64,000 nucleotides of DNA, taken from positions 62,001-126,000 of the forward strand of contig JAJPHC010000035.1 of the NCBI GenBank assembly GCA_021325515.1, read 5' to 3'. Shown piece after piece: positions 1 through 64,000 of the stretch (the first letter of the stretch is position 1; every line of letters begins with the position of its first letter). The stretch comes from Acidobacteriota bacterium. GTDB lineage: Bacteria; Acidobacteriota; Thermoanaerobaculia; Gp7-AA8. The position numbers and the translations under genes were made by a program. The notes beneath the pieces were generated by a model, which ran no database searches, was not told where the DNA came from, and saw nothing but the letters and a program-made list of their open reading frames with translations.

Positions 1-237
1 GATCGACTCGTTTCCGAGACGCATCGTGACCACGCGAACCCGCGCCCCGAAGACGCCGGTCGCACGCTCGATATCCTCGCCGAGCTTTTCTTCATCGGAG
101 ACCTTCTCGAACGAAAGCACATCGCGATAGAACGCGATCGAACGATCGGCATTCGAGACGGTCATTCCGACCGAGGAAACATTGGTGACTCGCTGCGCGA
201 ATACTGGGAGCGATAGAAGGAGGAGAAGAAGCGGCAT
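1..237 (-). CDS. VOC/glyoxalase-family protein with N-terminal signal peptide (3' end outside window)
   Basis: Reverse-strand translation MPLLLLLLSLPVFAQRVTNVSSVGMTVSNADRSIAFYRDVLSFEKVSDEEKLG... is open to the window edge; signal peptide plus VOC-like 'GMTVSNADRSIAFYRDVLSF'. Not in the ORF track because it runs off the window. Confidence 0.75.
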   Translation of the reverse strand, partial: MPLLLLLLSLPVFAQRVTNVSSVGMTVSNADRSIAFYRDVLSFEKVSDEEKLGEDIERATGVFGARVRVVTMRLGNESI

Positions 238-248
238 CGTCGAGGACC

Positions 249-313
249 CGCCGCCTGGAGAGGCGGCGCCACGTTCGACCGCGAAGCGCGTAGAGCCGCC
301 TCTCAGGCGGCGG
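249..313. repeat. REP-like cluster 1: one reverse unit (249-275) and one forward unit (289-313)
   Basis: ccgcctggagaggcggcgccacgtt ... gcgtagagccgcctctcaggcggcg; GTRG tetranucleotide plus palindrome. Confidence 0.85.
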
Positions 314-335
314 CAACTTCGTATGACAGCCCTAA

Positions 336-1904
336 TCATTGGAGCCTCTCCAGCAGATGATCGCCGACGCGCAGCGCATTCGCCATGATCGTCAGCGCCG
401 GATTCACCGCGGCGCTCGACGGGAAGAAGCTGCCATCGACGACATAGAGATTGTCGAGATCGTGCGCCTTGCAATTGCGATCGAGCGCGCTCGTGCGCGA
501 ATCGTCTCCAAAGCGAATGGTTCCGTTCTGATGCGCAACGCCGGCTAGCGGGATGCGCTGGCCGACGAACAGATTGCGCGAGAAGAGACCCTGATGGCAG
601 TCATGGCCATGCATTGCGCACTTGCCGGTCTTCTGCATGACGTCCTTCAGCTTCGCGAGCAACCGCTTGTGGCCCTCTTCGTTGTTCGGCTTGTAGTCGA
701 GCACGATCTCGCCATCTTTGTTGAGCTTCACGCGATTCTTCGGATCCGGCAGATCCTCGGACGTAAGCCAGAAATCGATCGAGTGCTTCGCCATGAGATC
801 GAGCGTCCATCCCGGCGCAATGGCGGGAGCTCCTGCTTTCAAGGTCACGCCATCGAGCTTGCCGACGAAGGAGATGTGCCCCATCGGGTAATCCCAATCC
901 TTCGATCCGAAATAGAAGTCGTTCACCGCGAGTGTCTTCTGGAAAATCGTCTCGTTGGGGCACTTCGACAGCGCCATCAGCACCGAGTTGACGTGGCCCA
1001 TGTAGTGCCGGCCGATGACATCGGAACTGTTCGCGAGACCATTCGGATGCTTGTCATTCGCGGAGCGCAGCAACAGCGCGGCGGAGTTGATCGCGCCGCA
1101 GGACGAAACGACGATGTCCGCGGTCAGCTCGATCGTTTCGCCCCCTCTCGACGCAATGACTTTCTCCACGCGCCGGCCGCTGGCATCGGTGGCGAGCTTC
1201 TCGACTTTCGTGTTCGTCATCAGCGCAACGTTGCGATGCTCCAGCGCAGGATCGACGGCGCAGACATGTGCGTCCGCCTTCCCATTGATGAGGCAGGGAA
1301 ATCCGTCGCACGTGTTGCAGCGGATACACGCGCTCGCGCGCCGGTTCGATTCATTGAGGCGAACCCCGAGGGGAACGTGAAATGGCTTGAGCCCGATCGC
1401 GGCGAAGTCATCGCTGAGCTGCTGCATGCGCGGCTCGTGCGACATCGCAGGATGCGGATATGGCGCGCTGGCCCACGGGTCGGTCGGATCTTCCCCGCGT
1501 TCGCCGTGGACTTCGTACAGATTCTCGGCGGCTGTGTAGTAGGGCTCGAGCTCGTCGTAGGAGATCGGCCACGACGGCGAGATGCCGCCATGATGGCGAA
1601 TCTCGCCGAAGTCCTCTTTGCGCAGACGGAACAATGCTGCGCCGTAGAACTTCGTGTTGCCGCCAACCCAATAGTTCGTATGCGGATGCAGAGGCTTGCC
1701 GTCTGCGTCGCGCCACACTTCTTTTGTGTTGTAGCGCGCCTTCACGTTGACGGATTCCGGATCCCAGTTCTCTTTCTCGCGCGGAACGAAGTCACCACGC
1801 TCGATGAGCAGGATCCGCTTTCCGCTGGGCGCAAGTTTCCACGCGAGCGTGCCGCCACCCGCACCAGTACCGATGATGATCACGTCGTAATGGTTGTCGC
1901 TCAT
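336..1904 (-). CDS. GMC-family FAD-dependent oxidoreductase
   Basis: 522 aa; N-terminal FAD motif DVIIIGTGAGGGTLAWKLA and C-terminal 'VVDGSFFPSSAAVNPALTIMANALRVGDHLL' typical of GMC oxidoreductases. Confidence 0.9.
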   Translation of the reverse strand: MSDNHYDVIIIGTGAGGGTLAWKLAPSGKRILLIERGDFVPREKENWDPESVNVKARYNTKEVWRDADGKPLHPHTNYWVGGNTKFYGAALFRLRKEDFGEIRHHGGISPSWPISYDELEPYYTAAENLYEVHGERGEDPTDPWASAPYPHPAMSHEPRMQQLSDDFAAIGLKPFHVPLGVRLNESNRRASACIRCNTCDGFPCLINGKADAHVCAVDPALEHRNVALMTNTKVEKLATDASGRRVEKVIASRGGETIELTADIVVSSCGAINSAALLLRSANDKHPNGLANSSDVIGRHYMGHVNSVLMALSKCPNETIFQKTLAVNDFYFGSKDWDYPMGHISFVGKLDGVTLKAGAPAIAPGWTLDLMAKHSIDFWLTSEDLPDPKNRVKLNKDGEIVLDYKPNNEEGHKRLLAKLKDVMQKTGKCAMHGHDCHQGLFSRNLFVGQRIPLAGVAHQNGTIRFGDDSRTSALDRNCKAHDLDNLYVVDGSFFPSSAAVNPALTIMANALRVGDHLLERLQ

Positions 1905-1938
1905 GAACGAATGAGATGCCGGTGGTCGATGAAGGTTT

Positions 1939-2052
1939 CAACGTAGAGCCGCCTCTCAGGCGGCTCTTTCAAAGCCGGGGGATGACAGCCGCCTCTCAGG
2001 CGGCTCTTTCAAAGCCGGGGGATGACAGCCGCCTGAGAGGCGGCTCTACGTT
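1939..2052. repeat. REP-like cluster 2: two forward units (second lacks the GTAG head) and one reverse unit, including a 40-bp tandem duplication (1947-1986 / 1987-2026)
   Basis: aacgtagagccgcctctcaggcggct; agccgcctctcaggcggctctttcaaagccgggggatgac repeated twice; agccgcctgagaggcggctctacgtt. Confidence 0.93.
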
Positions 2053-2061
2053 TTCGGCGGA

Positions 2062-2526
2062 TTACGTTTCTGTTCGATTGATCCATTCGCGCCATAACCA
2101 CCGGTACTCATCCGGCGTCGCGCAAAGCCCCCGGCGCAGGGGATTCTGTGCGACGTATTCGCACTTGGCACGAAGGCTCTCTCCGTTGCGGAGCTCGTGG
2201 TCGAAGGATTCGTGTTGCCAAACGTGCTGTCCGATAACGCCGCGCAGTTTGTTGATCGATCGCGACGAGGATCCCTTCATCCCCTGAAGCAGCTTTCCTA
2301 ACGAGACGTGCCAGGGAGTGAACACGATGTGCACGTGATCGGGCATCACGACCGCCGCGTGGAGATTCATAACGCGCTGATCATCGAAGACGACGTGCGC
2401 AAGAACAACGTCGCGCTCTGGTGGCGTGAGGATTTGTCTCTGCTGCGTAACGAACGTGACGAAATAGGTATGAAACTCGGTTTGAATGTGCGGAAGGTTG
2501 CGGCGATATACATGTTTCGCAGGCAT
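2062..2526 (-). CDS. REP-associated tyrosine transposase (RAYT; Y1/IS200-like HUH transposase)
   Basis: 154 aa from ATG at 2526: MPAKHVYRRNLPHIQTEFHTYFVTFVTQQRQIL...VVMPDHVHIVFTPW...KCEYVAQNPLRRGLCATPDEYRWLW. HUH motif (HVH) and the Y-x-x-x-NP-x-R-x-GL motif with the candidate catalytic Tyr are both present; flanked on both sides by REP units. Confidence 0.92.
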   Translation of the reverse strand: MPAKHVYRRNLPHIQTEFHTYFVTFVTQQRQILTPPERDVVLAHVVFDDQRVMNLHAAVVMPDHVHIVFTPWHVSLGKLLQGMKGSSSRSINKLRGVIGQHVWQHESFDHELRNGESLRAKCEYVAQNPLRRGLCATPDEYRWLWREWINRTET

Positions 2527-2572
2527 GCACCGAGGCTCCCTCGGCAATCGCAAGCCGTCAAACCTTCCACAA

Positions 2573-2667
2573 AACGTAGAGCCGCCTCTCAGGCGGCTGA
2601 GACCGGAAAGCCGCCTGAGAGGCGGCTCTACGTTGGGGGAAAGCCGCCTGAGAGGCGGCTCTACGTT
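2573..2667. repeat. REP-like cluster 3: one forward (2573-2598) and two reverse units (2609-2634, 2642-2667)
   Basis: Exact matches to AACGTAGAGCCGCCTCTCAGGCGGCT or its reverse complement. Confidence 0.95.
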
Positions 2668-3422
2668 GTCAGCTCCCCGAATGCACAGCGGAAGATGCAG
2701 CGCGCATTCGAGGAGTGGTCCAGCTTCGCGCAGTAGACGCGGCCGCGGTACATCGCGGCAGCGAGCAGCATTCCGATAGGGGGTGCGGTGAAGTAGATCC
2801 AGAGTGCCGTCCAGACTCCGCCCAAGAACGCGGAGGCGAAAGTGCGCGCGGGATTCATGCTCATGCCCGACAACGGAGCTTCGAACGTGATGAAGGCCAT
2901 GACGCACGCGCCGGCAAAGAAAGGCGTGTAGCGCGCGAGCCGCTTTGAATTCGAAACGTTCAGCACCATGGTCATCATCAGAAACGAGATGCCCAACTCG
3001 GCGAAGAACGCGACCACGATTCCGTTGCTGCCGGGCAACGTCTGCACGTAGCCGACGGACGCGTGCGAAAGCCACATGCGGGTCAGGGACGCGAGAAGTG
3101 CCAAGCCGGCGATGCCTCCGACGAACTGCGCAAGCACGTAGCCGACCGCGTCGCGTCCATCGATCTTTCCCAGACGCAGAAACGTGAGCGTGACCGCCGG
3201 ATTCATGTGCGCACCGGATCGTTTGCCCAAGTTCGATCTGATCAAAGCGGTCGCCGTCAGGCCCATCGCCAACCCCATCACCGCGCGTGCGTAGCAGGAA
3301 TCCTCGATGAACATCGGCGACTGTGGGTGGAACAGCAGAATGCCGAACCCACCCGCAGAGACCATGAACAGACCAAGCGCGAGTGCCTCGCAGAAGTATT
3401 CGGGAAAGTGATTCCTATTCAT
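2661..3422 (-). CDS. Aquaporin / MIP-family channel
   Basis: 253 aa, multiple TM segments, two NPA boxes (HMNPAVTLTF, SMNPARTFASAF). Stop codon TAG lies inside REP unit 2642-2667. Confidence 0.9.
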   Translation of the reverse strand: MNRNHFPEYFCEALALGLFMVSAGGFGILLFHPQSPMFIEDSCYARAVMGLAMGLTATALIRSNLGKRSGAHMNPAVTLTFLRLGKIDGRDAVGYVLAQFVGGIAGLALLASLTRMWLSHASVGYVQTLPGSNGIVVAFFAELGISFLMMTMVLNVSNSKRLARYTPFFAGACVMAFITFEAPLSGMSMNPARTFASAFLGGVWTALWIYFTAPPIGMLLAAAMYRGRVYCAKLDHSSNARCIFRCAFGELTT

Positions 3423-4517
3423 TTAGATATTGACGAAGGCTTTGATCACGCCCTTGCCGTTGTTGAGCAGATCGATCGCCTGTGCGAAATTCTCGAGGCC
3501 ATTCACTGGGTGCGTCAGCAGCTTCTTCGCCCAGCCGGGATAGTCGGCGAGGGACTGCGTGAGATCCCTCGCGCCGATCTCGAAGTAATCGCGATTCGCG
3601 TTCACGGTTCCAAACATCACTTTGTTGCCGAGGACGAAGTCGAGGTTGATCTTGTCGGCGGAGATCTCGAGCTTCTTTCCGCCGCCGGTGACGCTCGACA
3701 AAATCAGAATGCCGTTCTTCGCGAGGTTCTCCGCGGCTTCGAACACGACGGCCGAACTGCCGGTCGCTTCGAACATGATGTCGAACGGTCCGAGCTCCTT
3801 CGACGCATCGGTCAGCGACTGCTCCGCCGTGTTGATGTAGTGCGCCCCAACCTCCTCGGCCAGATCGGCATTCACGTAGGGACGAGGAGTGCGGCCAAAC
3901 GTGACGACGTCGAGTCCGCGCAGACGCAGCGCCATCGTTGCCAGCAGCCCGAGCGTTCCCGACCCGAGAACGGCGGCGCGGCGCGGGCGCCAGACTTTCA
4001 GCCGGCGCTGGATCTCGAACGCCTGGACGATTCCCTTTTCCGCGACACTCATCGGCTCGAGCAGGACGCCCACTTCGCTGCACGACTTCGGCACGCGGAC
4101 GATGTACTCCGGCTCGTCGACGTAATACTCAGCGAGATAGCCGTGACGCAGGTTGATGCCGCGCTCGTAGTACACGTCGTCAGTAGTCATGTCGTACTGG
4201 CCGATCCGGTCGTAGAGCGAGCCGCCCGGACGTCGCACTGTGGCGACGACGAAATCGCCCGGCTTCACCTCGTGCACGTTAGCGCCGACCTGTTCCACGA
4301 TGCCGAATGACTCGTGGCCGATGATCAGAAAATCGTCGCCCGCGGGAGGTGCACCGTATTCGGCGTTGTTGATCTCGCGATCGGTGCCATCGACACCAAC
4401 ACGGAGAACCTTGACGAGGACACCACGGCCACCCGGAATGTCATCGATGGAAGGCTTGGGGACATCTCTCAGGTGCACCGAGTTTTTCTGACCGGGGATG
4501 ACTGCGACAGCTTTCAT
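3423..4517 (-). CDS. Zinc-dependent MDR-family dehydrogenase, glucose 1-dehydrogenase-like
   Basis: 364 aa from [22 protein letters not shown]...; '[10 protein letters not shown]', '[14 protein letters not shown]', '[21 protein letters not shown]'. The track ORF extends upstream through REP sequence; the ATG at 4517 is preferred. Confidence 0.85.
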
Positions 4518-4526
4518 GTTGCCTCC

Positions 4527-4600
4527 AACGTAGAGCCGCCTCTCAGGCGGCTGCGTTCCCTGTTCCTCGTAGGTAGCCGCCTGAGAGGCGGCTCTACGTT
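4527..4600. repeat. REP-like cluster 4: forward (4527-4552) + reverse (4575-4600)
   Basis: Exact consensus copies; they occupy nearly the whole 82-nt gap between genes. Confidence 0.95.
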
Positions 4601-7227
4601 CAATGCCGCGAGGAGTCGCCACGCTTGATCAGTGACGCCACGAGTCCGGTCCATCCGGTCTGGTGCGAAGCTCCGACTCCAGACCCGTCGTCGCCGTGAA
4701 AGTATTCGTGGAAGAGCACGTAGTCGCGGAAGTGCGGATCTTGCTGCAGTCTCTGGTTAGACCCGTACACCGCACGCCGCCCGTTCTCGTCGCGAAGGAA
4801 GATGCGTGTCAGTCGCCGCGCCAGTTCGTCCGCGACTTCGCTGATCGTCAGATAGATGCCCGATCCGGTCGGGCACTCGACCTTGAAGTCGTCGCCATAG
4901 TAGGAGTGGAAGCGGCGGAGGCTCTCGACGAGGAGATAGTTCACCGGCATCCAGATCGGTCCGCGCCAGTTCGAATTGCCGCCAAACAAGCCCGACTCCG
5001 ACTCGCCCGGCTGATAGCTCACGGTGAACTGTCCGCCGTCCGCCTGCAGCTCATAGGGGTGATCCTTGTGATAGCGCGACAACGCGCGGACGCCGTAGTC
5101 GGACAGGAACTCCGTCTCGTCGAGCATCCGCCTGAGCAGCCGCTTCATCCGATGCCCGCGCAGCAGCGAGAGCAGATGCACGCTCTTCTCACCGGGCACC
5201 GTCCATCGCGAAACGAGCGACGCGAGATCGGGCCGGTAGTTGAGGAACCACTGGAGCCGGAACTCGAAGTCCGGATTCACGGCAAGGATCTCGGGATCGA
5301 GAATCTCGACCGCGAACAGCGGCACGAGCCCGACCATCGATCGCACCTTGAGGCTCGTCACTCCGTTCGGCGTGTGCAGAACGTCGTAGAAAAACTCGTC
5401 TTCCTGTTCCCACAAAGCCACACCCGAATCACCGACATTCGTCATCGCCTCGGCGATGTGCAGGAAGTGCTCGAAGAACTTCGTCGCCAGATCCTGGTAG
5501 ACATGGCTGCGCTTCGACAGCTCGAGCGCGATGCGCATCAGGTTGAGCGAGTACATCGCCATCCAGCTCGTGCCGTCCGCCTGCTCGAGATGTCCGCCCG
5601 TCGGCAGCGGCGCGCTGCGATCGAACACGCCGATGTTGTCGAGCCCGAGGAAGCCGCCCTGAAAGACGTTCTTGCCTTCGGCGTCTTTGCGGTTCACCCA
5701 CCATGTGAAGTTGAGGCAGAGCTTATGGAAGACGCGCTCGAGAAAATCGAAGTCTCTCTTGCCGTCGATCTCGAAGACGCGCCATGTAGCCCACGCGTGC
5801 ACCGGCGGATTCACGTCTCCGAATGCCCATTCGTAGGCGGGGAGCTGTCCGTTCGGATGCATGTACCACTCGCGCGTCATCAGCAGCAGCTGATCCTTCG
5901 CGAATTCGGGATCGACCTCAGCGAGCGTGACGCAGTGGAACGCGAGATCCCATGCGGCGTACCAGGGGTACTCCCACTTGTCCGGCATCGAGATGACATC
6001 GGCGTTGTTCAGATGCTCCCAGCCGGAGTTGCGCCCTTTCTTCCGCTCCGGAGGTGGCGCCGGCTGACCTGGATCGCCCTTCAGCCACTGCGGAATGTCG
6101 ATGTAGTAGAACTGCTTGGACCAGATCATTCCCGCGAAGGCCTGGCGTTGCACGAGCTTCTGGTCGTCGCTGAGACCTTGCTGCAGCGGCGCGTAGAACG
6201 CATCGGCTTCGGCGATGCGATCGGCGAAGACGCGATCGATGTCGATTTTTTCCTTGTCGCTCGAGAGACGAAGTGAAATCGTCGCCGACTGCCCGCCATC
6301 GATTGCGAGGGTGTACCGCAGTGCGGCCTTAGTACCGACACGATCGGGATTCACGGCATCGCGATGACCATGGATCACTGCCTCGTGAATCGCATCCTTG
6401 AAGTAACCATTCGCATCGACGCCATACAGGCGTCGGGCGTTCGTTTCGTTGTCGCAGAAGAAGACGTCAGGCGTGCCTTCGTATGTCAGCTCATATTCAC
6501 CGAGCTCGTGATGCGACGCTGCGATGCGGTTGCCGGCATCGCGCAACACGGGACGCGTGGCGTCGTATCCCCACGACCACGTGTTTCGGAACCAGAGCTG
6601 CGGAATGACATCGATCTCCGCGCGCTCGATGCCGCGGTTGTGAACGGTGATGCGCGCGACGATGTCGTCGGGACCGTTCTTCGCGTACTCGACAAATACG
6701 TCCCAATAGGCGTCATCATTGAAGATGCCGGTGTCGAGCAGCTCGAATTCGCCATCGAGCTTTCCGCGCCGCCGGTTCTCTTCGATCAGCCAGGAGTATG
6801 GAAACTCCCGCCGCGGATACTTGTAGAGCATGCGCATGTACGAGTGCGTCGGTGTGGCGTCGAGGTAGTAGTAGAGCTCTTTGACGTCTTCGCCGTGATT
6901 GCCTTCGTTGCCGGTGAGGCCAAAGAGGCGTTCCTTCAGAATGGGATCGCGGCGATTCCAGAGCGCGATCCCGAAGCAGAGTCGCTGCAGCTCGTCGCTG
7001 ATCCCGGCGATGCCGTCTTCGCCCCAGCGATAGGCCTTGCTACGGGCCGCGTCGTGCGAGACAAACTCCCACGCATTGCCGTGGGGACTGTAGTCCTCGC
7101 GGACCGTGCCCCACTGACGTTCGCTGACATACGGTCCCCAGCGATACCAGGGCTTACTCGTGGCGGTGTGCTCCGCAAGGCGTTTGCGCTCCTTGTCCAT
7201 TTGCGGAGGTTGGATGCCGTGCAGCAA
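4600..7227 (-). CDS. GH63-like / MGH1-like glucosidase
   Basis: about 866-875 aa; '[25 protein letters not shown]...[14 protein letters not shown]' and '[23 protein letters not shown]' are typical of bacterial GH63-family proteins. Start may be the Met at 7200. Confidence 0.82.
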
Positions 7228-7242
7228 AGAGTGGTTTCAAGA

Positions 7243-7318
7243 AACGTAGAGCCGCCTCTCAGGCGGCTGCGCAGTTGAAAATCACAAGAACCAGCCGCCT
7301 AAGAGGCGGCTCTACGTT
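7243..7318. repeat. REP-like cluster 5: forward (7243-7268) + reverse with variant loop (7293-7318)
   Basis: Forward exact; reverse agccgcctaagaggcggctctacgtt (loop CTC->CTT). Confidence 0.93.
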
Positions 7319-7847
7319 TCGCATAGAACAGCGCCGCCTTCATTCTGTTGCCGCAGCCTTCCATGCTGCACCATCGCCTCGTATGGCTCTTCGTCACGTC
7401 ATAGAACATCAGCACGCAGTTGGTTCCCTGACACGGCTTCACGAGCGTCAAGTCCGCGGAGGCGAGAAAGTCTGCGACGTACGAGGCAAGCCGGAAGAGC
7501 ACGTCGTCGGCCTCAGGCTGGAAGCGCGTATGGATCCCACCTTTCGCGATCGCCAGCTGAAATGAGCCGCGCCCGCGCGCCAATGCGGCGTTGACGACCG
7601 CGACATCGCGCCGCCGTGCGCGACCGCCTCGCGCCAATGTCGTCATCAGTGATCGCGCCGCAGCGCGCAACTCCTTCACCTTCGAGAGCGACAGATGAGA
7701 TCGGATGTCCCGCCCGCTCACTTCTGTCAACCATCGCAGAACGTCTTCAGGCTTCTGCCAGAGATCGACCGGCTCGCCGTCCCGCACGATCTCGGTATTG
7801 AGCAGATCGACGGCCGGATCGCCGCCGATGAAAACAAACGATGACAT
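7299..7847 (-). CDS. CGNR zinc-finger (ABATE-domain) putative regulator
   Basis: 182 aa; C-terminal 'WCSMEGCGNRMKAALFYAKRR'. Final residues RRAAS* are encoded by REP sequence. Confidence 0.82.
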   Translation of the reverse strand: MSSFVFIGGDPAVDLLNTEIVRDGEPVDLWQKPEDVLRWLTEVSGRDIRSHLSLSKVKELRAAARSLMTTLARGGRARRRDVAVVNAALARGRGSFQLAIAKGGIHTRFQPEADDVLFRLASYVADFLASADLTLVKPCQGTNCVLMFYDVTKSHTRRWCSMEGCGNRMKAALFYAKRRAAS

Positions 7848-7849
7848 GG

Positions 7850-7878
7850 TTGACAGACTAGGTCTACTGCTCTATAAC
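7850..7878 (+). promoter_or_regulatory. Near-consensus sigma70-type promoter for the VOC gene
   Basis: TTGACA (7850-7855) - 17 nt - TATAAC (7873-7878), followed by GGAGG (7896-7900) and ATG at 7907. Confidence 0.65.
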
Positions 7879-7906
7879 CGTCAATATCAAGTTTTGGAGG
7901 TTATAC

Positions 7907-8347
7907 ATGCAGACAGCACACATCGGCATCAACGTCACCAATCTGGACCGCTCCACCTCTTTCTACAGCGAGGTCTTCGGACTCTCGCCCATGGGAGGCT
8001 CCGACGCGCCCCCCCGGCGCTTCGCCTTCCTCGGCGACGGAGAGAACCTCGTCCTCACCTTGTGGGAGCAGAGCGAAGGACGCTTCGAAAGCACACGTCC
8101 GGGACTGCATCACCTTTCGTTCATGGTGCCGTCTCTCGATCGCGTGCGCGAGGCTGAGAAGAAGCTTCTCCTGCGCGGCACGCCGTTCAAGTACGAGGGC
8201 ATCGTCGCGCACATCGAAGGCGCAGCGTCCGGCGGAATCTACTTCGAGGATCCGGATGGAACGAGACTGGAGATCTTCACGCCCGGCGGCGTTGACGCTG
8301 TAGAGTCGAAGACGAAGACGCACGGACCGGCGTGCGGTTTCTTCTGA
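7907..8347 (+). CDS. VOC-family (glyoxalase/bleomycin-resistance-like) protein
   Basis: 146 aa MQTAHIGINVTNLDRSTSFYSEVFGLSPMGG...IYFEDPDGTRLEIF. Confidence 0.88.
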   Translation: MQTAHIGINVTNLDRSTSFYSEVFGLSPMGGSDAPPRRFAFLGDGENLVLTLWEQSEGRFESTRPGLHHLSFMVPSLDRVREAEKKLLLRGTPFKYEGIVAHIEGAASGGIYFEDPDGTRLEIFTPGGVDAVESKTKTHGPACGFF

Positions 8348-8355
8348 GGTCCGCG

Positions 8356-9087
8356 ATGTACCACGAAGGAGAGCTCAGCGTTCAGCGAAAAGCCGGCGTC
8401 GCGGCCGAGGCGGCGCGGGTCGGACGAATCATCGGAAAGACGATTCCGCCGGTCGCCGCGGATTTCCTCGCGGCGCAGTCCATCGTGATCGCATCGACGA
8501 TCGACAGGGAGGGGCTCGTATGGGCCACTCCCCTTATCGGCTCGTTCTGCGCAGAGGATTCGCAGACGCTTCGCATCCGCACTTCGACGGATCTGCAGCT
8601 CGACGATCCCCGCATCGGTCTTCTGGCAATCGATTTCGAGACGCGGCGCCGCATGCGCATCAATGGAAGAGTCACGCGCGACGGCCGCGACTTCATCGTA
8701 ACGGCGGACGAGGTCTATTCGAACTGTCCGAAATACATTCACCCGCGGCCGGCGAAGCCCGACACGTCGTCGCCGGAGCGATGGATCGCCACGAGCGACA
8801 CCTTCTTCATCGCTTCCGTGAATCCAGACCGGGGCGCCGACGCATCGCATCGCGGAGGCGATCCCGGCTTCGCCCGCCTCGACGGCACTCGCATCACGTT
8901 TCCTGACTACAGCGGCAACAACATGTTCAACACGCTCGGCAATCTCGAAACGAACCCGGACTGCGGACTACTGTTTCTGGATTTTGATCAGGGAAGGATC
9001 TTGCAGATCAGCGGAAAGGGACACATAGAGTGGGAGCCGGAACGGCGCGTCGTCATCGACGTAAAGCCGCCTCTCAGGCGAACGTAG
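8356..9087 (+). CDS. Pyridoxamine 5'-phosphate oxidase-like flavin/FMN-binding protein
   Basis: MYHEGELSVQRKAGVAAEAARVGRIIGKTIPPVAADFLAAQSIVIASTIDREGLVWATPLIG...GNNMFNTLGNLETNPDCGLLFLDFDQGRILQISGKG. The C-terminus KPPLRRT* is encoded by REP sequence. Confidence 0.75.
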   Translation: MYHEGELSVQRKAGVAAEAARVGRIIGKTIPPVAADFLAAQSIVIASTIDREGLVWATPLIGSFCAEDSQTLRIRTSTDLQLDDPRIGLLAIDFETRRRMRINGRVTRDGRDFIVTADEVYSNCPKYIHPRPAKPDTSSPERWIATSDTFFIASVNPDRGADASHRGGDPGFARLDGTRITFPDYSGNNMFNTLGNLETNPDCGLLFLDFDQGRILQISGKGHIEWEPERRVVIDVKPPLRRT

Positions 9088-9225
9088 AGCCGCCTCTCAG
9101 GCGGCTGACGAGAAAGAAGCCGCCTGAGAGGCGGCTCTACGTTGACAGACGAGAAAGAAGCCGCCTGAGAGGCGGCTCTACGTTGACAGACGAGAAAGAA
9201 GCCGCCTGAGAGGCGGCTCTACGTT
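9065..9225. repeat. REP-like cluster 6: one truncated forward, one full forward (9081-9106), three reverse units (9118-9143, 9159-9184, 9200-9225) with 41-bp period
   Basis: gacagacgagaaagaagccgcctgagaggcggctctacgtt is identical at 9144-9184 and 9185-9225. Confidence 0.95.
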
Positions 9226-11162
9226 GACAGTTGCGGAGCGCGCGGTTGCGCCGGCCGCACGGTGCGCGCGCAATCCTCCGTCGCGGCGCGAAGGATCTCG
9301 CCCACACTCCACGCCTGCGCGATGCAGCCGCGTGGTGTGTGCGGCGCGGCACCATCAAAGATCTCGGAGACCGTGCCGATCCCCGCCTCCTCGAGATGCC
9401 TTTCCAATCCATCCAGAATCCGCGATGCCTGCGCCACTCCCGCGTCGCCCCGCACGCGCACGAGTGCAGTGATGAACGGCCCGAGAAGCCACGACCAGAC
9501 CGTCCCCTGGTGATACGCGCCATCACGCTCGCGCGGACCACCGATGTACGTCCCGATGAACTTCGGGTCGCTCGCGGCGAGTGAGCGCAGTCCGAAGGGC
9601 GTCAGAAGCTCTTTCTCGACCGTAGCAAGAACCTTCTCGGCATAGATCCCGTCGAGCAGAGGATGCGGCAGACTCAGAGCAAAGATCTGGTTGGGCCGGA
9701 TGCTCGCATCGCATTCTTCACCACGCACGACATCGAAGAGTGATTCCTTCTCTTCATTCCAGAAGAGCCTTCGAAACAGAACACGCACCCGCGCGGCGGC
9801 GATGGCGAGGGCGCGTGCATCGCGCTCTGTGCCCCAGCGCTGCTCGTATCCGGCGAGGATCATGAGTGCGTTGAACCAGAGCGCGTTGATCTCGACAGCC
9901 TTTCCGTGCCTCGGCGTAACCACCCAGTCGCCAACCTTGGCGTCCATCCACGTCAACTGATCGCCCGCGCTTCCAGCAAGAAGAAAACCATCTTCGTCAA
10001 CGTGAATGCCGTGTCTCGTGCCTTGCTGGTGCCACGCAATGATGTCGCGCAGCACAGGCAGGAGGTGGCGTTTCACAAAGTCGTCGTCACGTGTGTAATC
10101 GAGATACTTCTGCGCGGCAACAAAGAACCAGAGCGTTGCGTCGGCTGTGTTGTACTCCGGAGCCTCGCCGCCATCGGGAAAGCGATTGGGCAGCATTCCC
10201 TCGCTCACGCTCTCGACGAAGGCGAGAAGAATCTTTCGCGCATCCTCGAAGCGACCAGTCGTCAGACAGAGGCCGGGAAGCGCGATCATCGTGTCGCGTC
10301 CCCAGTCGGTGAACCAGTGATAGCCGGCGATGATCGTGCGGCGATCCGTGCCTCGCCGCACGATGAACTGATCGGCCGCGAGCGCGAGCGTTTGTCCGAG
10401 CCTTCCCTTGATCCCAACGCTCTTGACCAACATTTCTCGACGGCGACGCTCGCTCTCAAAGAGCGCGATCCCATCGCGGCCGCGAGGATCGGAGATCGAC
10501 GCAATCACCGCAAGCACGTCGCCCTTCCGTAGCACACGCGTCAGCGTGCCGGGAGTGAAGAGATCTTCATGCGCATCCAGCCCGCGCTCTTGCTCGATTG
10601 CGTATTCGAAACGGAAGTACCAGTCCGGCGCCGCATCGAATCGTGCGCGGGGCGCGGAGAGAAACAACGTCGGAAGCCCGTCATAGGGTTGCAACGCGAA
10701 GACGCCGTCGTCGAAGCGCGTTTCGCGATGGACTCCGTCATTCGCGTGCACGAGACTGTGGTAGTCGCGGCTGGCGATGAACGGGCGAAGCTCGAGTTGC
10801 ACATCACCATTGGCTTCGAGGACTTCATAAAGAATGACGGTGGTGTTCTCGCCGTGAATCGCGGCGATCGTCTTTCGCAGTCTCACACCGCCCGCGGCAT
10901 ATTCGAATCGCGGAAAGAGATGCCGCTCGAACGACACCAGGTGTTCGAAGCCGCGAGGATGAATCGTTCCGGGAAATTGATTCGCGCCGAGGTCGATCCC
11001 GTTGATCCGCTCGTCGATCTTCGAAAGGAGAACCACTCTTCCCACGGGCGGGCTGGTCGCGGCAACCAGCAGCCCGTGGTAGCGGCGCGTGTTGATTCCG
11101 CACACGGTGGAGCTGGCGTATCCGCCAACGCCGTTGGTTTCGAGCCACTCACGTAAGTCCAT
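9219..11162 (-). CDS. Glycogen debranching enzyme-like (amylo-alpha-1,6-glucosidase family)
   Basis: 647 aa; 'REWLETNGVGGYASSTVCGINTRRYHGLLVAA', 'AGYHWFTDWGRDTMIALPGLCLTTGR', 'YHQGTVWSWLLGPF'. Stop TAG lies inside REP unit 9200-9225. Confidence 0.9.
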   Translation of the reverse strand: MDLREWLETNGVGGYASSTVCGINTRRYHGLLVAATSPPVGRVVLLSKIDERINGIDLGANQFPGTIHPRGFEHLVSFERHLFPRFEYAAGGVRLRKTIAAIHGENTTVILYEVLEANGDVQLELRPFIASRDYHSLVHANDGVHRETRFDDGVFALQPYDGLPTLFLSAPRARFDAAPDWYFRFEYAIEQERGLDAHEDLFTPGTLTRVLRKGDVLAVIASISDPRGRDGIALFESERRRREMLVKSVGIKGRLGQTLALAADQFIVRRGTDRRTIIAGYHWFTDWGRDTMIALPGLCLTTGRFEDARKILLAFVESVSEGMLPNRFPDGGEAPEYNTADATLWFFVAAQKYLDYTRDDDFVKRHLLPVLRDIIAWHQQGTRHGIHVDEDGFLLAGSAGDQLTWMDAKVGDWVVTPRHGKAVEINALWFNALMILAGYEQRWGTERDARALAIAAARVRVLFRRLFWNEEKESLFDVVRGEECDASIRPNQIFALSLPHPLLDGIYAEKVLATVEKELLTPFGLRSLAASDPKFIGTYIGGPRERDGAYHQGTVWSWLLGPFITALVRVRGDAGVAQASRILDGLERHLEEAGIGTVSEIFDGAAPHTPRGCIAQAWSVGEILRAATEDCARTVRPAQPRAPQLST

Positions 11163-11173
11163 GACTCCCCCGT

Positions 11174-11251
11174 AGCGTAGAGCCGCCTCTCAGGCGGCTG
11201 CCCATTCGCAGCCTCTCAGCCCATTCGCCGCCTGAGAGGCGGCGCTACGTT
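11174..11251. repeat. REP-like cluster 7: forward (11174-11199) + reverse (11226-11251) with C-G terminal stem pair
   Basis: gcgtagagccgcctctcaggcggct ... cgccgcctgagaggcggcgctacgtt. Confidence 0.93.
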
Positions 11252-11742
11252 GTGGCTGGAACGAGCTCCGGCTCGCTCTTGCCAGTCTTCACCCGCGCAA
11301 TCAACGTGTCCAGTGAGAAGAAGCCTGGACCGAAGCCCAGAATGACCAGCGAAACCACCAGATACAGGAATGGCGTCGCTGCGATGAACGCATCGGGGTT
11401 GTTGAATGCGTTCACGAACGCTTCGTGATCACCCGCGGCGTAGGCGACGATGAAGTTGATCACCAGCGGGATCGCGATCAGCCGGGCGGCAAGCCCGGCG
11501 AGCAGCAGCAGGCCGCCGAAGCATTCGAGCGATGCGACGAATCGAGCGTTCAACTCAGGCATCGGCACATGCAGCGAGGTGAGATAGCCGGTGAACTGCT
11601 CGAGGTTCCCGAGTTTCCCCCTGCCTGTCAGAAACAACTGCCAGCCGATGTAGAGGCGCCCGATCAGCAGCAGCGGACTGCGCAGGTAATCGAAGCCGCG
11701 CGTCATCGCAAGGCGGTAGAGATGTTCGATCTTCTTCATCAT
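11245..11742 (-). CDS. DoxX-family membrane protein
   Basis: 165 aa; 'SPLLLIGRLYIGWQLFLTGRGKLGNLEQFTGYL...FGGLLLLAGLAARLIAIPLVINFIVAY'. Stop TAG lies inside REP unit 11226-11251. Confidence 0.85.
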   Translation of the reverse strand: MMKKIEHLYRLAMTRGFDYLRSPLLLIGRLYIGWQLFLTGRGKLGNLEQFTGYLTSLHVPMPELNARFVASLECFGGLLLLAGLAARLIAIPLVINFIVAYAAGDHEAFVNAFNNPDAFIAATPFLYLVVSLVILGFGPGFFSLDTLIARVKTGKSEPELVPATT

Positions 11743-13355
11743 GACCCCTTCGATGCCACCACGGTGTTTTCGTTTCGCGCATCTGCCATCTTCTGGAAGC
11801 TGCTGCGCAACTCAGGCAGATTCGCCGACAACAACGTGAACTCGCTTCTGGGGAGGGAAAGCGCATCCATCGGGACGGCGCATCGCACGGTCGCATTGCG
11901 CCGCGTTTCGTTCAGCAGCGCCATCTCGCCGAAGCATTCACCGGCGCGCAGGCGTGCCACGGGCAGCATCTCGCCGCGCGCCGACTTCAGGACATCGGCT
12001 TCTCCCCGGACGATGATGTAGACACGATCGCCGAGATCGCCTTCACGGAAGACCTCCTGCCCCGGCTCGAAGTGCTCACGGCCGATGCTGCGCGACGTCC
12101 CAACGCGGAGCTGCACCAGCTCAGGAGGGAGGAAAAGATCGAGAGTCCACGAGACCGCGACCTTCAATCTTCGTCCCCAGCCGGGCATCTTCATCAGATA
12201 AATCGTTCGCCACATCCACCAGGCGAGGAAGCCGGAGATCCTGATTCCGAAGATCTCCGCGACTGCCGACCGATGGCCGAGCGACCCCATCTTGCCGAGG
12301 CCTTTGAAATCGAACGTGCGGCGCTTGCCACCGCGGATCTCCGTCACGATGTTGTGAGCAACCACCGCCGCTTCACGGATGGCATGCTGCGCCGTCGGCG
12401 GTGCGAACCCGCCGTCCGCCGCCGGCACCATGGCGCAGTCGCCGAGACTCCATACGCGGTCCCACTCTTTGACATTGAGCTCGCGGGTGACTTCGAGCCG
12501 TCCGTTCTTTGCTTTGGGCAGCGGCAGCGATTCGAGCAGCGGATGCGCGAATGCCGGCACCGTCGACACGAGCGTGCGGGTTGGGATTCGTGTCCCATCG
12601 CCAAGAATCGCCTCGATGCCTGTCGCCGCGGAGAGCCTCGTGTTGAGACGAATTTCCACACCGCGCTTCGTCAGGATCTTCTCCGCGAAGCGCGCCAGAT
12701 CTTCGGACATTTCAGGAAGGATCCGCCCCTGCGAGTGCAGCAGCATGACGCGGATCTCGTTCGGATCCACTGTTCGATAACTGCGCGCGACCGAACGGAC
12801 GAAATCGTTCAGCTCTGCCGCCACTTCCACCCCCGAGAAGCCTCCGCCTGCCACGACGAACGTCAGCAACTGCCGTCGCAGCTCGGCGTCGTCTGCTTCC
12901 ACCGCGGCTTCTTCGAGCGAACGGATGACGTGATTACGCAGGCTCAGCGCGTCCCCGAGATTCTTGAAAGGAAACGCATGTTCCGGAAGTCCACGCATAC
13001 CACGGAAGTCCGTCACCGCACCCAGTGCGACGACGAGATGGTCGTATGGGATCTCATGCGCGTGTGGCCGAAAACCGGGACTGGTGATGACCATCCGGCG
13101 CGTCGTGTCGATCGCTTCGATCTCGCGCACGTGGATGTCCGTGCGCGTCAGCAGCCGTCGCAAAGGACTCACCACATCCACCAGGCCGATGGTTCCCGAG
13201 ATCACTTCGGGCAGCATCGGCTGAAAGACGAAGTAATTCTCCTGACTGACGAGCGTGATGTCGAAGTCGTCGCGGCCGCGGGCAAGGCGCTCGAGCTCGC
13301 GCGCAACGTACACGCCCGCAAAGCCGCCACCCAGGATCACGATCCGTTTTTTCAT
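11739..13355 (-). CDS. NDH-2-like NAD(P)/FAD oxidoreductase with C-terminal cyclic-nucleotide-binding domain
   Basis: MKKRIVILGGGFAGVYVARELER (Rossmann), 'VWSLGDCAMVPAADG', then 'FEPGQEVFREGDLGDRVYIIVRGEADV...LRAGECFGEMALLNETRRNATVRC' (cNMP-binding fold). Confidence 0.88.
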   Translation of the reverse strand: MKKRIVILGGGFAGVYVARELERLARGRDDFDITLVSQENYFVFQPMLPEVISGTIGLVDVVSPLRRLLTRTDIHVREIEAIDTTRRMVITSPGFRPHAHEIPYDHLVVALGAVTDFRGMRGLPEHAFPFKNLGDALSLRNHVIRSLEEAAVEADDAELRRQLLTFVVAGGGFSGVEVAAELNDFVRSVARSYRTVDPNEIRVMLLHSQGRILPEMSEDLARFAEKILTKRGVEIRLNTRLSAATGIEAILGDGTRIPTRTLVSTVPAFAHPLLESLPLPKAKNGRLEVTRELNVKEWDRVWSLGDCAMVPAADGGFAPPTAQHAIREAAVVAHNIVTEIRGGKRRTFDFKGLGKMGSLGHRSAVAEIFGIRISGFLAWWMWRTIYLMKMPGWGRRLKVAVSWTLDLFLPPELVQLRVGTSRSIGREHFEPGQEVFREGDLGDRVYIIVRGEADVLKSARGEMLPVARLRAGECFGEMALLNETRRNATVRCAVPMDALSLPRSEFTLLSANLPELRSSFQKMADARNENTVVASKGS

Positions 13356-13399
13356 GTCGCGGGTGAGATGCCGCATGGCCTCGAGTCGTTTCGCCGTAA

Positions 13400-13888
13400 C
13401 TACGCCGGCGGCGTGGCCGCCGTTTCCTTGAGGGGCTCGAGCGCATCAGCCGGCGAGATCTCACTTCCCTCAGCGTTGATGAAATGAATGTCGAACGCCG
13501 CGTCCGAGTAGATGTAGATCGTGCAAGTCGAGGTACAACTCGCCTGATGGGCGTGGTGCGACGGCACCAGAGAAAAGCCTCCGGCGCGCAGCGTCAACGG
13601 CTTTTGATCCTTCATCTCCATGCGCATGGTCCCGCTCACGACCATGACGTGCTCGTTGGGAGTGTGCCAGTGCCACGGGATCGTGCAGCCTCCTCGGATC
13701 CTGCTGTAGATGATCGACGGGCCCTTCGCAGGATCACCGTTCACAACGGCTCCCGTGACGCAGGTCGGCATCCCCGGAAAGTGCATCAGTTTCATCTCAC
13801 TGACGTTCTGTCCCATCGATTGCTGAGCCTGCGCGCCGGCGGCCAGGAAGAGGATCAAACAGACTATGAATCCACAGAACCTTTTCAT
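13400..13888 (-). CDS. Secreted cupin-domain protein
   Basis: 162 aa with signal peptide; 'CTIPWHWHTPNEHVMVVSGTMRMEMKD...LRAGGFSLVPSHHAHQ'. Confidence 0.82.
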   Translation of the reverse strand: MKRFCGFIVCLILFLAAGAQAQQSMGQNVSEMKLMHFPGMPTCVTGAVVNGDPAKGPSIIYSRIRGGCTIPWHWHTPNEHVMVVSGTMRMEMKDQKPLTLRAGGFSLVPSHHAHQASCTSTCTIYIYSDAAFDIHFINAEGSEISPADALEPLKETAATPPA

Positions 13889-14021
13889 CTCATCGTCCTC
13901 CTTTTGTCGGATCGACGTTTCGATGCCGCGGCCACCGGCAGCGTTTCATGAAAATCGAAACCATGAATTCGGAAACGAAGAAGGGAAGAAACACCTGACG
14001 GTGTTCGATTGATAGCATTCG

Positions 14022-15764
14022 ATGCCAGTTACTACTCGCGGCCGTCGAGCCCTCCGGCTGCGAACCGCGGCCCGCCGTTTTCTCCTGCTGACGATCGTCG
14101 TCATCGGTGCCTTGTGCGGTGTGCTCGCCGTTCTCTTTCACAAGTTTGTAGAGATCGCGCGCGAGCAGCTGATCGACAGGGCTCTGGCCGTACCGGAGCC
14201 ATGGCGGCCGATCCTCCTCGTTCTAACGCCGGCTCTCGTGTTCGCTTCGCTGGCGTGGTGCATCAATCGTTTCGCACCGCGCGCCGTCGGCGCGAATCTC
14301 GCTCGCGTCCGATTGGCGTACAGCAACAACGATCCGGCACTCCTCGGAGCTCGGAGCATCGCGACGACGTTCCTCGCCACACCGCTATCACTCGGAGCGG
14401 GCGCTCCGCTCGGACCTGAAGGGCCGATTGTCGTCATCAGCAGCGGTGCAGCGGAAGCAGTCGCGCGGCTGCTGCACTTTCCGCGACGCCTCGTGCGCGG
14501 CATGATCCCGGTCGGAGTTGCCGCAGGGATTGCTGCCATCTTCAACACGCCGATCACGGGCGTCGTCTTCGCGCTCGAAGAGGTATTCGGATCAGCGGAT
14601 CGTGGGCTGCTTGGCGGCGTGATTGTCGGCGCTGTCTCGGCCGCCGTCGTCGAGCGATCACTCCTCGGCGGACGCCCTCTTCTCGCCGCACCTCTCGCGA
14701 CGTGGGGCGACGCACGTGAGCTGCTCGGTTTCGCACTGATCGGAATTCTCGCCGGAATCGTTTCCGGCTACGCCATCACGGTGACGCATCATCTCAAGCG
14801 CTGGTGGATTGCGCTGATGCCATCGGCGTCGCTCCGTGCCGCGTCTGCGGGCCTGCTGATCGGCGGCATTGGCCTCGTATCGCCATCGATCCTCGGCGTT
14901 GGATACGGATCGGTGTCGCAGTGGCTGCACGGCGGAGGAACTGCGGAACAGACAATCGTCGCCTTTGGAGCGAAGACGATCGCATTCGTCATCGCGCTGA
15001 GCGCCGGAGTGATCGGAGGAACATTTGCGCCTTCGTTGTTCATGGGCGCCGCCCTCGGCGCTGCGATTGGGCACGTTGCCGGGCGCACGTTTCCAGGCGT
15101 CGATCCCGGCGCCTATGCGCTTCTCGGAATGGGATCGTTTTTCGCCGGACTTCTGCGAAGTCCCATCGCCGCAATCTTGATCGTTGTGGAGCTTACGCGC
15201 GATTACGATCTCATGATTCCGCTAATGCTCGCCGTGTCGCTTTCCGTCGCAATCTCTCGCCGCATCTCTCCCAACAGCATGGTCGAACAACAGATGATCG
15301 ATGAGGGATATGTCGAAGCAAAGGAATCGGCCGATCCGTTGACGAGCGTGAAGGTTTCAGAGGTGATGACAGCCACTGTGCTGAGCGTGGCTGCTGACTC
15401 GACCGTCGTCGAGGCAGCGACGGCTTTGGCTGGTTCCACTCATCGCTACTATCCCGTCACTGATTCGAATCGTCGTCTGGCCGGTATCGTGTCGCGAGAG
15501 TCGCTCGAGCGTGCTACGCGCGACAACGTGATGGGGAAACTGGTTCGCGAGTGCATGGAGAAGCCGAAGCTGGTGGCTGTGAGGAATGAGCCTGTCATCG
15601 AGCTCGTGCGGCGAATGCGATTGAGCGGAGCGCATCGCGCACCTGTGATCGACAACGAGCAATCCGGAGAAGTCGTCGGATTCGTAAGCCCGACCGATGT
15701 CTTAAAGGCACGCCTACGCCAGACACCGGCAGAAGACGAGATGCCGTTTGAGATCTTCGAGTGA
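14022..15764 (+). CDS. ClC-family chloride channel/antiporter with C-terminal CBS pair
   Basis: 580 aa; 'GAGAPLGPEGPIV', 'GVIGGTFAPSLFMGAALG', CBS-like C-terminus. Confidence 0.92.
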   Translation: MPVTTRGRRALRLRTAARRFLLLTIVVIGALCGVLAVLFHKFVEIAREQLIDRALAVPEPWRPILLVLTPALVFASLAWCINRFAPRAVGANLARVRLAYSNNDPALLGARSIATTFLATPLSLGAGAPLGPEGPIVVISSGAAEAVARLLHFPRRLVRGMIPVGVAAGIAAIFNTPITGVVFALEEVFGSADRGLLGGVIVGAVSAAVVERSLLGGRPLLAAPLATWGDARELLGFALIGILAGIVSGYAITVTHHLKRWWIALMPSASLRAASAGLLIGGIGLVSPSILGVGYGSVSQWLHGGGTAEQTIVAFGAKTIAFVIALSAGVIGGTFAPSLFMGAALGAAIGHVAGRTFPGVDPGAYALLGMGSFFAGLLRSPIAAILIVVELTRDYDLMIPLMLAVSLSVAISRRISPNSMVEQQMIDEGYVEAKESADPLTSVKVSEVMTATVLSVAADSTVVEAATALAGSTHRYYPVTDSNRRLAGIVSRESLERATRDNVMGKLVRECMEKPKLVAVRNEPVIELVRRMRLSGAHRAPVIDNEQSGEVVGFVSPTDVLKARLRQTPAEDEMPFEIFE

Positions 15765-16696
15765 TCAGACGGTCGAGTGGGCTCGGATCCTGATCTCATC
15801 TCCTCGAAAGCGCCGGCGATCCACTTGCGAACGGCATCGAATGCGGCGCCGCTGACGATGACTCCGTCGTGCGTCTCGCCATCGATCACCACCGCCTTGC
15901 CATTGCGATGCAGGCTCACCACCTCTCCGTACCGCTCGGCATGGAATGCCTCATCGTTGCGCCCGACGATGACGAGCATCGGTTTCGCGTCGGCCGTCAT
16001 CGACTGGCGATAGTCGTCCGGACTCGTGCTCACCATGGCCCGGAAGGAGTACTTGTGGATCGGCGCCTTGGCAGGCAGGTTGAAGAAGAGCGTGTCGAGA
16101 TGATTCAGCCCTCGGAATCCCACCGCGTTGAGCGCGACGAGTCCGATGGTGCGCATCAGATGCAGTTTCATCATCGCCTCTCCCTCGGATTTGCCGGCCG
16201 GTTCCGTACGGGTCGTCGGCGAGCTGATGCCGAGATGCGGTGCGAAGAGAAGGTAGCCGTCGGCCGGCGCGACGTCGCGGCGCGCCGCGTAGCGCATGGC
16301 GATGCCGCCGCCCATCGAATGACCGCTGAGGATCACGCGCGCGTGCGGCTTCCTCGCGCGGATCGCGGTGATGACATCGGCGACGTCGTCTTCGTACTGG
16401 CCGATGTAGTCGATATCGCCCGGCCTCCCGGCGGAGGCGCCGTGACCGCGCAGATCGAGCGACCACACTTCGGCCGCGGTCGCGTCATGCAGCAACGCCG
16501 CGGTCGCCTTCATCTGCGCCGAGGAGCTGAGCACGCCGTGCAGCAGAAGCACGACCAGGTTGGATTCGGATGGAACGACGCGAACAGCGAGGAGTGCGCC
16601 GTCTCGCGCAGCAACGCGCAGTGAAGGAGCTTCGCTCGCATCGAGCGTGATCGCCCGCGGTTTGGCGGTGAAGCCCGGCGCCGGCGCGAGCGCCAT
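15449..16696 (-). CDS. Alpha/beta-hydrolase (lysophospholipase-like); 3' end extends antisense into the ClC gene
   Basis: 'LVVLLLHGVLSSSAQMKATAALLHDATAAEVWSLDLRGHGASAG', nucleophile elbow 'LSGHSMGGGIAMRY'. The last ~100 aa look non-homologous (antisense to clc). Confidence 0.75.
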   Translation of the reverse strand: MALAPAPGFTAKPRAITLDASEAPSLRVAARDGALLAVRVVPSESNLVVLLLHGVLSSSAQMKATAALLHDATAAEVWSLDLRGHGASAGRPGDIDYIGQYEDDVADVITAIRARKPHARVILSGHSMGGGIAMRYAARRDVAPADGYLLFAPHLGISSPTTRTEPAGKSEGEAMMKLHLMRTIGLVALNAVGFRGLNHLDTLFFNLPAKAPIHKYSFRAMVSTSPDDYRQSMTADAKPMLVIVGRNDEAFHAERYGEVVSLHRNGKAVVIDGETHDGVIVSGAAFDAVRKWIAGAFEEMRSGSEPTRPSDHSKISNGISSSAGVWRRRAFKTSVGLTNPTTSPDCSLSITGARCAPLNRIRRTSSMTGSFLTATSFGFSMHSRTSFPITLSRVARSSDSRDTIPARRRFESVTG

Positions 16697-16887
16697 TGCA
16701 AGTACGTCGAGAATCGATACTGCTCGTCGTAGCGATCGAACGAGCGCCAGAGCTGGATGATGATCTCCTGCGTCAGGTCGTGGCGATCCGCCACATTGCG
16801 GCAGTACGAGCTGGCCACTTTGTAGAGGATCTTCCTGTGCTGCTCGACCAGCAGCACGAACCGCTCTTCCTGTGCAGCGTTTGCCAT
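16697..16887 (-). pseudogene. Truncated ECF sigma factor (region 2 only)
   Basis: MANAAQEERFVLLVEQHRKILYKVASSYCRNVADRHDLTQEIIIQLWRSFDRYDEQYRFSTYL matches the ECF sigma region 2 pattern and then stops resembling sigma where the hydrolase begins. Confidence 0.65.
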
Positions 16888-16978
16888 ACTGCCGTGTGAT
16901 TCGCACGAGGGCAGCAGAAAATCACACCCGCGTCATCCTTCCATGAAATTGTGTTCTGACGCGTTGAGAAATCCGTCG

Positions 16979-17695
16979 TCAATAACGGCCAATCGGCTCG
17001 CCGTTCACACCCTGCTTCTTCGCACGCTGCTTCTGTTCCGCTGAGCAGGGCTCGTCAAAGGAAGCGTCGAACGCACAATCCGCACGCGTTTCCGCGATCC
17101 CCAATTCCGTGCTCGCCGCACACGACTCGCCGGTCACGATCGAATAGGTCGAACAGGCTCCCATGAAATCCGGATAGCCCAGCGCGAAGCGGAATGACGA
17201 AAGCGAAGTCACGAACGCACTGCCGATCGCCGCTCGCACCGTGGCATGAAGAGCGGCGCTGCCCTGCCATTCACGTTCTGTGAATTTCAGCGAGCCTCCC
17301 GGCGACTCGACGGTGATCGGCACATCGGCTCGCATCAATTCGGGATGTTCCTTCGCCTCCTTGATACGGCCCTTGCGCGTCGTCGCCGAACCGGGCAGCT
17401 CGAGCGTGACCCGGATCGGCTGCCCCTCATTCACCCGATACTCCGCGGTTGTTCTGCCGCGCGAGTAATCCGTGCTCAGATCGATCCGCAGCTTCTGACC
17501 GGCGGAATCCTCGAGGAGGTACGTCTCGCTCGTGAAGGTCTCACTGCCAAAGTCGCTGATCGCAGTACCTGTAAACCTCGCCGCCCGATGCTTGTCGACG
17601 ATGACGTAATGCGTTCGGATCTTGCCGGTCGGCGCCGCGAGAGCGGCGACGGAAAGGACAACGGCGATGGCCACTCGTTTCCACATGACATTCAT
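16979..17695 (-). CDS. Hypothetical secreted protein
   Basis: 238 aa with signal peptide-like N-terminus (MWKRVAIAVVLSVAALAAP). Confidence 0.6.
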   Translation of the reverse strand: MNVMWKRVAIAVVLSVAALAAPTGKIRTHYVIVDKHRAARFTGTAISDFGSETFTSETYLLEDSAGQKLRIDLSTDYSRGRTTAEYRVNEGQPIRVTLELPGSATTRKGRIKEAKEHPELMRADVPITVESPGGSLKFTEREWQGSAALHATVRAAIGSAFVTSLSSFRFALGYPDFMGACSTYSIVTGESCAASTELGIAETRADCAFDASFDEPCSAEQKQRAKKQGVNGEPIGRY

Positions 17696-17723
17696 TATGG
17701 CGTCGAGGAGGTAGGGCGGCGGT

Positions 17724-18383
17724 ATGATGATTCAGCGCATGTCACCCGCCTCTCTTCCGACCCGTGCGCGTTGGACCGCTCCGAACGCCGACGCCTCGAT
17801 CGACGCGTATTTTTCCGCGGATGTGGAGACCGATGGCCCGATCCCCGGTCCGTACTCGATGCTCTCGTTCGCCCTCGTTCATGCAGGGACTTTCGACGGC
17901 TTCGAGTACACCCGTCCAGAGCGGTTGGAAGCGACCACCTTCTACAGCGAGCTCAAACCGATCTCCGAGCATTTCGAACCGGAGGCGCTCGCCGTGAATG
18001 GACTCGATCGAAACCGCCTGCTGCGGGAAGGCGCCGATCCCCGGGAAGCGCTGACCAAAGCGGCTGAATGGGTCCGCCACGTCGCCGCCGGCCGGCGGCC
18101 GATCCTCGTCGCCTATCCACTCAGCTTCGACTGGAGCTGGATGTACTGGTACTTCGTCAACTTCTCGAAGTCGGGATCGCCGTTCAACCACTCCGGGTGC
18201 TTCGATTTGAAAACCGCGTACGCAATCAAGGCCGGCGTGCCGATCGCGCGCGCAGGCCGGGACCAGATGAGGCACGACCTGCTTCCCGATCGTCCCCACA
18301 CGCACAACGCGCTCGACGACGCCATCCAGCAGGCGGAACTCTTCGCCAACGTCTTCGAATGGAAGCGGGATGACGGCGGCTGA
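17724..18383 (+). CDS. DEDD-type 3'-5' exonuclease-like protein
   Basis: 'FSADVETDGPIPGPYSMLSFALV' (DxE), 'ILVAYPLSFDWSWMYWYF', 'HTHNALDDAIQQAELFANV' (HxxxxD). Confidence 0.75.
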   Translation: MMIQRMSPASLPTRARWTAPNADASIDAYFSADVETDGPIPGPYSMLSFALVHAGTFDGFEYTRPERLEATTFYSELKPISEHFEPEALAVNGLDRNRLLREGADPREALTKAAEWVRHVAAGRRPILVAYPLSFDWSWMYWYFVNFSKSGSPFNHSGCFDLKTAYAIKAGVPIARAGRDQMRHDLLPDRPHTHNALDDAIQQAELFANVFEWKRDDGG

Positions 18384-19350
18384 AGAGTTTCTGGCCCTTC
18401 GCAAGGCGGAAACAGATGAGCGCTTTCGCAGACTCGAAGAGCGTCTCCAATCCATGGAACCGCTCGCCGGCGACTTCGCAACCGTCTACGCAACCGGATC
18501 CTTCGGCCGCGGCGAAGCATCACGCGATAGCGACCTCGATGTCTTCATTCTCATCGACACCGATGACGATGGCCGGAGGAAGCTCACGAACCTCGACGCA
18601 ATCCAGTTGCAGGCCGCGCTGATCAAATGTGCCGCCGACGAAGGCTTCGAGGCCTTTTCCGACGATGGCAAATATCTCGAGCCTCATTCCATCAAGGACA
18701 TGATCGAAAAGCTCGGCAGCCGCGACGACGACTACGAGAACCTCTTCACCGCCCGCATGCTGCTCCTGCTCGAGAGCCGCCCGCTTCTCGGCGTGAGCAC
18801 CTACGAGCGCGCCATCGACCGCGTGCTGGCCGAGTACTGGCGAGATTTCCCGCAGAACGCCGGCCGCTTCCTTCCGATCTACCTCACCAACGACCTCATT
18901 CGGTACTGGAAAGTTCTCTGCCTCAATTACGAGGAGCGAACAAGGCGCGCAGAAAACCCGAACAAACGGCGTCTGACCAACTACAAGCTGAAGCACAGCC
19001 GGTTACTCACCTGCTACTCGGCGCTCGTGTACTTCTGCCATCTGCTGGAGAGCACGAACACAATCACTCCGGAGCTTGCGCGCCAGATGACGAAGCTCAC
19101 ACCGACCGAGCGGCTCCGTGCACTGCGCACGAATTCATCGGTCGCGAGTCTTGTCGACGACATCCTGGCGCTCTACGTCGAGTTCCTGAAGAGCGTCGAC
19201 GCACCAAAGCAGGAGCTACTGGCACGCTTTGACGATCCGGAGTACCGGGGCGTGCGTCGCGACTCCGGACAGAATTTCGGAGACTTGATGTTCAAGCTCC
19301 TGACGGACATCGGATCACCGACGAAACTCCTTCGCTATCTCGTCGTGTGA
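18370..19350 (+). CDS. Pol-beta-superfamily nucleotidyltransferase domain protein
   Basis: 'VYATGSFGRGEASRDSDLDVFILID' (GS...DxD motif); overlaps the exonuclease gene by 14 nt. Confidence 0.78.
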   Translation: MTAAEEFLALRKAETDERFRRLEERLQSMEPLAGDFATVYATGSFGRGEASRDSDLDVFILIDTDDDGRRKLTNLDAIQLQAALIKCAADEGFEAFSDDGKYLEPHSIKDMIEKLGSRDDDYENLFTARMLLLLESRPLLGVSTYERAIDRVLAEYWRDFPQNAGRFLPIYLTNDLIRYWKVLCLNYEERTRRAENPNKRRLTNYKLKHSRLLTCYSALVYFCHLLESTNTITPELARQMTKLTPTERLRALRTNSSVASLVDDILALYVEFLKSVDAPKQELLARFDDPEYRGVRRDSGQNFGDLMFKLLTDIGSPTKLLRYLVV

Positions 19351-19494
19351 CCCGCACTTCCCTCGCCCCGCCCACGTCCGGATTCCGCACATCTCTCCAA
19401 ATCCGAACGGCGCTCCCAACGCGATCCCCTTGAAAAACTTGTACATACGCGTGGCATGCCGTTCGCCCTTTTCTGCCGGCGGGAGGTCACCACG

Positions 19495-20175
19495 ATGTTC
19501 GAATCTCTTCCGCCCGCAATCGCCGTCCTGAGGCCGTGTGTCGCCTGCCGCGTTCCGTTCGACCTCGCGCACGCGGACTTCTGCGCGTGTCTCGCAACCG
19601 ATCGCACGTTCCGCTGTCCCGGCTGCGGATGCTGCGCGTGCGATCAACCGCTCGGCGCGCGCAACGAGTTCTGGGGGAGCGCGCCGCGCGTGCTCTGGGA
19701 ACGGCGGCGCGAGCAGGCCGTCACTGCCGAGAGGCAGTTGCAGGCGCTCGATCGCAACTCGGTGAAGAGGCCCGTCGCGCTGATCATCGACGACGATCCG
19801 CGCATCCTCATGCAGGCCGCCGCCGCGCTCCGCCGCCTCGGCTTCTCCACCATCGAGCTCGACCGCCCCGGCGCCGCGGCGCAGATCGCGCGCATGGTCG
19901 TCCCCGAGCTCGTGCTCACCGACGCCCTGATGCCGCGCCTCGATGGCCGCGAGCTTTGCCGGCAACTGAAGACGGATCCGGAGACGAGCTCGATCCGAGT
20001 CATCGTGATGTCGTCGCTCTACAAGGGAACCGTCCATCGCAACGAGGCCTTCAAGAAGTTTCTCGTCGACGAATTTCTCGAGAAGCCTGTGCGATTCGCC
20101 GTACTGCGCGATGCGGTTCAGCGGCTCGTGCCGGATGCACTGGCGGCGGGCGAAGAGCGGACGACCGCATCCTGA
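19495..20175 (+). CDS. Response-regulator receiver protein with N-terminal Cys-rich (zinc-ribbon-like) segment
   Basis: 'CVACRVPFDLAHADFCACLATDRTFRCPGCGCCACDQ' then 'ALIIDDDPRILMQAAAALRRLG...LVLTDALMPRLDG...LEKPV'. Confidence 0.78.
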   Translation: MFESLPPAIAVLRPCVACRVPFDLAHADFCACLATDRTFRCPGCGCCACDQPLGARNEFWGSAPRVLWERRREQAVTAERQLQALDRNSVKRPVALIIDDDPRILMQAAAALRRLGFSTIELDRPGAAAQIARMVVPELVLTDALMPRLDGRELCRQLKTDPETSSIRVIVMSSLYKGTVHRNEAFKKFLVDEFLEKPVRFAVLRDAVQRLVPDALAAGEERTTAS

Positions 20176-21353
20176 TCATCCGCTGCGATCGACGGCAGCC
20201 GGATCGTGAACGTCGATCCCGCGCCCGGCTCGCTCGCGACCTCGATGCGCCCCGCATGCGCGTCGATGATCTTCCGCACGATGGCGAGGCCGAGGCCGGT
20301 GTTCGGTTCGCCGGAGGTGGACTTCGAGCTCAGTTTCTCGAACGGGCGAAAGAGACGCGACTGCTCGTCCGGCGCGATCCCGACGCCGCGATCGCGCACC
20401 TCCACCACGCACTCCCGCGCCTCTCCCCTCACGACCACATCGACTGGTTCACCGGGATACGAAAACTTCAGCGCATTCGAGACGAGGTTGTTGAGGAGCT
20501 GATCGATCTTCCCCGCATCGGCGCGCACGATCGCCGCCTCGGGTGATTTCTCGAGCCGGAGCTCGATCGACTTTCGCGCGGCCTGATGGCGCAGCATCGC
20601 GACCGAGCGCGAGGCCGCGTCGTTGAGATCGACCGGCGCGAGGTCGAGGCGGAACGTTCCCGCCTCGATCGCCGAGACGTCGAGAATCTCGTTGACGAGC
20701 GACGTCATTCCGCGCGCCATCAGCGCGATCTCGCTCGCCAGCGACATCGTCTCCGCATCGGGCTGCGCCAGATCGAGAATGTTCTCCGCGAAGACGAGGA
20801 TGCAGCCGATCGGATTGCGCAGATCGTGCGCGGCGATGCCGATGAAGCGGTTCTTCTCTTCGTTGAGCCGCATCAGCTCGAGGGCCTGCTGTTCCAGGCG
20901 GATGTTCGCGCGCTCGAGCTCGCGCTTCTGAATCGCCAGCTCGCGATGAAGCGTGCTGAGCTCATTGTTGACCTGCGACAGCTCCGCGTAGAGCCGGTGC
21001 GTCTCCTGCGCGTCGCTCGTCGCCAGCGTCTCGAACCAGCGGCGCAGCAAGCGCGCGCGCGGATCGTCCATCGCCGCGAGCCATTCCACCGCATCGGCAT
21101 CGCGCTCCGCTGCGATCACGAGCGCCCGCTCCTCGCGCGCGCACGCCGCGAACCGGAGTGCGGTGCCCTGCACCTCGATGCTCCTGCCGGCGGCGAAACC
21201 GAGGCTGGAGAGCTCGGCGAGAAACGCAGCGGCGGCGGGCGCTGCCGGCGCTTCGAAGAGATCGAGCAGATGCGATCCGCACGCGATCGCTTCGCCGCGC
21301 CAGACGTGCGCGATGCGCAGTCCCGCATCGCACTCGAACGCGAGCAGCGTCAT
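20118..21353 (-). CDS. Sensor histidine kinase (HisKA + HATPase_c)
   Basis: 411 aa from MTLLAFECDAGLR; 'FIGIAAHDLRNPIGCILVFAENIL', 'LLNNLVSNALKFSYPGEPVDV', 'GLGLAIVRKIIDAHAGRIEV'. The start overlaps the upstream stop (ATGA). Confidence 0.85.
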   Translation of the reverse strand: MTLLAFECDAGLRIAHVWRGEAIACGSHLLDLFEAPAAPAAAAFLAELSSLGFAAGRSIEVQGTALRFAACAREERALVIAAERDADAVEWLAAMDDPRARLLRRWFETLATSDAQETHRLYAELSQVNNELSTLHRELAIQKRELERANIRLEQQALELMRLNEEKNRFIGIAAHDLRNPIGCILVFAENILDLAQPDAETMSLASEIALMARGMTSLVNEILDVSAIEAGTFRLDLAPVDLNDAASRSVAMLRHQAARKSIELRLEKSPEAAIVRADAGKIDQLLNNLVSNALKFSYPGEPVDVVVRGEARECVVEVRDRGVGIAPDEQSRLFRPFEKLSSKSTSGEPNTGLGLAIVRKIIDAHAGRIEVASEPGAGSTFTIRLPSIAADDQDAVVRSSPAASASGTSR

Positions 21354-22402
21354 GCGACGAGCCTTCCCGCGGCTTCGACTGCATCGCGCGCGTTGCCGGC
21401 GGAGGCATCGGCGCCGACGCGCTTCCAGAGCGACGGCTCGATGCGGAACGGCGCGCCTCCGACGAGGATCGGCACGCCGCGCATCTGCGGATGATCGCGA
21501 ATCGCGCCGATGACGCGCTCGGTCTCCGCGACGTGCGGCGTCAGCGTCGTCGATAGTGCGATGACGTTCGCGCGCGTGCGCACGGCGGCATCGACGATCG
21601 ACGATGCGGGAACGTTCGCGCCGAGATAATGCGTGGCCCATCCCGACAGCTCGAGCAGATCGCTCACGATGCGCAGGCCGATCTCGTGCAGCTCGTCGCC
21701 GACGCAGGCGGCAACGATGCGCCGCTCGCCCGCGGGCGACTCCATGACGCGAGCGAACAACTGCGACATCACGAGCTGCGTCGCGGCGGAGCTGTAGTGT
21801 TCCTGCGCGACGCTGATCCGGTTGGCCTGCCACATCCGGCCGACCTCGATCTGCGCGCGCTCGAGCACATCGAGATAGATCGACGGCAGCGTCATCCCGT
21901 CGTCGAGCGCGGAGAAGACGATGCTCATCGCGCTTCTGCGATCGCCGCCGAGGACGGCGCGCAGATAGCGCGCGGTAACGCTTTCGCGCTCGCGGCCATC
22001 CAGCAGGAGCTCGAGGGAATCGGGGAGCGACGCGAATCGCGCGATCGCGCCGCCGGTCACGTTGCGAATCTCATCCGCGATCTCCGGCGGCGCATCTTCG
22101 GTGGCGCACTCGCTGATGAGATCGAGATTGAGGCGGAGATCTTCGGCCGGCACGCCGCGGCTGGCGAGCATGATCTTCGCCCAGCCGATGTAATCGACGA
22201 AGAGTTGCGGCGCGCCGTGGCGCACGGCCTGCGCGAGGAAGCGCAGATGGAAGGCCGCATCGGCGTTGCAGTGCGCGCGGCCGGCGGGGCCATAGCGCTC
22301 GGCGAGACGCACGTTGCGCTGGAACTGGCGCTCGGTGATGGCAGCGGCGAGTTGCGGAATGCGATCCGAAAGGAAAGCAGCGGCGTCGCGGTCGCTCGAC
22401 AT
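21350..22402 (-). CDS. Cobalamin (B12)-binding sensor-like protein with CarH-type Wx9EH motif
   Basis: 'VGRMWQANRISVAQEHYSSAATQLVMSQLF' (W-x9-EH), 'ELHEIGLRIVSDLLELSGWATHYLGANVP' ([DE]xHxxG), 'ALSTTLTPH', 'ILVGGAPF'. Confidence 0.82.
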   Translation of the reverse strand: MSSDRDAAAFLSDRIPQLAAAITERQFQRNVRLAERYGPAGRAHCNADAAFHLRFLAQAVRHGAPQLFVDYIGWAKIMLASRGVPAEDLRLNLDLISECATEDAPPEIADEIRNVTGGAIARFASLPDSLELLLDGRERESVTARYLRAVLGGDRRSAMSIVFSALDDGMTLPSIYLDVLERAQIEVGRMWQANRISVAQEHYSSAATQLVMSQLFARVMESPAGERRIVAACVGDELHEIGLRIVSDLLELSGWATHYLGANVPASSIVDAAVRTRANVIALSTTLTPHVAETERVIGAIRDHPQMRGVPILVGGAPFRIEPSLWKRVGADASAGNARDAVEAAGRLVA

Positions 22403-22405
22403 GTT

Positions 22406-23005
22406 CTACCTCGCAATCGATTTGAAGAGACGGACTTTCGTGGCGGTGGGATCGAGGCGGAGGCCGCGCGGGATGCCGCTGTGCGCCTCGCGATAGAGGT
22501 GGCTGTGGTGCCAGCTCTCGAATGCCTGCGCGTCCGACCACGCGGTCAGCAGCCAGAACTCGTTCGGATCCTCGCTGGGAGAGATCACATGAAACTCGCG
22601 GAAGCCGGCTTCGGAATCGACGTGGTGCGGCCGCTCGCGAAACGCCTGCGCGACGGAAGCGGACATCCCATTCGCAACGCGAAACGTGCTGATGACGACG
22701 CAGCCATCCGCGGGCGGCGCGTCTGCCGTTGCTGCGAATCGCGCGCAGAAATCGCTTTCATCCGCGGCATCGTCGAGAAACACCGCCGCGACGCCGTGTG
22801 CGTTCACGCGGCTCGCGGCGCGATCGCGCGCGGCCGCGGAGGAACAGGCGACGGCGATGCAGTCGTAGTGCGTTGGAGCGAGGTCCGCATCCTCGGCGAG
22901 CGTGACGACGAGCCCGCGCTGCAGCGCCGCGGACGCGATGCGCAGGAGCCGCTCGCGGTCATCGCCGAGGAGGAGGAGCGTGGAGCGAGGAGGCAGCGCA
23001 TTCAT
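22406..23005 (-). CDS. Two-domain protein: degenerate receiver-like N-terminus + antibiotic-biosynthesis-monooxygenase/IsdG-like (ABM) C-terminus
   Basis: N: 'STLLLLGDDRERLLRIASAALQRGLVVTLAEDADL'; C: 'VVISTFRVANGMSASVAQAFRERPHHVDSEAGFREFHVI...EFWLLTAWSDAQAFESWHHS'. Confidence 0.65.
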   Translation of the reverse strand: MNALPPRSTLLLLGDDRERLLRIASAALQRGLVVTLAEDADLAPTHYDCIAVACSSAAARDRAASRVNAHGVAAVFLDDAADESDFCARFAATADAPPADGCVVISTFRVANGMSASVAQAFRERPHHVDSEAGFREFHVISPSEDPNEFWLLTAWSDAQAFESWHHSHLYREAHSGIPRGLRLDPTATKVRLFKSIAR

Positions 23006-23364
23006 GATGGCTCCAGAGGCGGCAGGCCGGTGATGCGGCGGATCTCCGGCACGAGCTCGCGCAAGTCGGTCTTGCAGAGGACGGGGACTCGCGTGGCGAG
23101 CGCATGCCCGACGAGATTGAAGCCGGTCACGAGGATGGTCTTGCGCGCGAGATCCTCGCGCGACTCGACGATCTGCAGCAGCGACGCCCCCTCGGGCCCC
23201 TCGACATGGAGGTCGAGGAGGAGGACATCGAACTCGCCGCGCGTGACGAGCGATTCAGCATCCGAGAGATTGTTCGCAGTGGTCGCGTCGAGCCCGAGCT
23301 TCTTCGCGATGGAGGCAAGAATCGAGCTCCAGTGTGGCTCGTCCTCGACAATGAGCGCCAGCAT
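23002..23364 (-). CDS. Single-domain response regulator
   Basis: 120 aa MLALIVEDEPHWSSILASIAKKLG...FDVLLLDLHVEGPEG...; overlaps the next gene by 4 nt. Confidence 0.82.
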   Translation of the reverse strand: MLALIVEDEPHWSSILASIAKKLGLDATTANNLSDAESLVTRGEFDVLLLDLHVEGPEGASLLQIVESREDLARKTILVTGFNLVGHALATRVPVLCKTDLRELVPEIRRITGLPPLEPS

Positions 23365-23628
23365 GATCGCTCCTCGCTTGAGAGCAGATCACTCGCAGGC
23401 CGCGAAGACGATCGTCGCTGTCGTGAGGGAGATGCCCGCAGGAGGTAGTGTACTACTGAGCTCGCCAGGGCATGGGTCTTCACACGCGCAAATTGAAGAC
23501 GACAATCGTTGGTCTGATTTCCCGAAGGCGTTACGCTAACCATTGACGGCGATGCCTATGCGAAGCGACCTATGGCCGGCAGCAAGACACGAAGCTCAGT
23601 TCAAGAAACGTAATGAGGTGTGCGTCGA

Positions 23629-24156
23629 GTGAGCCTCCGCGATGTGATCGTCACGGTCAATCAGATGGAGGCGGACGGCGTCATCGATCGCTATGCGATC
23701 GGCGGAGCGGTGGGGGCAACGTTCTATTTGGAACCGATTGCAACAGTCGATGCCGATATTTTCGTCGCGTTCAAGTCCGAGCCCGGCAAACTGCTCATTA
23801 CGTTGGAGCCTATACTCGATTACCTGCGCTCGAGAGGCTGCTTCATGAAGGATGAGTACGTCATGATCGGCGATTGGCCTGTGCAGTTCCTGGCGCCGAC
23901 CAGTCGGCTCGTCGAGGAAGCTTTGGACACAGCGGTCGAAATTGATGTCGAGGGCGAGAGTGCGAGAGTGTTCCGCGCCGAGCACCTTGCCGCAATCGCT
24001 CTGCAAACAGGTCGCGCGAAGGACAAAGCGCGCCTCTTGCAGTTCCTCGAGCAAGGAGAGCTCGACAGAAACCGCTTTCACGAAATCCTGGAGCATCACA
24101 GCCTCGTTGATGCATGGAACAGGTTTGAACGACAATTCTTGAAGAACGAGCAATGA
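23629..24156 (+). CDS. Nucleotidyltransferase-fold (AbiEii/MNT-like) protein
   Basis: GTG start; 'MSLRDVIVTVNQMEADGVIDRYAIGGAVGATFYLEPIATVDADIFV...' resembles the 'GG...DxDI' pattern of AbiEii-like NTases. Confidence 0.65.
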   Translation: MSLRDVIVTVNQMEADGVIDRYAIGGAVGATFYLEPIATVDADIFVAFKSEPGKLLITLEPILDYLRSRGCFMKDEYVMIGDWPVQFLAPTSRLVEEALDTAVEIDVEGESARVFRAEHLAAIALQTGRAKDKARLLQFLEQGELDRNRFHEILEHHSLVDAWNRFERQFLKNEQ

Positions 24157-24326
24157 ATCACTTCCCTCAGAAAGTCGTCGACAGCAAGCGCGCCTTCCGG
24201 CGTGAGCTTGCCGCGAAACCCATCGGCGAAAAGCTGAGGATTCTGGACAGAATGCGCGAGCGGGAGGCGACGATCCGTCGTGCCGCAGCCGCACTCAAGA
24301 CAAACCGAACAAAGGCGCGCGAGTGA
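24153..24326 (+). CDS. 57-aa basic helical protein translationally coupled to the NTase
   Basis: MNHFPQKVVDSKRAFRRELAAKPIGEKLRILDRMREREATIRRAAAALKTNRTKARE*; ATGA overlap with the upstream stop. Below the ORF-track size cut-off. Confidence 0.7.
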   Translation: MNHFPQKVVDSKRAFRRELAAKPIGEKLRILDRMREREATIRRAAAALKTNRTKARE

Positions 24327-24356
24327 TCAGTTGATGAATCGCGACTGACGCGCCCC

Positions 24357-26846
24357 TCAACTCGCCGCGAGGTATCGCGCTGTCCTGCTCTCCCTCGCCT
24401 GCGCGACCTCCGCCGGCGTTCCGGCGGCGACGATCCTTCCGCCTTCCTCGCCGGCGCCGGGGCCCATGTCGATCACCCAGTCGCTCGCGGCGATCACGCT
24501 CATGTCGTGCTCCACCACGATCACCGTGTTCCCTGCATCGACCAAACCGGCGAGTTGCGCCATCAGCTTCTCCACATCCGCCGGATGCAATCCCGTCGTC
24601 GGCTCGTCGAGCACGTACAACGTGTCGCCGCGGCCGGCGCGCTGCAGCTCCGCCGCAAGCTTGATGCGCTGCGCCTCGCCGCCCGACAACTCCGTCGCCG
24701 GCTGGCCGAGGCGCAGATAGCCGAGGCCGACTTCGCGCAGCACAGTCAGCGCGCGCCGCACCTGCGGCTCCTCCGCGAAAAACTCCCACGCCGCATCCAC
24801 CGTCATCGCCAGCACCTCGGCGATGTTCTTCCCGCGATACGCGATCTCCAGCGTCTGCTCGTTGTAGCGCGCACCACGGCACGCGGGACACGGCGCATAC
24901 ACGCTCGGCAGAAAGAGCAGCTCCACCATCACGAAGCCTTCTCCCTCGCACGTCTCGCATCGCCCCTTCGCCACATTGAATGAGAAGCGCCCCGCATCGT
25001 AGCGCCGCGCGCGCGCCGCTTTCGTCGATGCGAACAATTTGCGCACCGCATCAAAGAGCCCGGTGTACGTCGCGAGATTCGAGCGCGGCGTTCTGCCGAT
25101 CGGCTTCTGATCGACGCGCACCAGCCGCCGGATCGTCTCCAGCCCCGCCACGATCTCCCCTCCCTCCGTCACCACGCGCTTCTCCAGCCAGTCGTGCTCC
25201 TCTTCATCTTCATCGATCGCATGCCCGAGCCGCTCCGACACGAGCTCGACGAGCAACTGGCTCACGAGCGTCGACTTCCCCGATCCCGACACGCCGGTGA
25301 CACTCGTGAAGACGCCGAGCGGAAATTGCGCGTCGAGCGCGCGCACGTTGTTGCGCGTCGCCCCTTCGATGCGCAGCCATCCGCGCGGCGCACGCGGCCG
25401 GTGCGGCGCCGCTCTCCGCTCGCCGAAGAGATACGCCCGCGTGCGCGACTCCTTCACCCGCTTCAATCCCTCCGGCGGACCGCTGTAGAGGATTTCCCCT
25501 CCATGCTCGCCGGCGAGCGGCCCGACGTCGACGATCCAGTCGGCGTGACGGATCACATCGAGCTCGTGCTCGACGACGAAGAGCGAATTGCCCGCCGCCT
25601 TCAGCTTGTCGAGCGCGGAGAGGAGAGCCTCCGTGTCCGCCGGATGCAATCCCGCCGACGGCTCGTCGAGCACGTAGACGACGCCGAACAGATTCGAGCG
25701 GACCTGCGTCGCGAGGCGGAGGCGCTGCAGCTCGCCCGGCGAAAGCGTCGGCGTGCTCCGCTCCAGCGACAGATAGCCGAGGCCGAGATCGAGGAGGATC
25801 TCGAGCCGCGCGGCGAGATCGCAGGCGATGCGATGCACGACGAGGTCGTGCGCCTCCTCGCGATCGTGACTCGCGGCGCGCACGCGCGCATACGGCGCGA
25901 TGATCTCCGCGAGCTGCCGCAGCGGCAGCGCCGACAGCGCGGCGATGTCGTATCCGGCGAAGGTGACCGAGAGCGACTCGCGCCGCAAACGCTTCCCTCC
26001 GCAAAGCGGACAATCGGCGCCGAGCATGTAACGCGACACGCGCTTCTTCATCAGCGGGCTGTGCGACGTCGCGAATGTGTGGAGCACGTAACGCCGCGCG
26101 CTGCTGAACGTCCCCATGTAGCTCGGCTCCTCCTTCCGCCGGCGCGCGCGCCGCGTCTCCTCCGGCGTGTAGCCCGCATACACAGGAACGGTTGGTGTTT
26201 CCTCGGTGAAGAGAATCCATTCGCGGTCTTTCGCCGGCAGCTCGCGCCAGGGGCGATCGACGTCGTAGCCGAGGCTGACGAGGATGTCGCGAAGATTCTG
26301 GCCGTGCCACGCGGGAGGCCACGCGGCGATCGCACGCTCGCGAATCGTCAGCGACGGATCGGGCACCATCGACTCTTCGGTGACGGTGTAGACGCGGCCG
26401 AGCCCATGGCACTCCGGACATGCTCCCTCCGGCGTGTTCGGCGAGAACGACTCGGCGTAGAGCAGCGGCTGGTTCTTCGGATACTCACCGGCGCGCGAGT
26501 ACAACATGCGCAGCAGATTCGAGAGCGTCGTGACGCTGCCGACCGACGAGCGCGTGCTCGCTCCTCCGCGCTGCTGCTGCAGCGCGACGGCCGGCGGCAG
26601 ACCGTCGATCTCATCGACGTCCGGCACCTGCATCTGATTGAAGAGCCGCCGCGCGTAGGGCGACACCGATTCGAGATACCGCCGCTGCGCCTCGGCATAC
26701 AGCGTCCCGAACGCGAGCGACGACTTCCCCGAACCGGAGACGCCGGTGAAGACGACCAGCGCATCGCGCGGAATCTCGACGTCGATGTTCCTGAGGTTGT
26801 GCTCGCGAGCTCCGCGCACGCGCACGAATCGATGATCGCTGCTCAT
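24357..26846 (-). CDS. UvrA-like ABC excinuclease subunit, short UvrA2-type paralogue
   Basis: 829 aa; '[29 protein letters not shown]', '[11 protein letters not shown]', zinc motifs CPECHGLGR / CPLCGGKR / CETCEGEGF...CPACRGARY, '[18 protein letters not shown]'. Confidence 0.88.
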
Positions 26847-26855
26847 CGGATCGGC

Positions 26856-28343
26856 TCACCCCACGGCAACCGGCGTTCGCATCTTCAATCCGGCGAGCGA
26901 GACTCTGCCGAGCACGGAGTGCTGGAAGCCGCTGATGGTACGCGCGCAGACGGCGACGGCCTGCCCGTAGATCAGCGGCAGCAGCGGCACCTCCTCGGCG
27001 AGCAGCGCGACGATCGCCGCGCGGTTCTGATCGGTCTGCTCCGCGCGATAGCGCTGCAGCGCGGCATCCATCGCCTTGCTCGAGTAACGGCTCACGTTGT
27101 TCGACGTCGCCGTGCTGTTCGACGCGGAGGGGATGGCATGCGAGGCGAGGAGCGCTTCGAAGAAATCGCTCGGATCGGAGGTGTCGGCGATCCATCCGGC
27201 GAGCAGCATGTCGTATGCGTTGCGCTGGACGCGCTCCGCGTATTCGTTGCGATCGCGCGTCGCGACGAGCTCCACCTCGACGCCGATCGCGCCGAGCTGC
27301 TCGCGGATCAGCTCACCCGCGCGGCGCGGGTTCGGCATGTACGGCCGCGGGCTCCAGACCATCACCAGCGTCACCTTCTTCGGCATCCGGCTGCCGGCAG
27401 CAGCCGCGAAGCTCTTCGCTTTCGTGAGATCGAATCCGAGGAGATTCGGATCGCGCGCGAGCAGCGGCGGAAGAAGGTTGGATGCGATGTACGCCAGCGG
27501 ATTGCGATCGTACGTCGACTCCGCGATCGCCCTTCGATCGATCGCATGCGCGAATGCCTTGCGCACCTGCACCTCGTCGAGCGGCGGCCGCGAGGTGTTG
27601 AAGTAGAGGATGCCTGTCGCGTTGCCGGTGGAGATCGAAGGGACGAAGGGATAGCCGCGCAGCGACATCGCATCGACGGAGGTGAGGCTGTAGGTGAAGT
27701 CGATCTCCCCCTTCTTCGCCGCTTCGAGCAGCACTTCGGTCCCGCCATCGCTCGATGCGGCGTAGGTCGCGAAGACGATCGCGTCGATGTCGACCGGCTT
27801 GCGGTTGTAGAACGGATTGCGGACGAGCGTGACGCGATCGAGGCGCTGCACGTCGGCCAGCCGCAGTTGTCCGGAGAACATGAAGGGTCCCGATCCGAGG
27901 AGCAGTCCTCCGCGCTCCAGCACGATGTGGGTGTAGGTGTTGGTCAGGACGAGATCGAAGCGCGCGTTGGGATGCGTGAGGTGAAAGAAGATGCGCGAGT
28001 CGCGAACCTCGACTCTCGCCTGCCTCGCGAAATCGGCGGAGGCGTTGAGCGAGAGCGCCACATGCTGCGGCGTCATCGGCGTGCCGTCGGAGAAGAGGAT
28101 GTCGCGGCGCAACTCGACGGAATAGACCGGTTTGTCCGGCGATGATGGTTCCTTCCGCAGCGGCGCCGTGACGAGCTGCGGCGTGGGCGGCTCGCTACCG
28201 AGCGGAGGCGCGAAGAGCGTCTCGAAGATTTCGTCGAGGATCAGTGAGCTGACGGTGTCGTGCGTGCGGCGCGGATCGAGCGTGGCAAGACGCGCGATCG
28301 CGCCGACGCGCAGCACCTTTTTCGGATTGCCTGCGGTCGTCAA
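26856..28343 (-). CDS. Family-5 (peptide/nickel-type) solute-binding protein lacking a signal peptide
   Basis: 495 aa; 'VYSVELRRDILFSDGTPMTPQHVALSLNA', 'VRKAFAHAIDRRAIAES'; N-terminus MTTAGNPKKVLRVGAIARLATLDP has no hydrophobic leader. Confidence 0.78.
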   Translation of the reverse strand: MTTAGNPKKVLRVGAIARLATLDPRRTHDTVSSLILDEIFETLFAPPLGSEPPTPQLVTAPLRKEPSSPDKPVYSVELRRDILFSDGTPMTPQHVALSLNASADFARQARVEVRDSRIFFHLTHPNARFDLVLTNTYTHIVLERGGLLLGSGPFMFSGQLRLADVQRLDRVTLVRNPFYNRKPVDIDAIVFATYAASSDGGTEVLLEAAKKGEIDFTYSLTSVDAMSLRGYPFVPSISTGNATGILYFNTSRPPLDEVQVRKAFAHAIDRRAIAESTYDRNPLAYIASNLLPPLLARDPNLLGFDLTKAKSFAAAAGSRMPKKVTLVMVWSPRPYMPNPRRAGELIREQLGAIGVEVELVATRDRNEYAERVQRNAYDMLLAGWIADTSDPSDFFEALLASHAIPSASNSTATSNNVSRYSSKAMDAALQRYRAEQTDQNRAAIVALLAEEVPLLPLIYGQAVAVCARTISGFQHSVLGRVSLAGLKMRTPVAVG

Positions 28344-28507
28344 CGTTGGAGCTCCCTCTCATTCAAAGTCGCGTTCCCGGAGAGATCCTCTGCACGCTTC
28401 CTTCCAGCCGGCAGGAGCGAGCTCGCCCTCCTTCTGCGTCTGCGGCGTCAGCGAGCTCATCCTTCACGCCGCATCGCAGACTCGCACAAAGAGCTTATCC
28501 TTTCGTC

Positions 28508-29248
28508 ATGGCTGATCTGGCTACGTTTAGCCTTGCGGACGTCGTGCGGTGCAGCTCCGAGTTGAGACTGTCATCGACGGGCGCGGCATCGATGGAAGAT
28601 GCAGCGGCACGTGTCGTCGGACATCTTTACGACACGATCATCGACGGCGCGACGGGCGACCGGGCGATTTCGCTGATCCGCCTCTTCAAGACACATCCGT
28701 ACGGCGCGCTCGAGCCGGAACAGCGAGCCTTTGCCGACCGGCTCCTCGGCGATCACCGGCCGGAGCCTACGATGCGCTGCCTCACACTCCTCGCGACGCG
28801 CGGACATCAGCCGGATTGGAACGACCGCCATAGCTCGCGCGGCCACGCGGCGATTCCGCTTCCCAGCGAGAAGATCGTGCAGAGCGCGCCGATGATTTCC
28901 CAGTTGATCGCACAACTCGGAGTCGACATCTCCGCGCTGCTTCGCCCCGAGCCGGACGTCATCGTCGATCTCGCGCAGAGGAGCTACAACGTCTTCCACG
29001 TTCCGGAAGCGAAAGGCAGCCCGTACATCCCGGCGCAGAACGACTTCGTGATCCCGTTCGGCATCCGGTCGGTGCTCGGCTTCGGCGGGATGCTCCCTTC
29101 GGGAAATCTGTTCGCGACCATCATGTTCACGAAAACCGCGGTACCGCGAGAGACGGCGGACCTCTTCGCGAATGTGGCGCTGGCGGTGAAGCTGGCCATC
29201 CTGCCGTTTGACGGCGGTGCCACGTTTGCAGGCGCAGTCGGGACGTGA
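28508..29248 (+). CDS. Hypothetical protein associated with histidine kinase operon
   Basis: 246 aa MADLATFSLADVVRCSSELRLSSTG...; ATGA overlap with the next gene. Confidence 0.6.
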   Translation: MADLATFSLADVVRCSSELRLSSTGAASMEDAAARVVGHLYDTIIDGATGDRAISLIRLFKTHPYGALEPEQRAFADRLLGDHRPEPTMRCLTLLATRGHQPDWNDRHSSRGHAAIPLPSEKIVQSAPMISQLIAQLGVDISALLRPEPDVIVDLAQRSYNVFHVPEAKGSPYIPAQNDFVIPFGIRSVLGFGGMLPSGNLFATIMFTKTAVPRETADLFANVALAVKLAILPFDGGATFAGAVGT

Positions 29249-31146
29249 GCGTCAACGAGCTCATCTCGGTCAGCGAGATCGATCTGCTCCGCGCGGAAGC
29301 GGCCACGCTCCAACAATTGATGGCGGTGCTCGAGCGGACGACGCTCGAGCAGACGCGCAAGCTCGAAGACGCGATCCGCGACCGGACTGCCGCCGCCGAG
29401 GAGCTGCGCCGGCAACTGGAGGTCACGCGCGCGCTGACGGAGAGCATGGGAGAAGGAGTGCTCGCATTCGGCGCGGATGCACGCCTCTCGTTCTTCAACA
29501 CCGCCGCGGAGCAGATGTTGAAAGTCGAAGTTGCGAGCGTGCGGGGAAGAATGCTCGACGAGCTGAGTCTGGCGCGCCCGCAAACGATCGCCGCAATCCG
29601 CCGCGTGTTCGAGGCGCGAACGACGATCCGCAGCGACGACGATCTCTTTCTCGCCGCCGATGGAGAAGCGCTTCCCGTCTCCTACACCGCCTCGCCGATC
29701 GTCTCCGGCGGAGAGTTCGTCGGCGCAGTCGTGGTCTTTCACGACATCACTGCGCGCAAGCGCGCGGACGAGGAGCGGCAGAAGCTGCTGGAGGTCGAGC
29801 GTGAGGCTCGCGTTCAGGCGGAGCGCGCGCGCGAAACCAGCCGCTTTCTGGCCGAAGCCGGCTCGGTGCTCGTCTCCTCGCTCGATTCATCCGCGACACT
29901 CGAGCGGGTCGCGCGACTCGCCGTCCCGTCGTTCGCCGACTGGAGCTTCGTCCATCTCCGCGACGCATCGGGCGCGCTGCGCCGCGTCGCGGTCGCGCAT
30001 TCGGATCCGGAGCGCGAGGCGCTCCTCCGCTCCGTGGAAGACATCTATCCACCTTCCGCCGATGATCCTTACGGACCGGCGAAAGTGACGCGCACGGGAG
30101 TGAGCGAGATGGTCGGAGTCGTCGCGGACCGAATCCTGGAGGAGTCGGCGAAAGACGACGCGCACCTCCATCAGTTGCGCGAATTCGGCTTCACCTCCTA
30201 CATTTCCGTTCCGCTGATTGCGCGGACGCGCACGCTCGGAGCGATGACGTTCGCGATGGCGGAGTCGGGGCGTCATTTCGGCGAGAGCGAGCTTCTTCTT
30301 GCACAGCAACTGGCAGACCGCGCAGCGCTCGCGATCGATAACGCCCGCCTGTTCGCGGAGGTCGAGGAAGCACGGCGGGATCTCGAGCAGCGGGTGCTCG
30401 CACGCACGATGCAGCTCCAGGAGGCAAACCGCGAGCTCGAGTCGTTCTCGTATTCGGTCTCGCACGACCTTCGCGCGCCGATTCGCCATATCAGCGGCTT
30501 CGTCGATCTCTTCCGCAAGCGCGGCGCCGGCTCGCTCGACCCCGCCGCTGCGCACTATCTCGACGTCATCGCCGATGCCGCGAAGCAGGCCGGCACACTC
30601 GTCGACGACCTGCTCGCGTTCTCGCGGATGGGACGTGCCGAGCTCGCCAGGCAGCGCGTGTCGATGGACGCGATGGTCCAGGAAGTGCTGGGCCAGCTGC
30701 AACCGGAGATCGCCTCGCGCGCGATCGAATGGCGCATCGGGCAGCTTGGCGAGGTGACCGGCGACGCGGCGATGCTGCGACTGGTATGGCGGAATCTGCT
30801 GTCGAACGCGGTCAAGTACACGCGAACGCGCGAGGGCGCGATCATCGAGGTCTCGCGCACCGAGTTGGACCGTGAGCACGTATTTTGCGTACGCGACAAT
30901 GGCGTCGGCTTTGACATGAAATACGTAGGGAAGCTCTTCGGAGTGTTCCAGCGCCTCCACTCCGCAGACCAGTTCGAAGGGACGGGGATCGGCCTCGCCA
31001 ACGTGCGCCGCATCGTCGGTCGCCACGGGGGCAAGGCCTGGGCCGAGGGAGAGGTCAACCGGGGAGCAGCATTTTTCTTCTCTCTGCCGCGCGAATCGGA
31101 GGAACGGATTGACGGAACTCAAACGCATCCTGCTCGTGGACGATAG
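29245..31146 (+). CDS. Sensor histidine kinase (PAS-GAF-HisKA-HATPase_c)
   Basis: 633 aa; 'FSYSVSHDLRAPIRHISGFVDLF', 'GTGIGLANVRRIVGRHGGKAWAEG'. Confidence 0.9.
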   Translation: MSVNELISVSEIDLLRAEAATLQQLMAVLERTTLEQTRKLEDAIRDRTAAAEELRRQLEVTRALTESMGEGVLAFGADARLSFFNTAAEQMLKVEVASVRGRMLDELSLARPQTIAAIRRVFEARTTIRSDDDLFLAADGEALPVSYTASPIVSGGEFVGAVVVFHDITARKRADEERQKLLEVEREARVQAERARETSRFLAEAGSVLVSSLDSSATLERVARLAVPSFADWSFVHLRDASGALRRVAVAHSDPEREALLRSVEDIYPPSADDPYGPAKVTRTGVSEMVGVVADRILEESAKDDAHLHQLREFGFTSYISVPLIARTRTLGAMTFAMAESGRHFGESELLLAQQLADRAALAIDNARLFAEVEEARRDLEQRVLARTMQLQEANRELESFSYSVSHDLRAPIRHISGFVDLFRKRGAGSLDPAAAHYLDVIADAAKQAGTLVDDLLAFSRMGRAELARQRVSMDAMVQEVLGQLQPEIASRAIEWRIGQLGEVTGDAAMLRLVWRNLLSNAVKYTRTREGAIIEVSRTELDREHVFCVRDNGVGFDMKYVGKLFGVFQRLHSADQFEGTGIGLANVRRIVGRHGGKAWAEGEVNRGAAFFFSLPRESEERIDGTQTHPARGR

Positions 31147-31573
31147 CTCGCGCGACGTCGAACTCACGCTTGCGGCACTCGAGCAGAACCGCCTTGCAAA
31201 CGAAGTCGTCGTCGCGCGCGATGGCGAAGAAGCTCTCGACTATCTCTACCGGCGCGGAATCTTCAAGCTCCGCACCGCAGGCCATCCCGCCGTCGTTCTC
31301 CTCGATCTCAAACTGCCGAAAGTCGATGGCCTGGAAGTTCTCAAGCAGATCAAAGGCGACGACGAACTGCGCGCCATCCCCGTCGTAATGCTCACCTCCT
31401 CCCGCGAGGAGAAGGACCTTGTGCAGAGCTATGACCTCGGCGTGAATGCGTATGTCGTCAAGCCGGTGGACTTTCATGAGTTCGTCGATTCTCTGAAGGA
31501 GCTCGGCCTTTTCTGGGCGGTCATCAATCAGCCGCCTCCCGGTAGTGTGAAGCGGCCGGACGATCGCCGATGA
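31109..31573 (+). CDS. Rcp1-type response regulator
   Basis: 154 aa from TTG; 'RILLVDDSSRDVELTLAALEQNRLANEVVVARDGEEALDYLYRRG...VVLLDLKLPKVDGLEVLKQIK'. Confidence 0.88.
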   Translation: MTELKRILLVDDSSRDVELTLAALEQNRLANEVVVARDGEEALDYLYRRGIFKLRTAGHPAVVLLDLKLPKVDGLEVLKQIKGDDELRAIPVVMLTSSREEKDLVQSYDLGVNAYVVKPVDFHEFVDSLKELGLFWAVINQPPPGSVKRPDDRR

Positions 31574-33153
31574 CACCTGTCGAAGCATCGGAGCAGTTGC
31601 CGCCCGATCTCGCGATTTTGCTGCTCGAAGACAATCTGCTCGACGCTGAGCTCACGTGCGCCAGTCTGGGAGTCGACGGAGGCTGCCGGATCGAGCGTGT
31701 GGAGGATCAACCCTCGTTCGAGAAGGCCCTCGAAGAGCACCTCTTCGACCTGATCCTCGCCGACTATTCGCTGCCGTCATTCGATGGCATCACGGCCCTC
31801 GACATCGCACAGCGGCTGCGGCCCGACACGCCGTTCATCTTCGTGTCCGGCGCGCTCGGCGAAGAACTGGCGATCGAGACGCTCAAGCGTGGTGCCACAG
31901 ACTACGTGCTCAAGCATCGTCTGGAGCGTCTTCGTCCTTCCGTGCTCCGCGCGCTGCGCGAGAAGGAAGAGCACCGGCAGCGACAGCTCGCAGAAGAAAA
32001 GCTCCGCCGTCTGGCGGAGGACAACGCGCGCCTGTATGAACAGGCGCGCCGCGCCAGTCTCGCCAAAGACGAGTTCATCGCGATGATCTCTCACGAACTG
32101 CGAACGCCGATGACATCGATCCTCGGCTGGACCCGGTTGCTGAGAGTCGGCGGCCTGTCACAGGAAGAGAGCGTGACCGCACTGGAGGCAGTCGAACGGA
32201 GTGCGACGGTGCAGGCGAGGCTGATCGATGATCTGCTCGACATCTCCCGCATCAGCACCGGCAAGCTCGAATTGAATCTGGAGGACGTCGATCTGGCGGG
32301 CGTCGTCGCGACCACCGTCGAGGCTCTGCGCATTCCCGCCGCTGAAAAGCAGATCACGCTGCAAGCAGAGACGGCGGTGCGCTGCATCGTTCGCGGCGAC
32401 CGCAACCGCCTGCAGCAGGTCGTCTCGAATCTCGTTCAGAACGCGATCAAGTTCACTCCTGACGGAGGAAGGATCAACGTCGAGCTCGAAGTCGTTGATG
32501 GACGCGCCGAGTTGCGAGTCCGCGACAACGGCAAAGGGATTCGACCCGAATCACTCGACCAGATCTTCGAAGCGTTCCGTCAGGAGCGCGGCTCACCGGA
32601 AACCAGCGGAGGACTGGGACTCGGCCTGTCGATCGTCCGTCACATCATCGAGCGGCACGGAGGAACCGTGAGCGCGCAGAGCGACGGGCTCGATCGCGGC
32701 GCGACGTTCCGCGTAGCCTTGCCGCTGCTGGACGCGACGAGAGAGAGGGCCGCCAGCACAAAAGGATCGCAGATGCCGGACATGACCAGCCGGGCGATTC
32801 TCGTCGTCGAAGATGATTGCGAAGCCAGAACTCTCATCGCCACGATCCTGAAGCGCTGCGGTGCAAACGTGCTCACCGCCGAATCCGTGTCCGAGGCGTT
32901 GGAGGCGCTTCCGCGCGCAACGTGGGATGCCATCGTCTCCGATATCAGCATGCCGGAAGCTGACGGCTACTCGCTGATGGCCCATGTGAAGGACAACTAT
33001 CGGGACGGCTCAGCGCCGCCAGTCGTCGCTGTGACTGCGTTCGGCACACCGGACGACCGCGAGCGAATCCGTGAAGCAGGATTCGCACGTCACTTCGTCA
33101 AGCCGATCGATCCGGTGTTGTTCGCGCGCAGCATCGCCGCGATGTGGGCGTAG
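31570..33153 (+). CDS. Hybrid histidine kinase (REC-HisKA-HATPase_c-REC)
   Basis: 527 aa; N-terminal REC, 'FIAMISHELRTPMTSILGWTRLL', C-terminal 'ILVVEDDCEARTLIATILKRCG'. Confidence 0.9.
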   Translation: MTPVEASEQLPPDLAILLLEDNLLDAELTCASLGVDGGCRIERVEDQPSFEKALEEHLFDLILADYSLPSFDGITALDIAQRLRPDTPFIFVSGALGEELAIETLKRGATDYVLKHRLERLRPSVLRALREKEEHRQRQLAEEKLRRLAEDNARLYEQARRASLAKDEFIAMISHELRTPMTSILGWTRLLRVGGLSQEESVTALEAVERSATVQARLIDDLLDISRISTGKLELNLEDVDLAGVVATTVEALRIPAAEKQITLQAETAVRCIVRGDRNRLQQVVSNLVQNAIKFTPDGGRINVELEVVDGRAELRVRDNGKGIRPESLDQIFEAFRQERGSPETSGGLGLGLSIVRHIIERHGGTVSAQSDGLDRGATFRVALPLLDATRERAASTKGSQMPDMTSRAILVVEDDCEARTLIATILKRCGANVLTAESVSEALEALPRATWDAIVSDISMPEADGYSLMAHVKDNYRDGSAPPVVAVTAFGTPDDRERIREAGFARHFVKPIDPVLFARSIAAMWA

Positions 33154-33156
33154 GCA

Positions 33157-34071
33157 TCATTCATCACGAATGAGAGTCTCGACTTCGGCGCGCGTGGGCA
33201 TCGACGTCTGAGCGCCGGGCGCACGTGTGGTCAGTGCAGCAGCGGCGGACGCAAAGCGCGCCGCAGACCCGAGCGGCATCCGCTCCGCCAGCGCAATCGC
33301 CAGCGCTGCGGTCAGCGCGTCGCCGGCTCCCAGCCGGTCGATCGATGGAACCGCGAGCTTCGGAATGAAGATCTCCTCATCCGCCGTGAGAAACACGTTG
33401 CCTTCGTCTCCCGCTTCGACAGCGGCGAGCCTGACTCCGCGGCTCAACAACGCCGACGCAGCGGCGCGGGCACTGACACGATCACGCACGCCGATCCCCG
33501 TGACCGTCTCCGCTTCGCGAGCGTTGAGGCGAATCACTGCAGCGAGCCGCAGCAGCTCGTCGGGAAGCTCGCGCGGCGGTGACGGATCAACGATGAGCGG
33601 CACCGCCGCATCGTGCGCAATGCGAGCAGCGCGCAGAACGCTTTCGAACGGGATTTCCAGTTGCACCAGCAACGCGCGACCGGCAGCGATCACGTCTGCC
33701 GCATCCTCCACAAGCTCGGGCGTGACATACGCGTTTGCTCCCGGAAGCACGACTGCCTGCTTCTCCCCCGTCGCGTCTCTCACCAGCACGAACGCGCCTG
33801 TCGGAGAAGCGGCGATCCGCGACACATGACGAACATCCACCGACTCCGCTTCGAGAGCGGATCGAACAAGCCGGCCGCAGTCGTCGTCACCTACGGCCCC
33901 GATCAGGAGCGCCGCACTCCCAAGGCGTGCGGCGGCAACCGCCTGATTGGCCGCTTTCCCGCCGGCACCGATTGCCAGAGATGTCGCCTTCCGGCACGAG
34001 CCCGCCACCGGCAACGCTTCCACGGTGGAGACGATGTCCAGGCTGATCCCACCCAAACAGACGATGGTCAT
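33157..34071 (-). CDS. PfkB-family (ribokinase-like) carbohydrate kinase
   Basis: MTIVCLGGISLDIVSTVEALPVAG...AIGAGGKAANQAVAAARLG...IDRLGAGDALTAALAIALAE. Confidence 0.88.
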   Translation of the reverse strand: MTIVCLGGISLDIVSTVEALPVAGSCRKATSLAIGAGGKAANQAVAAARLGSAALLIGAVGDDDCGRLVRSALEAESVDVRHVSRIAASPTGAFVLVRDATGEKQAVVLPGANAYVTPELVEDAADVIAAGRALLVQLEIPFESVLRAARIAHDAAVPLIVDPSPPRELPDELLRLAAVIRLNAREAETVTGIGVRDRVSARAAASALLSRGVRLAAVEAGDEGNVFLTADEEIFIPKLAVPSIDRLGAGDALTAALAIALAERMPLGSAARFASAAAALTTRAPGAQTSMPTRAEVETLIRDE

Positions 34072-34178
34072 GAGCGTGACATCGTACTGCCGTACTTCTT
34101 CTGACGCAGCACGCGCTCGCACGATGTTTGCATGGTTCTTTCGCAATCTCGTCGCATCCTCAAGACAAGGAGTCCAAA

Positions 34179-34826
34179 ATGATCGACGCTTCCGAAGAGC
34201 GCGCTGTTCATCTTGCAGGATCGGAGCTCGATCGCGCCCGTCACGTCTGCGCGTTTTTTCATACTCGCGACGAAGAGTACCGGGTCTTGATGCCCTTCGT
34301 GGTTGAAGGCTTCGAGCATGGCGATCGCGCTTTCCATATCGTCGATCCTGCTCACAGGGACGAGCACATCGAGCGGTTGCGCGAGGGCGGAATCGATACA
34401 GGCTCGGCGGAGGCCAGCGGACAACTGACCGTGTTGCGGTGGGAAGACGCCTATCTTCGCGGAGGTCACTTCGATCAAAACGCGATGCTCGCGCTGATCG
34501 AAGAGGTTCTCAGGGCCGGGAAAGCGCAGGGATATCCGCTCACACGACTCGTCGCGAACATGGAGTGGGCACTGGAGGACAGGCCGGGCGTCGAGGACAT
34601 CGTCGAGTACGAGACACGCTTGAACTACGTGCTCCCGAAATATAACGACGCAGTCACGTGAACGTACGATCTCGCCAAGTTTGGCGGAGGCGTCGTCATG
34701 GACATCATGAGAACCCATCCGATGGTGATCATCGGCGGGCTGCTGCAGGAAAACCCGTTCTTCGTGCCGCCGGACGAAATGCTCGGCGAGTTGCGCCGGC
34801 GGCGCACGGCTCATGTCCCTTCGTGA
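34179..34826 (+). pseudogene. MEDS/DcmR-type sensory domain protein with in-frame TGA (34659-34661); nonsense allele or recoded
   Basis: Frame 34179-34658 encodes MIDASEERAVHLAGSELDRARHVCAFFHTRDEEYR...NYVLPKYNDAVT; after TGA the same frame continues TYDLAKFGGGVVMDIMRTHPMVIIGGLLQENPFFVPPDEMLGELRRRRTAHVPS*. Confidence 0.75.
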
Positions 34827-37326
34827 TTTCCCGGAAGGTGATGAGGGTGGCGAGTTAACGAACCTGCGACGCTCGCTACGCGATGTCGTCGCCCTCACCA
34901 TGCTCCCGACCGTCTGGGCTGCGTACGAACCGCACCAGATCTGCGCCGATCTCGTCGACGTCATCACACGAATGATCGATGTGGACGGCGTGTTTCTGGC
35001 CGGCACCTCCGGCCAGCTCATGAAGCTCAAACACGAAAACGATCCCGAGACGGAGCTCCGCTTACGGGCGGCGATCGCCCAACCGCAGGCGGGCAACATC
35101 CAGCCGGCCTCCGGCCAGACGACGCTGCGCACGCTCACGCTTCCGTTGTCGTTTCGCGGACCCGATCGTTTCGTGGTCGCTGCGAGAAGGCCGGGCTTCC
35201 CGACCGAGATGGAGCGATTGATTCTTCGCGTGGCCGTCAATCAGGCTTCCACCTGGCTGGACTGGAAACGCGCGGAAGCCGCTGCTGCCGCAGAGTCGGC
35301 GTTCCGGAGGGCCATCGAAAACTCCATGTCTGCCGGTGTCGCTGTGGTGGATGTCTCGGGCCGGCAAACCTACGTGAACCGCGCCTTCGCCTCCATGGTC
35401 GGCTGGTCCGAAGCGGAACTGGTGGGTCTGACGCCTCCCTTTCCCTACTGGGCACCGGAAGATGGTCCGAACATTCAGGCGGCGCTCAATGAAGTGCTCT
35501 CCGGAGTGATCAATCCTGCGGGGTACGAGCTCCGATTCCGACGGCGCGACGAACAGCGCTTCGATGCGCTCGTCCACATCTCTCATTTCGTGCAGGCAGA
35601 TACCGCCGGCTTCCTGGCCTCGGTCTATGACATTTCGGAGAGGAAAACCAGCGAGCGCACCGCCCGGTTTCTCGCCGAGGCAGGAGAGATTCTTGGTCGT
35701 TCAATCGGATATGAAGACACGCTCCGAGCGATCAGCGAACTGGTCGTCCCGAGATTCGCGGACTGGTGCTTCTTCGACGTCATCGAAGCAGACGGTGAAT
35801 TCCGGCGCATCGCGGTCGCTCATCCTCCAGGCTCCCTCAATCGCACTATCGCTGACAAGTTGCAGCGATCGTATGCTTCCGCAACGGTTCCCTTCGCCAT
35901 CTCGCAGACGCTGGCGGGCGGTACGTCCTATGTCATGAATGACGTTTCGGATGACGTGCTGAACGCCATCAGCTCCGATGAAGAATACCGGAGCGCGCTT
36001 CTTTCCATGGGGATCCGATGCTTCGTGTCTGTTCCATTGACCAGCCGCGGCAAGATTCATGGAGTCCTGACTTTTCTCGGAACAGAGACTCGAATGCGCT
36101 TCGAGCGCAACGACGTCGCATTAGCCGAGGAACTTGCACGACGCGTAGGACTCGCTGTGGACAACGCCCTCCTCTATCAGAGCGCACAAGAGGCGAATCG
36201 AGCGAAGGATGAGTTTCTCGCAAACCTGTCGCACGAGTTGCGAACACCGATGACCGCGATCCTTGGCTGGGCCCATCTGCTGCAGCTTGGGGGTCTCGAT
36301 CGCCAGCAGGTCGCGCTCGGCCTGGAGACGATCCGCCAGAGCGGTGAAGCCCAGGCCAAGCTCATCGACGATCTGCTCGACGTCTCTCGCATCGTCACCG
36401 GGAAATTGCATTTGAATCCGGCGGAGGTCGATCTTTCAGACATCGTGCGCGGCGCCATCGCTGCGATCCGCCCCGCTGCCGATGCAAAGCGACAATCCCT
36501 GGAAATCGAAGTTCAGGCCGGCGATGCCACGGTGCTCGGAGACGCGTCCCGTTTACAGCAGGTGTTCTGGAACCTGCTCAATAACGCGGTGAAGTTCACT
36601 CCTTCCGGCGGTTCGGTGCGCGTCCGGCTTTCGGGCCACGATACCGGCAACATCGTCACGACGGTGGAAGACAGCGGAGAAGGAATCGCTCACGAACTCC
36701 TGCCGCACATCTTCGAACGATTCCGCCAGGCTGTTGCCGGTTTGCGCTCCAGGACCGGCCTCGGCCTCGGCCTTGCGATTGCGAAAGAGCTCGTGGAGAT
36801 GCACGGAGGCACGATCGCGGCCGCCAGCGGAGGCCGCGGCGCAGGATCAGCATTTACGGTCACGTTGCCCCGGCTCATCGGGATCGCTCCATCGCAGACA
36901 GTACCGCACAGGCCCGAGCCTTCCCACGCGAAGCTACGATCGCTGCGCGTATTACTCGTCGAGGACGACGAAACCACGCGCACGCTCCTGGCAACGATCC
37001 TCGGAGCATTCGGCACGGTGGTGACCGCCGCATCCTGTGCGTCCGATGCCGAAGACGCACTTCGCACGTTTGAGCCGGAGATTCTCATTACCGATCTCGA
37101 AATGCCGGGCGCCGACGGTATTTCATTGCTGCACACTCTTCGCAGGTTACATGCAACGTTTCCAGCAATTGCCGTCAGCGGATATGCCGACGACGCAACT
37201 CGGAGACGAGTGCTGGCTGCCGGCTTCAACGGATTCGTAGCAAAACCGCTCGATCCGCTGATCCTCGCGGAGGAAATCATCCGTGCGATCGGAACCCGGC
37301 CACCTCCCCCGTCTGCTGATTCATGA
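34813..37326 (+). CDS. Hybrid histidine kinase (PAS-GAF-HisKA-HATPase_c-REC)
   Basis: 837 aa; 'FLANLSHELRTPMTAILGWAHLL', 'RVLLVEDDETTRTLLATILGAFG'. Confidence 0.9.
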   Translation: MSLRDFPEGDEGGELTNLRRSLRDVVALTMLPTVWAAYEPHQICADLVDVITRMIDVDGVFLAGTSGQLMKLKHENDPETELRLRAAIAQPQAGNIQPASGQTTLRTLTLPLSFRGPDRFVVAARRPGFPTEMERLILRVAVNQASTWLDWKRAEAAAAAESAFRRAIENSMSAGVAVVDVSGRQTYVNRAFASMVGWSEAELVGLTPPFPYWAPEDGPNIQAALNEVLSGVINPAGYELRFRRRDEQRFDALVHISHFVQADTAGFLASVYDISERKTSERTARFLAEAGEILGRSIGYEDTLRAISELVVPRFADWCFFDVIEADGEFRRIAVAHPPGSLNRTIADKLQRSYASATVPFAISQTLAGGTSYVMNDVSDDVLNAISSDEEYRSALLSMGIRCFVSVPLTSRGKIHGVLTFLGTETRMRFERNDVALAEELARRVGLAVDNALLYQSAQEANRAKDEFLANLSHELRTPMTAILGWAHLLQLGGLDRQQVALGLETIRQSGEAQAKLIDDLLDVSRIVTGKLHLNPAEVDLSDIVRGAIAAIRPAADAKRQSLEIEVQAGDATVLGDASRLQQVFWNLLNNAVKFTPSGGSVRVRLSGHDTGNIVTTVEDSGEGIAHELLPHIFERFRQAVAGLRSRTGLGLGLAIAKELVEMHGGTIAAASGGRGAGSAFTVTLPRLIGIAPSQTVPHRPEPSHAKLRSLRVLLVEDDETTRTLLATILGAFGTVVTAASCASDAEDALRTFEPEILITDLEMPGADGISLLHTLRRLHATFPAIAVSGYADDATRRRVLAAGFNGFVAKPLDPLILAEEIIRAIGTRPPPPSADS

Positions 37327-37327
37327 G

Positions 37328-38269
37328 CTACAACGGCAGCCGCAACGAGAGCCCGATCGTGCGGTACCAATAGCGTTCGGCGAGACCGAAGCCGGCGGAA
37401 CGGTTGTAGGACGCATTCACGATGATGTGCGCGCGGGCCGCGATTGTCCCCTCGGCGCGCAGCTCGGCAAGAGCCGTGGGGCGCGAGGCATTGCCGTCGA
37501 TGCTCTCGCGGCCGGCGGCGACGGTGCCGGACAGGATCCAGGACGCGCGGCGTTTGCGCATCACCAATCCTGCCTGCCATTCGCCATAGCGGGCAGGATT
37601 GAAGTAATCAACGCCGGACACACTCCCTCGCGATTCGAAACGGCGCCATCGCAACTGCGCGCTCAGGCCCTGCGCCGGAATCAGCATCCAGATCAGCCGC
37701 GCGCGCAGATGAATGCGCTCATTGCCATCGCTGAAGCGCTGATAGCCGGCGAGTCCGACTGCGGTGAATCGCTCACCCGCCTGCCGCTCCGCGCTGACCG
37801 CGGCGAAGTGATGCGTGATCGCGCTCTGCAACGCGCGGCGCGTCTCGACCAGACCGCTGGCACCGAGCAGCTCGATACCTGTGCGCGCGTTGGGACGCAG
37901 AGACCATGTGGCATCGCCAATGACGCGCGTTCGCCCTTCCACGCGGACGACGCCGGCTTCGGCCATCGTCCCGGCGAGTGTTTCCCGCTTCTGATTTCGC
38001 CAGAGCAGCAGCACGGCGGGGGCATCGCCATGCCACCCTCCCTGCGCGTAGCGCGTCACCTGCACGGCGGCGCCGTAGTAACGCAGCGGCGAGTCGTATC
38101 CGGAAAGAACGCCGGTGCGAAGATGAAACACGCCGAAATGATCCGCATCGCCGCTGGCACTGACTTCCTCGATCACGGCTCGTTGCGCATAGGCGCCGCG
38201 GGCGGCAGGCAATGCGAGCAACAGCAGAGCGGCGAGGCGAAGCGCTCGCCGCTTCACTTCGTCCCCCAC
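37328..38269 (-). CDS. Putative outer-membrane beta-barrel protein
   Basis: 313 aa, signal peptide and alternating aromatic/hydrophobic strands; C-terminal '...YWYRTIGLSLRLPL'. Overlaps the 3' end of the GT2 gene. Confidence 0.6.
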   Translation of the reverse strand: MGDEVKRRALRLAALLLLALPAARGAYAQRAVIEEVSASGDADHFGVFHLRTGVLSGYDSPLRYYGAAVQVTRYAQGGWHGDAPAVLLLWRNQKRETLAGTMAEAGVVRVEGRTRVIGDATWSLRPNARTGIELLGASGLVETRRALQSAITHHFAAVSAERQAGERFTAVGLAGYQRFSDGNERIHLRARLIWMLIPAQGLSAQLRWRRFESRGSVSGVDYFNPARYGEWQAGLVMRKRRASWILSGTVAAGRESIDGNASRPTALAELRAEGTIAARAHIIVNASYNRSAGFGLAERYWYRTIGLSLRLPL

Positions 38270-39711
38270 GACTTGCGCAGCCCTATGAACTCGGAGATGT
38301 AACCGGCCACACTAACCGGCTGCAGCACCAGGCTGTAGGCAAACGCGTAAAGCATGAAGCCGGGAATGTTGCGCCGTACGCGGAGGCCCTGCGCGTCGAA
38401 CATCCCGGCGCTGATGCGGTACATCAGAAGATTCATGACGAGCGCCATCGGAAGAAGAGCGAGCGTCATCGGACCGGCGATCCAGTAGATGCCGAACAGC
38501 GCCAGGATCACGCCCGGAATGAAGGCGGTCGTATAGACGAAGTCGAGCCAGGGGAAGAGGAGATTCCAGAGCACGAAGAACGTCGACATGCGCGGCGTCA
38601 GCAGAATGCGCGGATGGCGCCGGAATGCTTCGAGCATCCCGCGCGCCCAACGCCGCCGCTGCTGTACGAACTGGCGCAAGGTGTCGGGAGCATTGGTGAA
38701 GCAACAGGCATCTTCGGCGTAGCCGACGCGCCATCCCCGCTCGAGCATGCCCCAGGTGAGCACGATGTCCTCGCCGACACACTCGTCCCAGCCGCCCACT
38801 TCTTCGATGGCGGCGCGGTCGTAGATCGAAAAGGCGCCCTGCGCGACCAGCGTGCCGTGAAAGAACGACTGCATCCGCTTGATGGCCGCGATGCCGTGAA
38901 AGTAGTCCCACTCCTGCGCGCCGGTCACCCAGTTCACGCGTGAATTGCGAACGAGCATCGTGCCGGCGGCAGCTCTGGTGCCGGGAGGATCGCTGAGATA
39001 ACGACCCACGAGATTTCGCAGCGCATCCTTGAAAAGATAGGAATCGCCATCGAGCGTGAGGATGAGGTCATGTCGCGCGAGGATCAGACCGCGATTGAGC
39101 GCGGCGGCCTTGCCGAGGTTCGATTCCTGCCGGATCAAGTGCAGCCAGGGGTAGTCGAGTTTCGCGAGAATCCGCGCCGTCAGATCGCTGGAGCCATCAT
39201 CGATCACGATCGCTTCGAACACACCGGGATAGTCCTGAAGGGCCAGCGACCGCAGCGTCTCTTCGATCGAATGAGCTTCGTTGAATGCGGCGATGAGAAT
39301 GCTGACCGGCGGATAGCTTCTGATGGCAGCGCGGCGCGGCCTGCGATCGAGCAGCAGGCTCGCCGCGAGGAACGCGTTCATGACACCGGGGACGAGCGCA
39401 ATGCCGCCGATGATGAGCAGCGCGACCGGCCAGTTGATCAACCGCGCGAGATCGCGCATCCAGGGGAGCGCGATCCAGATCGTGAAGGCGAGCCAGGCGA
39501 GGCTCAGCAGCAGCGCGAGTGCAAACTTGCCACGCACGCGGACATACGCGAGGTTGTCGGGAGTTGGATTGATAGGAGCGTCAGGGTGGATATAGTTCGC
39601 CGCTCTGTCACCATCTCGCGCCGCGCGAACGCGGCTCAAGAGGTCCTTCGGACGATTGGGGAGAGGCGATGGTGGATGATCATGCCTGTGGAACTGCACG
39701 TAAGCTGCCAT
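38254..39711 (-). CDS. Membrane glycosyltransferase family 2 (PgaC/IcaA/BcsA-like processive)
   Basis: 485 aa; 'PPVSILIAAFNEAHSIEETLRSLALQDYPG...VIDDGSSD...TLDGDS...QQRRRWARGMLEAFRRHP' (QxxRW). Confidence 0.88.
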   Translation of the reverse strand: MAAYVQFHRHDHPPSPLPNRPKDLLSRVRAARDGDRAANYIHPDAPINPTPDNLAYVRVRGKFALALLLSLAWLAFTIWIALPWMRDLARLINWPVALLIIGGIALVPGVMNAFLAASLLLDRRPRRAAIRSYPPVSILIAAFNEAHSIEETLRSLALQDYPGVFEAIVIDDGSSDLTARILAKLDYPWLHLIRQESNLGKAAALNRGLILARHDLILTLDGDSYLFKDALRNLVGRYLSDPPGTRAAAGTMLVRNSRVNWVTGAQEWDYFHGIAAIKRMQSFFHGTLVAQGAFSIYDRAAIEEVGGWDECVGEDIVLTWGMLERGWRVGYAEDACCFTNAPDTLRQFVQQRRRWARGMLEAFRRHPRILLTPRMSTFFVLWNLLFPWLDFVYTTAFIPGVILALFGIYWIAGPMTLALLPMALVMNLLMYRISAGMFDAQGLRVRRNIPGFMLYAFAYSLVLQPVSVAGYISEFIGLRKSWGTK

Positions 39712-39798
39712 CAGGGCCTACGCACGGGATTGCCAGAAGGGCGACAACCGTGAAATTCATTGCCTATTTGGCAAGCGGCCTCCATACTGGTTTCCATC

Positions 39799-40164
39799 AT
39801 GTACGGCCGCATCCTCCGGCAGTTGCGCGAATCCAAAGGGCTCCTTCAGGCTGACGTGGCGCGGAGTGTCGGGATCTCACCGGCGCACCTCGCCCGGCTC
39901 GAATCGAATCAGCGCGGGCTATACCTCGAAGACTTCGTCCGCATCGCCGAGGCGCTGGGGGAAAAGCCGGGCGATCTTCTTCCGAACAAGCTCGGCGACA
40001 TCGCCCATCTGAAGCCGCTCATTCACCGGCTCGCGGCGATGCCGGCCGCGCTCCTCCCCCGCATCTCGAAGATCATCGAGAGCCTCGCGCACCTCATCGA
40101 GGAGTCGGCCGCGAAACCGCCGAAGAAACGAACATCGAAGAAATCCGCAAGGCCACGCCGATGA
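39799..40164 (+). CDS. XRE-family HTH regulator
   Basis: MYGRILRQLRESKGLLQADVARSVGISPAHLARLESNQRGLYLEDFVRIAEALGEKPGDLL. Confidence 0.85.
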   Translation: MYGRILRQLRESKGLLQADVARSVGISPAHLARLESNQRGLYLEDFVRIAEALGEKPGDLLPNKLGDIAHLKPLIHRLAAMPAALLPRISKIIESLAHLIEESAAKPPKKRTSKKSARPRR

Positions 40165-40225
40165 GCGATCTCGGAGCAGGCGGCGTCACGCTCTCTCACC
40201 GATCCCATCGAAAGGCCGAGGTGCA

Positions 40226-40504
40226 ATGCTCATGAGTACTGTTCGAAGTGAAGCCGTCGTTGCAGACCTGCTGGCGCGGGACAAATTCCGCTGGATGCTG
40301 CTCGCCGGCTGGTTCCTGCTCCTCTCCGCGATCCTCACCTACGTCGTCGCAGCACCGCTGCATGCGCAGCTGGCGGACCGCATCGGGATCCCGCTCGCCA
40401 TCGCCGCGTTCCTCAGCTACTCCGTCGCGATGAAGCGCTACTGGATTGCGATCGCACTGCTGGCAGTGCTCGCCGCCGTCGTCCAGCTCACGATCCTCCG
40501 CTGA
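40226..40504 (+). CDS. Small membrane protein
   Basis: 92 aa with several hydrophobic segments. Confidence 0.5.
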   Translation: MLMSTVRSEAVVADLLARDKFRWMLLAGWFLLLSAILTYVVAAPLHAQLADRIGIPLAIAAFLSYSVAMKRYWIAIALLAVLAAVVQLTILR

Positions 40505-40510
40505 CCAACG

Positions 40511-40768
40511 TCAGAACTGGACTTCCTGACTCTCCGCGTGCACCTCGCACCGCTCGCAGAACCAGCCGCGCGCGGTGCGCTTGAACGGAGCGTCATCTTC
40601 ATCGCGGAAGAGCGTTCGGGTCTCGTGGCACCAACTGCAGCGCACGACATGCGGGTTCCCGAATCCGGGATTCGCGATGAGCATCGCCGCAGCCTGCTCC
40701 TTCTCGTCGTCCAGCAATTCTTCACTGCGATTGAGTTTTCCCGCGGTTGCGCGGATCGCCTGTCTCAT
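40511..40768 (-). CDS. Small Cys4 zinc-ribbon-like protein
   Basis: 85 aa 'VRCSWCHETRTLFRD...GWFCERCEVHAESQEVQF'; ATGA overlap with the upstream kinase gene. Confidence 0.6.
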   Translation of the reverse strand: MRQAIRATAGKLNRSEELLDDEKEQAAAMLIANPGFGNPHVVRCSWCHETRTLFRDEDDAPFKRTARGWFCERCEVHAESQEVQF

Positions 40769-43700
40769 TCGTCCTCCATGGATCTTCTCGCTTTGCCCGA
40801 CCGGCGGCCGGAGGGCGGAACGGATGCGATCGCATCGCCCGCGAGTGGCAGCGTCACGGTGAATGTCGAGCCGTGACCGGGGCCGGGGCTTTCCACTTCC
40901 ACCGATCCGCCATGCAGCGCGACCACCTGCGCCACGATCGCCAGACCGATGCCGAGTCCGAGCCTGTGACCATCGCCCTCGCCCTGCCGGTAGAGCTCGA
41001 ACACATGCGGCGCGAACTCCGCCGTGATGCCCTCACCATTGTCCGAAACCGTCAAACAGGCATCGTCCCCTTCGCGACGAAGTCGGACTTCGATGCGGCC
41101 GCCGACCGGCGTGAACTTGATCGCGTTGCTCAGAAGATTCCAGACCACTTGCAGGAGCCGCACGCGATCGCCGAGCACCGGCGCAGATTCGAGATCGCGG
41201 CGAAATCGAAAATCGATCTCGCGCGCGGCGGCGCTCAACGCCGTCATCTCACGCGCCGAGCGGACGACATCCGCGAGATCGACCTCCGTCAACTCCACGC
41301 TCAACTTCCGCTCGCGGATGCGGGTGACATCCAGAAGATCCTCGACGAATACCCGCAGCAGTCCTCCGCTCTCCTCGAGGTGCGTGAGCGCTTCACCGAA
41401 CATCTCGGGGCTGCGCCTGGCGAGCTGCACCCAGCCGATCATCGAGGTCAGCGGTGTGCGCAACTCATGAGCGACGGTGCCGAGGAACGCATCCTTGTAT
41501 CGATTCGCCTGCTCCGCCTCGCGGAAGAGCATCGCCGTATCGATCGCGACTGCGGCCCGTTGCGACAACTCTTCCGCGAGCTGCAGATCGACTTCGCTGT
41601 AGCTGCGCTTCGATGAGGAGAAGGTCGTCGTGCCGAGCACTCTGTCGCGCACGATGAGCGGCACGCTGATGAGCGAGCGGACGCCGAGCGCACCGATCAA
41701 CTGCAGGATCTTCGCTTCGGGTGCGATGCCTTTCAGATCGGATTCCGCCAGATCGGTGAGCAGAACCGACTTGCGCTTCAGCAGCGCCTGCGGAGCTCCC
41801 GGCGCGCCTTCCGGTTCCTGAAACACGACCTCCTGAAACCGCAACGCGAGATCGCGCAGCACAGGATTCGCGTGCGACACGGTGAGGTGGCGGATGGAGC
41901 CGTCGTCGTTGATGAGATCGACCGCGCACCAGTCGGCGAAGGCCGCCGTCGAAAGCCGCGCCAGCGAGTCGAGCGTCGTTTCGTAGTCGAGCGATGATGC
42001 GAGGAGTGCGCTCGCCTTGGAGAGCATGTCGGCGGCGCGCGTCGCCTCCTGCGCCACCAGCACGCTTCGCTTCAATGCATCGATGTCGAGCAGCGCGATG
42101 ATCGCGCCGTCCACGACGCCGCCCGAGGTGCGATAAGCGCGGATGCGCAGCAGCCGCCAATTCCCCTTCGCATCCTGAATCTCGGTGTCGACTCCCTCCG
42201 TCGTCTCGATGACGGCGCCCGTAAGCTTCTCCAGATGCGCGGTGTCGATGGTCGATTGCGCCTCGCGCAGCGGCCGGCCGGTCGCGTCGGGCCGCAGATT
42301 GAGCAGTTCTCCCGCCGCGCTGTTGAAGCGACGAACGGTGAGATCGAGACCTGCGAACAGAATCGGGATCTCGACCGCACCGAGGAGATTCTCGATGTCG
42401 TCGTTCATCCGGACGAGCGTGCCGTTGCGAACGCGCAGCTCATCGTTGAGCGTGCTCAATTCCTCGTTGGCCGATTGCAGTTCCTCTTTGGCCGTCTCGA
42501 GCTCTTCGTTCGTGCTCCTCAGTTCCTCGTCGCTCGACTGCGCTTCCTCGGCCGCGGCCGCCGCTTCATCGGCGACCTGCTCCCGATCGCTGATCGCCGC
42601 AGCCAGCGCCCGGCGCAGCCCTTCGATCTCCGTCAGCTTCGCGGCGTTTCTTCCCTTGCCGGGCGCGGTTGCGGGAGCGCTGCGGAACACGATCCAGCAT
42701 TGATCGTGGCCCGGCGACGAGGCGACGGACGGAATCACATCGAAGGAAACGGAACGCCGCTCATCGCCGTCGATCACCAGGATGTCGTTGTGATGAACGA
42801 CGGTCCGCTGCCGGAATGCACGCCGCAGTGCCGGACGGAGCACGGCGAGAACTTCGTGATGCCGGACCATGGCGAAGAGGTTGAGCGATGCGTCGCCCGG
42901 TTCGAGTGCGAGGTAGGGCCCGATCTCGCCGCGGATGCGGACGAGCTCCAACTGCTCGTTGACCAGCACGCCGCAGGGGGCGAGTTGCGCGGCGAGTAAC
43001 GAATCTTCGGCATCGGCCTCGCCGTCGCGGATCCGCGCCACCGTCACGGAAAGAGGAAGCGCCGCAGCCGAAGGTGCCTGTCGCGCAGAAACATCGAACG
43101 TGCTCAAAGGACCCGGCCCCTGGCGTTTGCAGTAGATCAACGGCCGGGTGGAGACAGGCACCAGCAGGTTCGTCGACGCGCGGAGATTCTCCGAGCTACC
43201 CAGCATGAGAAAGCCGCCGGGAGCGAGCGCGTACTGCAGCAGCGAGACTGCTTTCTTCTGCAACTCGGGATCGAAGTAGATCAGGACATTGCAACAGGTG
43301 AGGAGATCGATGCGCGAGTAAGGCGGATCGCGCGTCACATCGTGGGCCGCGAAGATGCATCGTTCGCGCAGCGACTTCGCGATCTTGTGTCCACCCGGCA
43401 CCGGCGTGAAAAATCTCCGCAGCCGTTCTTCGGAGACACCGCCCAGCGCCCGCTGCGAATACGTTGCGGCGCGGGCCTTGCGCAGCGACTCCTCATTGAT
43501 GTCCGTCCCGTAGATCGAAAGCTGCGGCGCTGACGGATTCCCGTCGAGATACTCCAGCAGCGTGATCGCCAGCGAATAGACCTCTTCGCCCGTCGAGCAG
43601 CCGGCCACCCAGATGCGGATGCAATCCGCCGCGCCGCGATTCTTCACGATCGCGGGAAAGACGATCGTCTTGAGCGCCTCGAAACGAGCCGGCTCGCGAA

Positions 43701-44523
43701 AGAACGACGTCACTCCGATGAGGAGATCGTGATAGAGCGTCTCGACGGCAGCCGTGTCGTTCTCGAGTGAATCGGCGTAGCTGTTCAAGCCGTCGTGGTT
43801 GCCGAGAAGCGCGCGCCGCAGAATCCTTCGCTCGACCGTGGGCCGCTTGAAGTGACGGAAGTCGACCGGATGGCGCGCTCGCAGCAGCCCGAGGACGCCA
43901 TCGAAATCACCCGGCTCGTGTTGCGCTTCCTTCGTGCCCTTCAGCCTGGCAATTTTCGCCAACTGTTCGGCAATCCCTGCCGGCGGCAGGACGAAATCGG
44001 CGGACGGCGCAGCGGCGCGCGGCATGACGTCGAACTTCGCGCTCTCCGGACTCTGCACGAGCCCGAGGCCTCCCGCATCGTGAATGGCGCGAAGACCTGC
44101 CGAGCCGTCGGAGTCATTGCCCGAAAGGACGACACCGATGGCCGCCTCTTTCCGTTCGCGCGCGAGCGAGAAGAAGAAGGTGTCGAGCGGACGCTGAAGC
44201 GACGCCGCGCCGCGCGGTTCGAGACGAAGCGCATTTCCTTCGATCGTCATCTGCGTATCGGGAGGAATCACGTAGACGTGATCGCGCTCGACCTGCATGC
44301 CGTCGGCGACTTCCTGCACGGGCATGGTCGTGGCGCCGGCGAGGATGCCAGCCAGAAGGCTGGCGTGGCGCGGATCGAGATGCTGAATGATGACGAAGGC
44401 CAGGCCGGTCGCGGGCGAGACGGCGGAGAGGAGATCGCTGAAGGCATCGAGGCCGCCGGCCGAGGCACCGATGGCCACGACCCGGACGACGGCAACGCGA
44501 GTGGAGCCGGTCGGGAGAACCAT
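40765..44523 (-). CDS. CheB-CheR-PAS-GAF-histidine kinase fusion
   Basis: about 1252 aa; CheB 'AIGASAGGLDAFSDLLSAVSP...GVVLSGNDSDGSAGL', CheR 'WVAGCSTGEEVYSLAITLLEYL', HisKA 'FLGTVAHELRTPLTSMIGWVQLA'. Confidence 0.93.
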   Translation of the reverse strand: MVLPTGSTRVAVVRVVAIGASAGGLDAFSDLLSAVSPATGLAFVIIQHLDPRHASLLAGILAGATTMPVQEVADGMQVERDHVYVIPPDTQMTIEGNALRLEPRGAASLQRPLDTFFFSLARERKEAAIGVVLSGNDSDGSAGLRAIHDAGGLGLVQSPESAKFDVMPRAAAPSADFVLPPAGIAEQLAKIARLKGTKEAQHEPGDFDGVLGLLRARHPVDFRHFKRPTVERRILRRALLGNHDGLNSYADSLENDTAAVETLYHDLLIGVTSFFREPARFEALKTIVFPAIVKNRGAADCIRIWVAGCSTGEEVYSLAITLLEYLDGNPSAPQLSIYGTDINEESLRKARAATYSQRALGGVSEERLRRFFTPVPGGHKIAKSLRERCIFAAHDVTRDPPYSRIDLLTCCNVLIYFDPELQKKAVSLLQYALAPGGFLMLGSSENLRASTNLLVPVSTRPLIYCKRQGPGPLSTFDVSARQAPSAAALPLSVTVARIRDGEADAEDSLLAAQLAPCGVLVNEQLELVRIRGEIGPYLALEPGDASLNLFAMVRHHEVLAVLRPALRRAFRQRTVVHHNDILVIDGDERRSVSFDVIPSVASSPGHDQCWIVFRSAPATAPGKGRNAAKLTEIEGLRRALAAAISDREQVADEAAAAAEEAQSSDEELRSTNEELETAKEELQSANEELSTLNDELRVRNGTLVRMNDDIENLLGAVEIPILFAGLDLTVRRFNSAAGELLNLRPDATGRPLREAQSTIDTAHLEKLTGAVIETTEGVDTEIQDAKGNWRLLRIRAYRTSGGVVDGAIIALLDIDALKRSVLVAQEATRAADMLSKASALLASSLDYETTLDSLARLSTAAFADWCAVDLINDDGSIRHLTVSHANPVLRDLALRFQEVVFQEPEGAPGAPQALLKRKSVLLTDLAESDLKGIAPEAKILQLIGALGVRSLISVPLIVRDRVLGTTTFSSSKRSYSEVDLQLAEELSQRAAVAIDTAMLFREAEQANRYKDAFLGTVAHELRTPLTSMIGWVQLARRSPEMFGEALTHLEESGGLLRVFVEDLLDVTRIRERKLSVELTEVDLADVVRSAREMTALSAAAREIDFRFRRDLESAPVLGDRVRLLQVVWNLLSNAIKFTPVGGRIEVRLRREGDDACLTVSDNGEGITAEFAPHVFELYRQGEGDGHRLGLGIGLAIVAQVVALHGGSVEVESPGPGHGSTFTVTLPLAGDAIASVPPSGRRSGKARRSMEDE

Positions 44524-44820
44524 CGTCGCATCCTTTCGGGGATGACGCCTGGGATGAAGAAGATCGCGGGACGGGCGGGTGGCCGCCGAAGTGGGAGCCC
44601 TCTCACGCACGTTTGGTCGCGACCGGCTGAGTCAGGCGAGCACGGAAGTAACAGGATCAGTATACGTGGCGATTTCCAATTAGGCAATGAAGTGGACTTT
44701 GATTGACGGATTGGCAGGGCACGTGCAGGTCCTCTCGTCATCGAGCGTCCCCTCGCAGCTTGCGACCAGACGGAACCCGACCGTTCTTACCGACCAACCC
44801 CGCTACAAGAAAGGCTGTTT

Positions 44821-45195
44821 ATGAGATGGACCATCCTTGCGGTCTCCACCGCCATCGCTGCGCTCGCCGGCTGCACCTCTGCGATGAACTCTGCTCTCCC
44901 TCCCGGCCGGATGAATGAAGCCGGCAGCATCCGCCCCTGCCACCGCGACCATCGCGACGCGCAGGCCTGCGGCAACGCCATCTTCAATCAGGGTGTGATC
45001 GCCCAGATCCACACGGGCCAGACGCTCAACGACGTCCGCGCGATCATGCGCCACGACGCAGAGCGCCGCACCGTGGACGGCGCGAACGAATCGTGGGGCT
45101 ACATCACGAACTACAACGACAAGCAGATGACGTGGATCGCCTTCACCGACAGCCGAGTCAGTTCGGTCACGCTGCAGCCCTGGGTCCGCGACTGA
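44821..45195 (+). CDS. SmpA/BamE-like small lipoprotein
   Basis: Lipobox 'AIAALAGCTS'; 'GQTLNDVRAIMRHDAERRTVDGANESWGYIT'. Confidence 0.65.
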   Translation: MRWTILAVSTAIAALAGCTSAMNSALPPGRMNEAGSIRPCHRDHRDAQACGNAIFNQGVIAQIHTGQTLNDVRAIMRHDAERRTVDGANESWGYITNYNDKQMTWIAFTDSRVSSVTLQPWVRD

Positions 45196-45268
45196 TCGTC
45201 AACGCGCGATCGCTGTTCTCTTTCCGCTCCCACCACCAACCCGACCAACTCGAAAAAAGAAGGTACTC

Positions 45269-45538
45269 ATGAATCTCCTCATCTTCGTCATCATCGGCGC
45301 AATCGCAGGCTGGCTGGCCGGACAGTTCATGAAAGGCCACGGCTTCGGTCTCCTCGGAGACATCATCGTCGGCGTCATCGGCGCCTTCATCGGAAGGTAT
45401 GTCGCGCAGGCGGCCGGTCTCGGCCTCGGCCGCGGCATCACCGGCACATTGATCGCCGCCTTCCTCGGCGCCGTGATCCTCCTCTTCATCCTGCGCCTCG
45501 TCACCAGCCGCGGCTCGGGAAGGAGATTGTGGTCATGA
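45269..45538 (+). CDS. GlsB/YeaQ/YmgE-family membrane protein
   Basis: MNLLIFVIIGAIAGWLAGQFMKGHGFGLLGDIIVGVIGAFIGRYV. Confidence 0.88.
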   Translation: MNLLIFVIIGAIAGWLAGQFMKGHGFGLLGDIIVGVIGAFIGRYVAQAAGLGLGRGITGTLIAAFLGAVILLFILRLVTSRGSGRRLWS

Positions 45539-45753
45539 GCCCACTCAGGATGATCGCCATTCTTCTGATCGTCGCCGGCATCGCGCTCGCCGTCTACGGA
45601 AACTTCAGCTACACGAAAGCGACGCACGAAGCGAAGATCGGACCGTTCGATTTCTCCGTCAAAGAGAAGCGAGTCGTCACCATTCCGATCTGGCCGGGCA
45701 TCGCAGCGATCGTAGCCGGAGTCATTCTCCTCGCTGTTCCAAAACGCACGTGA
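45529..45753 (+). CDS. Small two-TM hypothetical protein
   Basis: 74 aa; 'ILLIVAGIALAVYGNFSYTKATHEAKIGPFDFSVKEKRVVTIPIWPGI'; overlaps its neighbours. Confidence 0.65.
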   Translation: MVMSPLRMIAILLIVAGIALAVYGNFSYTKATHEAKIGPFDFSVKEKRVVTIPIWPGIAAIVAGVILLAVPKRT

Positions 45754-46226
45754 ACGTGCAAGGACAGATCATGAATCCGGTCAACGAACCCGTCACACCG
45801 ATGTCGTATCTGGGAGAGATCGCAGCGTCATCCTACGGGCATGGGGGCGCACTCAGCCTCACGCTGATCTGCGCCATGGCGATCGGCACGGCCGCCTGCC
45901 TCCTCTTTCCGGCGCATGCGATCGCGATCATCCCGGTGGTCATCGCCGCGGCGATCGTGTTCGAGCTGGCCAGGGCCGCGTGGCGTCTCCATCGCAGGCA
46001 GAACATCGCGCTCGCAACGCTGCGCCTGCTCCTCGATCTCGATACCGCCGACCGCGCTCTGTTCGAGCGCCATCTTCAGGAAACACACCGCTGGCGCGAA
46101 GAGCGGCTGCATGAGCGAAACGCCGATCGCGTCGAGAAACTCTTCGACGAGATCAAATCGCTGCAGAGCGAAGTGGACACACTCGCCGAGAAGAAGGGAG
46201 GCTGGCGTGAACGATCATCGAAATGA
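45750..46226 (+). CDS. Hypothetical membrane/coiled-coil protein
   Basis: 158 aa; overlaps the 45529 gene by 4 nt. Confidence 0.55.
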   Translation: MNVQGQIMNPVNEPVTPMSYLGEIAASSYGHGGALSLTLICAMAIGTAACLLFPAHAIAIIPVVIAAAIVFELARAAWRLHRRQNIALATLRLLLDLDTADRALFERHLQETHRWREERLHERNADRVEKLFDEIKSLQSEVDTLAEKKGGWRERSSK

Positions 46227-46482
46227 ACCGCGTGCCTTGATGCAGGTCCACGTCGGGAACCTCTCACGCCACATCAGCGACGAACAATTCGCGGAGCTCG
46301 TGCGGCCTTACGGCGTGCCTGTGTCGTTCCATGTCCCGCGCGATCCCACCGGCCGCGGCCTCGGCTACGGCCTGCTCGATTACGAGAACGTGGAGCACGC
46401 AAGAGCGGCAATCGCGGGCCTTCACGGGAAAGACATCGACGGCCAGATCCTCAGCGCGACGACGCCGAAGCAGAGCGGCTGA
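46207..46482 (+). CDS. RRM-type RNA-binding protein
   Basis: 'MQVHVGNLSRHISDEQFAELVRPYGVPVSFHVPRDPTGRGLGYGLLDYENVEHARAAIAGLHGKDIDGQIL'; start GTG 46207 or ATG 46240. Confidence 0.8.
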   Translation: MNDHRNEPRALMQVHVGNLSRHISDEQFAELVRPYGVPVSFHVPRDPTGRGLGYGLLDYENVEHARAAIAGLHGKDIDGQILSATTPKQSG

Positions 46483-46506
46483 GTTGCGCGCGCAACGTAC
46501 GCGCGA

Positions 46507-47460
46507 TCAGGCGCGGCCCTGGCGCTCGAGCCAGCGGAGAAGCTCGGCGACGCTGCACGTCGCGAGCGCGATGCAGGTGTCGGCGGCGCCGTAGTAGAGA
46601 TTCAGCGTGTCGCGATCGGGACCGATGGTCACCCCGCAGGGAAACGTCACGTACGCCACATCACCGCGGGTCTCGTAGGGAGCTTCCGGCCCGAAGATCC
46701 ATTCGTCGCCGCGCAACAGCAGGCGATCCGGCTGTTCGAGATCGAAGAGCGCCGCACCAAGCCGGTAGAGACAACCGGCTGCCGTATGCCGGACGCCGTG
46801 ATAGATCATCAGCCAGCCGCGCTCCGTCTCGATGAGCGGAGGCGAGAGGCCGATCTTGCCCGCATCCCACCACGCACCGCGCCGCGCCTCGAGCATCATC
46901 CGATGTCCGCCCCAGCTTCGCAGATCGGGCGAATACGAAATCCAGATGTGCGCGCCGGTATCCGCGACCGGCCGGTGCACGAGTGCGAACATTCCATTGA
47001 TGCGGCGCGGCAGCAGCGCGGCATCCTTGTCATCGGGCTGCATCACGAGGCCGCAGCGCTCGAACGTCACGAAGTCTTCGGTAAGCGCGAGCGAGACGCC
47101 CGGGCCGCTCTCTCCGAATGCCGTGTAGGCAACTGCATATTTGCCGAGCTCCGGCACGAACGTAATGCGCGGATCCTCGATGCCCCAGATCTCTTCGGGA
47201 TGCTGCTCCGGATCGGGGAGGAGCGTCGGTTTCGGATCGATGATCCAGCCGCCGGCGCCGTCGGCGGAACGCGCGGCGCAGAGATGCGAGTGGCCGCGGC
47301 GGTCTTCGACGCGGCACAGCAGCAGCGTCGTGCCGTCGCGCAGCCGCGTCGCACCAGCGTTGAAGACTGTGTGCACCGGGTACGGCCAGTCGGCGGCGGT
47401 AAGAATCGGATTGCTCTCGTTGCGCCGGAAAAGTGTTTCGTACTGGGGCGACACTCTCAT
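46507..47460 (-). CDS. GH130-like glycoside phosphorylase/hydrolase
   Basis: 317 aa; 'NPILTAADWPYPVHTVFNAGATRL...WGIEDPRITFVPELGKYAVAYTAF...WWDAGKIGLSPPLIETERGWLMIYHGV'. Confidence 0.85.
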   Translation of the reverse strand: MRVSPQYETLFRRNESNPILTAADWPYPVHTVFNAGATRLRDGTTLLLCRVEDRRGHSHLCAARSADGAGGWIIDPKPTLLPDPEQHPEEIWGIEDPRITFVPELGKYAVAYTAFGESGPGVSLALTEDFVTFERCGLVMQPDDKDAALLPRRINGMFALVHRPVADTGAHIWISYSPDLRSWGGHRMMLEARRGAWWDAGKIGLSPPLIETERGWLMIYHGVRHTAAGCLYRLGAALFDLEQPDRLLLRGDEWIFGPEAPYETRGDVAYVTFPCGVTIGPDRDTLNLYYGAADTCIALATCSVAELLRWLERQGRA

Positions 47461-49769
47461 TGCGCCGGGCTCACGGCCATCAGCGTCTCCGAGGGCTCGA
47501 TCAACGGAATCTGCATCGCGTTCCAGCGCACTTCGTCTTTTCGCATCTCCATCAGCGCGAGAAGAAACGAGAGCGTCGATTCCGCCCCCTGATTCTCGTT
47601 GACGCGATCCGCGTGCAGCCCGTCGCGGCAGCCGCCCGTCAGCGGGTCATACAGCGGCTGCTGCAACTGGTTCTGTCCGAGAAACCAGGTGAAGGCGCGC
47701 CGCGCATGTTCCGACCAGCGATGATCGCCCGTGGAACGGAAGGCGTGCATGCAGGCGGAGATCGAGGCGCAGGCGTCGACCGGTTGTTGATCGAAGACTG
47801 CCGCGACCATCCCGCGCTCGAAAAATCCTCGCGTGCCGATCGGAGCGAAGTAGCCCTCGGTTGTCGTCTGAATCGTCATCAGCCATTCGAGCGAGCGAAG
47901 GCCGGTGGTCCCCATCGCTTCGTCGCCGGTCCATCCGGCCGTCGCGATCAGCGCCTCCGGAAGACGCGCGTTGCAATACGTGACGGAGTTCTCGTACCAC
48001 GGCCAGTCGGGGCGGTTCGTGTTGCGGAACAACTGAAAGAGCCGCGCGGCGATCTCGCGTCCGGCGGCCTGCACGCTGCGATCCCCTTCGAACGCGCGCA
48101 GGTACTGCTCGATGCCGAGCAGCACGTAGGCCCATGCGCGAGGACTGCTGAGCTCCGCGACTGCCGGCAGCGCTGCATGGAAGAGAGCTCCGGCGAGGCT
48201 CTGCCGACCGGGATCGGACGAACATCCGACGACGTTGCCGAGGGCCCACACCGCGCGCCCGTGGCTGTCTTCCGAGCCCTGCTCTTCGAGCCAGAGCCGC
48301 GGATGCGACATGAAATTGCGGAATCGTCCCAGCGAACGATTGAAGGCGTGATTGAGAAATGCGAGATAGCGCGAGGTGAGCGAGCGAACGAGACGCGGAT
48401 CGCTCGAACCTGCTTCTTCGACGAGCGTCATCAACAGCAGCGCGCGCGCATTGTCGTCGAGGCAATAGCCCTCTTCGTAACGCGGCACGTTGAACATCGC
48501 ATGCTGGAGCATGCCGGTGTCGTCGGTCATCACTTCGACGTGATCGAGATTGAGCTGCGGCAATTCCGCCGGCCGGTTGGCCAGCGTATGTGCGCGGAAT
48601 GCGGTGCGCGCGCGCTGCCCATGTTCCTTCCGCGCGCGCTCGAACGTGCGCAGATACGAATGCGCGACCGACGGCCAGAGCATGCTCCTGCCGTGCTGTC
48701 CCGCGAGCCGGCGCATCTCGGCCCGTTTCTCGGGATCGTCGAGCAGCGCGACGATCTCCGTCGCAATCGCCGCTGGATCCCTCCACGGCACGAGCACTCC
48801 GCGTCCCTCGGCGAGCAGTTCGCGCGCGTAGGCGTACGGAGTGGAAATGACTGCCTTCCCCGCTCCCACCGCGTAGGCCAGCGTGCCGGACGTAATCTGT
48901 TCACGATTGAGATAGGGCGTGATGTAGATATCGGTGGCGGCGAGAAACTCGGAGAGCTCCGAGAGGCTGACGAAACGGTTGTGGAAGATGAGATTCCCAT
49001 CGACACCCAGCCGCTTCGCGCGATCCTCGAGCATGATGCGGTAGGTCTCTCCCTGCCGCTCGATGATGTGCGGATGCGTGGCGCCGAGGACGACGTAGAC
49101 CACGTCGGGATAACGGGAGCGGATGGATGGCAACGCATCGATGACGTACTCGATGCCTTTGTCGGGAGAGAGAAGACCGAAGGTGAGAATCAGCGGCCGA
49201 CCTGCGACGCCCACGCGATTCTTGCTCCCGGCGAACGGGATGTTCGGAATGCCGTGCGGGATGATGTCGATCTTGTCCTCATCGACGCCGTGCACTTCGC
49301 GCAGGAGCTCCGCCCCTCCCGCCGTCATGACGACGAGGCGGTCGGAGAGCCGTGTGAGCTCGTCCATCACGCGGCGCTGATGCAGATTCGGCGTGGCCAG
49401 AATCGTATGCAGCGTCGTCACGACCGGCATGCGCAACTCGCGAAGCAGCGGCAGCAGCATGCTGCCCGCCTTGCCTCCGAAAATCCCGTACTCGTGTTGA
49501 ATGGAGATCACGTCGATGTCATTGACGTTGAGGAAATCGGCGGCGCGCATGTAGGCGGCGGAATCGCTGTCGGTCAATTCGAAACGGACGCGGCTCGGAT
49601 AGGCGTGATGATGCCGCCCGTCGTTCATCGCCAGCACGAAGCAGTCGAGATCGGGACCGACGTACGCGATGGCCTCGCTCAGATCGGTCGTGAAGGTGGC
49701 GATGCCGCATTGCCGCGGCAGGTGATTCCCGAGGATTGCAATACGGCGGATGGTCGTTTCATCGGACAT
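47457..49769 (-). CDS. GT4-family glycosyltransferase fused to C-terminal alpha/alpha-toroid-like domain
   Basis: 770 aa; 'IAILGNHLPRQCGIATFTTDLSEAI', 'LILTFGLLSPDKGIEYVIDAL', then 'YCLDDNARALLLMTLV...RAWAYVLLGIEQYL'. Confidence 0.82.
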   Translation of the reverse strand: MSDETTIRRIAILGNHLPRQCGIATFTTDLSEAIAYVGPDLDCFVLAMNDGRHHHAYPSRVRFELTDSDSAAYMRAADFLNVNDIDVISIQHEYGIFGGKAGSMLLPLLRELRMPVVTTLHTILATPNLHQRRVMDELTRLSDRLVVMTAGGAELLREVHGVDEDKIDIIPHGIPNIPFAGSKNRVGVAGRPLILTFGLLSPDKGIEYVIDALPSIRSRYPDVVYVVLGATHPHIIERQGETYRIMLEDRAKRLGVDGNLIFHNRFVSLSELSEFLAATDIYITPYLNREQITSGTLAYAVGAGKAVISTPYAYARELLAEGRGVLVPWRDPAAIATEIVALLDDPEKRAEMRRLAGQHGRSMLWPSVAHSYLRTFERARKEHGQRARTAFRAHTLANRPAELPQLNLDHVEVMTDDTGMLQHAMFNVPRYEEGYCLDDNARALLLMTLVEEAGSSDPRLVRSLTSRYLAFLNHAFNRSLGRFRNFMSHPRLWLEEQGSEDSHGRAVWALGNVVGCSSDPGRQSLAGALFHAALPAVAELSSPRAWAYVLLGIEQYLRAFEGDRSVQAAGREIAARLFQLFRNTNRPDWPWYENSVTYCNARLPEALIATAGWTGDEAMGTTGLRSLEWLMTIQTTTEGYFAPIGTRGFFERGMVAAVFDQQPVDACASISACMHAFRSTGDHRWSEHARRAFTWFLGQNQLQQPLYDPLTGGCRDGLHADRVNENQGAESTLSFLLALMEMRKDEVRWNAMQIPLIEPSETLMAVSPAQ

Positions 49770-49783
49770 GAGATCGCCTCTGC

Positions 49784-50260
49784 TCAAGCGCTTGCCAGTT
49801 CGGGAACGGCGATGGGAGTCGAGCGCCGCGGCGGCATCATGAGGTACCAGCGCGGCACCACCTCGCTGGGGAGAACGAACTCGAAGACCTGGCTGTAGCA
49901 GCGCAGGCGCAGCACTCTCCCGCCGGCAGCCGGATTTCCCGTCGCGAGGTGCGTGTCGTATTCGACTTCGCGGATCCACTGCAGCTCGAGCGAAGCCTGC
50001 ATGTCTGCAGTTTCGTAGAAGAACGTCGAGCCGGTCAGTGCGAGCGCCACTTCCATGTGGCGATTTCCGTCGACGTATTCACCGCGGCTCACGATCCGCG
50101 AGCCGGAGCGGCGCGTTTCGCAGAGCTCGCCGATGCGATCCGCACCGAAACGCCTGTAGAGATTCCAGCCGAACAATGCGAGGACGACGAATGCGGCCAG
50201 CAGCAACAGCGACATCATGAGAATCTCCTTTCGCCAGAAAAGCGACTGGCGATTACGCAT
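49784..50260 (-). CDS. Hypothetical membrane-anchored protein
   Basis: about 158 aa with N-terminal TM 'MSLLLLAAFVVLALFGWNLYRRF'. Confidence 0.55.
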   Translation of the reverse strand: MRNRQSLFWRKEILMMSLLLLAAFVVLALFGWNLYRRFGADRIGELCETRRSGSRIVSRGEYVDGNRHMEVALALTGSTFFYETADMQASLELQWIREVEYDTHLATGNPAAGGRVLRLRCYSQVFEFVLPSEVVPRWYLMMPPRRSTPIAVPELASA

Positions 50261-50276
50261 TGCGCTGGAGCCCGGA

Positions 50277-50492
50277 TCAGCAGCGATCCCTGACGATGGA
50301 TACGGCCAGCCGCTCCAGCTCGAGACAGCAGGTCGTCCACGTCGCGTCGAACCAGCCGTTCTCGCGCGCGTGAATCGTCACCGCAACGACGGCCTCACCA
50401 TGTTCATCGCAACGCAACTGAGCAGCTCGATCCAGACGATCGCGCAGCCTCTCTCGTAATTCCGGTCCCCGATCCCTGACGTCGACTTGCAT
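50277..50492 (-). CDS. Small hypothetical protein (possibly HPF/RaiA-like)
   Basis: 71 aa MQVDVRDRGPELRERLRDRLDRAAQLRCDEHGEAVVAVTIHARENGWFDATWTTCCLELERLAVSIVRDRC. Confidence 0.4.
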   Translation of the reverse strand: MQVDVRDRGPELRERLRDRLDRAAQLRCDEHGEAVVAVTIHARENGWFDATWTTCCLELERLAVSIVRDRC

Positions 50493-50556
50493 CACGATCT
50501 CCTCGGACGAGGAGGATCGCAGCGCGATCCCCCTCCTCGGTGCTGGAAGGTTTGCT

Positions 50557-50817
50557 TCAGTAGTTGGCTTGCTCTTTTTTCGGGCGCGCCTCGTTGACCT
50601 TGAGCGCCTGGCCGTGGAGATCCTTCCCATCGAGACCGGCGATCGCCGCCTTCGCTTCGTCGGCGTTGTTGAACTCGATGAAGCCGAAGCCCTTCGACTC
50701 GCCGCTCGTCCGGTCGGTGGCGACCTTCGCCGACAGCAGCGATCCAAACGGAGTGGCGAGCTCATTGAGCTGCGCATCGGTGACCTGTTTCGAGAGATTT
50801 CCCACGTAGAGTTTCAT
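50557..50817 (-). CDS. RRM-type RNA-binding protein
   Basis: MKLYVGNLSKQVTDAQLNELATPFGSLLSAKVATDRTSGESKGFGFIEFNNADEAKAAIAGLDGKDLHGQALKVNEARPK; RNP1 and RNP2 present. Confidence 0.9.
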   Translation of the reverse strand: MKLYVGNLSKQVTDAQLNELATPFGSLLSAKVATDRTSGESKGFGFIEFNNADEAKAAIAGLDGKDLHGQALKVNEARPKKEQANY

Positions 50818-50905
50818 TTGTTTTTCCTTGCCGGCGCATCGCCGGAGTCCTCTCATGATCGCGTTGAAGACACGCGGATCGGAGATAGGGAATCTAAGAG
50901 GAGTG

Positions 50906-50960
50906 AGTCCAGAGATCTGACTTAGTTCAGATGGACTGAAGGAGCGAGGAAGGTTCCTCG
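50906..50960. promoter_or_regulatory. Two inverted repeats in the divergent RRM/desaturase intergenic region
   Basis: AGTCCA-GAGA-TCTGA-CTTAGT-TCAGA-TGGACT (50906-50937) and CGAGGAA-GG-TTCCTCG (50945-50960). Confidence 0.5.
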
Positions 50961-51115
50961 ACTACTCCTCCACCATACACGCATGGCGCCGCGTTGTATA
51001 TGTAATAAGTGAGTGGGCCGCGAGGTTGCATAATGAAACGACAAACAACCTCGACCTCAGCGAGCGCGCTCATCTGCGCGGGCGTTTCCGGTCGTCTTTG
51101 ACCTGGAGACGCACT

Positions 51116-52231
51116 GTGACTACCAAGCCCCGCATCAACGTCCCGCTGATGAGTTTTCTGATGCTGACTCCGGTGATCGGCATCGCCGGTACCGCCGTCT
51201 ACACCTGGCTGCACGGCTTCGCACTCTGGATGCCGCTGCTCGCGCTCGGTATGTACCTGGCGGTCGGCATCTCGATCTGCGCCGGCTATCACCGTTTCTT
51301 CTCGCACAAGAGTTACGAGGCGGCGCGGCCGGTCCAGATCTTCTACGCGATTTTCGGCGCGATGGCGGCACAGAACTCGATTCTCTGGTGGTCGTCGAGC
51401 CATCGCACGCATCACCAGTACGTCGATCGCGACTGGGATCCATACAGCATCAAGCGCGGCTTCTGGTGGGCACACATCCTCTGGATCTTCCACGATCACG
51501 ATGCGCCGGACATCGAAGGCAACGCGCGCGATCTGGCCGCGAACCCGATCGTGCAATGGCAGGCGCGCTGGTACAAGGTGCTGCTGATCGTTGGGGGCTT
51601 CGGCCTCCCGGCGCTCATCGGAGCACTGTGCGGCGATGTGTGGGCCGGACTGCTGTGGGGCGGCTTTCTGCGCCTCGTCGTCATCCACCACACGACGTTC
51701 TTCGTCAATTCGCTGGCGCACTATCTCGGCGATGCGAGCTTCAATGCAGAAGTATCGGCGCGCGACAACTGGGCGGTGGCGCTATTGACGCTCGGCGAGG
51801 GCTATCACAGCTTCCATCACCGCTTCCCTGCCGACTTCCGCAACGGCATCCGCTGGTTTCAATGGGATCCTGCGAAGTGGTTCATCGCCACGCTGCGCAT
51901 GCTGGGCCTCGCGCACGATCTCCGCTCGACGCCCGCGCCGCAGATCGAACAGGCGCGCATGCAGGCCGCAGTTCGCGCCGTGGAACCGCAGCTCGAGCAC
52001 ATTCCCGCTCCCGCCGCCGGCGAGATCCATCGCCTGCTGGCCAGCGCGCGCGAGCATCTCACCATCTCGATCACGCTCTGGCGGCGTTACGCCGCGGAGC
52101 ATGCCGAAGGTGCAACGGCGAGTTGGAAGAGCACGCGGCAGTACGCACGCCAGCACCTCCGCCTCGCGCGGCGCGAATGGCGAGAGGCCTGCCGGCGCGT
52201 GAATTCGATGCCCAGCCAGACACCGGCATAA
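51116..52231 (+). CDS. Acyl-CoA/acyl-lipid delta-9-type fatty acid desaturase
   Basis: 'GYHRFFSHKSY', 'SSSHRTHHQYVD', 'GEGYHSFHHRFPADFRNG' histidine boxes. Start GTG 51116 or 51026. Confidence 0.88.
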   Translation: MTTKPRINVPLMSFLMLTPVIGIAGTAVYTWLHGFALWMPLLALGMYLAVGISICAGYHRFFSHKSYEAARPVQIFYAIFGAMAAQNSILWWSSSHRTHHQYVDRDWDPYSIKRGFWWAHILWIFHDHDAPDIEGNARDLAANPIVQWQARWYKVLLIVGGFGLPALIGALCGDVWAGLLWGGFLRLVVIHHTTFFVNSLAHYLGDASFNAEVSARDNWAVALLTLGEGYHSFHHRFPADFRNGIRWFQWDPAKWFIATLRMLGLAHDLRSTPAPQIEQARMQAAVRAVEPQLEHIPAPAAGEIHRLLASAREHLTISITLWRRYAAEHAEGATASWKSTRQYARQHLRLARREWREACRRVNSMPSQTPA

Positions 52232-52351
52232 GCCGTACGACTGCTTCAAACGAACGGAGCTCAGCATTGACTTCAACACCTCAGTTCGCATGGTGCGTGT
52301 TTGCAGCGGCGGCAATTCGCATCCATGCACCGGCGTTGCTATCGGGTGCTC

Positions 52352-54424
52352 ATGACCACACTGGACTTCCGCGTTCTCTTCGAGTCCGTGCCGGGTCTGT
52401 ACCTCATTCTCGATCCTGAGTTGCGCATCGTCGCTGTCAGCGATGCATACCTCGCCGCCACGATGACGCAGCGCGGCGAGATCATCGGAAAGGATCTGTT
52501 CGATGTCTTTCCCGACAATCCCGACGATCCTGCGGCCACAGGCGAGCGCAATCTCCGCGCATCGCTCGAGACCGTTCTCCGCACGGCCAGGCCTGACACG
52601 ATGGCCGTGCAGAAGTACGACATCCGGCGGCCCGAAGCGGAAGGCGGCGGCTTCGAGGAACGCTACTGGAGTCCGGTGAACTCGCCTGTCCTCGCCGGCG
52701 GCAAGCTCACGCACATCATTCATCGCGTCGAAGACGTGACCGACTTCGTACGGCTCGAGCAGGAGAGGCGCGAGCGGGAAAAGGTGCACGATGACTTGCG
52801 CTCGACTGCCGAGCGAACGCGGATGGAGCTCTACCACCGCACGCAGGAATTGGAGGAAGCGAAACTCGCGGGCTATGTTTCGGGCGCGCGCCTCGGCCTC
52901 ATTCCGCGCGCGAATCTCTACCTGCTCCTCATGAATGCACCCGCCGCAGTCTGCGTCGTGCGTGGCCGCACGCACACGATCGAGCTGGCGAATCCTGTCT
53001 TTCAGCGGTTCGCCGGCGACGACCGCGAGATCCTCGGCCGTCCGATTCGCGAAGCGCTGCCGGACAACGCCGCGCTGCTCGAGCCGCTCGATCATGTCTT
53101 CGAGACCTGCGAGCCGTTCACAGGCAAGGAGCTGTCGTTGCCCGGCGGTCCCATCTTCAACTTCGTCTACCAGCCGATGATCGATGCGGAGCGCAGGACG
53201 GAAGGCGTCGTGTTGTTCGGCTTCGACGTGACCGAACAGGTGCAGTCAAGCCGCGCGCTGGAGGCGCTCGCCGAACGCCTGCGCAAAGCGGATCGCGAAA
53301 AAGACGAATTCATCGCCGTCATTTCTCACGAGCTGCGCACGCCGATGACCTCGATCCTCGGATGGACGCGCATGCTCGCTCTGGGCGGGCTCGATGAAGA
53401 GACGTATCGCGAGGCGCTCGACTCGCTGGAGCGGAGCACGCGCGCGCAGGCGAAGCTGATCGAAGACCTCCTCGACGAATCGCGCATCGCATCCGGCAAG
53501 CTGCGCCTCGAGATGCGCGCCGTCGATCTCGAAGCGATCGCCGAAGAAGCCGTCCGCATGGCGCGGCCCAGCGCGGAGGCGAAAGAGATCGCGTTGTCAT
53601 TCGAAACCGGAGGCCGGCGCTATCCATCCTTCGGAGATCCGGCGCGGCTGCAGCAGGTCGTCGGCAACGTCCTCGGAAACGCGATCAAGTTCACGCCCGA
53701 AGGCGGGCGCGTCGGCGTGCGCCTGACACGCGATGAGAAGTTCGTCGCGATCGAAGTCACGGATTCCGGCCAGGGCATCAAGCCTGCGCTGTTGCCGCAG
53801 ATCTTCGACCGCTTCCGGCAGGGAGAAGCCACAGGAGAACGGCAGAGCGGCCTCGGGCTCGGACTCGCGATCACGCGCCATCTCGTCGAAATGCACGAAG
53901 GCGAGGTGGAAGCGAAGAGCGATGGAGATGGACGCGGAGCGACATTCACGATCCGCCTTCCCCTGCACGAGCAGGCGGAAGAGGGCGAGGAGTTCATCGG
54001 GCGCGATCCATTGCAGCGGGACGCGTTGCTGCCGCAGCTCGACTCGCTGCGCGTGCTCATCATCGAAGATGAGATCGACAACCGCAACGTGCTCGCCGCC
54101 GCGCTGAAGCGGTGCGGCGCCGATGTTCAGTGCAGCACCACCGTCAGTGCGGCGAGCAAGATGATCGACACCTGGCAGCCGCACGTCCTCGTCTGCGACA
54201 TCGCATTGCCGGACGGCGACGGCTGTGCGTTTCTTCGCGAGCTCCGCACCCGCGGCGTCACGACGCCTGCGCTGGCCGTGACCGTTCTCGGGCGGCCCGA
54301 CGAACAGGCGCGAATCGAAGCCGCCGGATTCGTCGTGTTCCGGCAGAAGCCCATCGATCCCATCGACCTCGCGCACGATGTCGCGCGGCTCGGAAACCCG
54401 GAAGCGGCCGTCACCGCCGAATAA
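52352..54424 (+). CDS. Hybrid histidine kinase (PAS-PAS-HisKA-HATPase_c-REC)
   Basis: 'FIAVISHELRTPMTSILGWTRML', 'GLGLGLAITRHLVEMHEGEVEAKSDG', 'RVLIIEDEIDNRNVLAAALKRCG'. Confidence 0.9.
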   Translation: MTTLDFRVLFESVPGLYLILDPELRIVAVSDAYLAATMTQRGEIIGKDLFDVFPDNPDDPAATGERNLRASLETVLRTARPDTMAVQKYDIRRPEAEGGGFEERYWSPVNSPVLAGGKLTHIIHRVEDVTDFVRLEQERREREKVHDDLRSTAERTRMELYHRTQELEEAKLAGYVSGARLGLIPRANLYLLLMNAPAAVCVVRGRTHTIELANPVFQRFAGDDREILGRPIREALPDNAALLEPLDHVFETCEPFTGKELSLPGGPIFNFVYQPMIDAERRTEGVVLFGFDVTEQVQSSRALEALAERLRKADREKDEFIAVISHELRTPMTSILGWTRMLALGGLDEETYREALDSLERSTRAQAKLIEDLLDESRIASGKLRLEMRAVDLEAIAEEAVRMARPSAEAKEIALSFETGGRRYPSFGDPARLQQVVGNVLGNAIKFTPEGGRVGVRLTRDEKFVAIEVTDSGQGIKPALLPQIFDRFRQGEATGERQSGLGLGLAITRHLVEMHEGEVEAKSDGDGRGATFTIRLPLHEQAEEGEEFIGRDPLQRDALLPQLDSLRVLIIEDEIDNRNVLAAALKRCGADVQCSTTVSAASKMIDTWQPHVLVCDIALPDGDGCAFLRELRTRGVTTPALAVTVLGRPDEQARIEAAGFVVFRQKPIDPIDLAHDVARLGNPEAAVTAE

Positions 54425-54471
54425 CGGATCACTCCGCTCGGCCGGAACGGTACCTGCATTGGGAAACGCCG

Positions 54472-55020
54472 ATGGAACAGCAATCTGCCTCAGTTCTCGC
54501 GGCAACGAAACATCGGCTCGAGGAGATGATCGAATCCGGGACGCCCGTCCGGATCGTCCTCGATGAAATCCTGCGAACGGTGGAGAGTCTCACCGCGTCC
54601 GGAATGATGGGCTCGATCCTCATTCTGGACGACAGCGGCCGGCGGCTTCGCCACGGATCGGCGCCGTCACTTCCCCACGCTTACAACGAGGCAATCGACG
54701 GCATCGAGATCGGACCCGGCGTCGGTTCGTGCGGAACGGCAGCGTACCTCGACAAGATGGTCAGCGTGTTCGACATCGCCAACGACCCGCTGTGGGCCAA
54801 CTTCAAAGAGCTCGCTCTTAAGCACGGCTTGCGCGCCTGCTGGTCGGCGCCGATTCGCGACGCGAACGGAAACGTGATCGGGACGTTCGCGAACTACTAT
54901 AAGGTCGTCCGCGATCCGAGCCCGACCGACAAGACGCTGACGGAGATGATCACGCAGATCGCCGCTTCCGCGATCCTGCATGCCCGCACCCCGGCGGCAG
55001 CGCCGGTGTCGGCCTCCTGA
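54472..55020 (+). CDS. GAF-domain protein
   Basis: 'EMIESGTPVRIVLDEILRTVESLTASGMMGSILILDDSGRRLRHGSAPSLPHAYNEAIDGIEIGPGVGSCGTAAYLDKMVSVFDIANDPLW'. Confidence 0.85.
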   Translation: MEQQSASVLAATKHRLEEMIESGTPVRIVLDEILRTVESLTASGMMGSILILDDSGRRLRHGSAPSLPHAYNEAIDGIEIGPGVGSCGTAAYLDKMVSVFDIANDPLWANFKELALKHGLRACWSAPIRDANGNVIGTFANYYKVVRDPSPTDKTLTEMITQIAASAILHARTPAAAPVSAS

Positions 55021-55054
55021 GCGCCCGGCCGGCGTCGGACGCGAGCGCGTTGAG

Positions 55055-55879
55055 ATGAGAACCGTTCGCACGCAATACGAAGCGCTTCGCGACGACATCG
55101 GAGAGCTGCAGACCCGCCGTCCGCTGCCTAACCAGACGCTGCAGCAGATCGATCCCTTTCTCTTTCTCAACCATCATGGGCCGCAGATCTATCCGCCTCA
55201 CAATCGCGGCCTGCCCTTCGGGCCCCATCCCCACCGCGGGTTCGAGACCGTCACGTTCATCATCGAAGGCTCGCTGATGCATCGCGATACTGCCGGCCAC
55301 GAGAGCATCATCCGCGCCGGCGGCGTTCAGTGGATGACGGCCGGACGCGGCCTCGAACATGCCGAGCTCTCGCCGCCGGAGTTCCTCCGCGATGGAGGAC
55401 CGCTGGAGATCCTGCAGCTCTGGATCAACCTGCCTGCGCGGCTGAAGATGACCGAGCCGCGCTACATCGGACTGCAGCGCGACGAGATTCCGATGCGCGA
55501 CGGTGCCGGGATCATCGCCGGCGAATGGGATGGCATCGAGGGACCGGTGGCATCGCTGACAGGCGTGCAGATGATGACGATCGAGCTGAGCGCCGGCCGC
55601 GAGCTGCAGCTTTCCGCGCCTCGCGCACGCAACGTCTTTCTCTACGTCGTGCGCGGCGAGGTGTCGATCGCAGGCTCTCCGGCGCGCGCCTTTCATCTCG
55701 TCGACATGAACGATGACGGCGACGCCTTCCCGATTCGCGCCGCATCATCGGCGATCGTTCTCTTCGGACATGCGGAGCCTCTGCGCGAGCCGGTCGTTTC
55801 CTACGGGCCCTTCGTGATGAACACCGAGGAGGAAATCGACGCCGCGATTCGCGATTACCAGAGCGGCCGATTTCGATAG
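55055..55879 (+). CDS. Pirin-family protein
   Basis: 'FLFLNHHGPQIYPPHNRGLPFGPHPHRGFETVTFIIEGSLMHRDTAGHESIIRAGGVQWMTAGRGLEHAE'. Confidence 0.9.
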   Translation: MRTVRTQYEALRDDIGELQTRRPLPNQTLQQIDPFLFLNHHGPQIYPPHNRGLPFGPHPHRGFETVTFIIEGSLMHRDTAGHESIIRAGGVQWMTAGRGLEHAELSPPEFLRDGGPLEILQLWINLPARLKMTEPRYIGLQRDEIPMRDGAGIIAGEWDGIEGPVASLTGVQMMTIELSAGRELQLSAPRARNVFLYVVRGEVSIAGSPARAFHLVDMNDDGDAFPIRAASSAIVLFGHAEPLREPVVSYGPFVMNTEEEIDAAIRDYQSGRFR

Positions 55880-55884
55880 CGTGA

Positions 55885-56337
55885 TCAGACGTGCTTCGCC
55901 GCCGCCGCGACCGCCAGCTCGTCGCAGCGATTGTTCCACTTGTCGGTGGAGTGGCCTTTCACCTTGATGAACTCCACCGTATGGCGGCGCGTCTGCGCCA
56001 GCAGCCGCTCCCACAGATCGCGATTCTCGACCGGTTGCTTGTTCGAGTTCATCCATCCATTTCTCGACCAGCGCTCGTGCCATCGCTGCCGGAAACAATT
56101 GACCATGTACGCGCTGTCGGTGTGCAGACGCACGTGTACGGGCTCCTTCATCGCCTCGAGCGCCTGAATCGCGGCCATCAACTCCATCCGGTTGTTCGTC
56201 GTGTGACGTTCGCCGCCGCTGATCTCCCGCTTCACGTCGCCGTACATCAGCACCGCGGCCCATCCTCCCGGGCCGGGATTTCCCTTGCAGGCACCGTCGG
56301 TGTAAACGATCACTTCTTTCTTCGAGCTCATCGCCAT
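55885..56337 (-). CDS. rnhA: Ribonuclease HI
   Basis: 'VIVYTDGACKGNPGPGGWAAVLMYGDVKREISGGERHTTNNRMELMAAIQALEAMK...LHTDSAYMVNCF...KVKGHSTDKWNNRCDELA'. Confidence 0.95.
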   Translation of the reverse strand: MAMSSKKEVIVYTDGACKGNPGPGGWAAVLMYGDVKREISGGERHTTNNRMELMAAIQALEAMKEPVHVRLHTDSAYMVNCFRQRWHERWSRNGWMNSNKQPVENRDLWERLLAQTRRHTVEFIKVKGHSTDKWNNRCDELAVAAAAKHV

Positions 56338-56390
56338 CGTCCGCGCACACTCTCCATTTTGTTTGACCGCTCGAAATCCGTTGGGATCAA

Positions 56391-56894
56391 ATGCCGGTCA
56401 TGAGCCCCAAGAATACGATTTGCCTCTGGTTCGACAAAGATGCACTCGATGCGGCGCAGTTCTACGCGGAGACGTTTCCCGACAGCGCCGTGACTGCCGT
56501 TCACCGCGCGCCCGCTGATTTCCCAGGCGGAAAGCAGGGTGACGTGCTGACCGTGCAATTCACCGTGCTCGGCATTCCCTGCCTCGGCCTCAACGGCGGA
56601 CCGGCGGTTCAACACAGCCTCGCGTTCTCCTTTCAAGTCGCAACCGATTCTCAGGAAGAAACAGACCGCTACTGGAATGCCATCATCGGCAACGGCGGCG
56701 AAGAAAACGCCTGCGGCTGGTGCAAGGATCGATGGGGACTGTCGTGGCAGATCACGCCGCGAGTCCTGACCGAGGCGCTCGCGGCGGGTGGCGAGGAAGC
56801 AAAGCGCGCGTTCGAGGCGATGATGACGATGAGGAAGATCGACGTCGCCGCGATCGAGGCCGCACGGCGCGGCGATCCTCCTCCTTCCCATTGA
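56391..56894 (+). CDS. PhnB/VOC-family protein
   Basis: 'ICLWFDKDALDAAQFYAETFPDSAVTAVHRAP...FLGLNGGP'-like; 'WCKDRWGLSWQITPRVL'. Confidence 0.88.
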   Translation: MPVMSPKNTICLWFDKDALDAAQFYAETFPDSAVTAVHRAPADFPGGKQGDVLTVQFTVLGIPCLGLNGGPAVQHSLAFSFQVATDSQEETDRYWNAIIGNGGEENACGWCKDRWGLSWQITPRVLTEALAAGGEEAKRAFEAMMTMRKIDVAAIEAARRGDPPPSH

Positions 56895-56912
56895 TGCCTG
56901 CGGCTCGCGCCG

Positions 56913-57707
56913 ATGCAAAAGACGACATTCGCGATTCCAAAGATGGACTGCGTGGCGGAGGAACAGATGGTTCGCTCCGCCCTCGCAGGACATGGAGGCA
57001 TCGCGAATGTCGTCGCCGATCTCGCCGCGCGTGAAGTCACGGTCGTACACGCGGGAGATCCCGCCGCGATCACCGCCATCCTGACCGGTCTCAACCTCGG
57101 CGCACGCGCGATCGCGACGGCCGAAGCATCGGACGCGGACGGACTGCAAGGCGCGGCGCCGGCCGGAGAAGCGCGCACGCTGACGTTGGTGCTGGCCATC
57201 AACGCGGCGATGTTCCTCGCGGAAGTCATCGCCGCACTGCTCGCTCACTCTTCGGCGCTCCTCGCGGATTCACTCGACATGTTCGCGGACGCCGCCGTGT
57301 ACGCGCTTGCGCTCTTCGGCGCGCACCGCACACGCGCATCGCAGGTGAAGGCCGCGCACATCAGCGGCGCGCTGCAACTTCTCCTGGCATTGGTTGCGGT
57401 CGCCGGAGTCGTGCGCCACTTCCTCTCCGGCAGCGAACCCGAAGGGGGGCTGATGATCGCCGTCGCCGCGGTGGCCCTCGTCGCGAACGCGACGTCGATG
57501 TGGCTGCTGTCGCGACATCGTCACGGCGGCGCGCACATGAAGGCGAGCTGGATCTTCACGACGACCGACGTCATCGCGAACCTCGCGGTGATCGTCGCCG
57601 GCGGGCTGGTCCGGCTCGCCGGTTCCAACATCCCCGACCTCGTCGTCGCGGTCCTCATCGCATTGGTCGTGCTCAACGGAGCGATCCGCATCCTGAGGCT
57701 GCGCTGA
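56913..57707 (+). CDS. Cation efflux (CDF)-type transporter with N-terminal HMA-like domain
   Basis: 'FAIPKMDCVAEEQMVRSALAGHGGIANVVADLAAREVTVVH', then 'MFLAEVIAALLAHSSALLADSLDMFADAAVYALALFG'. Confidence 0.82.
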   Translation: MQKTTFAIPKMDCVAEEQMVRSALAGHGGIANVVADLAAREVTVVHAGDPAAITAILTGLNLGARAIATAEASDADGLQGAAPAGEARTLTLVLAINAAMFLAEVIAALLAHSSALLADSLDMFADAAVYALALFGAHRTRASQVKAAHISGALQLLLALVAVAGVVRHFLSGSEPEGGLMIAVAAVALVANATSMWLLSRHRHGGAHMKASWIFTTTDVIANLAVIVAGGLVRLAGSNIPDLVVAVLIALVVLNGAIRILRLR

Positions 57708-57710
57708 AGC

Positions 57711-60700
57711 TCATTCGCGGCGCAGCGCGTCCACGCGATCGGAGAGAGCCTTCAACTCGCCGCGCAGCCGCGCCGTCTCCGCAGCGAGCTCGTTGCGTGA
57801 ATCGCGGCGCAACGTGCGCAGCGCCGTGAGGATCGCGCGATCGACGCGGAGTTGCTGCACCCAATAGACGCGAATGAATCGGATGACGAGCCGCCGCAGC
57901 GGATTCATCAGGAACTGCAGCTTCGAGGGCAAGTCGGCGCGCGGCGTGCCGAACAGCGCTTCCACTGCCATCGCATCCGCCTCGAAAAGTCCCGACGGCT
58001 CCACCTGATCCTGCACGATCTCCTCCTGCTGCCTCTGTTTCCCGAGCAGCGCGCGCAGCAACGGCCCGCGAGCTGCGGGGCTGTGCAGCGTCTCGATGTC
58101 CGCACGCGCACGCGCGCCGGCACGTTGCGCCTCCCCGCGTTCGTGGAAGACGCGCAGCATCTGCTGCGCCGCGGCCGCAATGTCCGGCTCGGCCCAACGC
58201 GTGCGCGGCGGATAGGGGGCCGCACCTTCGCCGATCTCCACCATCTCCGCCGGGACGAGAAAACTGTTCGACTCGTTCGTGAACTCGAGCGTCGACGAAT
58301 ACGCGGTGGAGATCACCGGCTTCCCCAGCGCCATCGCTTCCGCCACCGTGAGGCCGAACCCTTCGGCGCGGTGCAGAGACACGTAGCAGTCGCACGCATC
58401 GAGCATCGAGAAGTACTCGTCGGACGCGACGTACGCGTCGCGGATGACGATGTTCGGCCAACCCGCCGCTGCAGCGCACAGCTCTTCATGTTCCGCCATG
58501 TGCCGCCCCGCGTTCGTCGTCTTGATGAAGAGCGCGGCATCGGAACGATTCGCAAACGCCTGCTGGAACGCGGCGATCACACCGAGAGGATTCTTCCGGC
58601 GGAAGACGCTGTCGTAATCGAAGCAGAAGAGAAAGAGAAATCCGTCCGGCATCCCGAGCTCGCCGCGCGTCCGCTTCCGCACAGGCGGAATCACGACGGG
58701 CAGCGGAAACGCCTCGACCGGTTTGGTGAGGCAGCGAGCGAGAGCTGCGGCGGTGAAGCTGCTGATGCCCCACACCTCCGACAGGTATTGTTCGCTGCGC
58801 GCCATCGCGGCGGGAAGATCTTCGACTTCCCACGCCCAGAGGCCGATGTTGCGCGCGCCCGGCGCGAGCTGCTCGCGCATGCTTTCGAAGAAGACGGGCA
58901 CCTGGTCGGCGTTGACGCAGATCAGATTCGTATCGAACGACGGCGTGCCGGTTCCGAGGTCGCGAAACTCTTTCTGCTGCCGGCTGATCGTGCGCGTGAA
59001 CGGGATGACCGCATAGGGAATCCCTTCCGCAGCGAGCGCCGCGACGACCGAGCGGACGATCTGCCCGGTGCCGCTCTCCGCGTACGCATATCCATAGACA
59101 TTCACGCCGCGCGTCAACGGCGCGTTCCCGGCGAGCGCATTCTGTGCAGGCGGAACGAGCGGCGCAGGAATGTCGTGCTCGCGAACGCCCTGCGTTCTCA
59201 CCCACTGCAGAAAGCGATTCGCGTCGGCGGAGTCGATGCGCGGAAACGCGATGCGCAGATCGGCGCGCTCGCTCCAGATCTCACCGAGCCACGCCGGCAC
59301 GCCTTCTCCGTACGGCGACGGCCGCAGCAGACGTTCAACGACATCGTGCGCGCCCTCGGCAGAAAACGGATTCGGAAACGAGCGCGGGCCGGCTGCTTCA
59401 TCCGCGACGTAAGAGCGGCGCAGCACGCGCCGCGTGCGCGGCTCGAGCGGAAGTCCGGCAGCGGTCGTCGCGAACCCGTAGGGCAGCGCGCTCCACTCCG
59501 CGAAACCGGCCTCCTGCAGGGACGCGGCGTAACGCGCACAAAGCTCGCCGAGCAGCGGCCACTCGCTGAGACGGATGCGCACCGATTCATGCTGGTGCTT
59601 CGACAGCAGATGCGGCGTGCGCGGCGAGAACCCGCTGAAGTGAAAGAAGCGCAGCGGGCGGCCATCCACTACGATCCGCTCCCCCTCGCGCGCCAGCTCG
59701 CGGTGCGGAAGATTCCAGTACGCGACGTTGTAGCCCGCATCCTTGAGCACGTACGGCTCGAACAGCGCCGGCGCGAAATCCATCCAGCGCTGATCGACGA
59801 AGAATCCGTTCGGCGGATCGTTGACGCAATCGCGCCGGAGTCGTGCACGCCACCATGGCAACACGCTCTTCGCCGCATCCGCCGACAGCGCGAGGAAGCC
59901 GAGGTTGTAGATGCCGGCGAGGAGGAGATCGCGCTCATCAGGACGCTTGCCGTCGCGCGGCAGCGGCTCCGTGATGTGCGGCGTCACGACCATTCCATGC
60001 CTCCGCGCCAACGCCTCGAGCGGACCGAGCGAACCGAAGACTTCGATGTCGGGATCGAGATAGAGGACGGCGGAGGCGCCGCGCGCGAAGAGGGCTTCGA
60101 ATGCCCACGGCTTCACGGCGGTGGCGAGCTCGGTGACGTCGTAGGTCGCCGCCATCGTGTAGAAGTCGGATCGCGGATCGAACGGCAGATCCTCCGCATG
60201 GATGATCTCGAACGATTCGTCCGGCGTGATGCTGCGCTGCGCGTCGTCGAGCACGACGACGTGCAGACGCACCGCCGGGTTGTGCCGCGCGAGACTCGCC
60301 GCCAGCACGCGCGCGAACGGAAGATAGTTGCGCGCGATGATCGTGAAGACAGATGCCGCGTTCGTCAGCGGGCCGTCATCGTGCGGCGGTTCAAGCAGCG
60401 CTCGCAGCGATGCGATCTCTTCATCGCGCGCCGCGACGATCTCGCGCGTGCTGCGCGCGAGACGATCGATCTCGATCTGAATCGTGTCGCGCGCGTTGCG
60501 CAGCGACTCGGCATCGTGAAGGAGCTGGCGCCTCTCGGTGTGCGCCGTGACGAGCGCCTCCGCCGCCTGCTCCGCGATCAGCGCAGGATGCTTCGCGTAG
60601 ATGCGGCGCAACTCGGGCGAATGATCGGAACGCTGCAGAAATTGATGCTGCAGCGAGCCGGGGCGGATCCGGTATTCGAACGCAGGACGCGGAAGGTGAA

Positions 60701-62060
60701 TGAACTTCCATCCACGCTCGATCAACCCCAGCCAGAAATCCCAATCCTCCCAGTCGTGAAAGGCGGGATCGTATCCGCCGGTCTCCTGCCAGGCAGTGCG
60801 GCGAACGACCGCGCACGCATCGATGTAGTTGCTCCACAGCATGCGCGCGGAGTCGAGCTCCGGCACTTCGACATCGCGCCGCCGCGCGCCGAACTCGCGC
60901 CGGTCGCCGTACACGACACCCGCCGCGGGATCGGCGTCGAGCAGCGCGACTGCCTCCTCGACGGAATCGGGCAGCAGGCGATTGTCCGCGTCGAGCGGAA
61001 TGAAGAACTCGCCGGATGCCGCCGCGATGCCGCGATTGCGCGCGGCGGAGAGGCCGGCGTGTTCCTGTTCGATCACGCGATGGCCGGCCTCGCGAAGCGC
61101 GCCGAGCACGTCGCGCGTCCGCTGCTCCGTCGAGCCGTCATCGACGATGATCACCTCGGCCGCCGCTGCATTGCGCTCCACGCTCGCAACCGCATCGATC
61201 ACGTAATCGCCGTCGTTGAAACAGGGGACGATGACCGAGACGCGCGGCTGCGAAGGGAGCGGACGTTTCCTCTCTGCGGTTCGCTGATTCGCGAGATCCG
61301 CCGCATCATCCAGCGAGCGAAGGACGCTCATCGCCTCCGCATTCGCGTAGTGCCAGAGCCGCGGCAGCGGATCATCCTCCGGCATCGAGACAAAGGCCTC
61401 GCGCGCGCGGAGACTCGCGATCGTCTCTGCATCGGCGTCGATGCCGAGGCGCTCGCGGAGGATCGCGGCGAAGCGCTGCGGTTCGAGGAGAAGCGCATTC
61501 GCGCTCACGAGCAGCGATCGCTCGCGATTGCGCTGATGAAACTCGAGCAGGCGGCGGTTGTAGTGCGTCCAGATCCGCGCCGGGTAATCCGGATGCGTGA
61601 GCCACTCGTGCGCGCCCGAGCGCAGCATCGAGGCGGCGACCTCCCACGGATGCCGGTAAAGAAGAACGAAACTAACGTCGCGCTGCAGCACGCCGTCCCA
61701 GAAGTCGAGGAGCAACGTCGTGCGCGGATCCTTCCAGCCCCAGGGAGCAGCCGCACGATCGCGCGCTGCGACGAGCGCGGCCGCTTCATCACGAAACGCG
61801 GCCAGTGCGCCGGCGTCGAAACGCTCGCTCTCCGTCCAGCCCCAGTCGCGATGGCCCGCCTCGCCGGGAGTCGCGGCCATCAGCATGCGACGGTCGAGAT
61901 CGAGAAAGTCCGCGTCCTCGAAGTAGCCGCGGGGATTGCCGTCGTCGGCCGGCAGCAGCCGATCGCCCATCCTGATCTTCCATGCTGCGAAAAGCGATGC
62001 AACGAACGAGGTGCCGGAGCGATGCATGCCGGTGACGATCAGTCGGCGAGGAGGAGTCAT
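57711..62060 (-). CDS. Multimodular glycosyltransferase (sulfotransferase-like P-loop + GT2 + GT8-like + GT4)
   Basis: about 1449 aa; 'LIVTGMHRSGTSFVASLFAAW', 'VSVIVPCFNDGDYVIDAVASVERN', 'VFTIIARNYLPFARVLAASLARHNPAV...AVLYLDPDIEVFG', 'YVSLHRAEGFGLTVAEAMALGKPVISTAYSSTLEF'. Confidence 0.85.
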   Translation of the reverse strand: MTPPRRLIVTGMHRSGTSFVASLFAAWKIRMGDRLLPADDGNPRGYFEDADFLDLDRRMLMAATPGEAGHRDWGWTESERFDAGALAAFRDEAAALVAARDRAAAPWGWKDPRTTLLLDFWDGVLQRDVSFVLLYRHPWEVAASMLRSGAHEWLTHPDYPARIWTHYNRRLLEFHQRNRERSLLVSANALLLEPQRFAAILRERLGIDADAETIASLRAREAFVSMPEDDPLPRLWHYANAEAMSVLRSLDDAADLANQRTAERKRPLPSQPRVSVIVPCFNDGDYVIDAVASVERNAAAAEVIIVDDGSTEQRTRDVLGALREAGHRVIEQEHAGLSAARNRGIAAASGEFFIPLDADNRLLPDSVEEAVALLDADPAAGVVYGDRREFGARRRDVEVPELDSARMLWSNYIDACAVVRRTAWQETGGYDPAFHDWEDWDFWLGLIERGWKFIHLPRPAFEYRIRPGSLQHQFLQRSDHSPELRRIYAKHPALIAEQAAEALVTAHTERRQLLHDAESLRNARDTIQIEIDRLARSTREIVAARDEEIASLRALLEPPHDDGPLTNAASVFTIIARNYLPFARVLAASLARHNPAVRLHVVVLDDAQRSITPDESFEIIHAEDLPFDPRSDFYTMAATYDVTELATAVKPWAFEALFARGASAVLYLDPDIEVFGSLGPLEALARRHGMVVTPHITEPLPRDGKRPDERDLLLAGIYNLGFLALSADAAKSVLPWWRARLRRDCVNDPPNGFFVDQRWMDFAPALFEPYVLKDAGYNVAYWNLPHRELAREGERIVVDGRPLRFFHFSGFSPRTPHLLSKHQHESVRIRLSEWPLLGELCARYAASLQEAGFAEWSALPYGFATTAAGLPLEPRTRRVLRRSYVADEAAGPRSFPNPFSAEGAHDVVERLLRPSPYGEGVPAWLGEIWSERADLRIAFPRIDSADANRFLQWVRTQGVREHDIPAPLVPPAQNALAGNAPLTRGVNVYGYAYAESGTGQIVRSVVAALAAEGIPYAVIPFTRTISRQQKEFRDLGTGTPSFDTNLICVNADQVPVFFESMREQLAPGARNIGLWAWEVEDLPAAMARSEQYLSEVWGISSFTAAALARCLTKPVEAFPLPVVIPPVRKRTRGELGMPDGFLFLFCFDYDSVFRRKNPLGVIAAFQQAFANRSDAALFIKTTNAGRHMAEHEELCAAAAGWPNIVIRDAYVASDEYFSMLDACDCYVSLHRAEGFGLTVAEAMALGKPVISTAYSSTLEFTNESNSFLVPAEMVEIGEGAAPYPPRTRWAEPDIAAAAQQMLRVFHERGEAQRAGARARADIETLHSPAARGPLLRALLGKQRQQEEIVQDQVEPSGLFEADAMAVEALFGTPRADLPSKLQFLMNPLRRLVIRFIRVYWVQQLRVDRAILTALRTLRRDSRNELAAETARLRGELKALSDRVDALRRE

Positions 62061-62154
62061 CAGGGGCGACAACGATACGTCAGCGGCCACGGCCCGAAAA
62101 GCAGAATGAAGAGCTTCTCCTGCCGCCGCTGCCACGACCTACAATGCCTCTCCC

Positions 62155-64000
62155 TTGATCGCGATCCCGACCCGATTTCGCTCCGCACTGCTCGCCGGCC
62201 TCTGCTGTTTTCTCATCTACAACTTGAACGGCCGCGCGATCACCGCGGGTGACACCTACCCCGCGCGCTATCTTCCGTTCGCGATCCTGCAGCACCACAC
62301 GATCTTCATGAATCCGGTCGCGCGCGTGGCGGCGCAGGGACGAACGATCGTTCAGGGACCGGAGCGCGCATTCTGGATGCTGCCTCGCGCGGACGGACGC
62401 ATCATGTCGCTCTATCCGATCGTCCTTCCGGTGCTCACCGCACCTCTCTACGTTCCGGCCGTCGCCTGGCTCCATGTCGCCGGCCCGAGCGATGTGAGAT
62501 TCGATTCCATCGCGAAGCTGATGGAGAAACTGACGGCGTCGCTGCTCGCAGCCCTCTCCGTATCACTGCTCTATCTCCTTCTCCGCCGGAGGACGACGAA
62601 CGCGAACGCGCTGCTGCTCACCGCTGCGTACGCATTCGGCACGACGACCTGGGTCGTCAGCAGCCAGGCGTTGTGGCAGCACGGGATTGCACAAGTTCTG
62701 GTCATCATCGCGCTGCTGCTGACGGGCCCGTTCAGCGTGAGACGCGCAGTCGTCCTCGCGCTCGTGTGCGGACTCATCGCCTGCAACCGCCCTCCCGATG
62801 TCGTTCTCGCCGGAGTCCTCGGCCTGTATGCGCTCTCGTGGGCCGGCCGCCGGCATGCGGCGCTGCTCGCCGCGGTCGCGGCAGCACCGATGCTGATCGT
62901 GCTCGCCTACAACATCCGCTACGGCGGCAATGTCGCAGGCGGCTATGGCGTCATCGGCCGTGCACAATTCTTCGATCATCCGCTGCTTCCCGGAGTTGCG
63001 GGAATTCTCTTCAGCCCTGCGCGTGGTCTGCTGGTCTACTCGCCGTTTTTCATCTTCATCGTCGCTGCGTTCCGATTCCTGCCCCGCACGCCGAACGAGC
63101 GGCGCCTGACGCTCGCGCTCGCCGCCGGTGTCGTGATTCAGATCCTGCTCTACGCGAAAGTCGATTGGCGCGCCGGGCTCTCGTGGGGACCGCGCTACAT
63201 GACCGATCTGCTCCCCCTTCTGTTCTGGATGATGATTCCGGTCATCGAGAAACTTCGCGGTGCGGCGCGCGCAGCGTTCATCGTGATGGTCGCGTTCTCG
63301 ATCGCGATCGAAGCGATCGGCGCCTTCTGCTACTACCCATCGCTCGACATTGCGATCTACACGATCTATCGCGGCCCGCATGACATGGACGAGGCGTGGC
63401 AGTGGCGCAAGGCGTCGTTCGTCGCGGCGGCGAGGCACGGCATGATCAAGCCGTACCTCTGGCGCATGACGCAGGGGGCATTCGATGCGCTCGAATCGAA
63501 CGGGCAGCGCGTGACCGCGCCGATCGCCGCCGGCCAGGAGCTCGCGGCGACCGGCTGGGCGCTGATCGGACACCGCTCGCCGCGGCAAGTCAGCGTGACG
63601 ATCGATGGCCGCGGGCAGATGCCGGTGAGCACGTTCACGGATCGCCCCGACGTTCGCGCCGCGCTGGGCGAGGCGAGCGCGTCGGGCTGGCGCGTTCCGA
63701 TCGACACGACGCATCTCGATCCGGGTGAGCATCATGTGGTCGCGTTGGTGTGGTCATCCGCGGAGGAGGAAGCGCGCTTTCTCGCGGAGCAGACGTTCGT
63801 CGTGCGCGGCACGACGGCCGTCGCGCATGCGACACCCGGCGGCGACGATCTTCGCGAGGATGCCGCGATCGCGGCGGCGAGACTGCGCGATCATCAGCAG
63901 CCGGAAGGCTACTGGTTCACCTCGTTCACGAGCGGTACGGCATTCGAGAAGCCGCGCACCGAGGTGAACACGTTTCTCACGTCGCTGCTGGTGGATCTGC
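62155..64000 (+). CDS. Polytopic membrane protein (PMT/ArnT-like) with C-terminal soluble and apparent prenyltransferase/cyclase-like toroid region; 3' end outside window
   Basis: Open frame from TTG 62155 to the window end: LIAIPTRFRSALLAGLCCFLIYNLNGRAITAGDTYPARYLPFAIL...FSPARGLLVYSPFF...DDLREDAAIAAARLRDHQQPEGYWFTSFTSGTAFEKPRTEVNTFLTSLLVDL. Missing from the ORF track. Confidence 0.7.
   Translation, partial: MIAIPTRFRSALLAGLCCFLIYNLNGRAITAGDTYPARYLPFAILQHHTIFMNPVARVAAQGRTIVQGPERAFWMLPRADGRIMSLYPIVLPVLTAPLYVPAVAWLHVAGPSDVRFDSIAKLMEKLTASLLAALSVSLLYLLLRRRTTNANALLLTAAYAFGTTTWVVSSQALWQHGIAQVLVIIALLLTGPFSVRRAVVLALVCGLIACNRPPDVVLAGVLGLYALSWAGRRHAALLAAVAAAPMLIVLAYNIRYGGNVAGGYGVIGRAQFFDHPLLPGVAGILFSPARGLLVYSPFFIFIVAAFRFLPRTPNERRLTLALAAGVVIQILLYAKVDWRAGLSWGPRYMTDLLPLLFWMMIPVIEKLRGAARAAFIVMVAFSIAIEAIGAFCYYPSLDIAIYTIYRGPHDMDEAWQWRKASFVAAARHGMIKPYLWRMTQGAFDALESNGQRVTAPIAAGQELAATGWALIGHRSPRQVSVTIDGRGQMPVSTFTDRPDVRAALGEASASGWRVPIDTTHLDPGEHHVVALVWSSAEEEARFLAEQTFVVRGTTAVAHATPGGDDLREDAAIAAARLRDHQQPEGYWFTSFTSGTAFEKPRTEVNTFLTSLLVDL

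Follow-up and report, generated by a model that had tools for sequence, protein, structure and literature searches.

Genome-wide dispersal is usual for REPs, although it does not define them and exceptions are known (PMC2817692, PMC8266576). Nunvar 2010 (PMC2817692) described REPs amassed around the rayt genes of Thauera, a betaproteobacterium, and of three gammaproteobacteria of marine origin, and suggested that the REPs were produced locally once the system had been transferred. Corneloup 2021 (PMC8266576) likewise read the REPs near the RAYT of Marinomonas as a recent arrival with local multiplication. Di Nocera 2013 (PMC3733652) found GTAG REPs in many phyla, with the elements of T. roseum clustered at few loci. 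In the established biochemistry of TnpA-REP, single-stranded DNA is cut next to the hairpin and then transferred (PMC8266576).

The locus described here lies in a 64,000-nucleotide stretch of an acidobacterial genome, analyzed as a whole and referred to as the window. It resembles REPtron Sm of Stenotrophomonas maltophilia (group 3; PMC8266576, PMC2817692) in having a 23-nt REP with GTAG directly before an 8-bp perfect stem and a 3-nt loop, and in having REPs that flank a single RAYT and form inverted pairs. In contrast, Stenotrophomonas REPs are spread genome-wide (37 to 427 perfect copies per repeat), whereas the window family is held within 11 kb in an acidobacterial host. Concentration of REPs near the transposase gene is shared with REPtrons Ma and Mb of Marinomonas sp. 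MWYL1, with marine gammaproteobacteria, and with Thauera (PMC8266576, PMC2817692); however, the REP regions of those bacteria reach up to two hundred kilobases, compared to 17 of 18 copies in 11 kb for the window family, which belongs to another phylum. The E. coli TnpA-REP (4er8), with its y and z REPs, has the HUH-Y fold, the guide-recognition residues, and the GTAG head in common with the window system, but in E. coli the REPs have bulges and lie dispersed, and the position of E. coli E100 is D109 in the window RAYT. The likeness to IS200/IS605 (IS608, ISDra2) is in the Y1 HUH catalytic core. Because RAYT-proximal accumulation of REPs is already known in Proteobacteria, the locus adds an unusually compact acidobacterial example and not a new kind of element.

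The RAYT (TnpA-REP) gene, an HUH Y1 transposase, occupies 2062-2526 on the minus strand and encodes 154 aa with the motifs MPDHVHIV (HUH) and Y124-x3-N128-P-L-R-R-G-L. The initial annotation had recognized a Y1 HUH transposase of this length from the same motifs, and the catalytic residues proved invariant: H64, H66, Y124, and N128 were unchanged in two family alignments, and the N-terminal T24 as well as P129 were invariant or almost so, in line with the RAYT motif Y---NP(L/V)(R/K)xG. The NCBIfam model NF047646 (REP_Tyr_transpos) scored the ORF at 95.9 bits (cut-off 80) and Pfam Y1_Tnp at 35.2 bits. The IS200/IS605 transposase equivalog model reached only 29.6 bits against a cut-off of 55, so that the HMM comparison proposed earlier came down on the side of a RAYT. 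The nearest solved structure by sequence was 4er8, E. coli TnpA-REP, which was also the top PDB match of the AlphaFold model (pLDDT 85.8), with IS200/IS605 transposases next. In 4er8, TnpA-REP is in complex with a REP hairpin. The guide-recognition residues W103, Q104, D109, H110, and R113 are conserved, and their spacing matches that of E. coli W94, Q95, E100, H101, and R104. Aspartate at the position of E. coli E100 marks RAYT subclasses 2.5 and 2.7 (PMC6006769), and the window RAYT carries the W, Q, D, H, and R residues of these group 3-like subclasses. The gene is single-copy, and its nearest paralogue in the same genome, on contig C11, is 46% identical. Judged from copy number, the RAYT does not move as an IS. 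Identity as an IS200/IS605 transposase was rejected on the score below cut-off, the gene not being multicopy, and the Y-x3-NP motif.

The REP most likely mobilized by this RAYT is a 23-mer, GTAGAGCCGCCTCTCAGGCGGCT, with 17 matches in the window at 0-3 mismatches compared to 0 in 100 dinucleotide shuffles. Thirteen of these 17 local copies are identical in sequence. The architecture of a GTAG head, an 8-bp perfect stem, and a 3-nt loop, with REPs arranged as inverted pairs, agrees with what had been read from the sequence earlier. When folded as single-stranded DNA, one REP gave the 8-bp stem and 3-nt loop at -10 kcal/mol (z -4.6), and one REP pair gave a perfect long hairpin at -36.4 kcal/mol (z -12.3). 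Two looser local copies, one at 250-272 (minus strand, GTGG head, CTCC loop) and one truncated REP at 9061, bring the local total to 19 REP elements at 7 sites between window positions 250 and 11248.

The gene was confirmed to lie between clusters 2 and 3. Cluster 2 (1943-2049) contains plus-strand REPs at 1943 and 1983, the latter with the head TGAC, and a minus-strand REP at 2027-2049, in a 40-bp tandem repeat. Cluster 3 (2576-2664) contains a plus-strand REP at 2576 and minus-strand REPs at 2609-2631 and 2642-2664. Cluster 1 (250-312) pairs the GTGG-headed variant, which has a 4-nt loop, with a plus-strand REP at 290-312. Clusters 4, 5, and 7 are inverted pairs: cluster 4 (4530-4597) is formed by a plus-strand REP at 4530 and a minus-strand REP at 4575-4597, the right REP of cluster 5 (7246-7315) is the sole copy with a CTT loop, and the right REP of cluster 7 (11177-11248) is the variant GTAGCGCC..GGCG. 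Cluster 6 (9061-9222) holds the truncated plus-strand REP at 9061, another plus-strand REP at 9084, and three minus-strand REPs in 41-bp tandem units. The outer REPs are plus on the left and minus on the right at six of the 7 sites; cluster 1 is arranged oppositely.

REPs occupy most intergenic gaps of the block, and five host genes, all assigned by Pfam, have their stop codon inside a REP. The aquaporin (MIP) gene (2661-3422, minus strand) ends in the TAG of GTAG in the REP at 2642-2664. The TAG of GTAG in cluster 6 is the stop codon of both the PNPOx-like gene (8356-9087, plus strand) and the amylo-alpha-1,6-glucosidase gene (9219-11162, minus strand), and the DoxX family gene (11245-11739, minus strand) stops at the TAG of GTAG in the right REP of cluster 7 (11226-11248). 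The ABATE/CGNR zinc finger regulator gene (7299-7847, minus strand) ends in cluster 5, where the REP with the CTT loop creates the TAG. Since the Pfam domains of most REP-ended genes reach the gene ends, the insertions seem to trim tails only. Pfam also identified a GMC oxidoreductase (336-1904), a zinc alcohol/glucose dehydrogenase (3423-4520), and an MGH1-like glycoside hydrolase (4600-7227), all on the minus strand. Within the block, REPs were absent from the aquaporin/dehydrogenase and glyoxalase/PNPOx junctions, which are almost gapless, and from the divergent gap at about 7850-7906. There was no support for a general rule by which REPs follow stop codons in the sense direction, with 36 sense and 25 antisense REPs away from the RAYT; the commonest single sense offset was +1, at which the TAG of GTAG serves as the stop (12 of 82).

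A search of the whole 5.38-Mb genome at up to 3 mismatches returned 18 copies of the REP, and a separate pattern search agreed with this count. Seventeen lie at 62290-73248 of the contig that carries the window (C56; window 290-11248), and the other is a lone variant on contig C44. No copies were found in the 40 kb upstream or in the remainder of the window. The probability that at least five of the six non-flanking sites would fall inside 18 kb by chance is 2.5e-12. REP density in the block is 1.7 elements/kb, whereas none of the relatives counted exceeds 0.09/kb over its whole genome, a difference of about 19-fold. Thus, with 18 copies of which 17 are local, the family does not have the high copy number and genome-wide dispersal expected of REP elements. 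A generic REP pattern had 57 matches in G000 compared to 212 for the reversed control, 508 in G010, and 271 in G014.

The genome has seven Y1_Tnp genes, several of them with flanking palindromes of their own. The REP of the C11 RAYT had 187 matches scattered on many contigs, and the REP of the C30/C54 RAYT had 292, also scattered on many contigs, with some palindromes possibly counted twice. Sister REP families are therefore scattered in the same genome, which indicates that the host does not block dispersal and that confinement is a property of the window family. Tandem arrays with repeat units of 7 and 9 bases (CGTTCAT, GTCCCATCC, CTCAGCA, and others) were common near the other Y1 genes of this genome (L008-L019).

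A RAYT homolog was present in 27 of 40 relatives. RAYTs from the same family, at 58-63% identity, are flanked by REP variants whose stems differ by compensating changes (GTAG-GGCCGGCT-CTCC-AGCCGGCC, GTAG-GTCGGACT-CTCC-AGTCCGAC, and GTAG-AGCCGACT-CTC-AGTCGGCT), and related repeats are scattered in relatives at 372, 222, approximately 508, approximately 271, and approximately 101 copies. Of the 148 genomes of the class, three contained the 23-mer with at most 1 mismatch, namely its own genome, G006, and G014, all of one family. Across many phyla, a headed hairpin lay beside the gene at 85 of 89 RAYT loci, some of the picks being weak single hits. REP sequence tracks RAYT sequence: their distances were correlated over 67 loci (Mantel r 0.303, p 0.0005), and the maximum of 2000 permutations was 0.135. 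The initial annotation had inferred a complete REP/RAYT system in a lineage that looked non-gammaproteobacterial. The host does belong to an acidobacterial family, and the HMM score, the flanking REPs, and the REP-RAYT covariation uphold a complete system, though one that is locally confined and not genome-wide. The annotation had set as its refuting condition that the repeat be missing both from the rest of the genome and from relatives with a RAYT. Outside the 11 kb the genome has just 1 copy, but two relatives carry the repeat, and others contain many copies of its close variants.

REPs were also found closer to the RAYT than expected at other loci. At 27 other RAYT loci, the mean distance of 42 further REP sites was 3.37 kb compared to 4.77 kb if uniform (p 0.0002), and the trend held without locus L108, with the window excluded too (p 0.0016). 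Further REPs became sparser with distance from the RAYT, numbering about 0.07 per kb between 0.6 and 2.5 kb and 0.011 per kb between 8 and 10 kb. In genome G041, a 4.2-kb stretch surrounding the RAYT contains at least 14 of 21 copies. The REPs flanking the RAYT of this locus (L144, 4273-6952) share one orientation and form a tandem array that repeats about every 57 bp. In the MAG JABCZL01 (L108, 4820-14343), the RAYT is surrounded by eight single REPs that without exception face inward, and several of them start a few bases past the end of an ORF. Single distant REPs had their body toward the RAYT in 30 cases and away in 8 (two-sided p 0.0005; p 0.016 without L108). We dropped the claim that REPs are oriented toward the RAYT, because REP orientation in L108 also follows the direction of the neighboring ORFs.

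We consider it probable that a REPtron, that is, a single-copy RAYT with its cognate REPs, arrived recently and multiplied locally. By analogy with the TnpA-REP biochemistry of E. coli, Stenotrophomonas, and Marinomonas, the RAYT protein would bind the GTAG-headed hairpin in single-stranded DNA, Tyr124 would cut beside the hairpin, and REP units would be joined or copied into nearby single-stranded DNA. Following a recent arrival, REPs would have been seeded in most intergenic gaps within about 9 kb and in one place elsewhere, and tandem duplication would then have enlarged clusters 2, 3, and 6. The identity of 13 of the 17 local copies fits a young family; gene-conversion homogenization of an old cluster would also give identical arms. 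An old, once dispersed family that has decayed everywhere except beside its transposase is very unlikely: the lone C44 variant could be a relic, but the local copies are almost identical and no degenerate population was found with the generic pattern in G000. It is possible, though we think unlikely, that the whole block was horizontally transferred from a REP-rich genome and that no multiplication took place here. The G+C content of C56 from 42 to 79 kb (0.605-0.625) is below the genome sample mean of 0.636, C56 40-126 kb contains none of the scattered native REP families, and the same 23-mer is found in G014 and G006. In addition, the MGH-like gene is nearest, at 63%, to a genome from another family, and the second MGH-like copy of its own genome, at C35, is 53% identical. 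However, REPs fill just 11 kb of a low-GC stretch of about 37 kb (C56:42001-79500, window -20000 to 17500), and the REP is missing altogether from G020, whose MGH homolog is the closest. Because no genome counted is as REP-dense as the block, local multiplication would be needed somewhere even with transfer; arrival on a transferred segment is plausible.

The palindromes might instead be functional terminators or mRNA 3'-end hairpins that were selected and spread by recombination, with the transposase incidental. Their position in intergenic gaps adjoining stop codons, the five genes that end within a REP, and the very stable hairpins given by REP pairs are in keeping with such a role, which is nonetheless distinctly unlikely given that REP and RAYT sequences track each other over 67 loci and that no other genes in the 5.4-Mb genome use the repeat at their ends. 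The divergent promoter gap without REPs would be expected from purifying selection alone. An assembly or binning artefact, with C56 chimeric or foreign, is highly improbable. Although the genome is in 63 contigs and its G+C varies by region, the block is internal to a 144.7-kb contig that also carries native REP families, and completeness is 99.84 with contamination of 0.

The spacers bear on how the REPs of the probable local multiplication would have moved. When the six inter-REP spacers (10-27 nt) were compared pairwise, no similar pair was found, and the six clusters therefore do not have the spacer conserved across copies that defines a REPIN. In the relative G010, two flanking REP pairs share matching spacer ends in inverse orientation. 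Because the window spacers are unrelated, one fixed REP pair moving as a unit does not explain the window, and one has to suppose either that REPs inserted singly and became paired afterward or that spacers were captured. Repeated insertion of single REPs close to one already in place, and tandem duplication thereafter, could produce the pattern of the window. A broader reading, which we offer only as a speculation, is that RAYT action is mechanistically local, so that each family begins as a kilobase-scale cluster round its gene and disperses slowly, with single REPs as the moving unit and pairs forming in place. Such locality might be caused by excision and re-insertion in the single-stranded DNA of one replication fork.

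The spread of REPs is still poorly understood, and a tight and probably young family together with older dispersed families provides a natural series in one host. The unrelated spacers argue against the fixed pair as the sole moving unit. These data extend RAYT-proximal REP accumulation to Acidobacteria and quantify the distance trend across several phyla.

Follow-up and report, generated by a model that had tools for sequence, protein, structure and literature searches.

What does a B12-binding protein sense that carries the light-sensing motifs of CarH but no MerR or other DNA-binding domain detectable by Pfam, and through which partners does it signal? The protein is encoded by one of four minus-strand open reading frames in a 64,000-nt window (the whole stretch of DNA analyzed; Acidobacteriota bacterium GCA_021325515.1, contig JAJPHC010000035.1, forward-strand positions 62,001–126,000). 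An ORF check recovered all four genes in the order receiver, ABM protein, B12 protein and kinase, joined by a 4-nt overlap, a 3-nt gap and a 4-nt overlap, which agrees exactly with the coordinates and couplings of the original prediction; the Pfam assignments are likewise concordant. The 3′ end of the kinase gene overlaps the 3′ end of a convergent plus-strand gene (19456–20175) by 58 nt. The features of the operon are as follows.

23002–23364, minus strand: stand-alone receiver, 120 aa, first gene of the operon, with the acidic pair E7/D8, phospho-acceptor D51, T80 and K98 (Pfam Response_reg 2.5e-9; residue check)
22406–23005, minus strand: ABM protein, 199 aa, with a receiver-like N-terminal region (about aa 1–95, low confidence) and an IsdG/HmoB-like ABM domain (aa 101–199; Pfam ABM 3.1e-15)
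22688–22690, minus strand: codon of Ser106 in the ABM protein, aligned with the catalytic Asn7 of IsdG/MhuD; invariant Ser in operon-linked homologues
21350–22402, minus strand: photocobilin-type photoreceptor, 350 aa, globin N-terminal and cobalamin domain C-terminal (PDB photocobilin matches, AF2, Foldseek)
22013–22402, minus strand: photoglobin domain, phycobiliprotein-like and predicted to bind bilin, aa 1–130 (to about 135), with C45xxD48 and W74 (profile matches, conservation)
21356–21985, minus strand: cobalamin-binding domain, comprising a four-helix bundle (aa 140–220) and a Rossmann fold (aa 226–349) (Pfam, Foldseek)
21797–21832, minus strand: W191-x9-E201-H202 motif, which caps the adenosyl upper ligand in CarH and photocobilins; invariant in 84/84 relatives
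21686–21694, minus strand: E237-L-H239, with His as the predicted lower axial cobalt ligand; H239 invariant in 84/84 relatives
20118–21353, minus strand: histidine kinase, 411 aa, ATG at 21353, with an N-terminal region, coiled coil, HisKA (H176) and HATPase_c (Pfam)

A stand-alone photocobilin with an N-terminal globin

We assign the B12 protein to the photocobilins, i.e., to the B12 and bilin photoreceptors, as a stand-alone member with the globin at its N-terminus. This assignment follows from its N-terminal third, a region (residues 1–135) that had been left undescribed and that we identify as a photoglobin domain homologous to phycobiliproteins, with profile matches to the SasPcob globin (1.1e-8) and allophycocyanin (3e-7); the Pfam Phycobilisome family is matched by 31 of 40 family members. 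The remainder is recognized as B12-binding_2 (2e-15) and B12-binding (8e-25), and contains the predicted W191-x9-E201-H202 and E237-L-H239-x2-G242 motifs. In the PDB, the photocobilin structures 8j2w and 8j2x (SasPcob) match at 2.5e-29, as compared with 4e-6 for CarH. The earlier designation as a CarH-like B12 sensor is supported as regards the B12 photoreceptor module and corrected as regards its kinship. The AF2 model (pLDDT 95) agrees with SasPcob at an r.m.s.d. of 1.8 Å over 205 columns in Foldseek, where the cobalamin domain matches 8jbs, 8j2w and CarH.

Membership of CarH proper can be rejected: the MerR-type domain is absent, as had been predicted, and the NCBIfam CarH model reaches 42 bits against a cut-off of 400, over residues 145–291 only. 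Nor is the protein a CarH that has lost its DNA-binding domain; CarH aligns to the cobalamin domain alone, and a globin makes up the N-terminal domain. What is shared with CarH/LitR is the fold of the cobalamin domain and the W-x9-EH/E-x-H motif, whereas the absence of the MerR domain, the extra photoglobin and a putative output through a kinase set the window protein apart.

Photocobilins were defined in 2024, and members are on record in which the B12 domain is N-terminal, as well as others in which it is C-terminal (PMC10979010). Compared with SasPcob and AbDPcob (PDB codes 8J2W, 8J2X and 8J2Y; PMC10979010), the window protein has the same combination of photoglobin and CarH-type cobalamin domain in a stand-alone form lacking an output domain, the same main AdoCbl-contact residues, and the Asp and Trp found in the biliverdin pocket of SasPcob. 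It differs in its reversed domain order, in the presence of the CxxD cysteine, and in its gene neighbors, a kinase and a Ser-type ABM protein, which stand in place of a fused cyclase. Globin–B12 fusions and a CxQD-type motif (CNAD in the window protein) are also features of the photoglobin family of Schneider et al. 2022 (doi 10.1016/j.csbj.2021.12.022), as described in PMC10151467 and PMC11796333.

The relatives align over their full length with 38–45% identity and keep the gene order across phyla, and the relationships are well beyond chance. Residues W191, E201, H202, H239, G188 and G261 are each retained in 84 of 84 relatives, as is W74, and D48 is retained in 82 of 84. D48 and W74 align with Asp270 and Trp296, which line the biliverdin pocket of SasPcob (PMC10979010); the fold and these conserved ligand residues make it reasonably likely that the photoglobin binds a bilin. 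The published light signature GxxW/EH/GxxH/GxxxP reads GRMW, EH, H239 and GANVP in the window protein, and all AdoCbl/light-signature residues are retained except one, the Gly of GxxH. Its replacement by D236 counts against the light-sensing reading, although this Gly is likewise missing from 42 of 95 relatives and present in only 53. In proteins that have been tested, the W-x9-EH and lower-His signature correctly predicted the response to light (PMC11796333).

The probable partner kinase and the receiver

The protein encoded directly downstream of the photocobilin is a histidine kinase with a HisKA domain (4e-9) that includes the phospho-acceptor His, and a HATPase_c domain (3e-28) with N and G boxes. 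Its N-terminal region of about 110 aa is conserved, and is called PAS-like here by appearance only, because a PAS domain is not recognized there by Pfam, whether in the window kinase or in any of five relatives. At least 72 of the 79 loci, which span many bacterial phyla and archaea, have a kinase gene directly downstream of the photocobilin gene, and the two genes thus form a conserved unit. This synteny provides good support for signaling via the co-encoded kinase, which we consider quite probable as the route by which the photoreceptor acts. Photoglobins are reportedly associated with two-component signaling domains (Schneider et al. 2022). Stand-alone photocobilins that control a separate enzyme by protein contact have a precedent in vitro (PMC10979010).

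The receiver is not a member of the conserved unit, and is found near only a few of the relatives' loci. Of the original prediction of signaling through both kinase and receiver, the kinase part is supported, by synteny and by retention of all but one of the light-signature residues, and the receiver part is corrected in that this gene is not conserved in the unit. No full-length relative was found in 17 genomes of the same family; vertical inheritance within the host's own family is rejected, and the occurrence of relatives in other classes and phyla makes lateral transfer likely.

A Ser-type IsdG-fold protein beside the photocobilin

The ABM protein is a new element of the system; a literature search covering papers other than that of Schneider et al. 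2022 on photoglobins found no link between ABM, B12 and kinase proteins. Its PDB matches are HmoB, MhuD, IsdI and TT1380, and matches to the NCBIfam HmuQ/IsdG models are below cut-off. The AF2 model has a pLDDT of about 60 in the N-terminal region and above 90 over most of the ABM domain, and Foldseek assigns the ABM fold, with IsdI, IsdG and MhuD as matches. With IsdG, MhuD, HmoB and HmuQ it shares this fold, the Trp, the proximal His and an Arg at the position of MhuD Arg26, but it differs in the replacement of the catalytic Asn by Ser, in a WHxS...H..IPxGLKL motif, and in its genetic tie to photocobilins. The protein is not a plain IsdG enzyme: in place of the Asn/Trp/His triad it has Ser106, Trp165 and His175 (alignment numbering), and every copy of the subfamily, all linked homologues included, has Ser while keeping Trp and the proximal His. 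Characterized IsdG oxygenases all require the catalytic Asn (PMC5557675, PMC6018153), which means that activity cannot be assumed for a protein lacking it.

In surveys of 396 Acidobacteriota and 396 Bacteroidota genomes, five of five subfamily copies in each survey directly adjoin a photocobilin gene. Eighteen carrier genomes each have a single strong ABM copy, adjacent to the photocobilin, and a mirror-tree test gives r = 0.77 (0 of 2000 permutations). The subfamily is found almost only beside photocobilins, across bacteria. At other loci the neighboring enzyme is a heme oxygenase, either fused to a photoglobin beside the B12–kinase pair (L080) or encoded divergently to the photocobilin (L117, L126 and L145), and ABM protein and heme oxygenase never occur together at one photocobilin locus. 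Canonical heme oxygenase is absent from 38 of 49 carriers. Many photocobilin–kinase loci have neither enzyme, including those of the strict anaerobes Heliobacteria, Methanohalophilus and Lokiarchaeota, which suggests that bilin may not be needed everywhere. None of the ABM loci comes from a strictly anaerobic lineage of the sample, a pattern confounded by phylogeny. Searches of the window genome yielded one PF03992 (ABM) protein in all, a PduO-type adenosyltransferase, no PF01126 canonical heme oxygenase, no PHY domain and no phytochrome.

Since the genome has no other recognizable heme-opening enzyme, the most likely role of the ABM protein would be to supply or hand over the bilin, and it is the best candidate for a bilin source or handler, with the altered triad leaving room for a heme- or bilin-sensor role. 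That it makes or delivers bilin is plausible, at somewhat less than even chances. The proposed heme or redox link of the ABM/IsdG-like protein finds support in its direction, given the genome-wide adjacency that ties the protein to the system; the likely heme link is the bilin chromophore and not redox chemistry, and enzymatic activity could not be retained as an assumption. In bacteriophytochrome BphP–BphO operons, an enzyme that makes the chromophore likewise accompanies a photoreceptor kinase system, but the sensor there is of the GAF/PHY type fused to the kinase, and the enzyme is a canonical heme oxygenase. In the BBAG-2 clusters, too, the gene of a bilin-binding globin is linked to those of a B12 protein and of bilin-making enzymes; these clusters differ in having globin and B12 domain as separate proteins, and heme oxygenase and bilin reductase (pre-PcyA) instead of ABM, with no kinase mentioned in the part of the source considered (PMC10151467).

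A putative two-chromophore sensory pathway and its alternatives

Considering gene order, domain identities, conservation and genome-wide linkage together, we infer how ligand binding, photochemistry, kinase control and ABM chemistry may be connected, and consider the products of the operon a probable two-component system for light sensing with two chromophores. In the photocobilin, AdoCbl would occupy the C-terminal domain, and the N-terminal photoglobin would hold a linear tetrapyrrole. Green light, or red light via the bilin, would break the Co–C bond and, by analogy with SasPcob, shift the helical bundle and dimer interface. The photocobilin has no output domain, and is therefore proposed to pass the change on by direct contact with the neighboring kinase, at the N-terminal region and coiled coil of the latter; this would alter autophosphorylation and phosphotransfer. 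The target receiver is plausibly the one encoded at the head of the operon. The Ser-type ABM protein would be dedicated to the photocobilin.

The ABM protein could alternatively be a non-enzymatic heme- or bilin-binding sensor or adaptor subunit that adds a heme, O2 or redox input to the kinase, a reading we hold to be tenable but doubtful. It would account for the invariant change from Asn to Ser with Trp and proximal His kept, for the fusion of the window copy to a receiver-like region, and for fusions to a GGDEF output protein (L069) and a coiled-coil protein (L070), which resemble signaling parts; however, the replacement of ABM by heme oxygenase at the corresponding position of some relatives, the direct photoglobin fusion among them, points to chromophore supply, and the confinement of ABM loci to lineages other than strict anaerobes is as expected for an O2-using enzyme, although phylogeny confounds this. 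A photoreceptor using AdoCbl only, with the photoglobin as a structural or protein-contact domain devoid of bilin, is unlikely. AbPcob binds biliverdin weakly and AdoCbl nevertheless light-activates its enzyme domain (PMC10979010), and the 38 of 49 carriers lacking canonical heme oxygenase, several anaerobes among the carriers, fit the same view; against this, few residues of the protein are conserved as strongly as the predicted bilin contacts, D48 and W74, and the weak binding by AbPcob accompanies loss of an Asp that the window protein retains.

It is less likely still that the module senses the form of cobalamin, redox state or B12 availability instead of light. B12 domains do have other roles, heme-using SCHIC relatives exist (the AppA_SCHIC match of the window protein is weak and below the Pfam cut-off), and some carriers come from dim or dark habitats (Lokiarchaeota, Treponema), but the adenosyl-capping W-x9-EH and the lower His are invariant, a signature predictive of light response (PMC11796333), and the window genome encodes the adenosyltransferase. 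Assignment to the MtgC/MtbC-like corrinoid proteins of methyltransferase systems can practically be dismissed: MtbC/MtgC give the top NCBIfam scores, yet these are far below the curated cut-offs (64 versus 350 bits), PDB photocobilins score much better, W-x9-EH is present, and no methyltransferase is encoded among the neighboring genes examined.

The two-chromophore pathway would bear on the photocobilins at large. The photocobilin literature searched has established neither a natural partner nor a bilin source for stand-alone members; a partner kinase that is found across phyla offers them an output open to direct testing. In genomes that lack heme oxygenase, a dedicated enzyme or chaperone for the bilin has a candidate in the ABM protein. 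The strict-anaerobe photocobilin–kinase pairs having neither enzyme raise the question of the ligand of their photoglobins. A further-reaching proposal, speculative and on balance unlikely, is that a previously unrecognized Ser-type branch of the IsdG fold is the dedicated chromophore-making or -loading enzyme of photocobilin–kinase sensors, replacing heme oxygenase in at least Acidobacteriota, Bacteroidota, Pseudomonadota, Verrucomicrobiota, Planctomycetota and Gemmatimonadota, possibly with a bilin other than biliverdin. If the ABM protein does open heme, it would be an IsdG-fold enzyme that serves photoreception and not iron acquisition, and the cassette of photoreceptor, kinase and chromophore enzyme would constitute a compact green/red optogenetic tool.

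The operon and its B12 protein

The four minus-strand genes of the original prediction, and their overlaps, were confirmed in position on the sequence, and Pfam assigns their domains as follows:

23364–23002, minus strand: receiver
23005–22406, minus strand: ABM protein (IsdG/HmoB-like, 199 aa)
22402–21350, minus strand: B12 protein (350 aa) with a two-part cobalamin-binding domain
21353–20118, minus strand: HisKA/HATPase histidine kinase

By residue checks, the phospho-acceptor of the receiver and its switch residues are in place, as are the H, N and G boxes of the kinase. Three further genes lie on the opposite strand:

23620–24156, plus strand: 178-aa ORF just upstream of the operon, nucleotidyltransferase-type (AbiEii-like) in appearance by eye, with weak unrelated Pfam matches only
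19456–20175, plus strand: receiver at the C-terminus (Pfam Response_reg, 2e-15) after a Cys-rich N-terminal region; the gene converges on the operon and overlaps the kinase gene by 58 nt at its 3' end
18370–19350, plus strand: 326-aa nucleotidyltransferase-domain protein (NTP_transf_2, 1.9e-7)

The B12 protein is predicted to be a photocobilin, i.e., a B12 and bilin photoreceptor, with an N-terminal globin, based on photocobilin matches in the PDB, a globin profile and the fit of an AF2 model. Its closest solved structures are the photocobilins SasPcob (2.5e-29) and AbPcob (2e-22), with CarH behind at 4e-6, and a second, weak alignment places residues 55–99 on residues 272–316 of SasPcob, within the bilin-binding globin. 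A profile of the N-terminal domain alone (40 sequences) matches the SasPcob globin (1.1e-8), allophycocyanin (3e-7) and many further phycobiliproteins; 31 of its members, the window protein not among them, individually match Pfam Phycobilisome. The AF2 model (pLDDT 95) runs from six helices through a four-helix bundle to a Rossmann fold, and the latter two fit SasPcob at 1.8 Å. This globin-first order is not new, since Zhang et al. (PMC10979010) already report that the B12 domain can sit at either end.

Among 84 window-like relatives, W191, E201, H202 and H239, assigned to the adenosyl cap and lower cobalt ligand by correspondence to known positions, are invariant; one published light-signature position is altered in the window protein, with D236 instead of Gly. 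D48 aligns with Asp270, the key residue for biliverdin in SasPcob (Asp in 82/84 relatives), W74 with SasPcob Trp296 (Trp in 84/84), and C45 with the bilin-attaching cysteine of phycobiliproteins (Cys in just 22/84). The window motif CNAD is related to the photoglobin motif CXQD (PMC10151467). The window system is of an already known kind (photocobilin/photoglobin), here in a variant setting.

Distribution and kinase linkage

No full-length relative of the B12 protein was found in the 17 genomes searched from the window genome's own family; other members of its phylum, the Acidobacteriota, do have some. Scanning 84,980 species gave 292 relatives in all, and the best 80 of these, used for locus analysis, come from Acidobacteriota, Pseudomonadota, Bacteroidota, Verrucomicrobiota, Planctomycetota, Gemmatimonadota, Bacillota, Spirochaetota, Chloroflexota, Actinomycetota, Myxococcota, Ignavibacteriota and two archaeal groups. 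A histidine kinase lies immediately downstream of the photocobilin in at least 72 of the 79 readable loci among these best 80; four Bacteroidota loci have only the kinase N-terminal region and a coiled coil. This adjacency lends strong syntenic support to kinase output, and the core of the original prediction, that a B12 photoreceptor would act through the co-encoded kinase, holds up as a well-supported inference. Stand-alone photocobilin domains are able to regulate a separate enzyme by contact, according to a 2024 study (PMC10979010).

As in the window, the gene immediately upstream of the photocobilin encodes a stand-alone receiver at one Paenibacillus locus (L106, 5404–5859) and one Melioribacteraceae locus (L150, 547–972). 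Photocobilin–kinase pairs are present in anaerobes of the Lokiarchaeota, Methanohalophilus and Heliobacteria (loci L107, L132, L157, L137, L124, L135 and L136); none of these loci has an ABM gene (0/7), and no canonical haem oxygenase was found in the searched genomes among their carriers. Locus L012 (1501–2103) of the same-class genome G023 encodes a CarH-type cobalamin domain with a C-terminal XRE-like helix-turn-helix, not an N-terminal MerR domain.

Bilin supply and the role of the ABM protein

Canonical haem oxygenase is found in 2 of 20 ABM carriers versus 9 of 29 other carriers. It adjoins the photocobilin in divergent orientation at loci L117, L126 and L145, and at L080 a single 430-aa ORF (6074–7366, minus strand) joins canonical haem oxygenase to a photoglobin; the B12 protein and the kinase are encoded separately after it, so that the locus reads as a split photocobilin equipped with a bilin enzyme. 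The ABM gene is absent from these haem-oxygenase loci (0/4). The window genome (99.84% complete) has a PduO-type adenosyltransferase and exactly one ABM protein; neither a PF01126 haem oxygenase nor a PHY phytochrome was found in it.

Solved relatives of the ABM protein are HmoB, MhuD, IsdI and Thermus TT1380. Trp165 (alignment numbering) takes the position of the IsdG haem-ruffling Trp, His175 that of the IsdG proximal His, and Arg125 that of MhuD Arg26. The protein cannot be classed as an IsdG oxygenase, because in every photocobilin-linked homologue seen in the alignments Ser stands in place of the catalytic Asn that characterised IsdG enzymes require (PMC5557675, PMC6018153); the protein could still work like one. 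That it makes or delivers the bilin is a plausible, tentative reading. A role as a haem or bilin sensor is only slightly less probable, and fusions of ABM to a GGDEF protein (L069) and to a coiled-coil protein (L070) speak against a purely enzymatic role. The L069 ORF (6310–7605, minus strand) combines a Ser-type ABM domain with a GGDEF diguanylate cyclase and lies immediately upstream of a photocobilin.

Linkage of the ABM protein to photocobilins

At 20 of the best 80 loci a close ABM homologue directly adjoins the photocobilin (at one of them it is encoded on the opposite strand), and a distant homologue is present at five loci from Paenibacillus. An ABM profile was run on 396 Acidobacteriota and 396 Bacteroidota genomes, a test not selected by photocobilin presence. 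Each survey returned five strong copies, and all ten directly adjoin a photocobilin; in Acidobacteriota these score 162–182 bits and all others at most 47. As the profile came from the five Acidobacteriota copies, the Bacteroidota survey is the independent one of the two, although its centre genome, G421, was itself picked as a carrier. Each of 18 carrier genomes has one strong ABM copy, the photocobilin-adjacent one; Pontibacter has a copy, but on a different contig from the photocobilin.

Beyond the original prediction, the analysis adds a predicted bilin domain and, from sequence comparison, an apparently near-exclusive Ser-type ABM partner, a link that we provisionally regard as new. Sequence distances of ABM proteins and photocobilins are correlated (r = 0.77; 0/2000 permutations). 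Parsimony on the photocobilin tree gives nine changes in ABM presence, of which at least four are forced by well-supported branches; this suggests that the link was kept or rebuilt repeatedly as the cassette moved between phyla.
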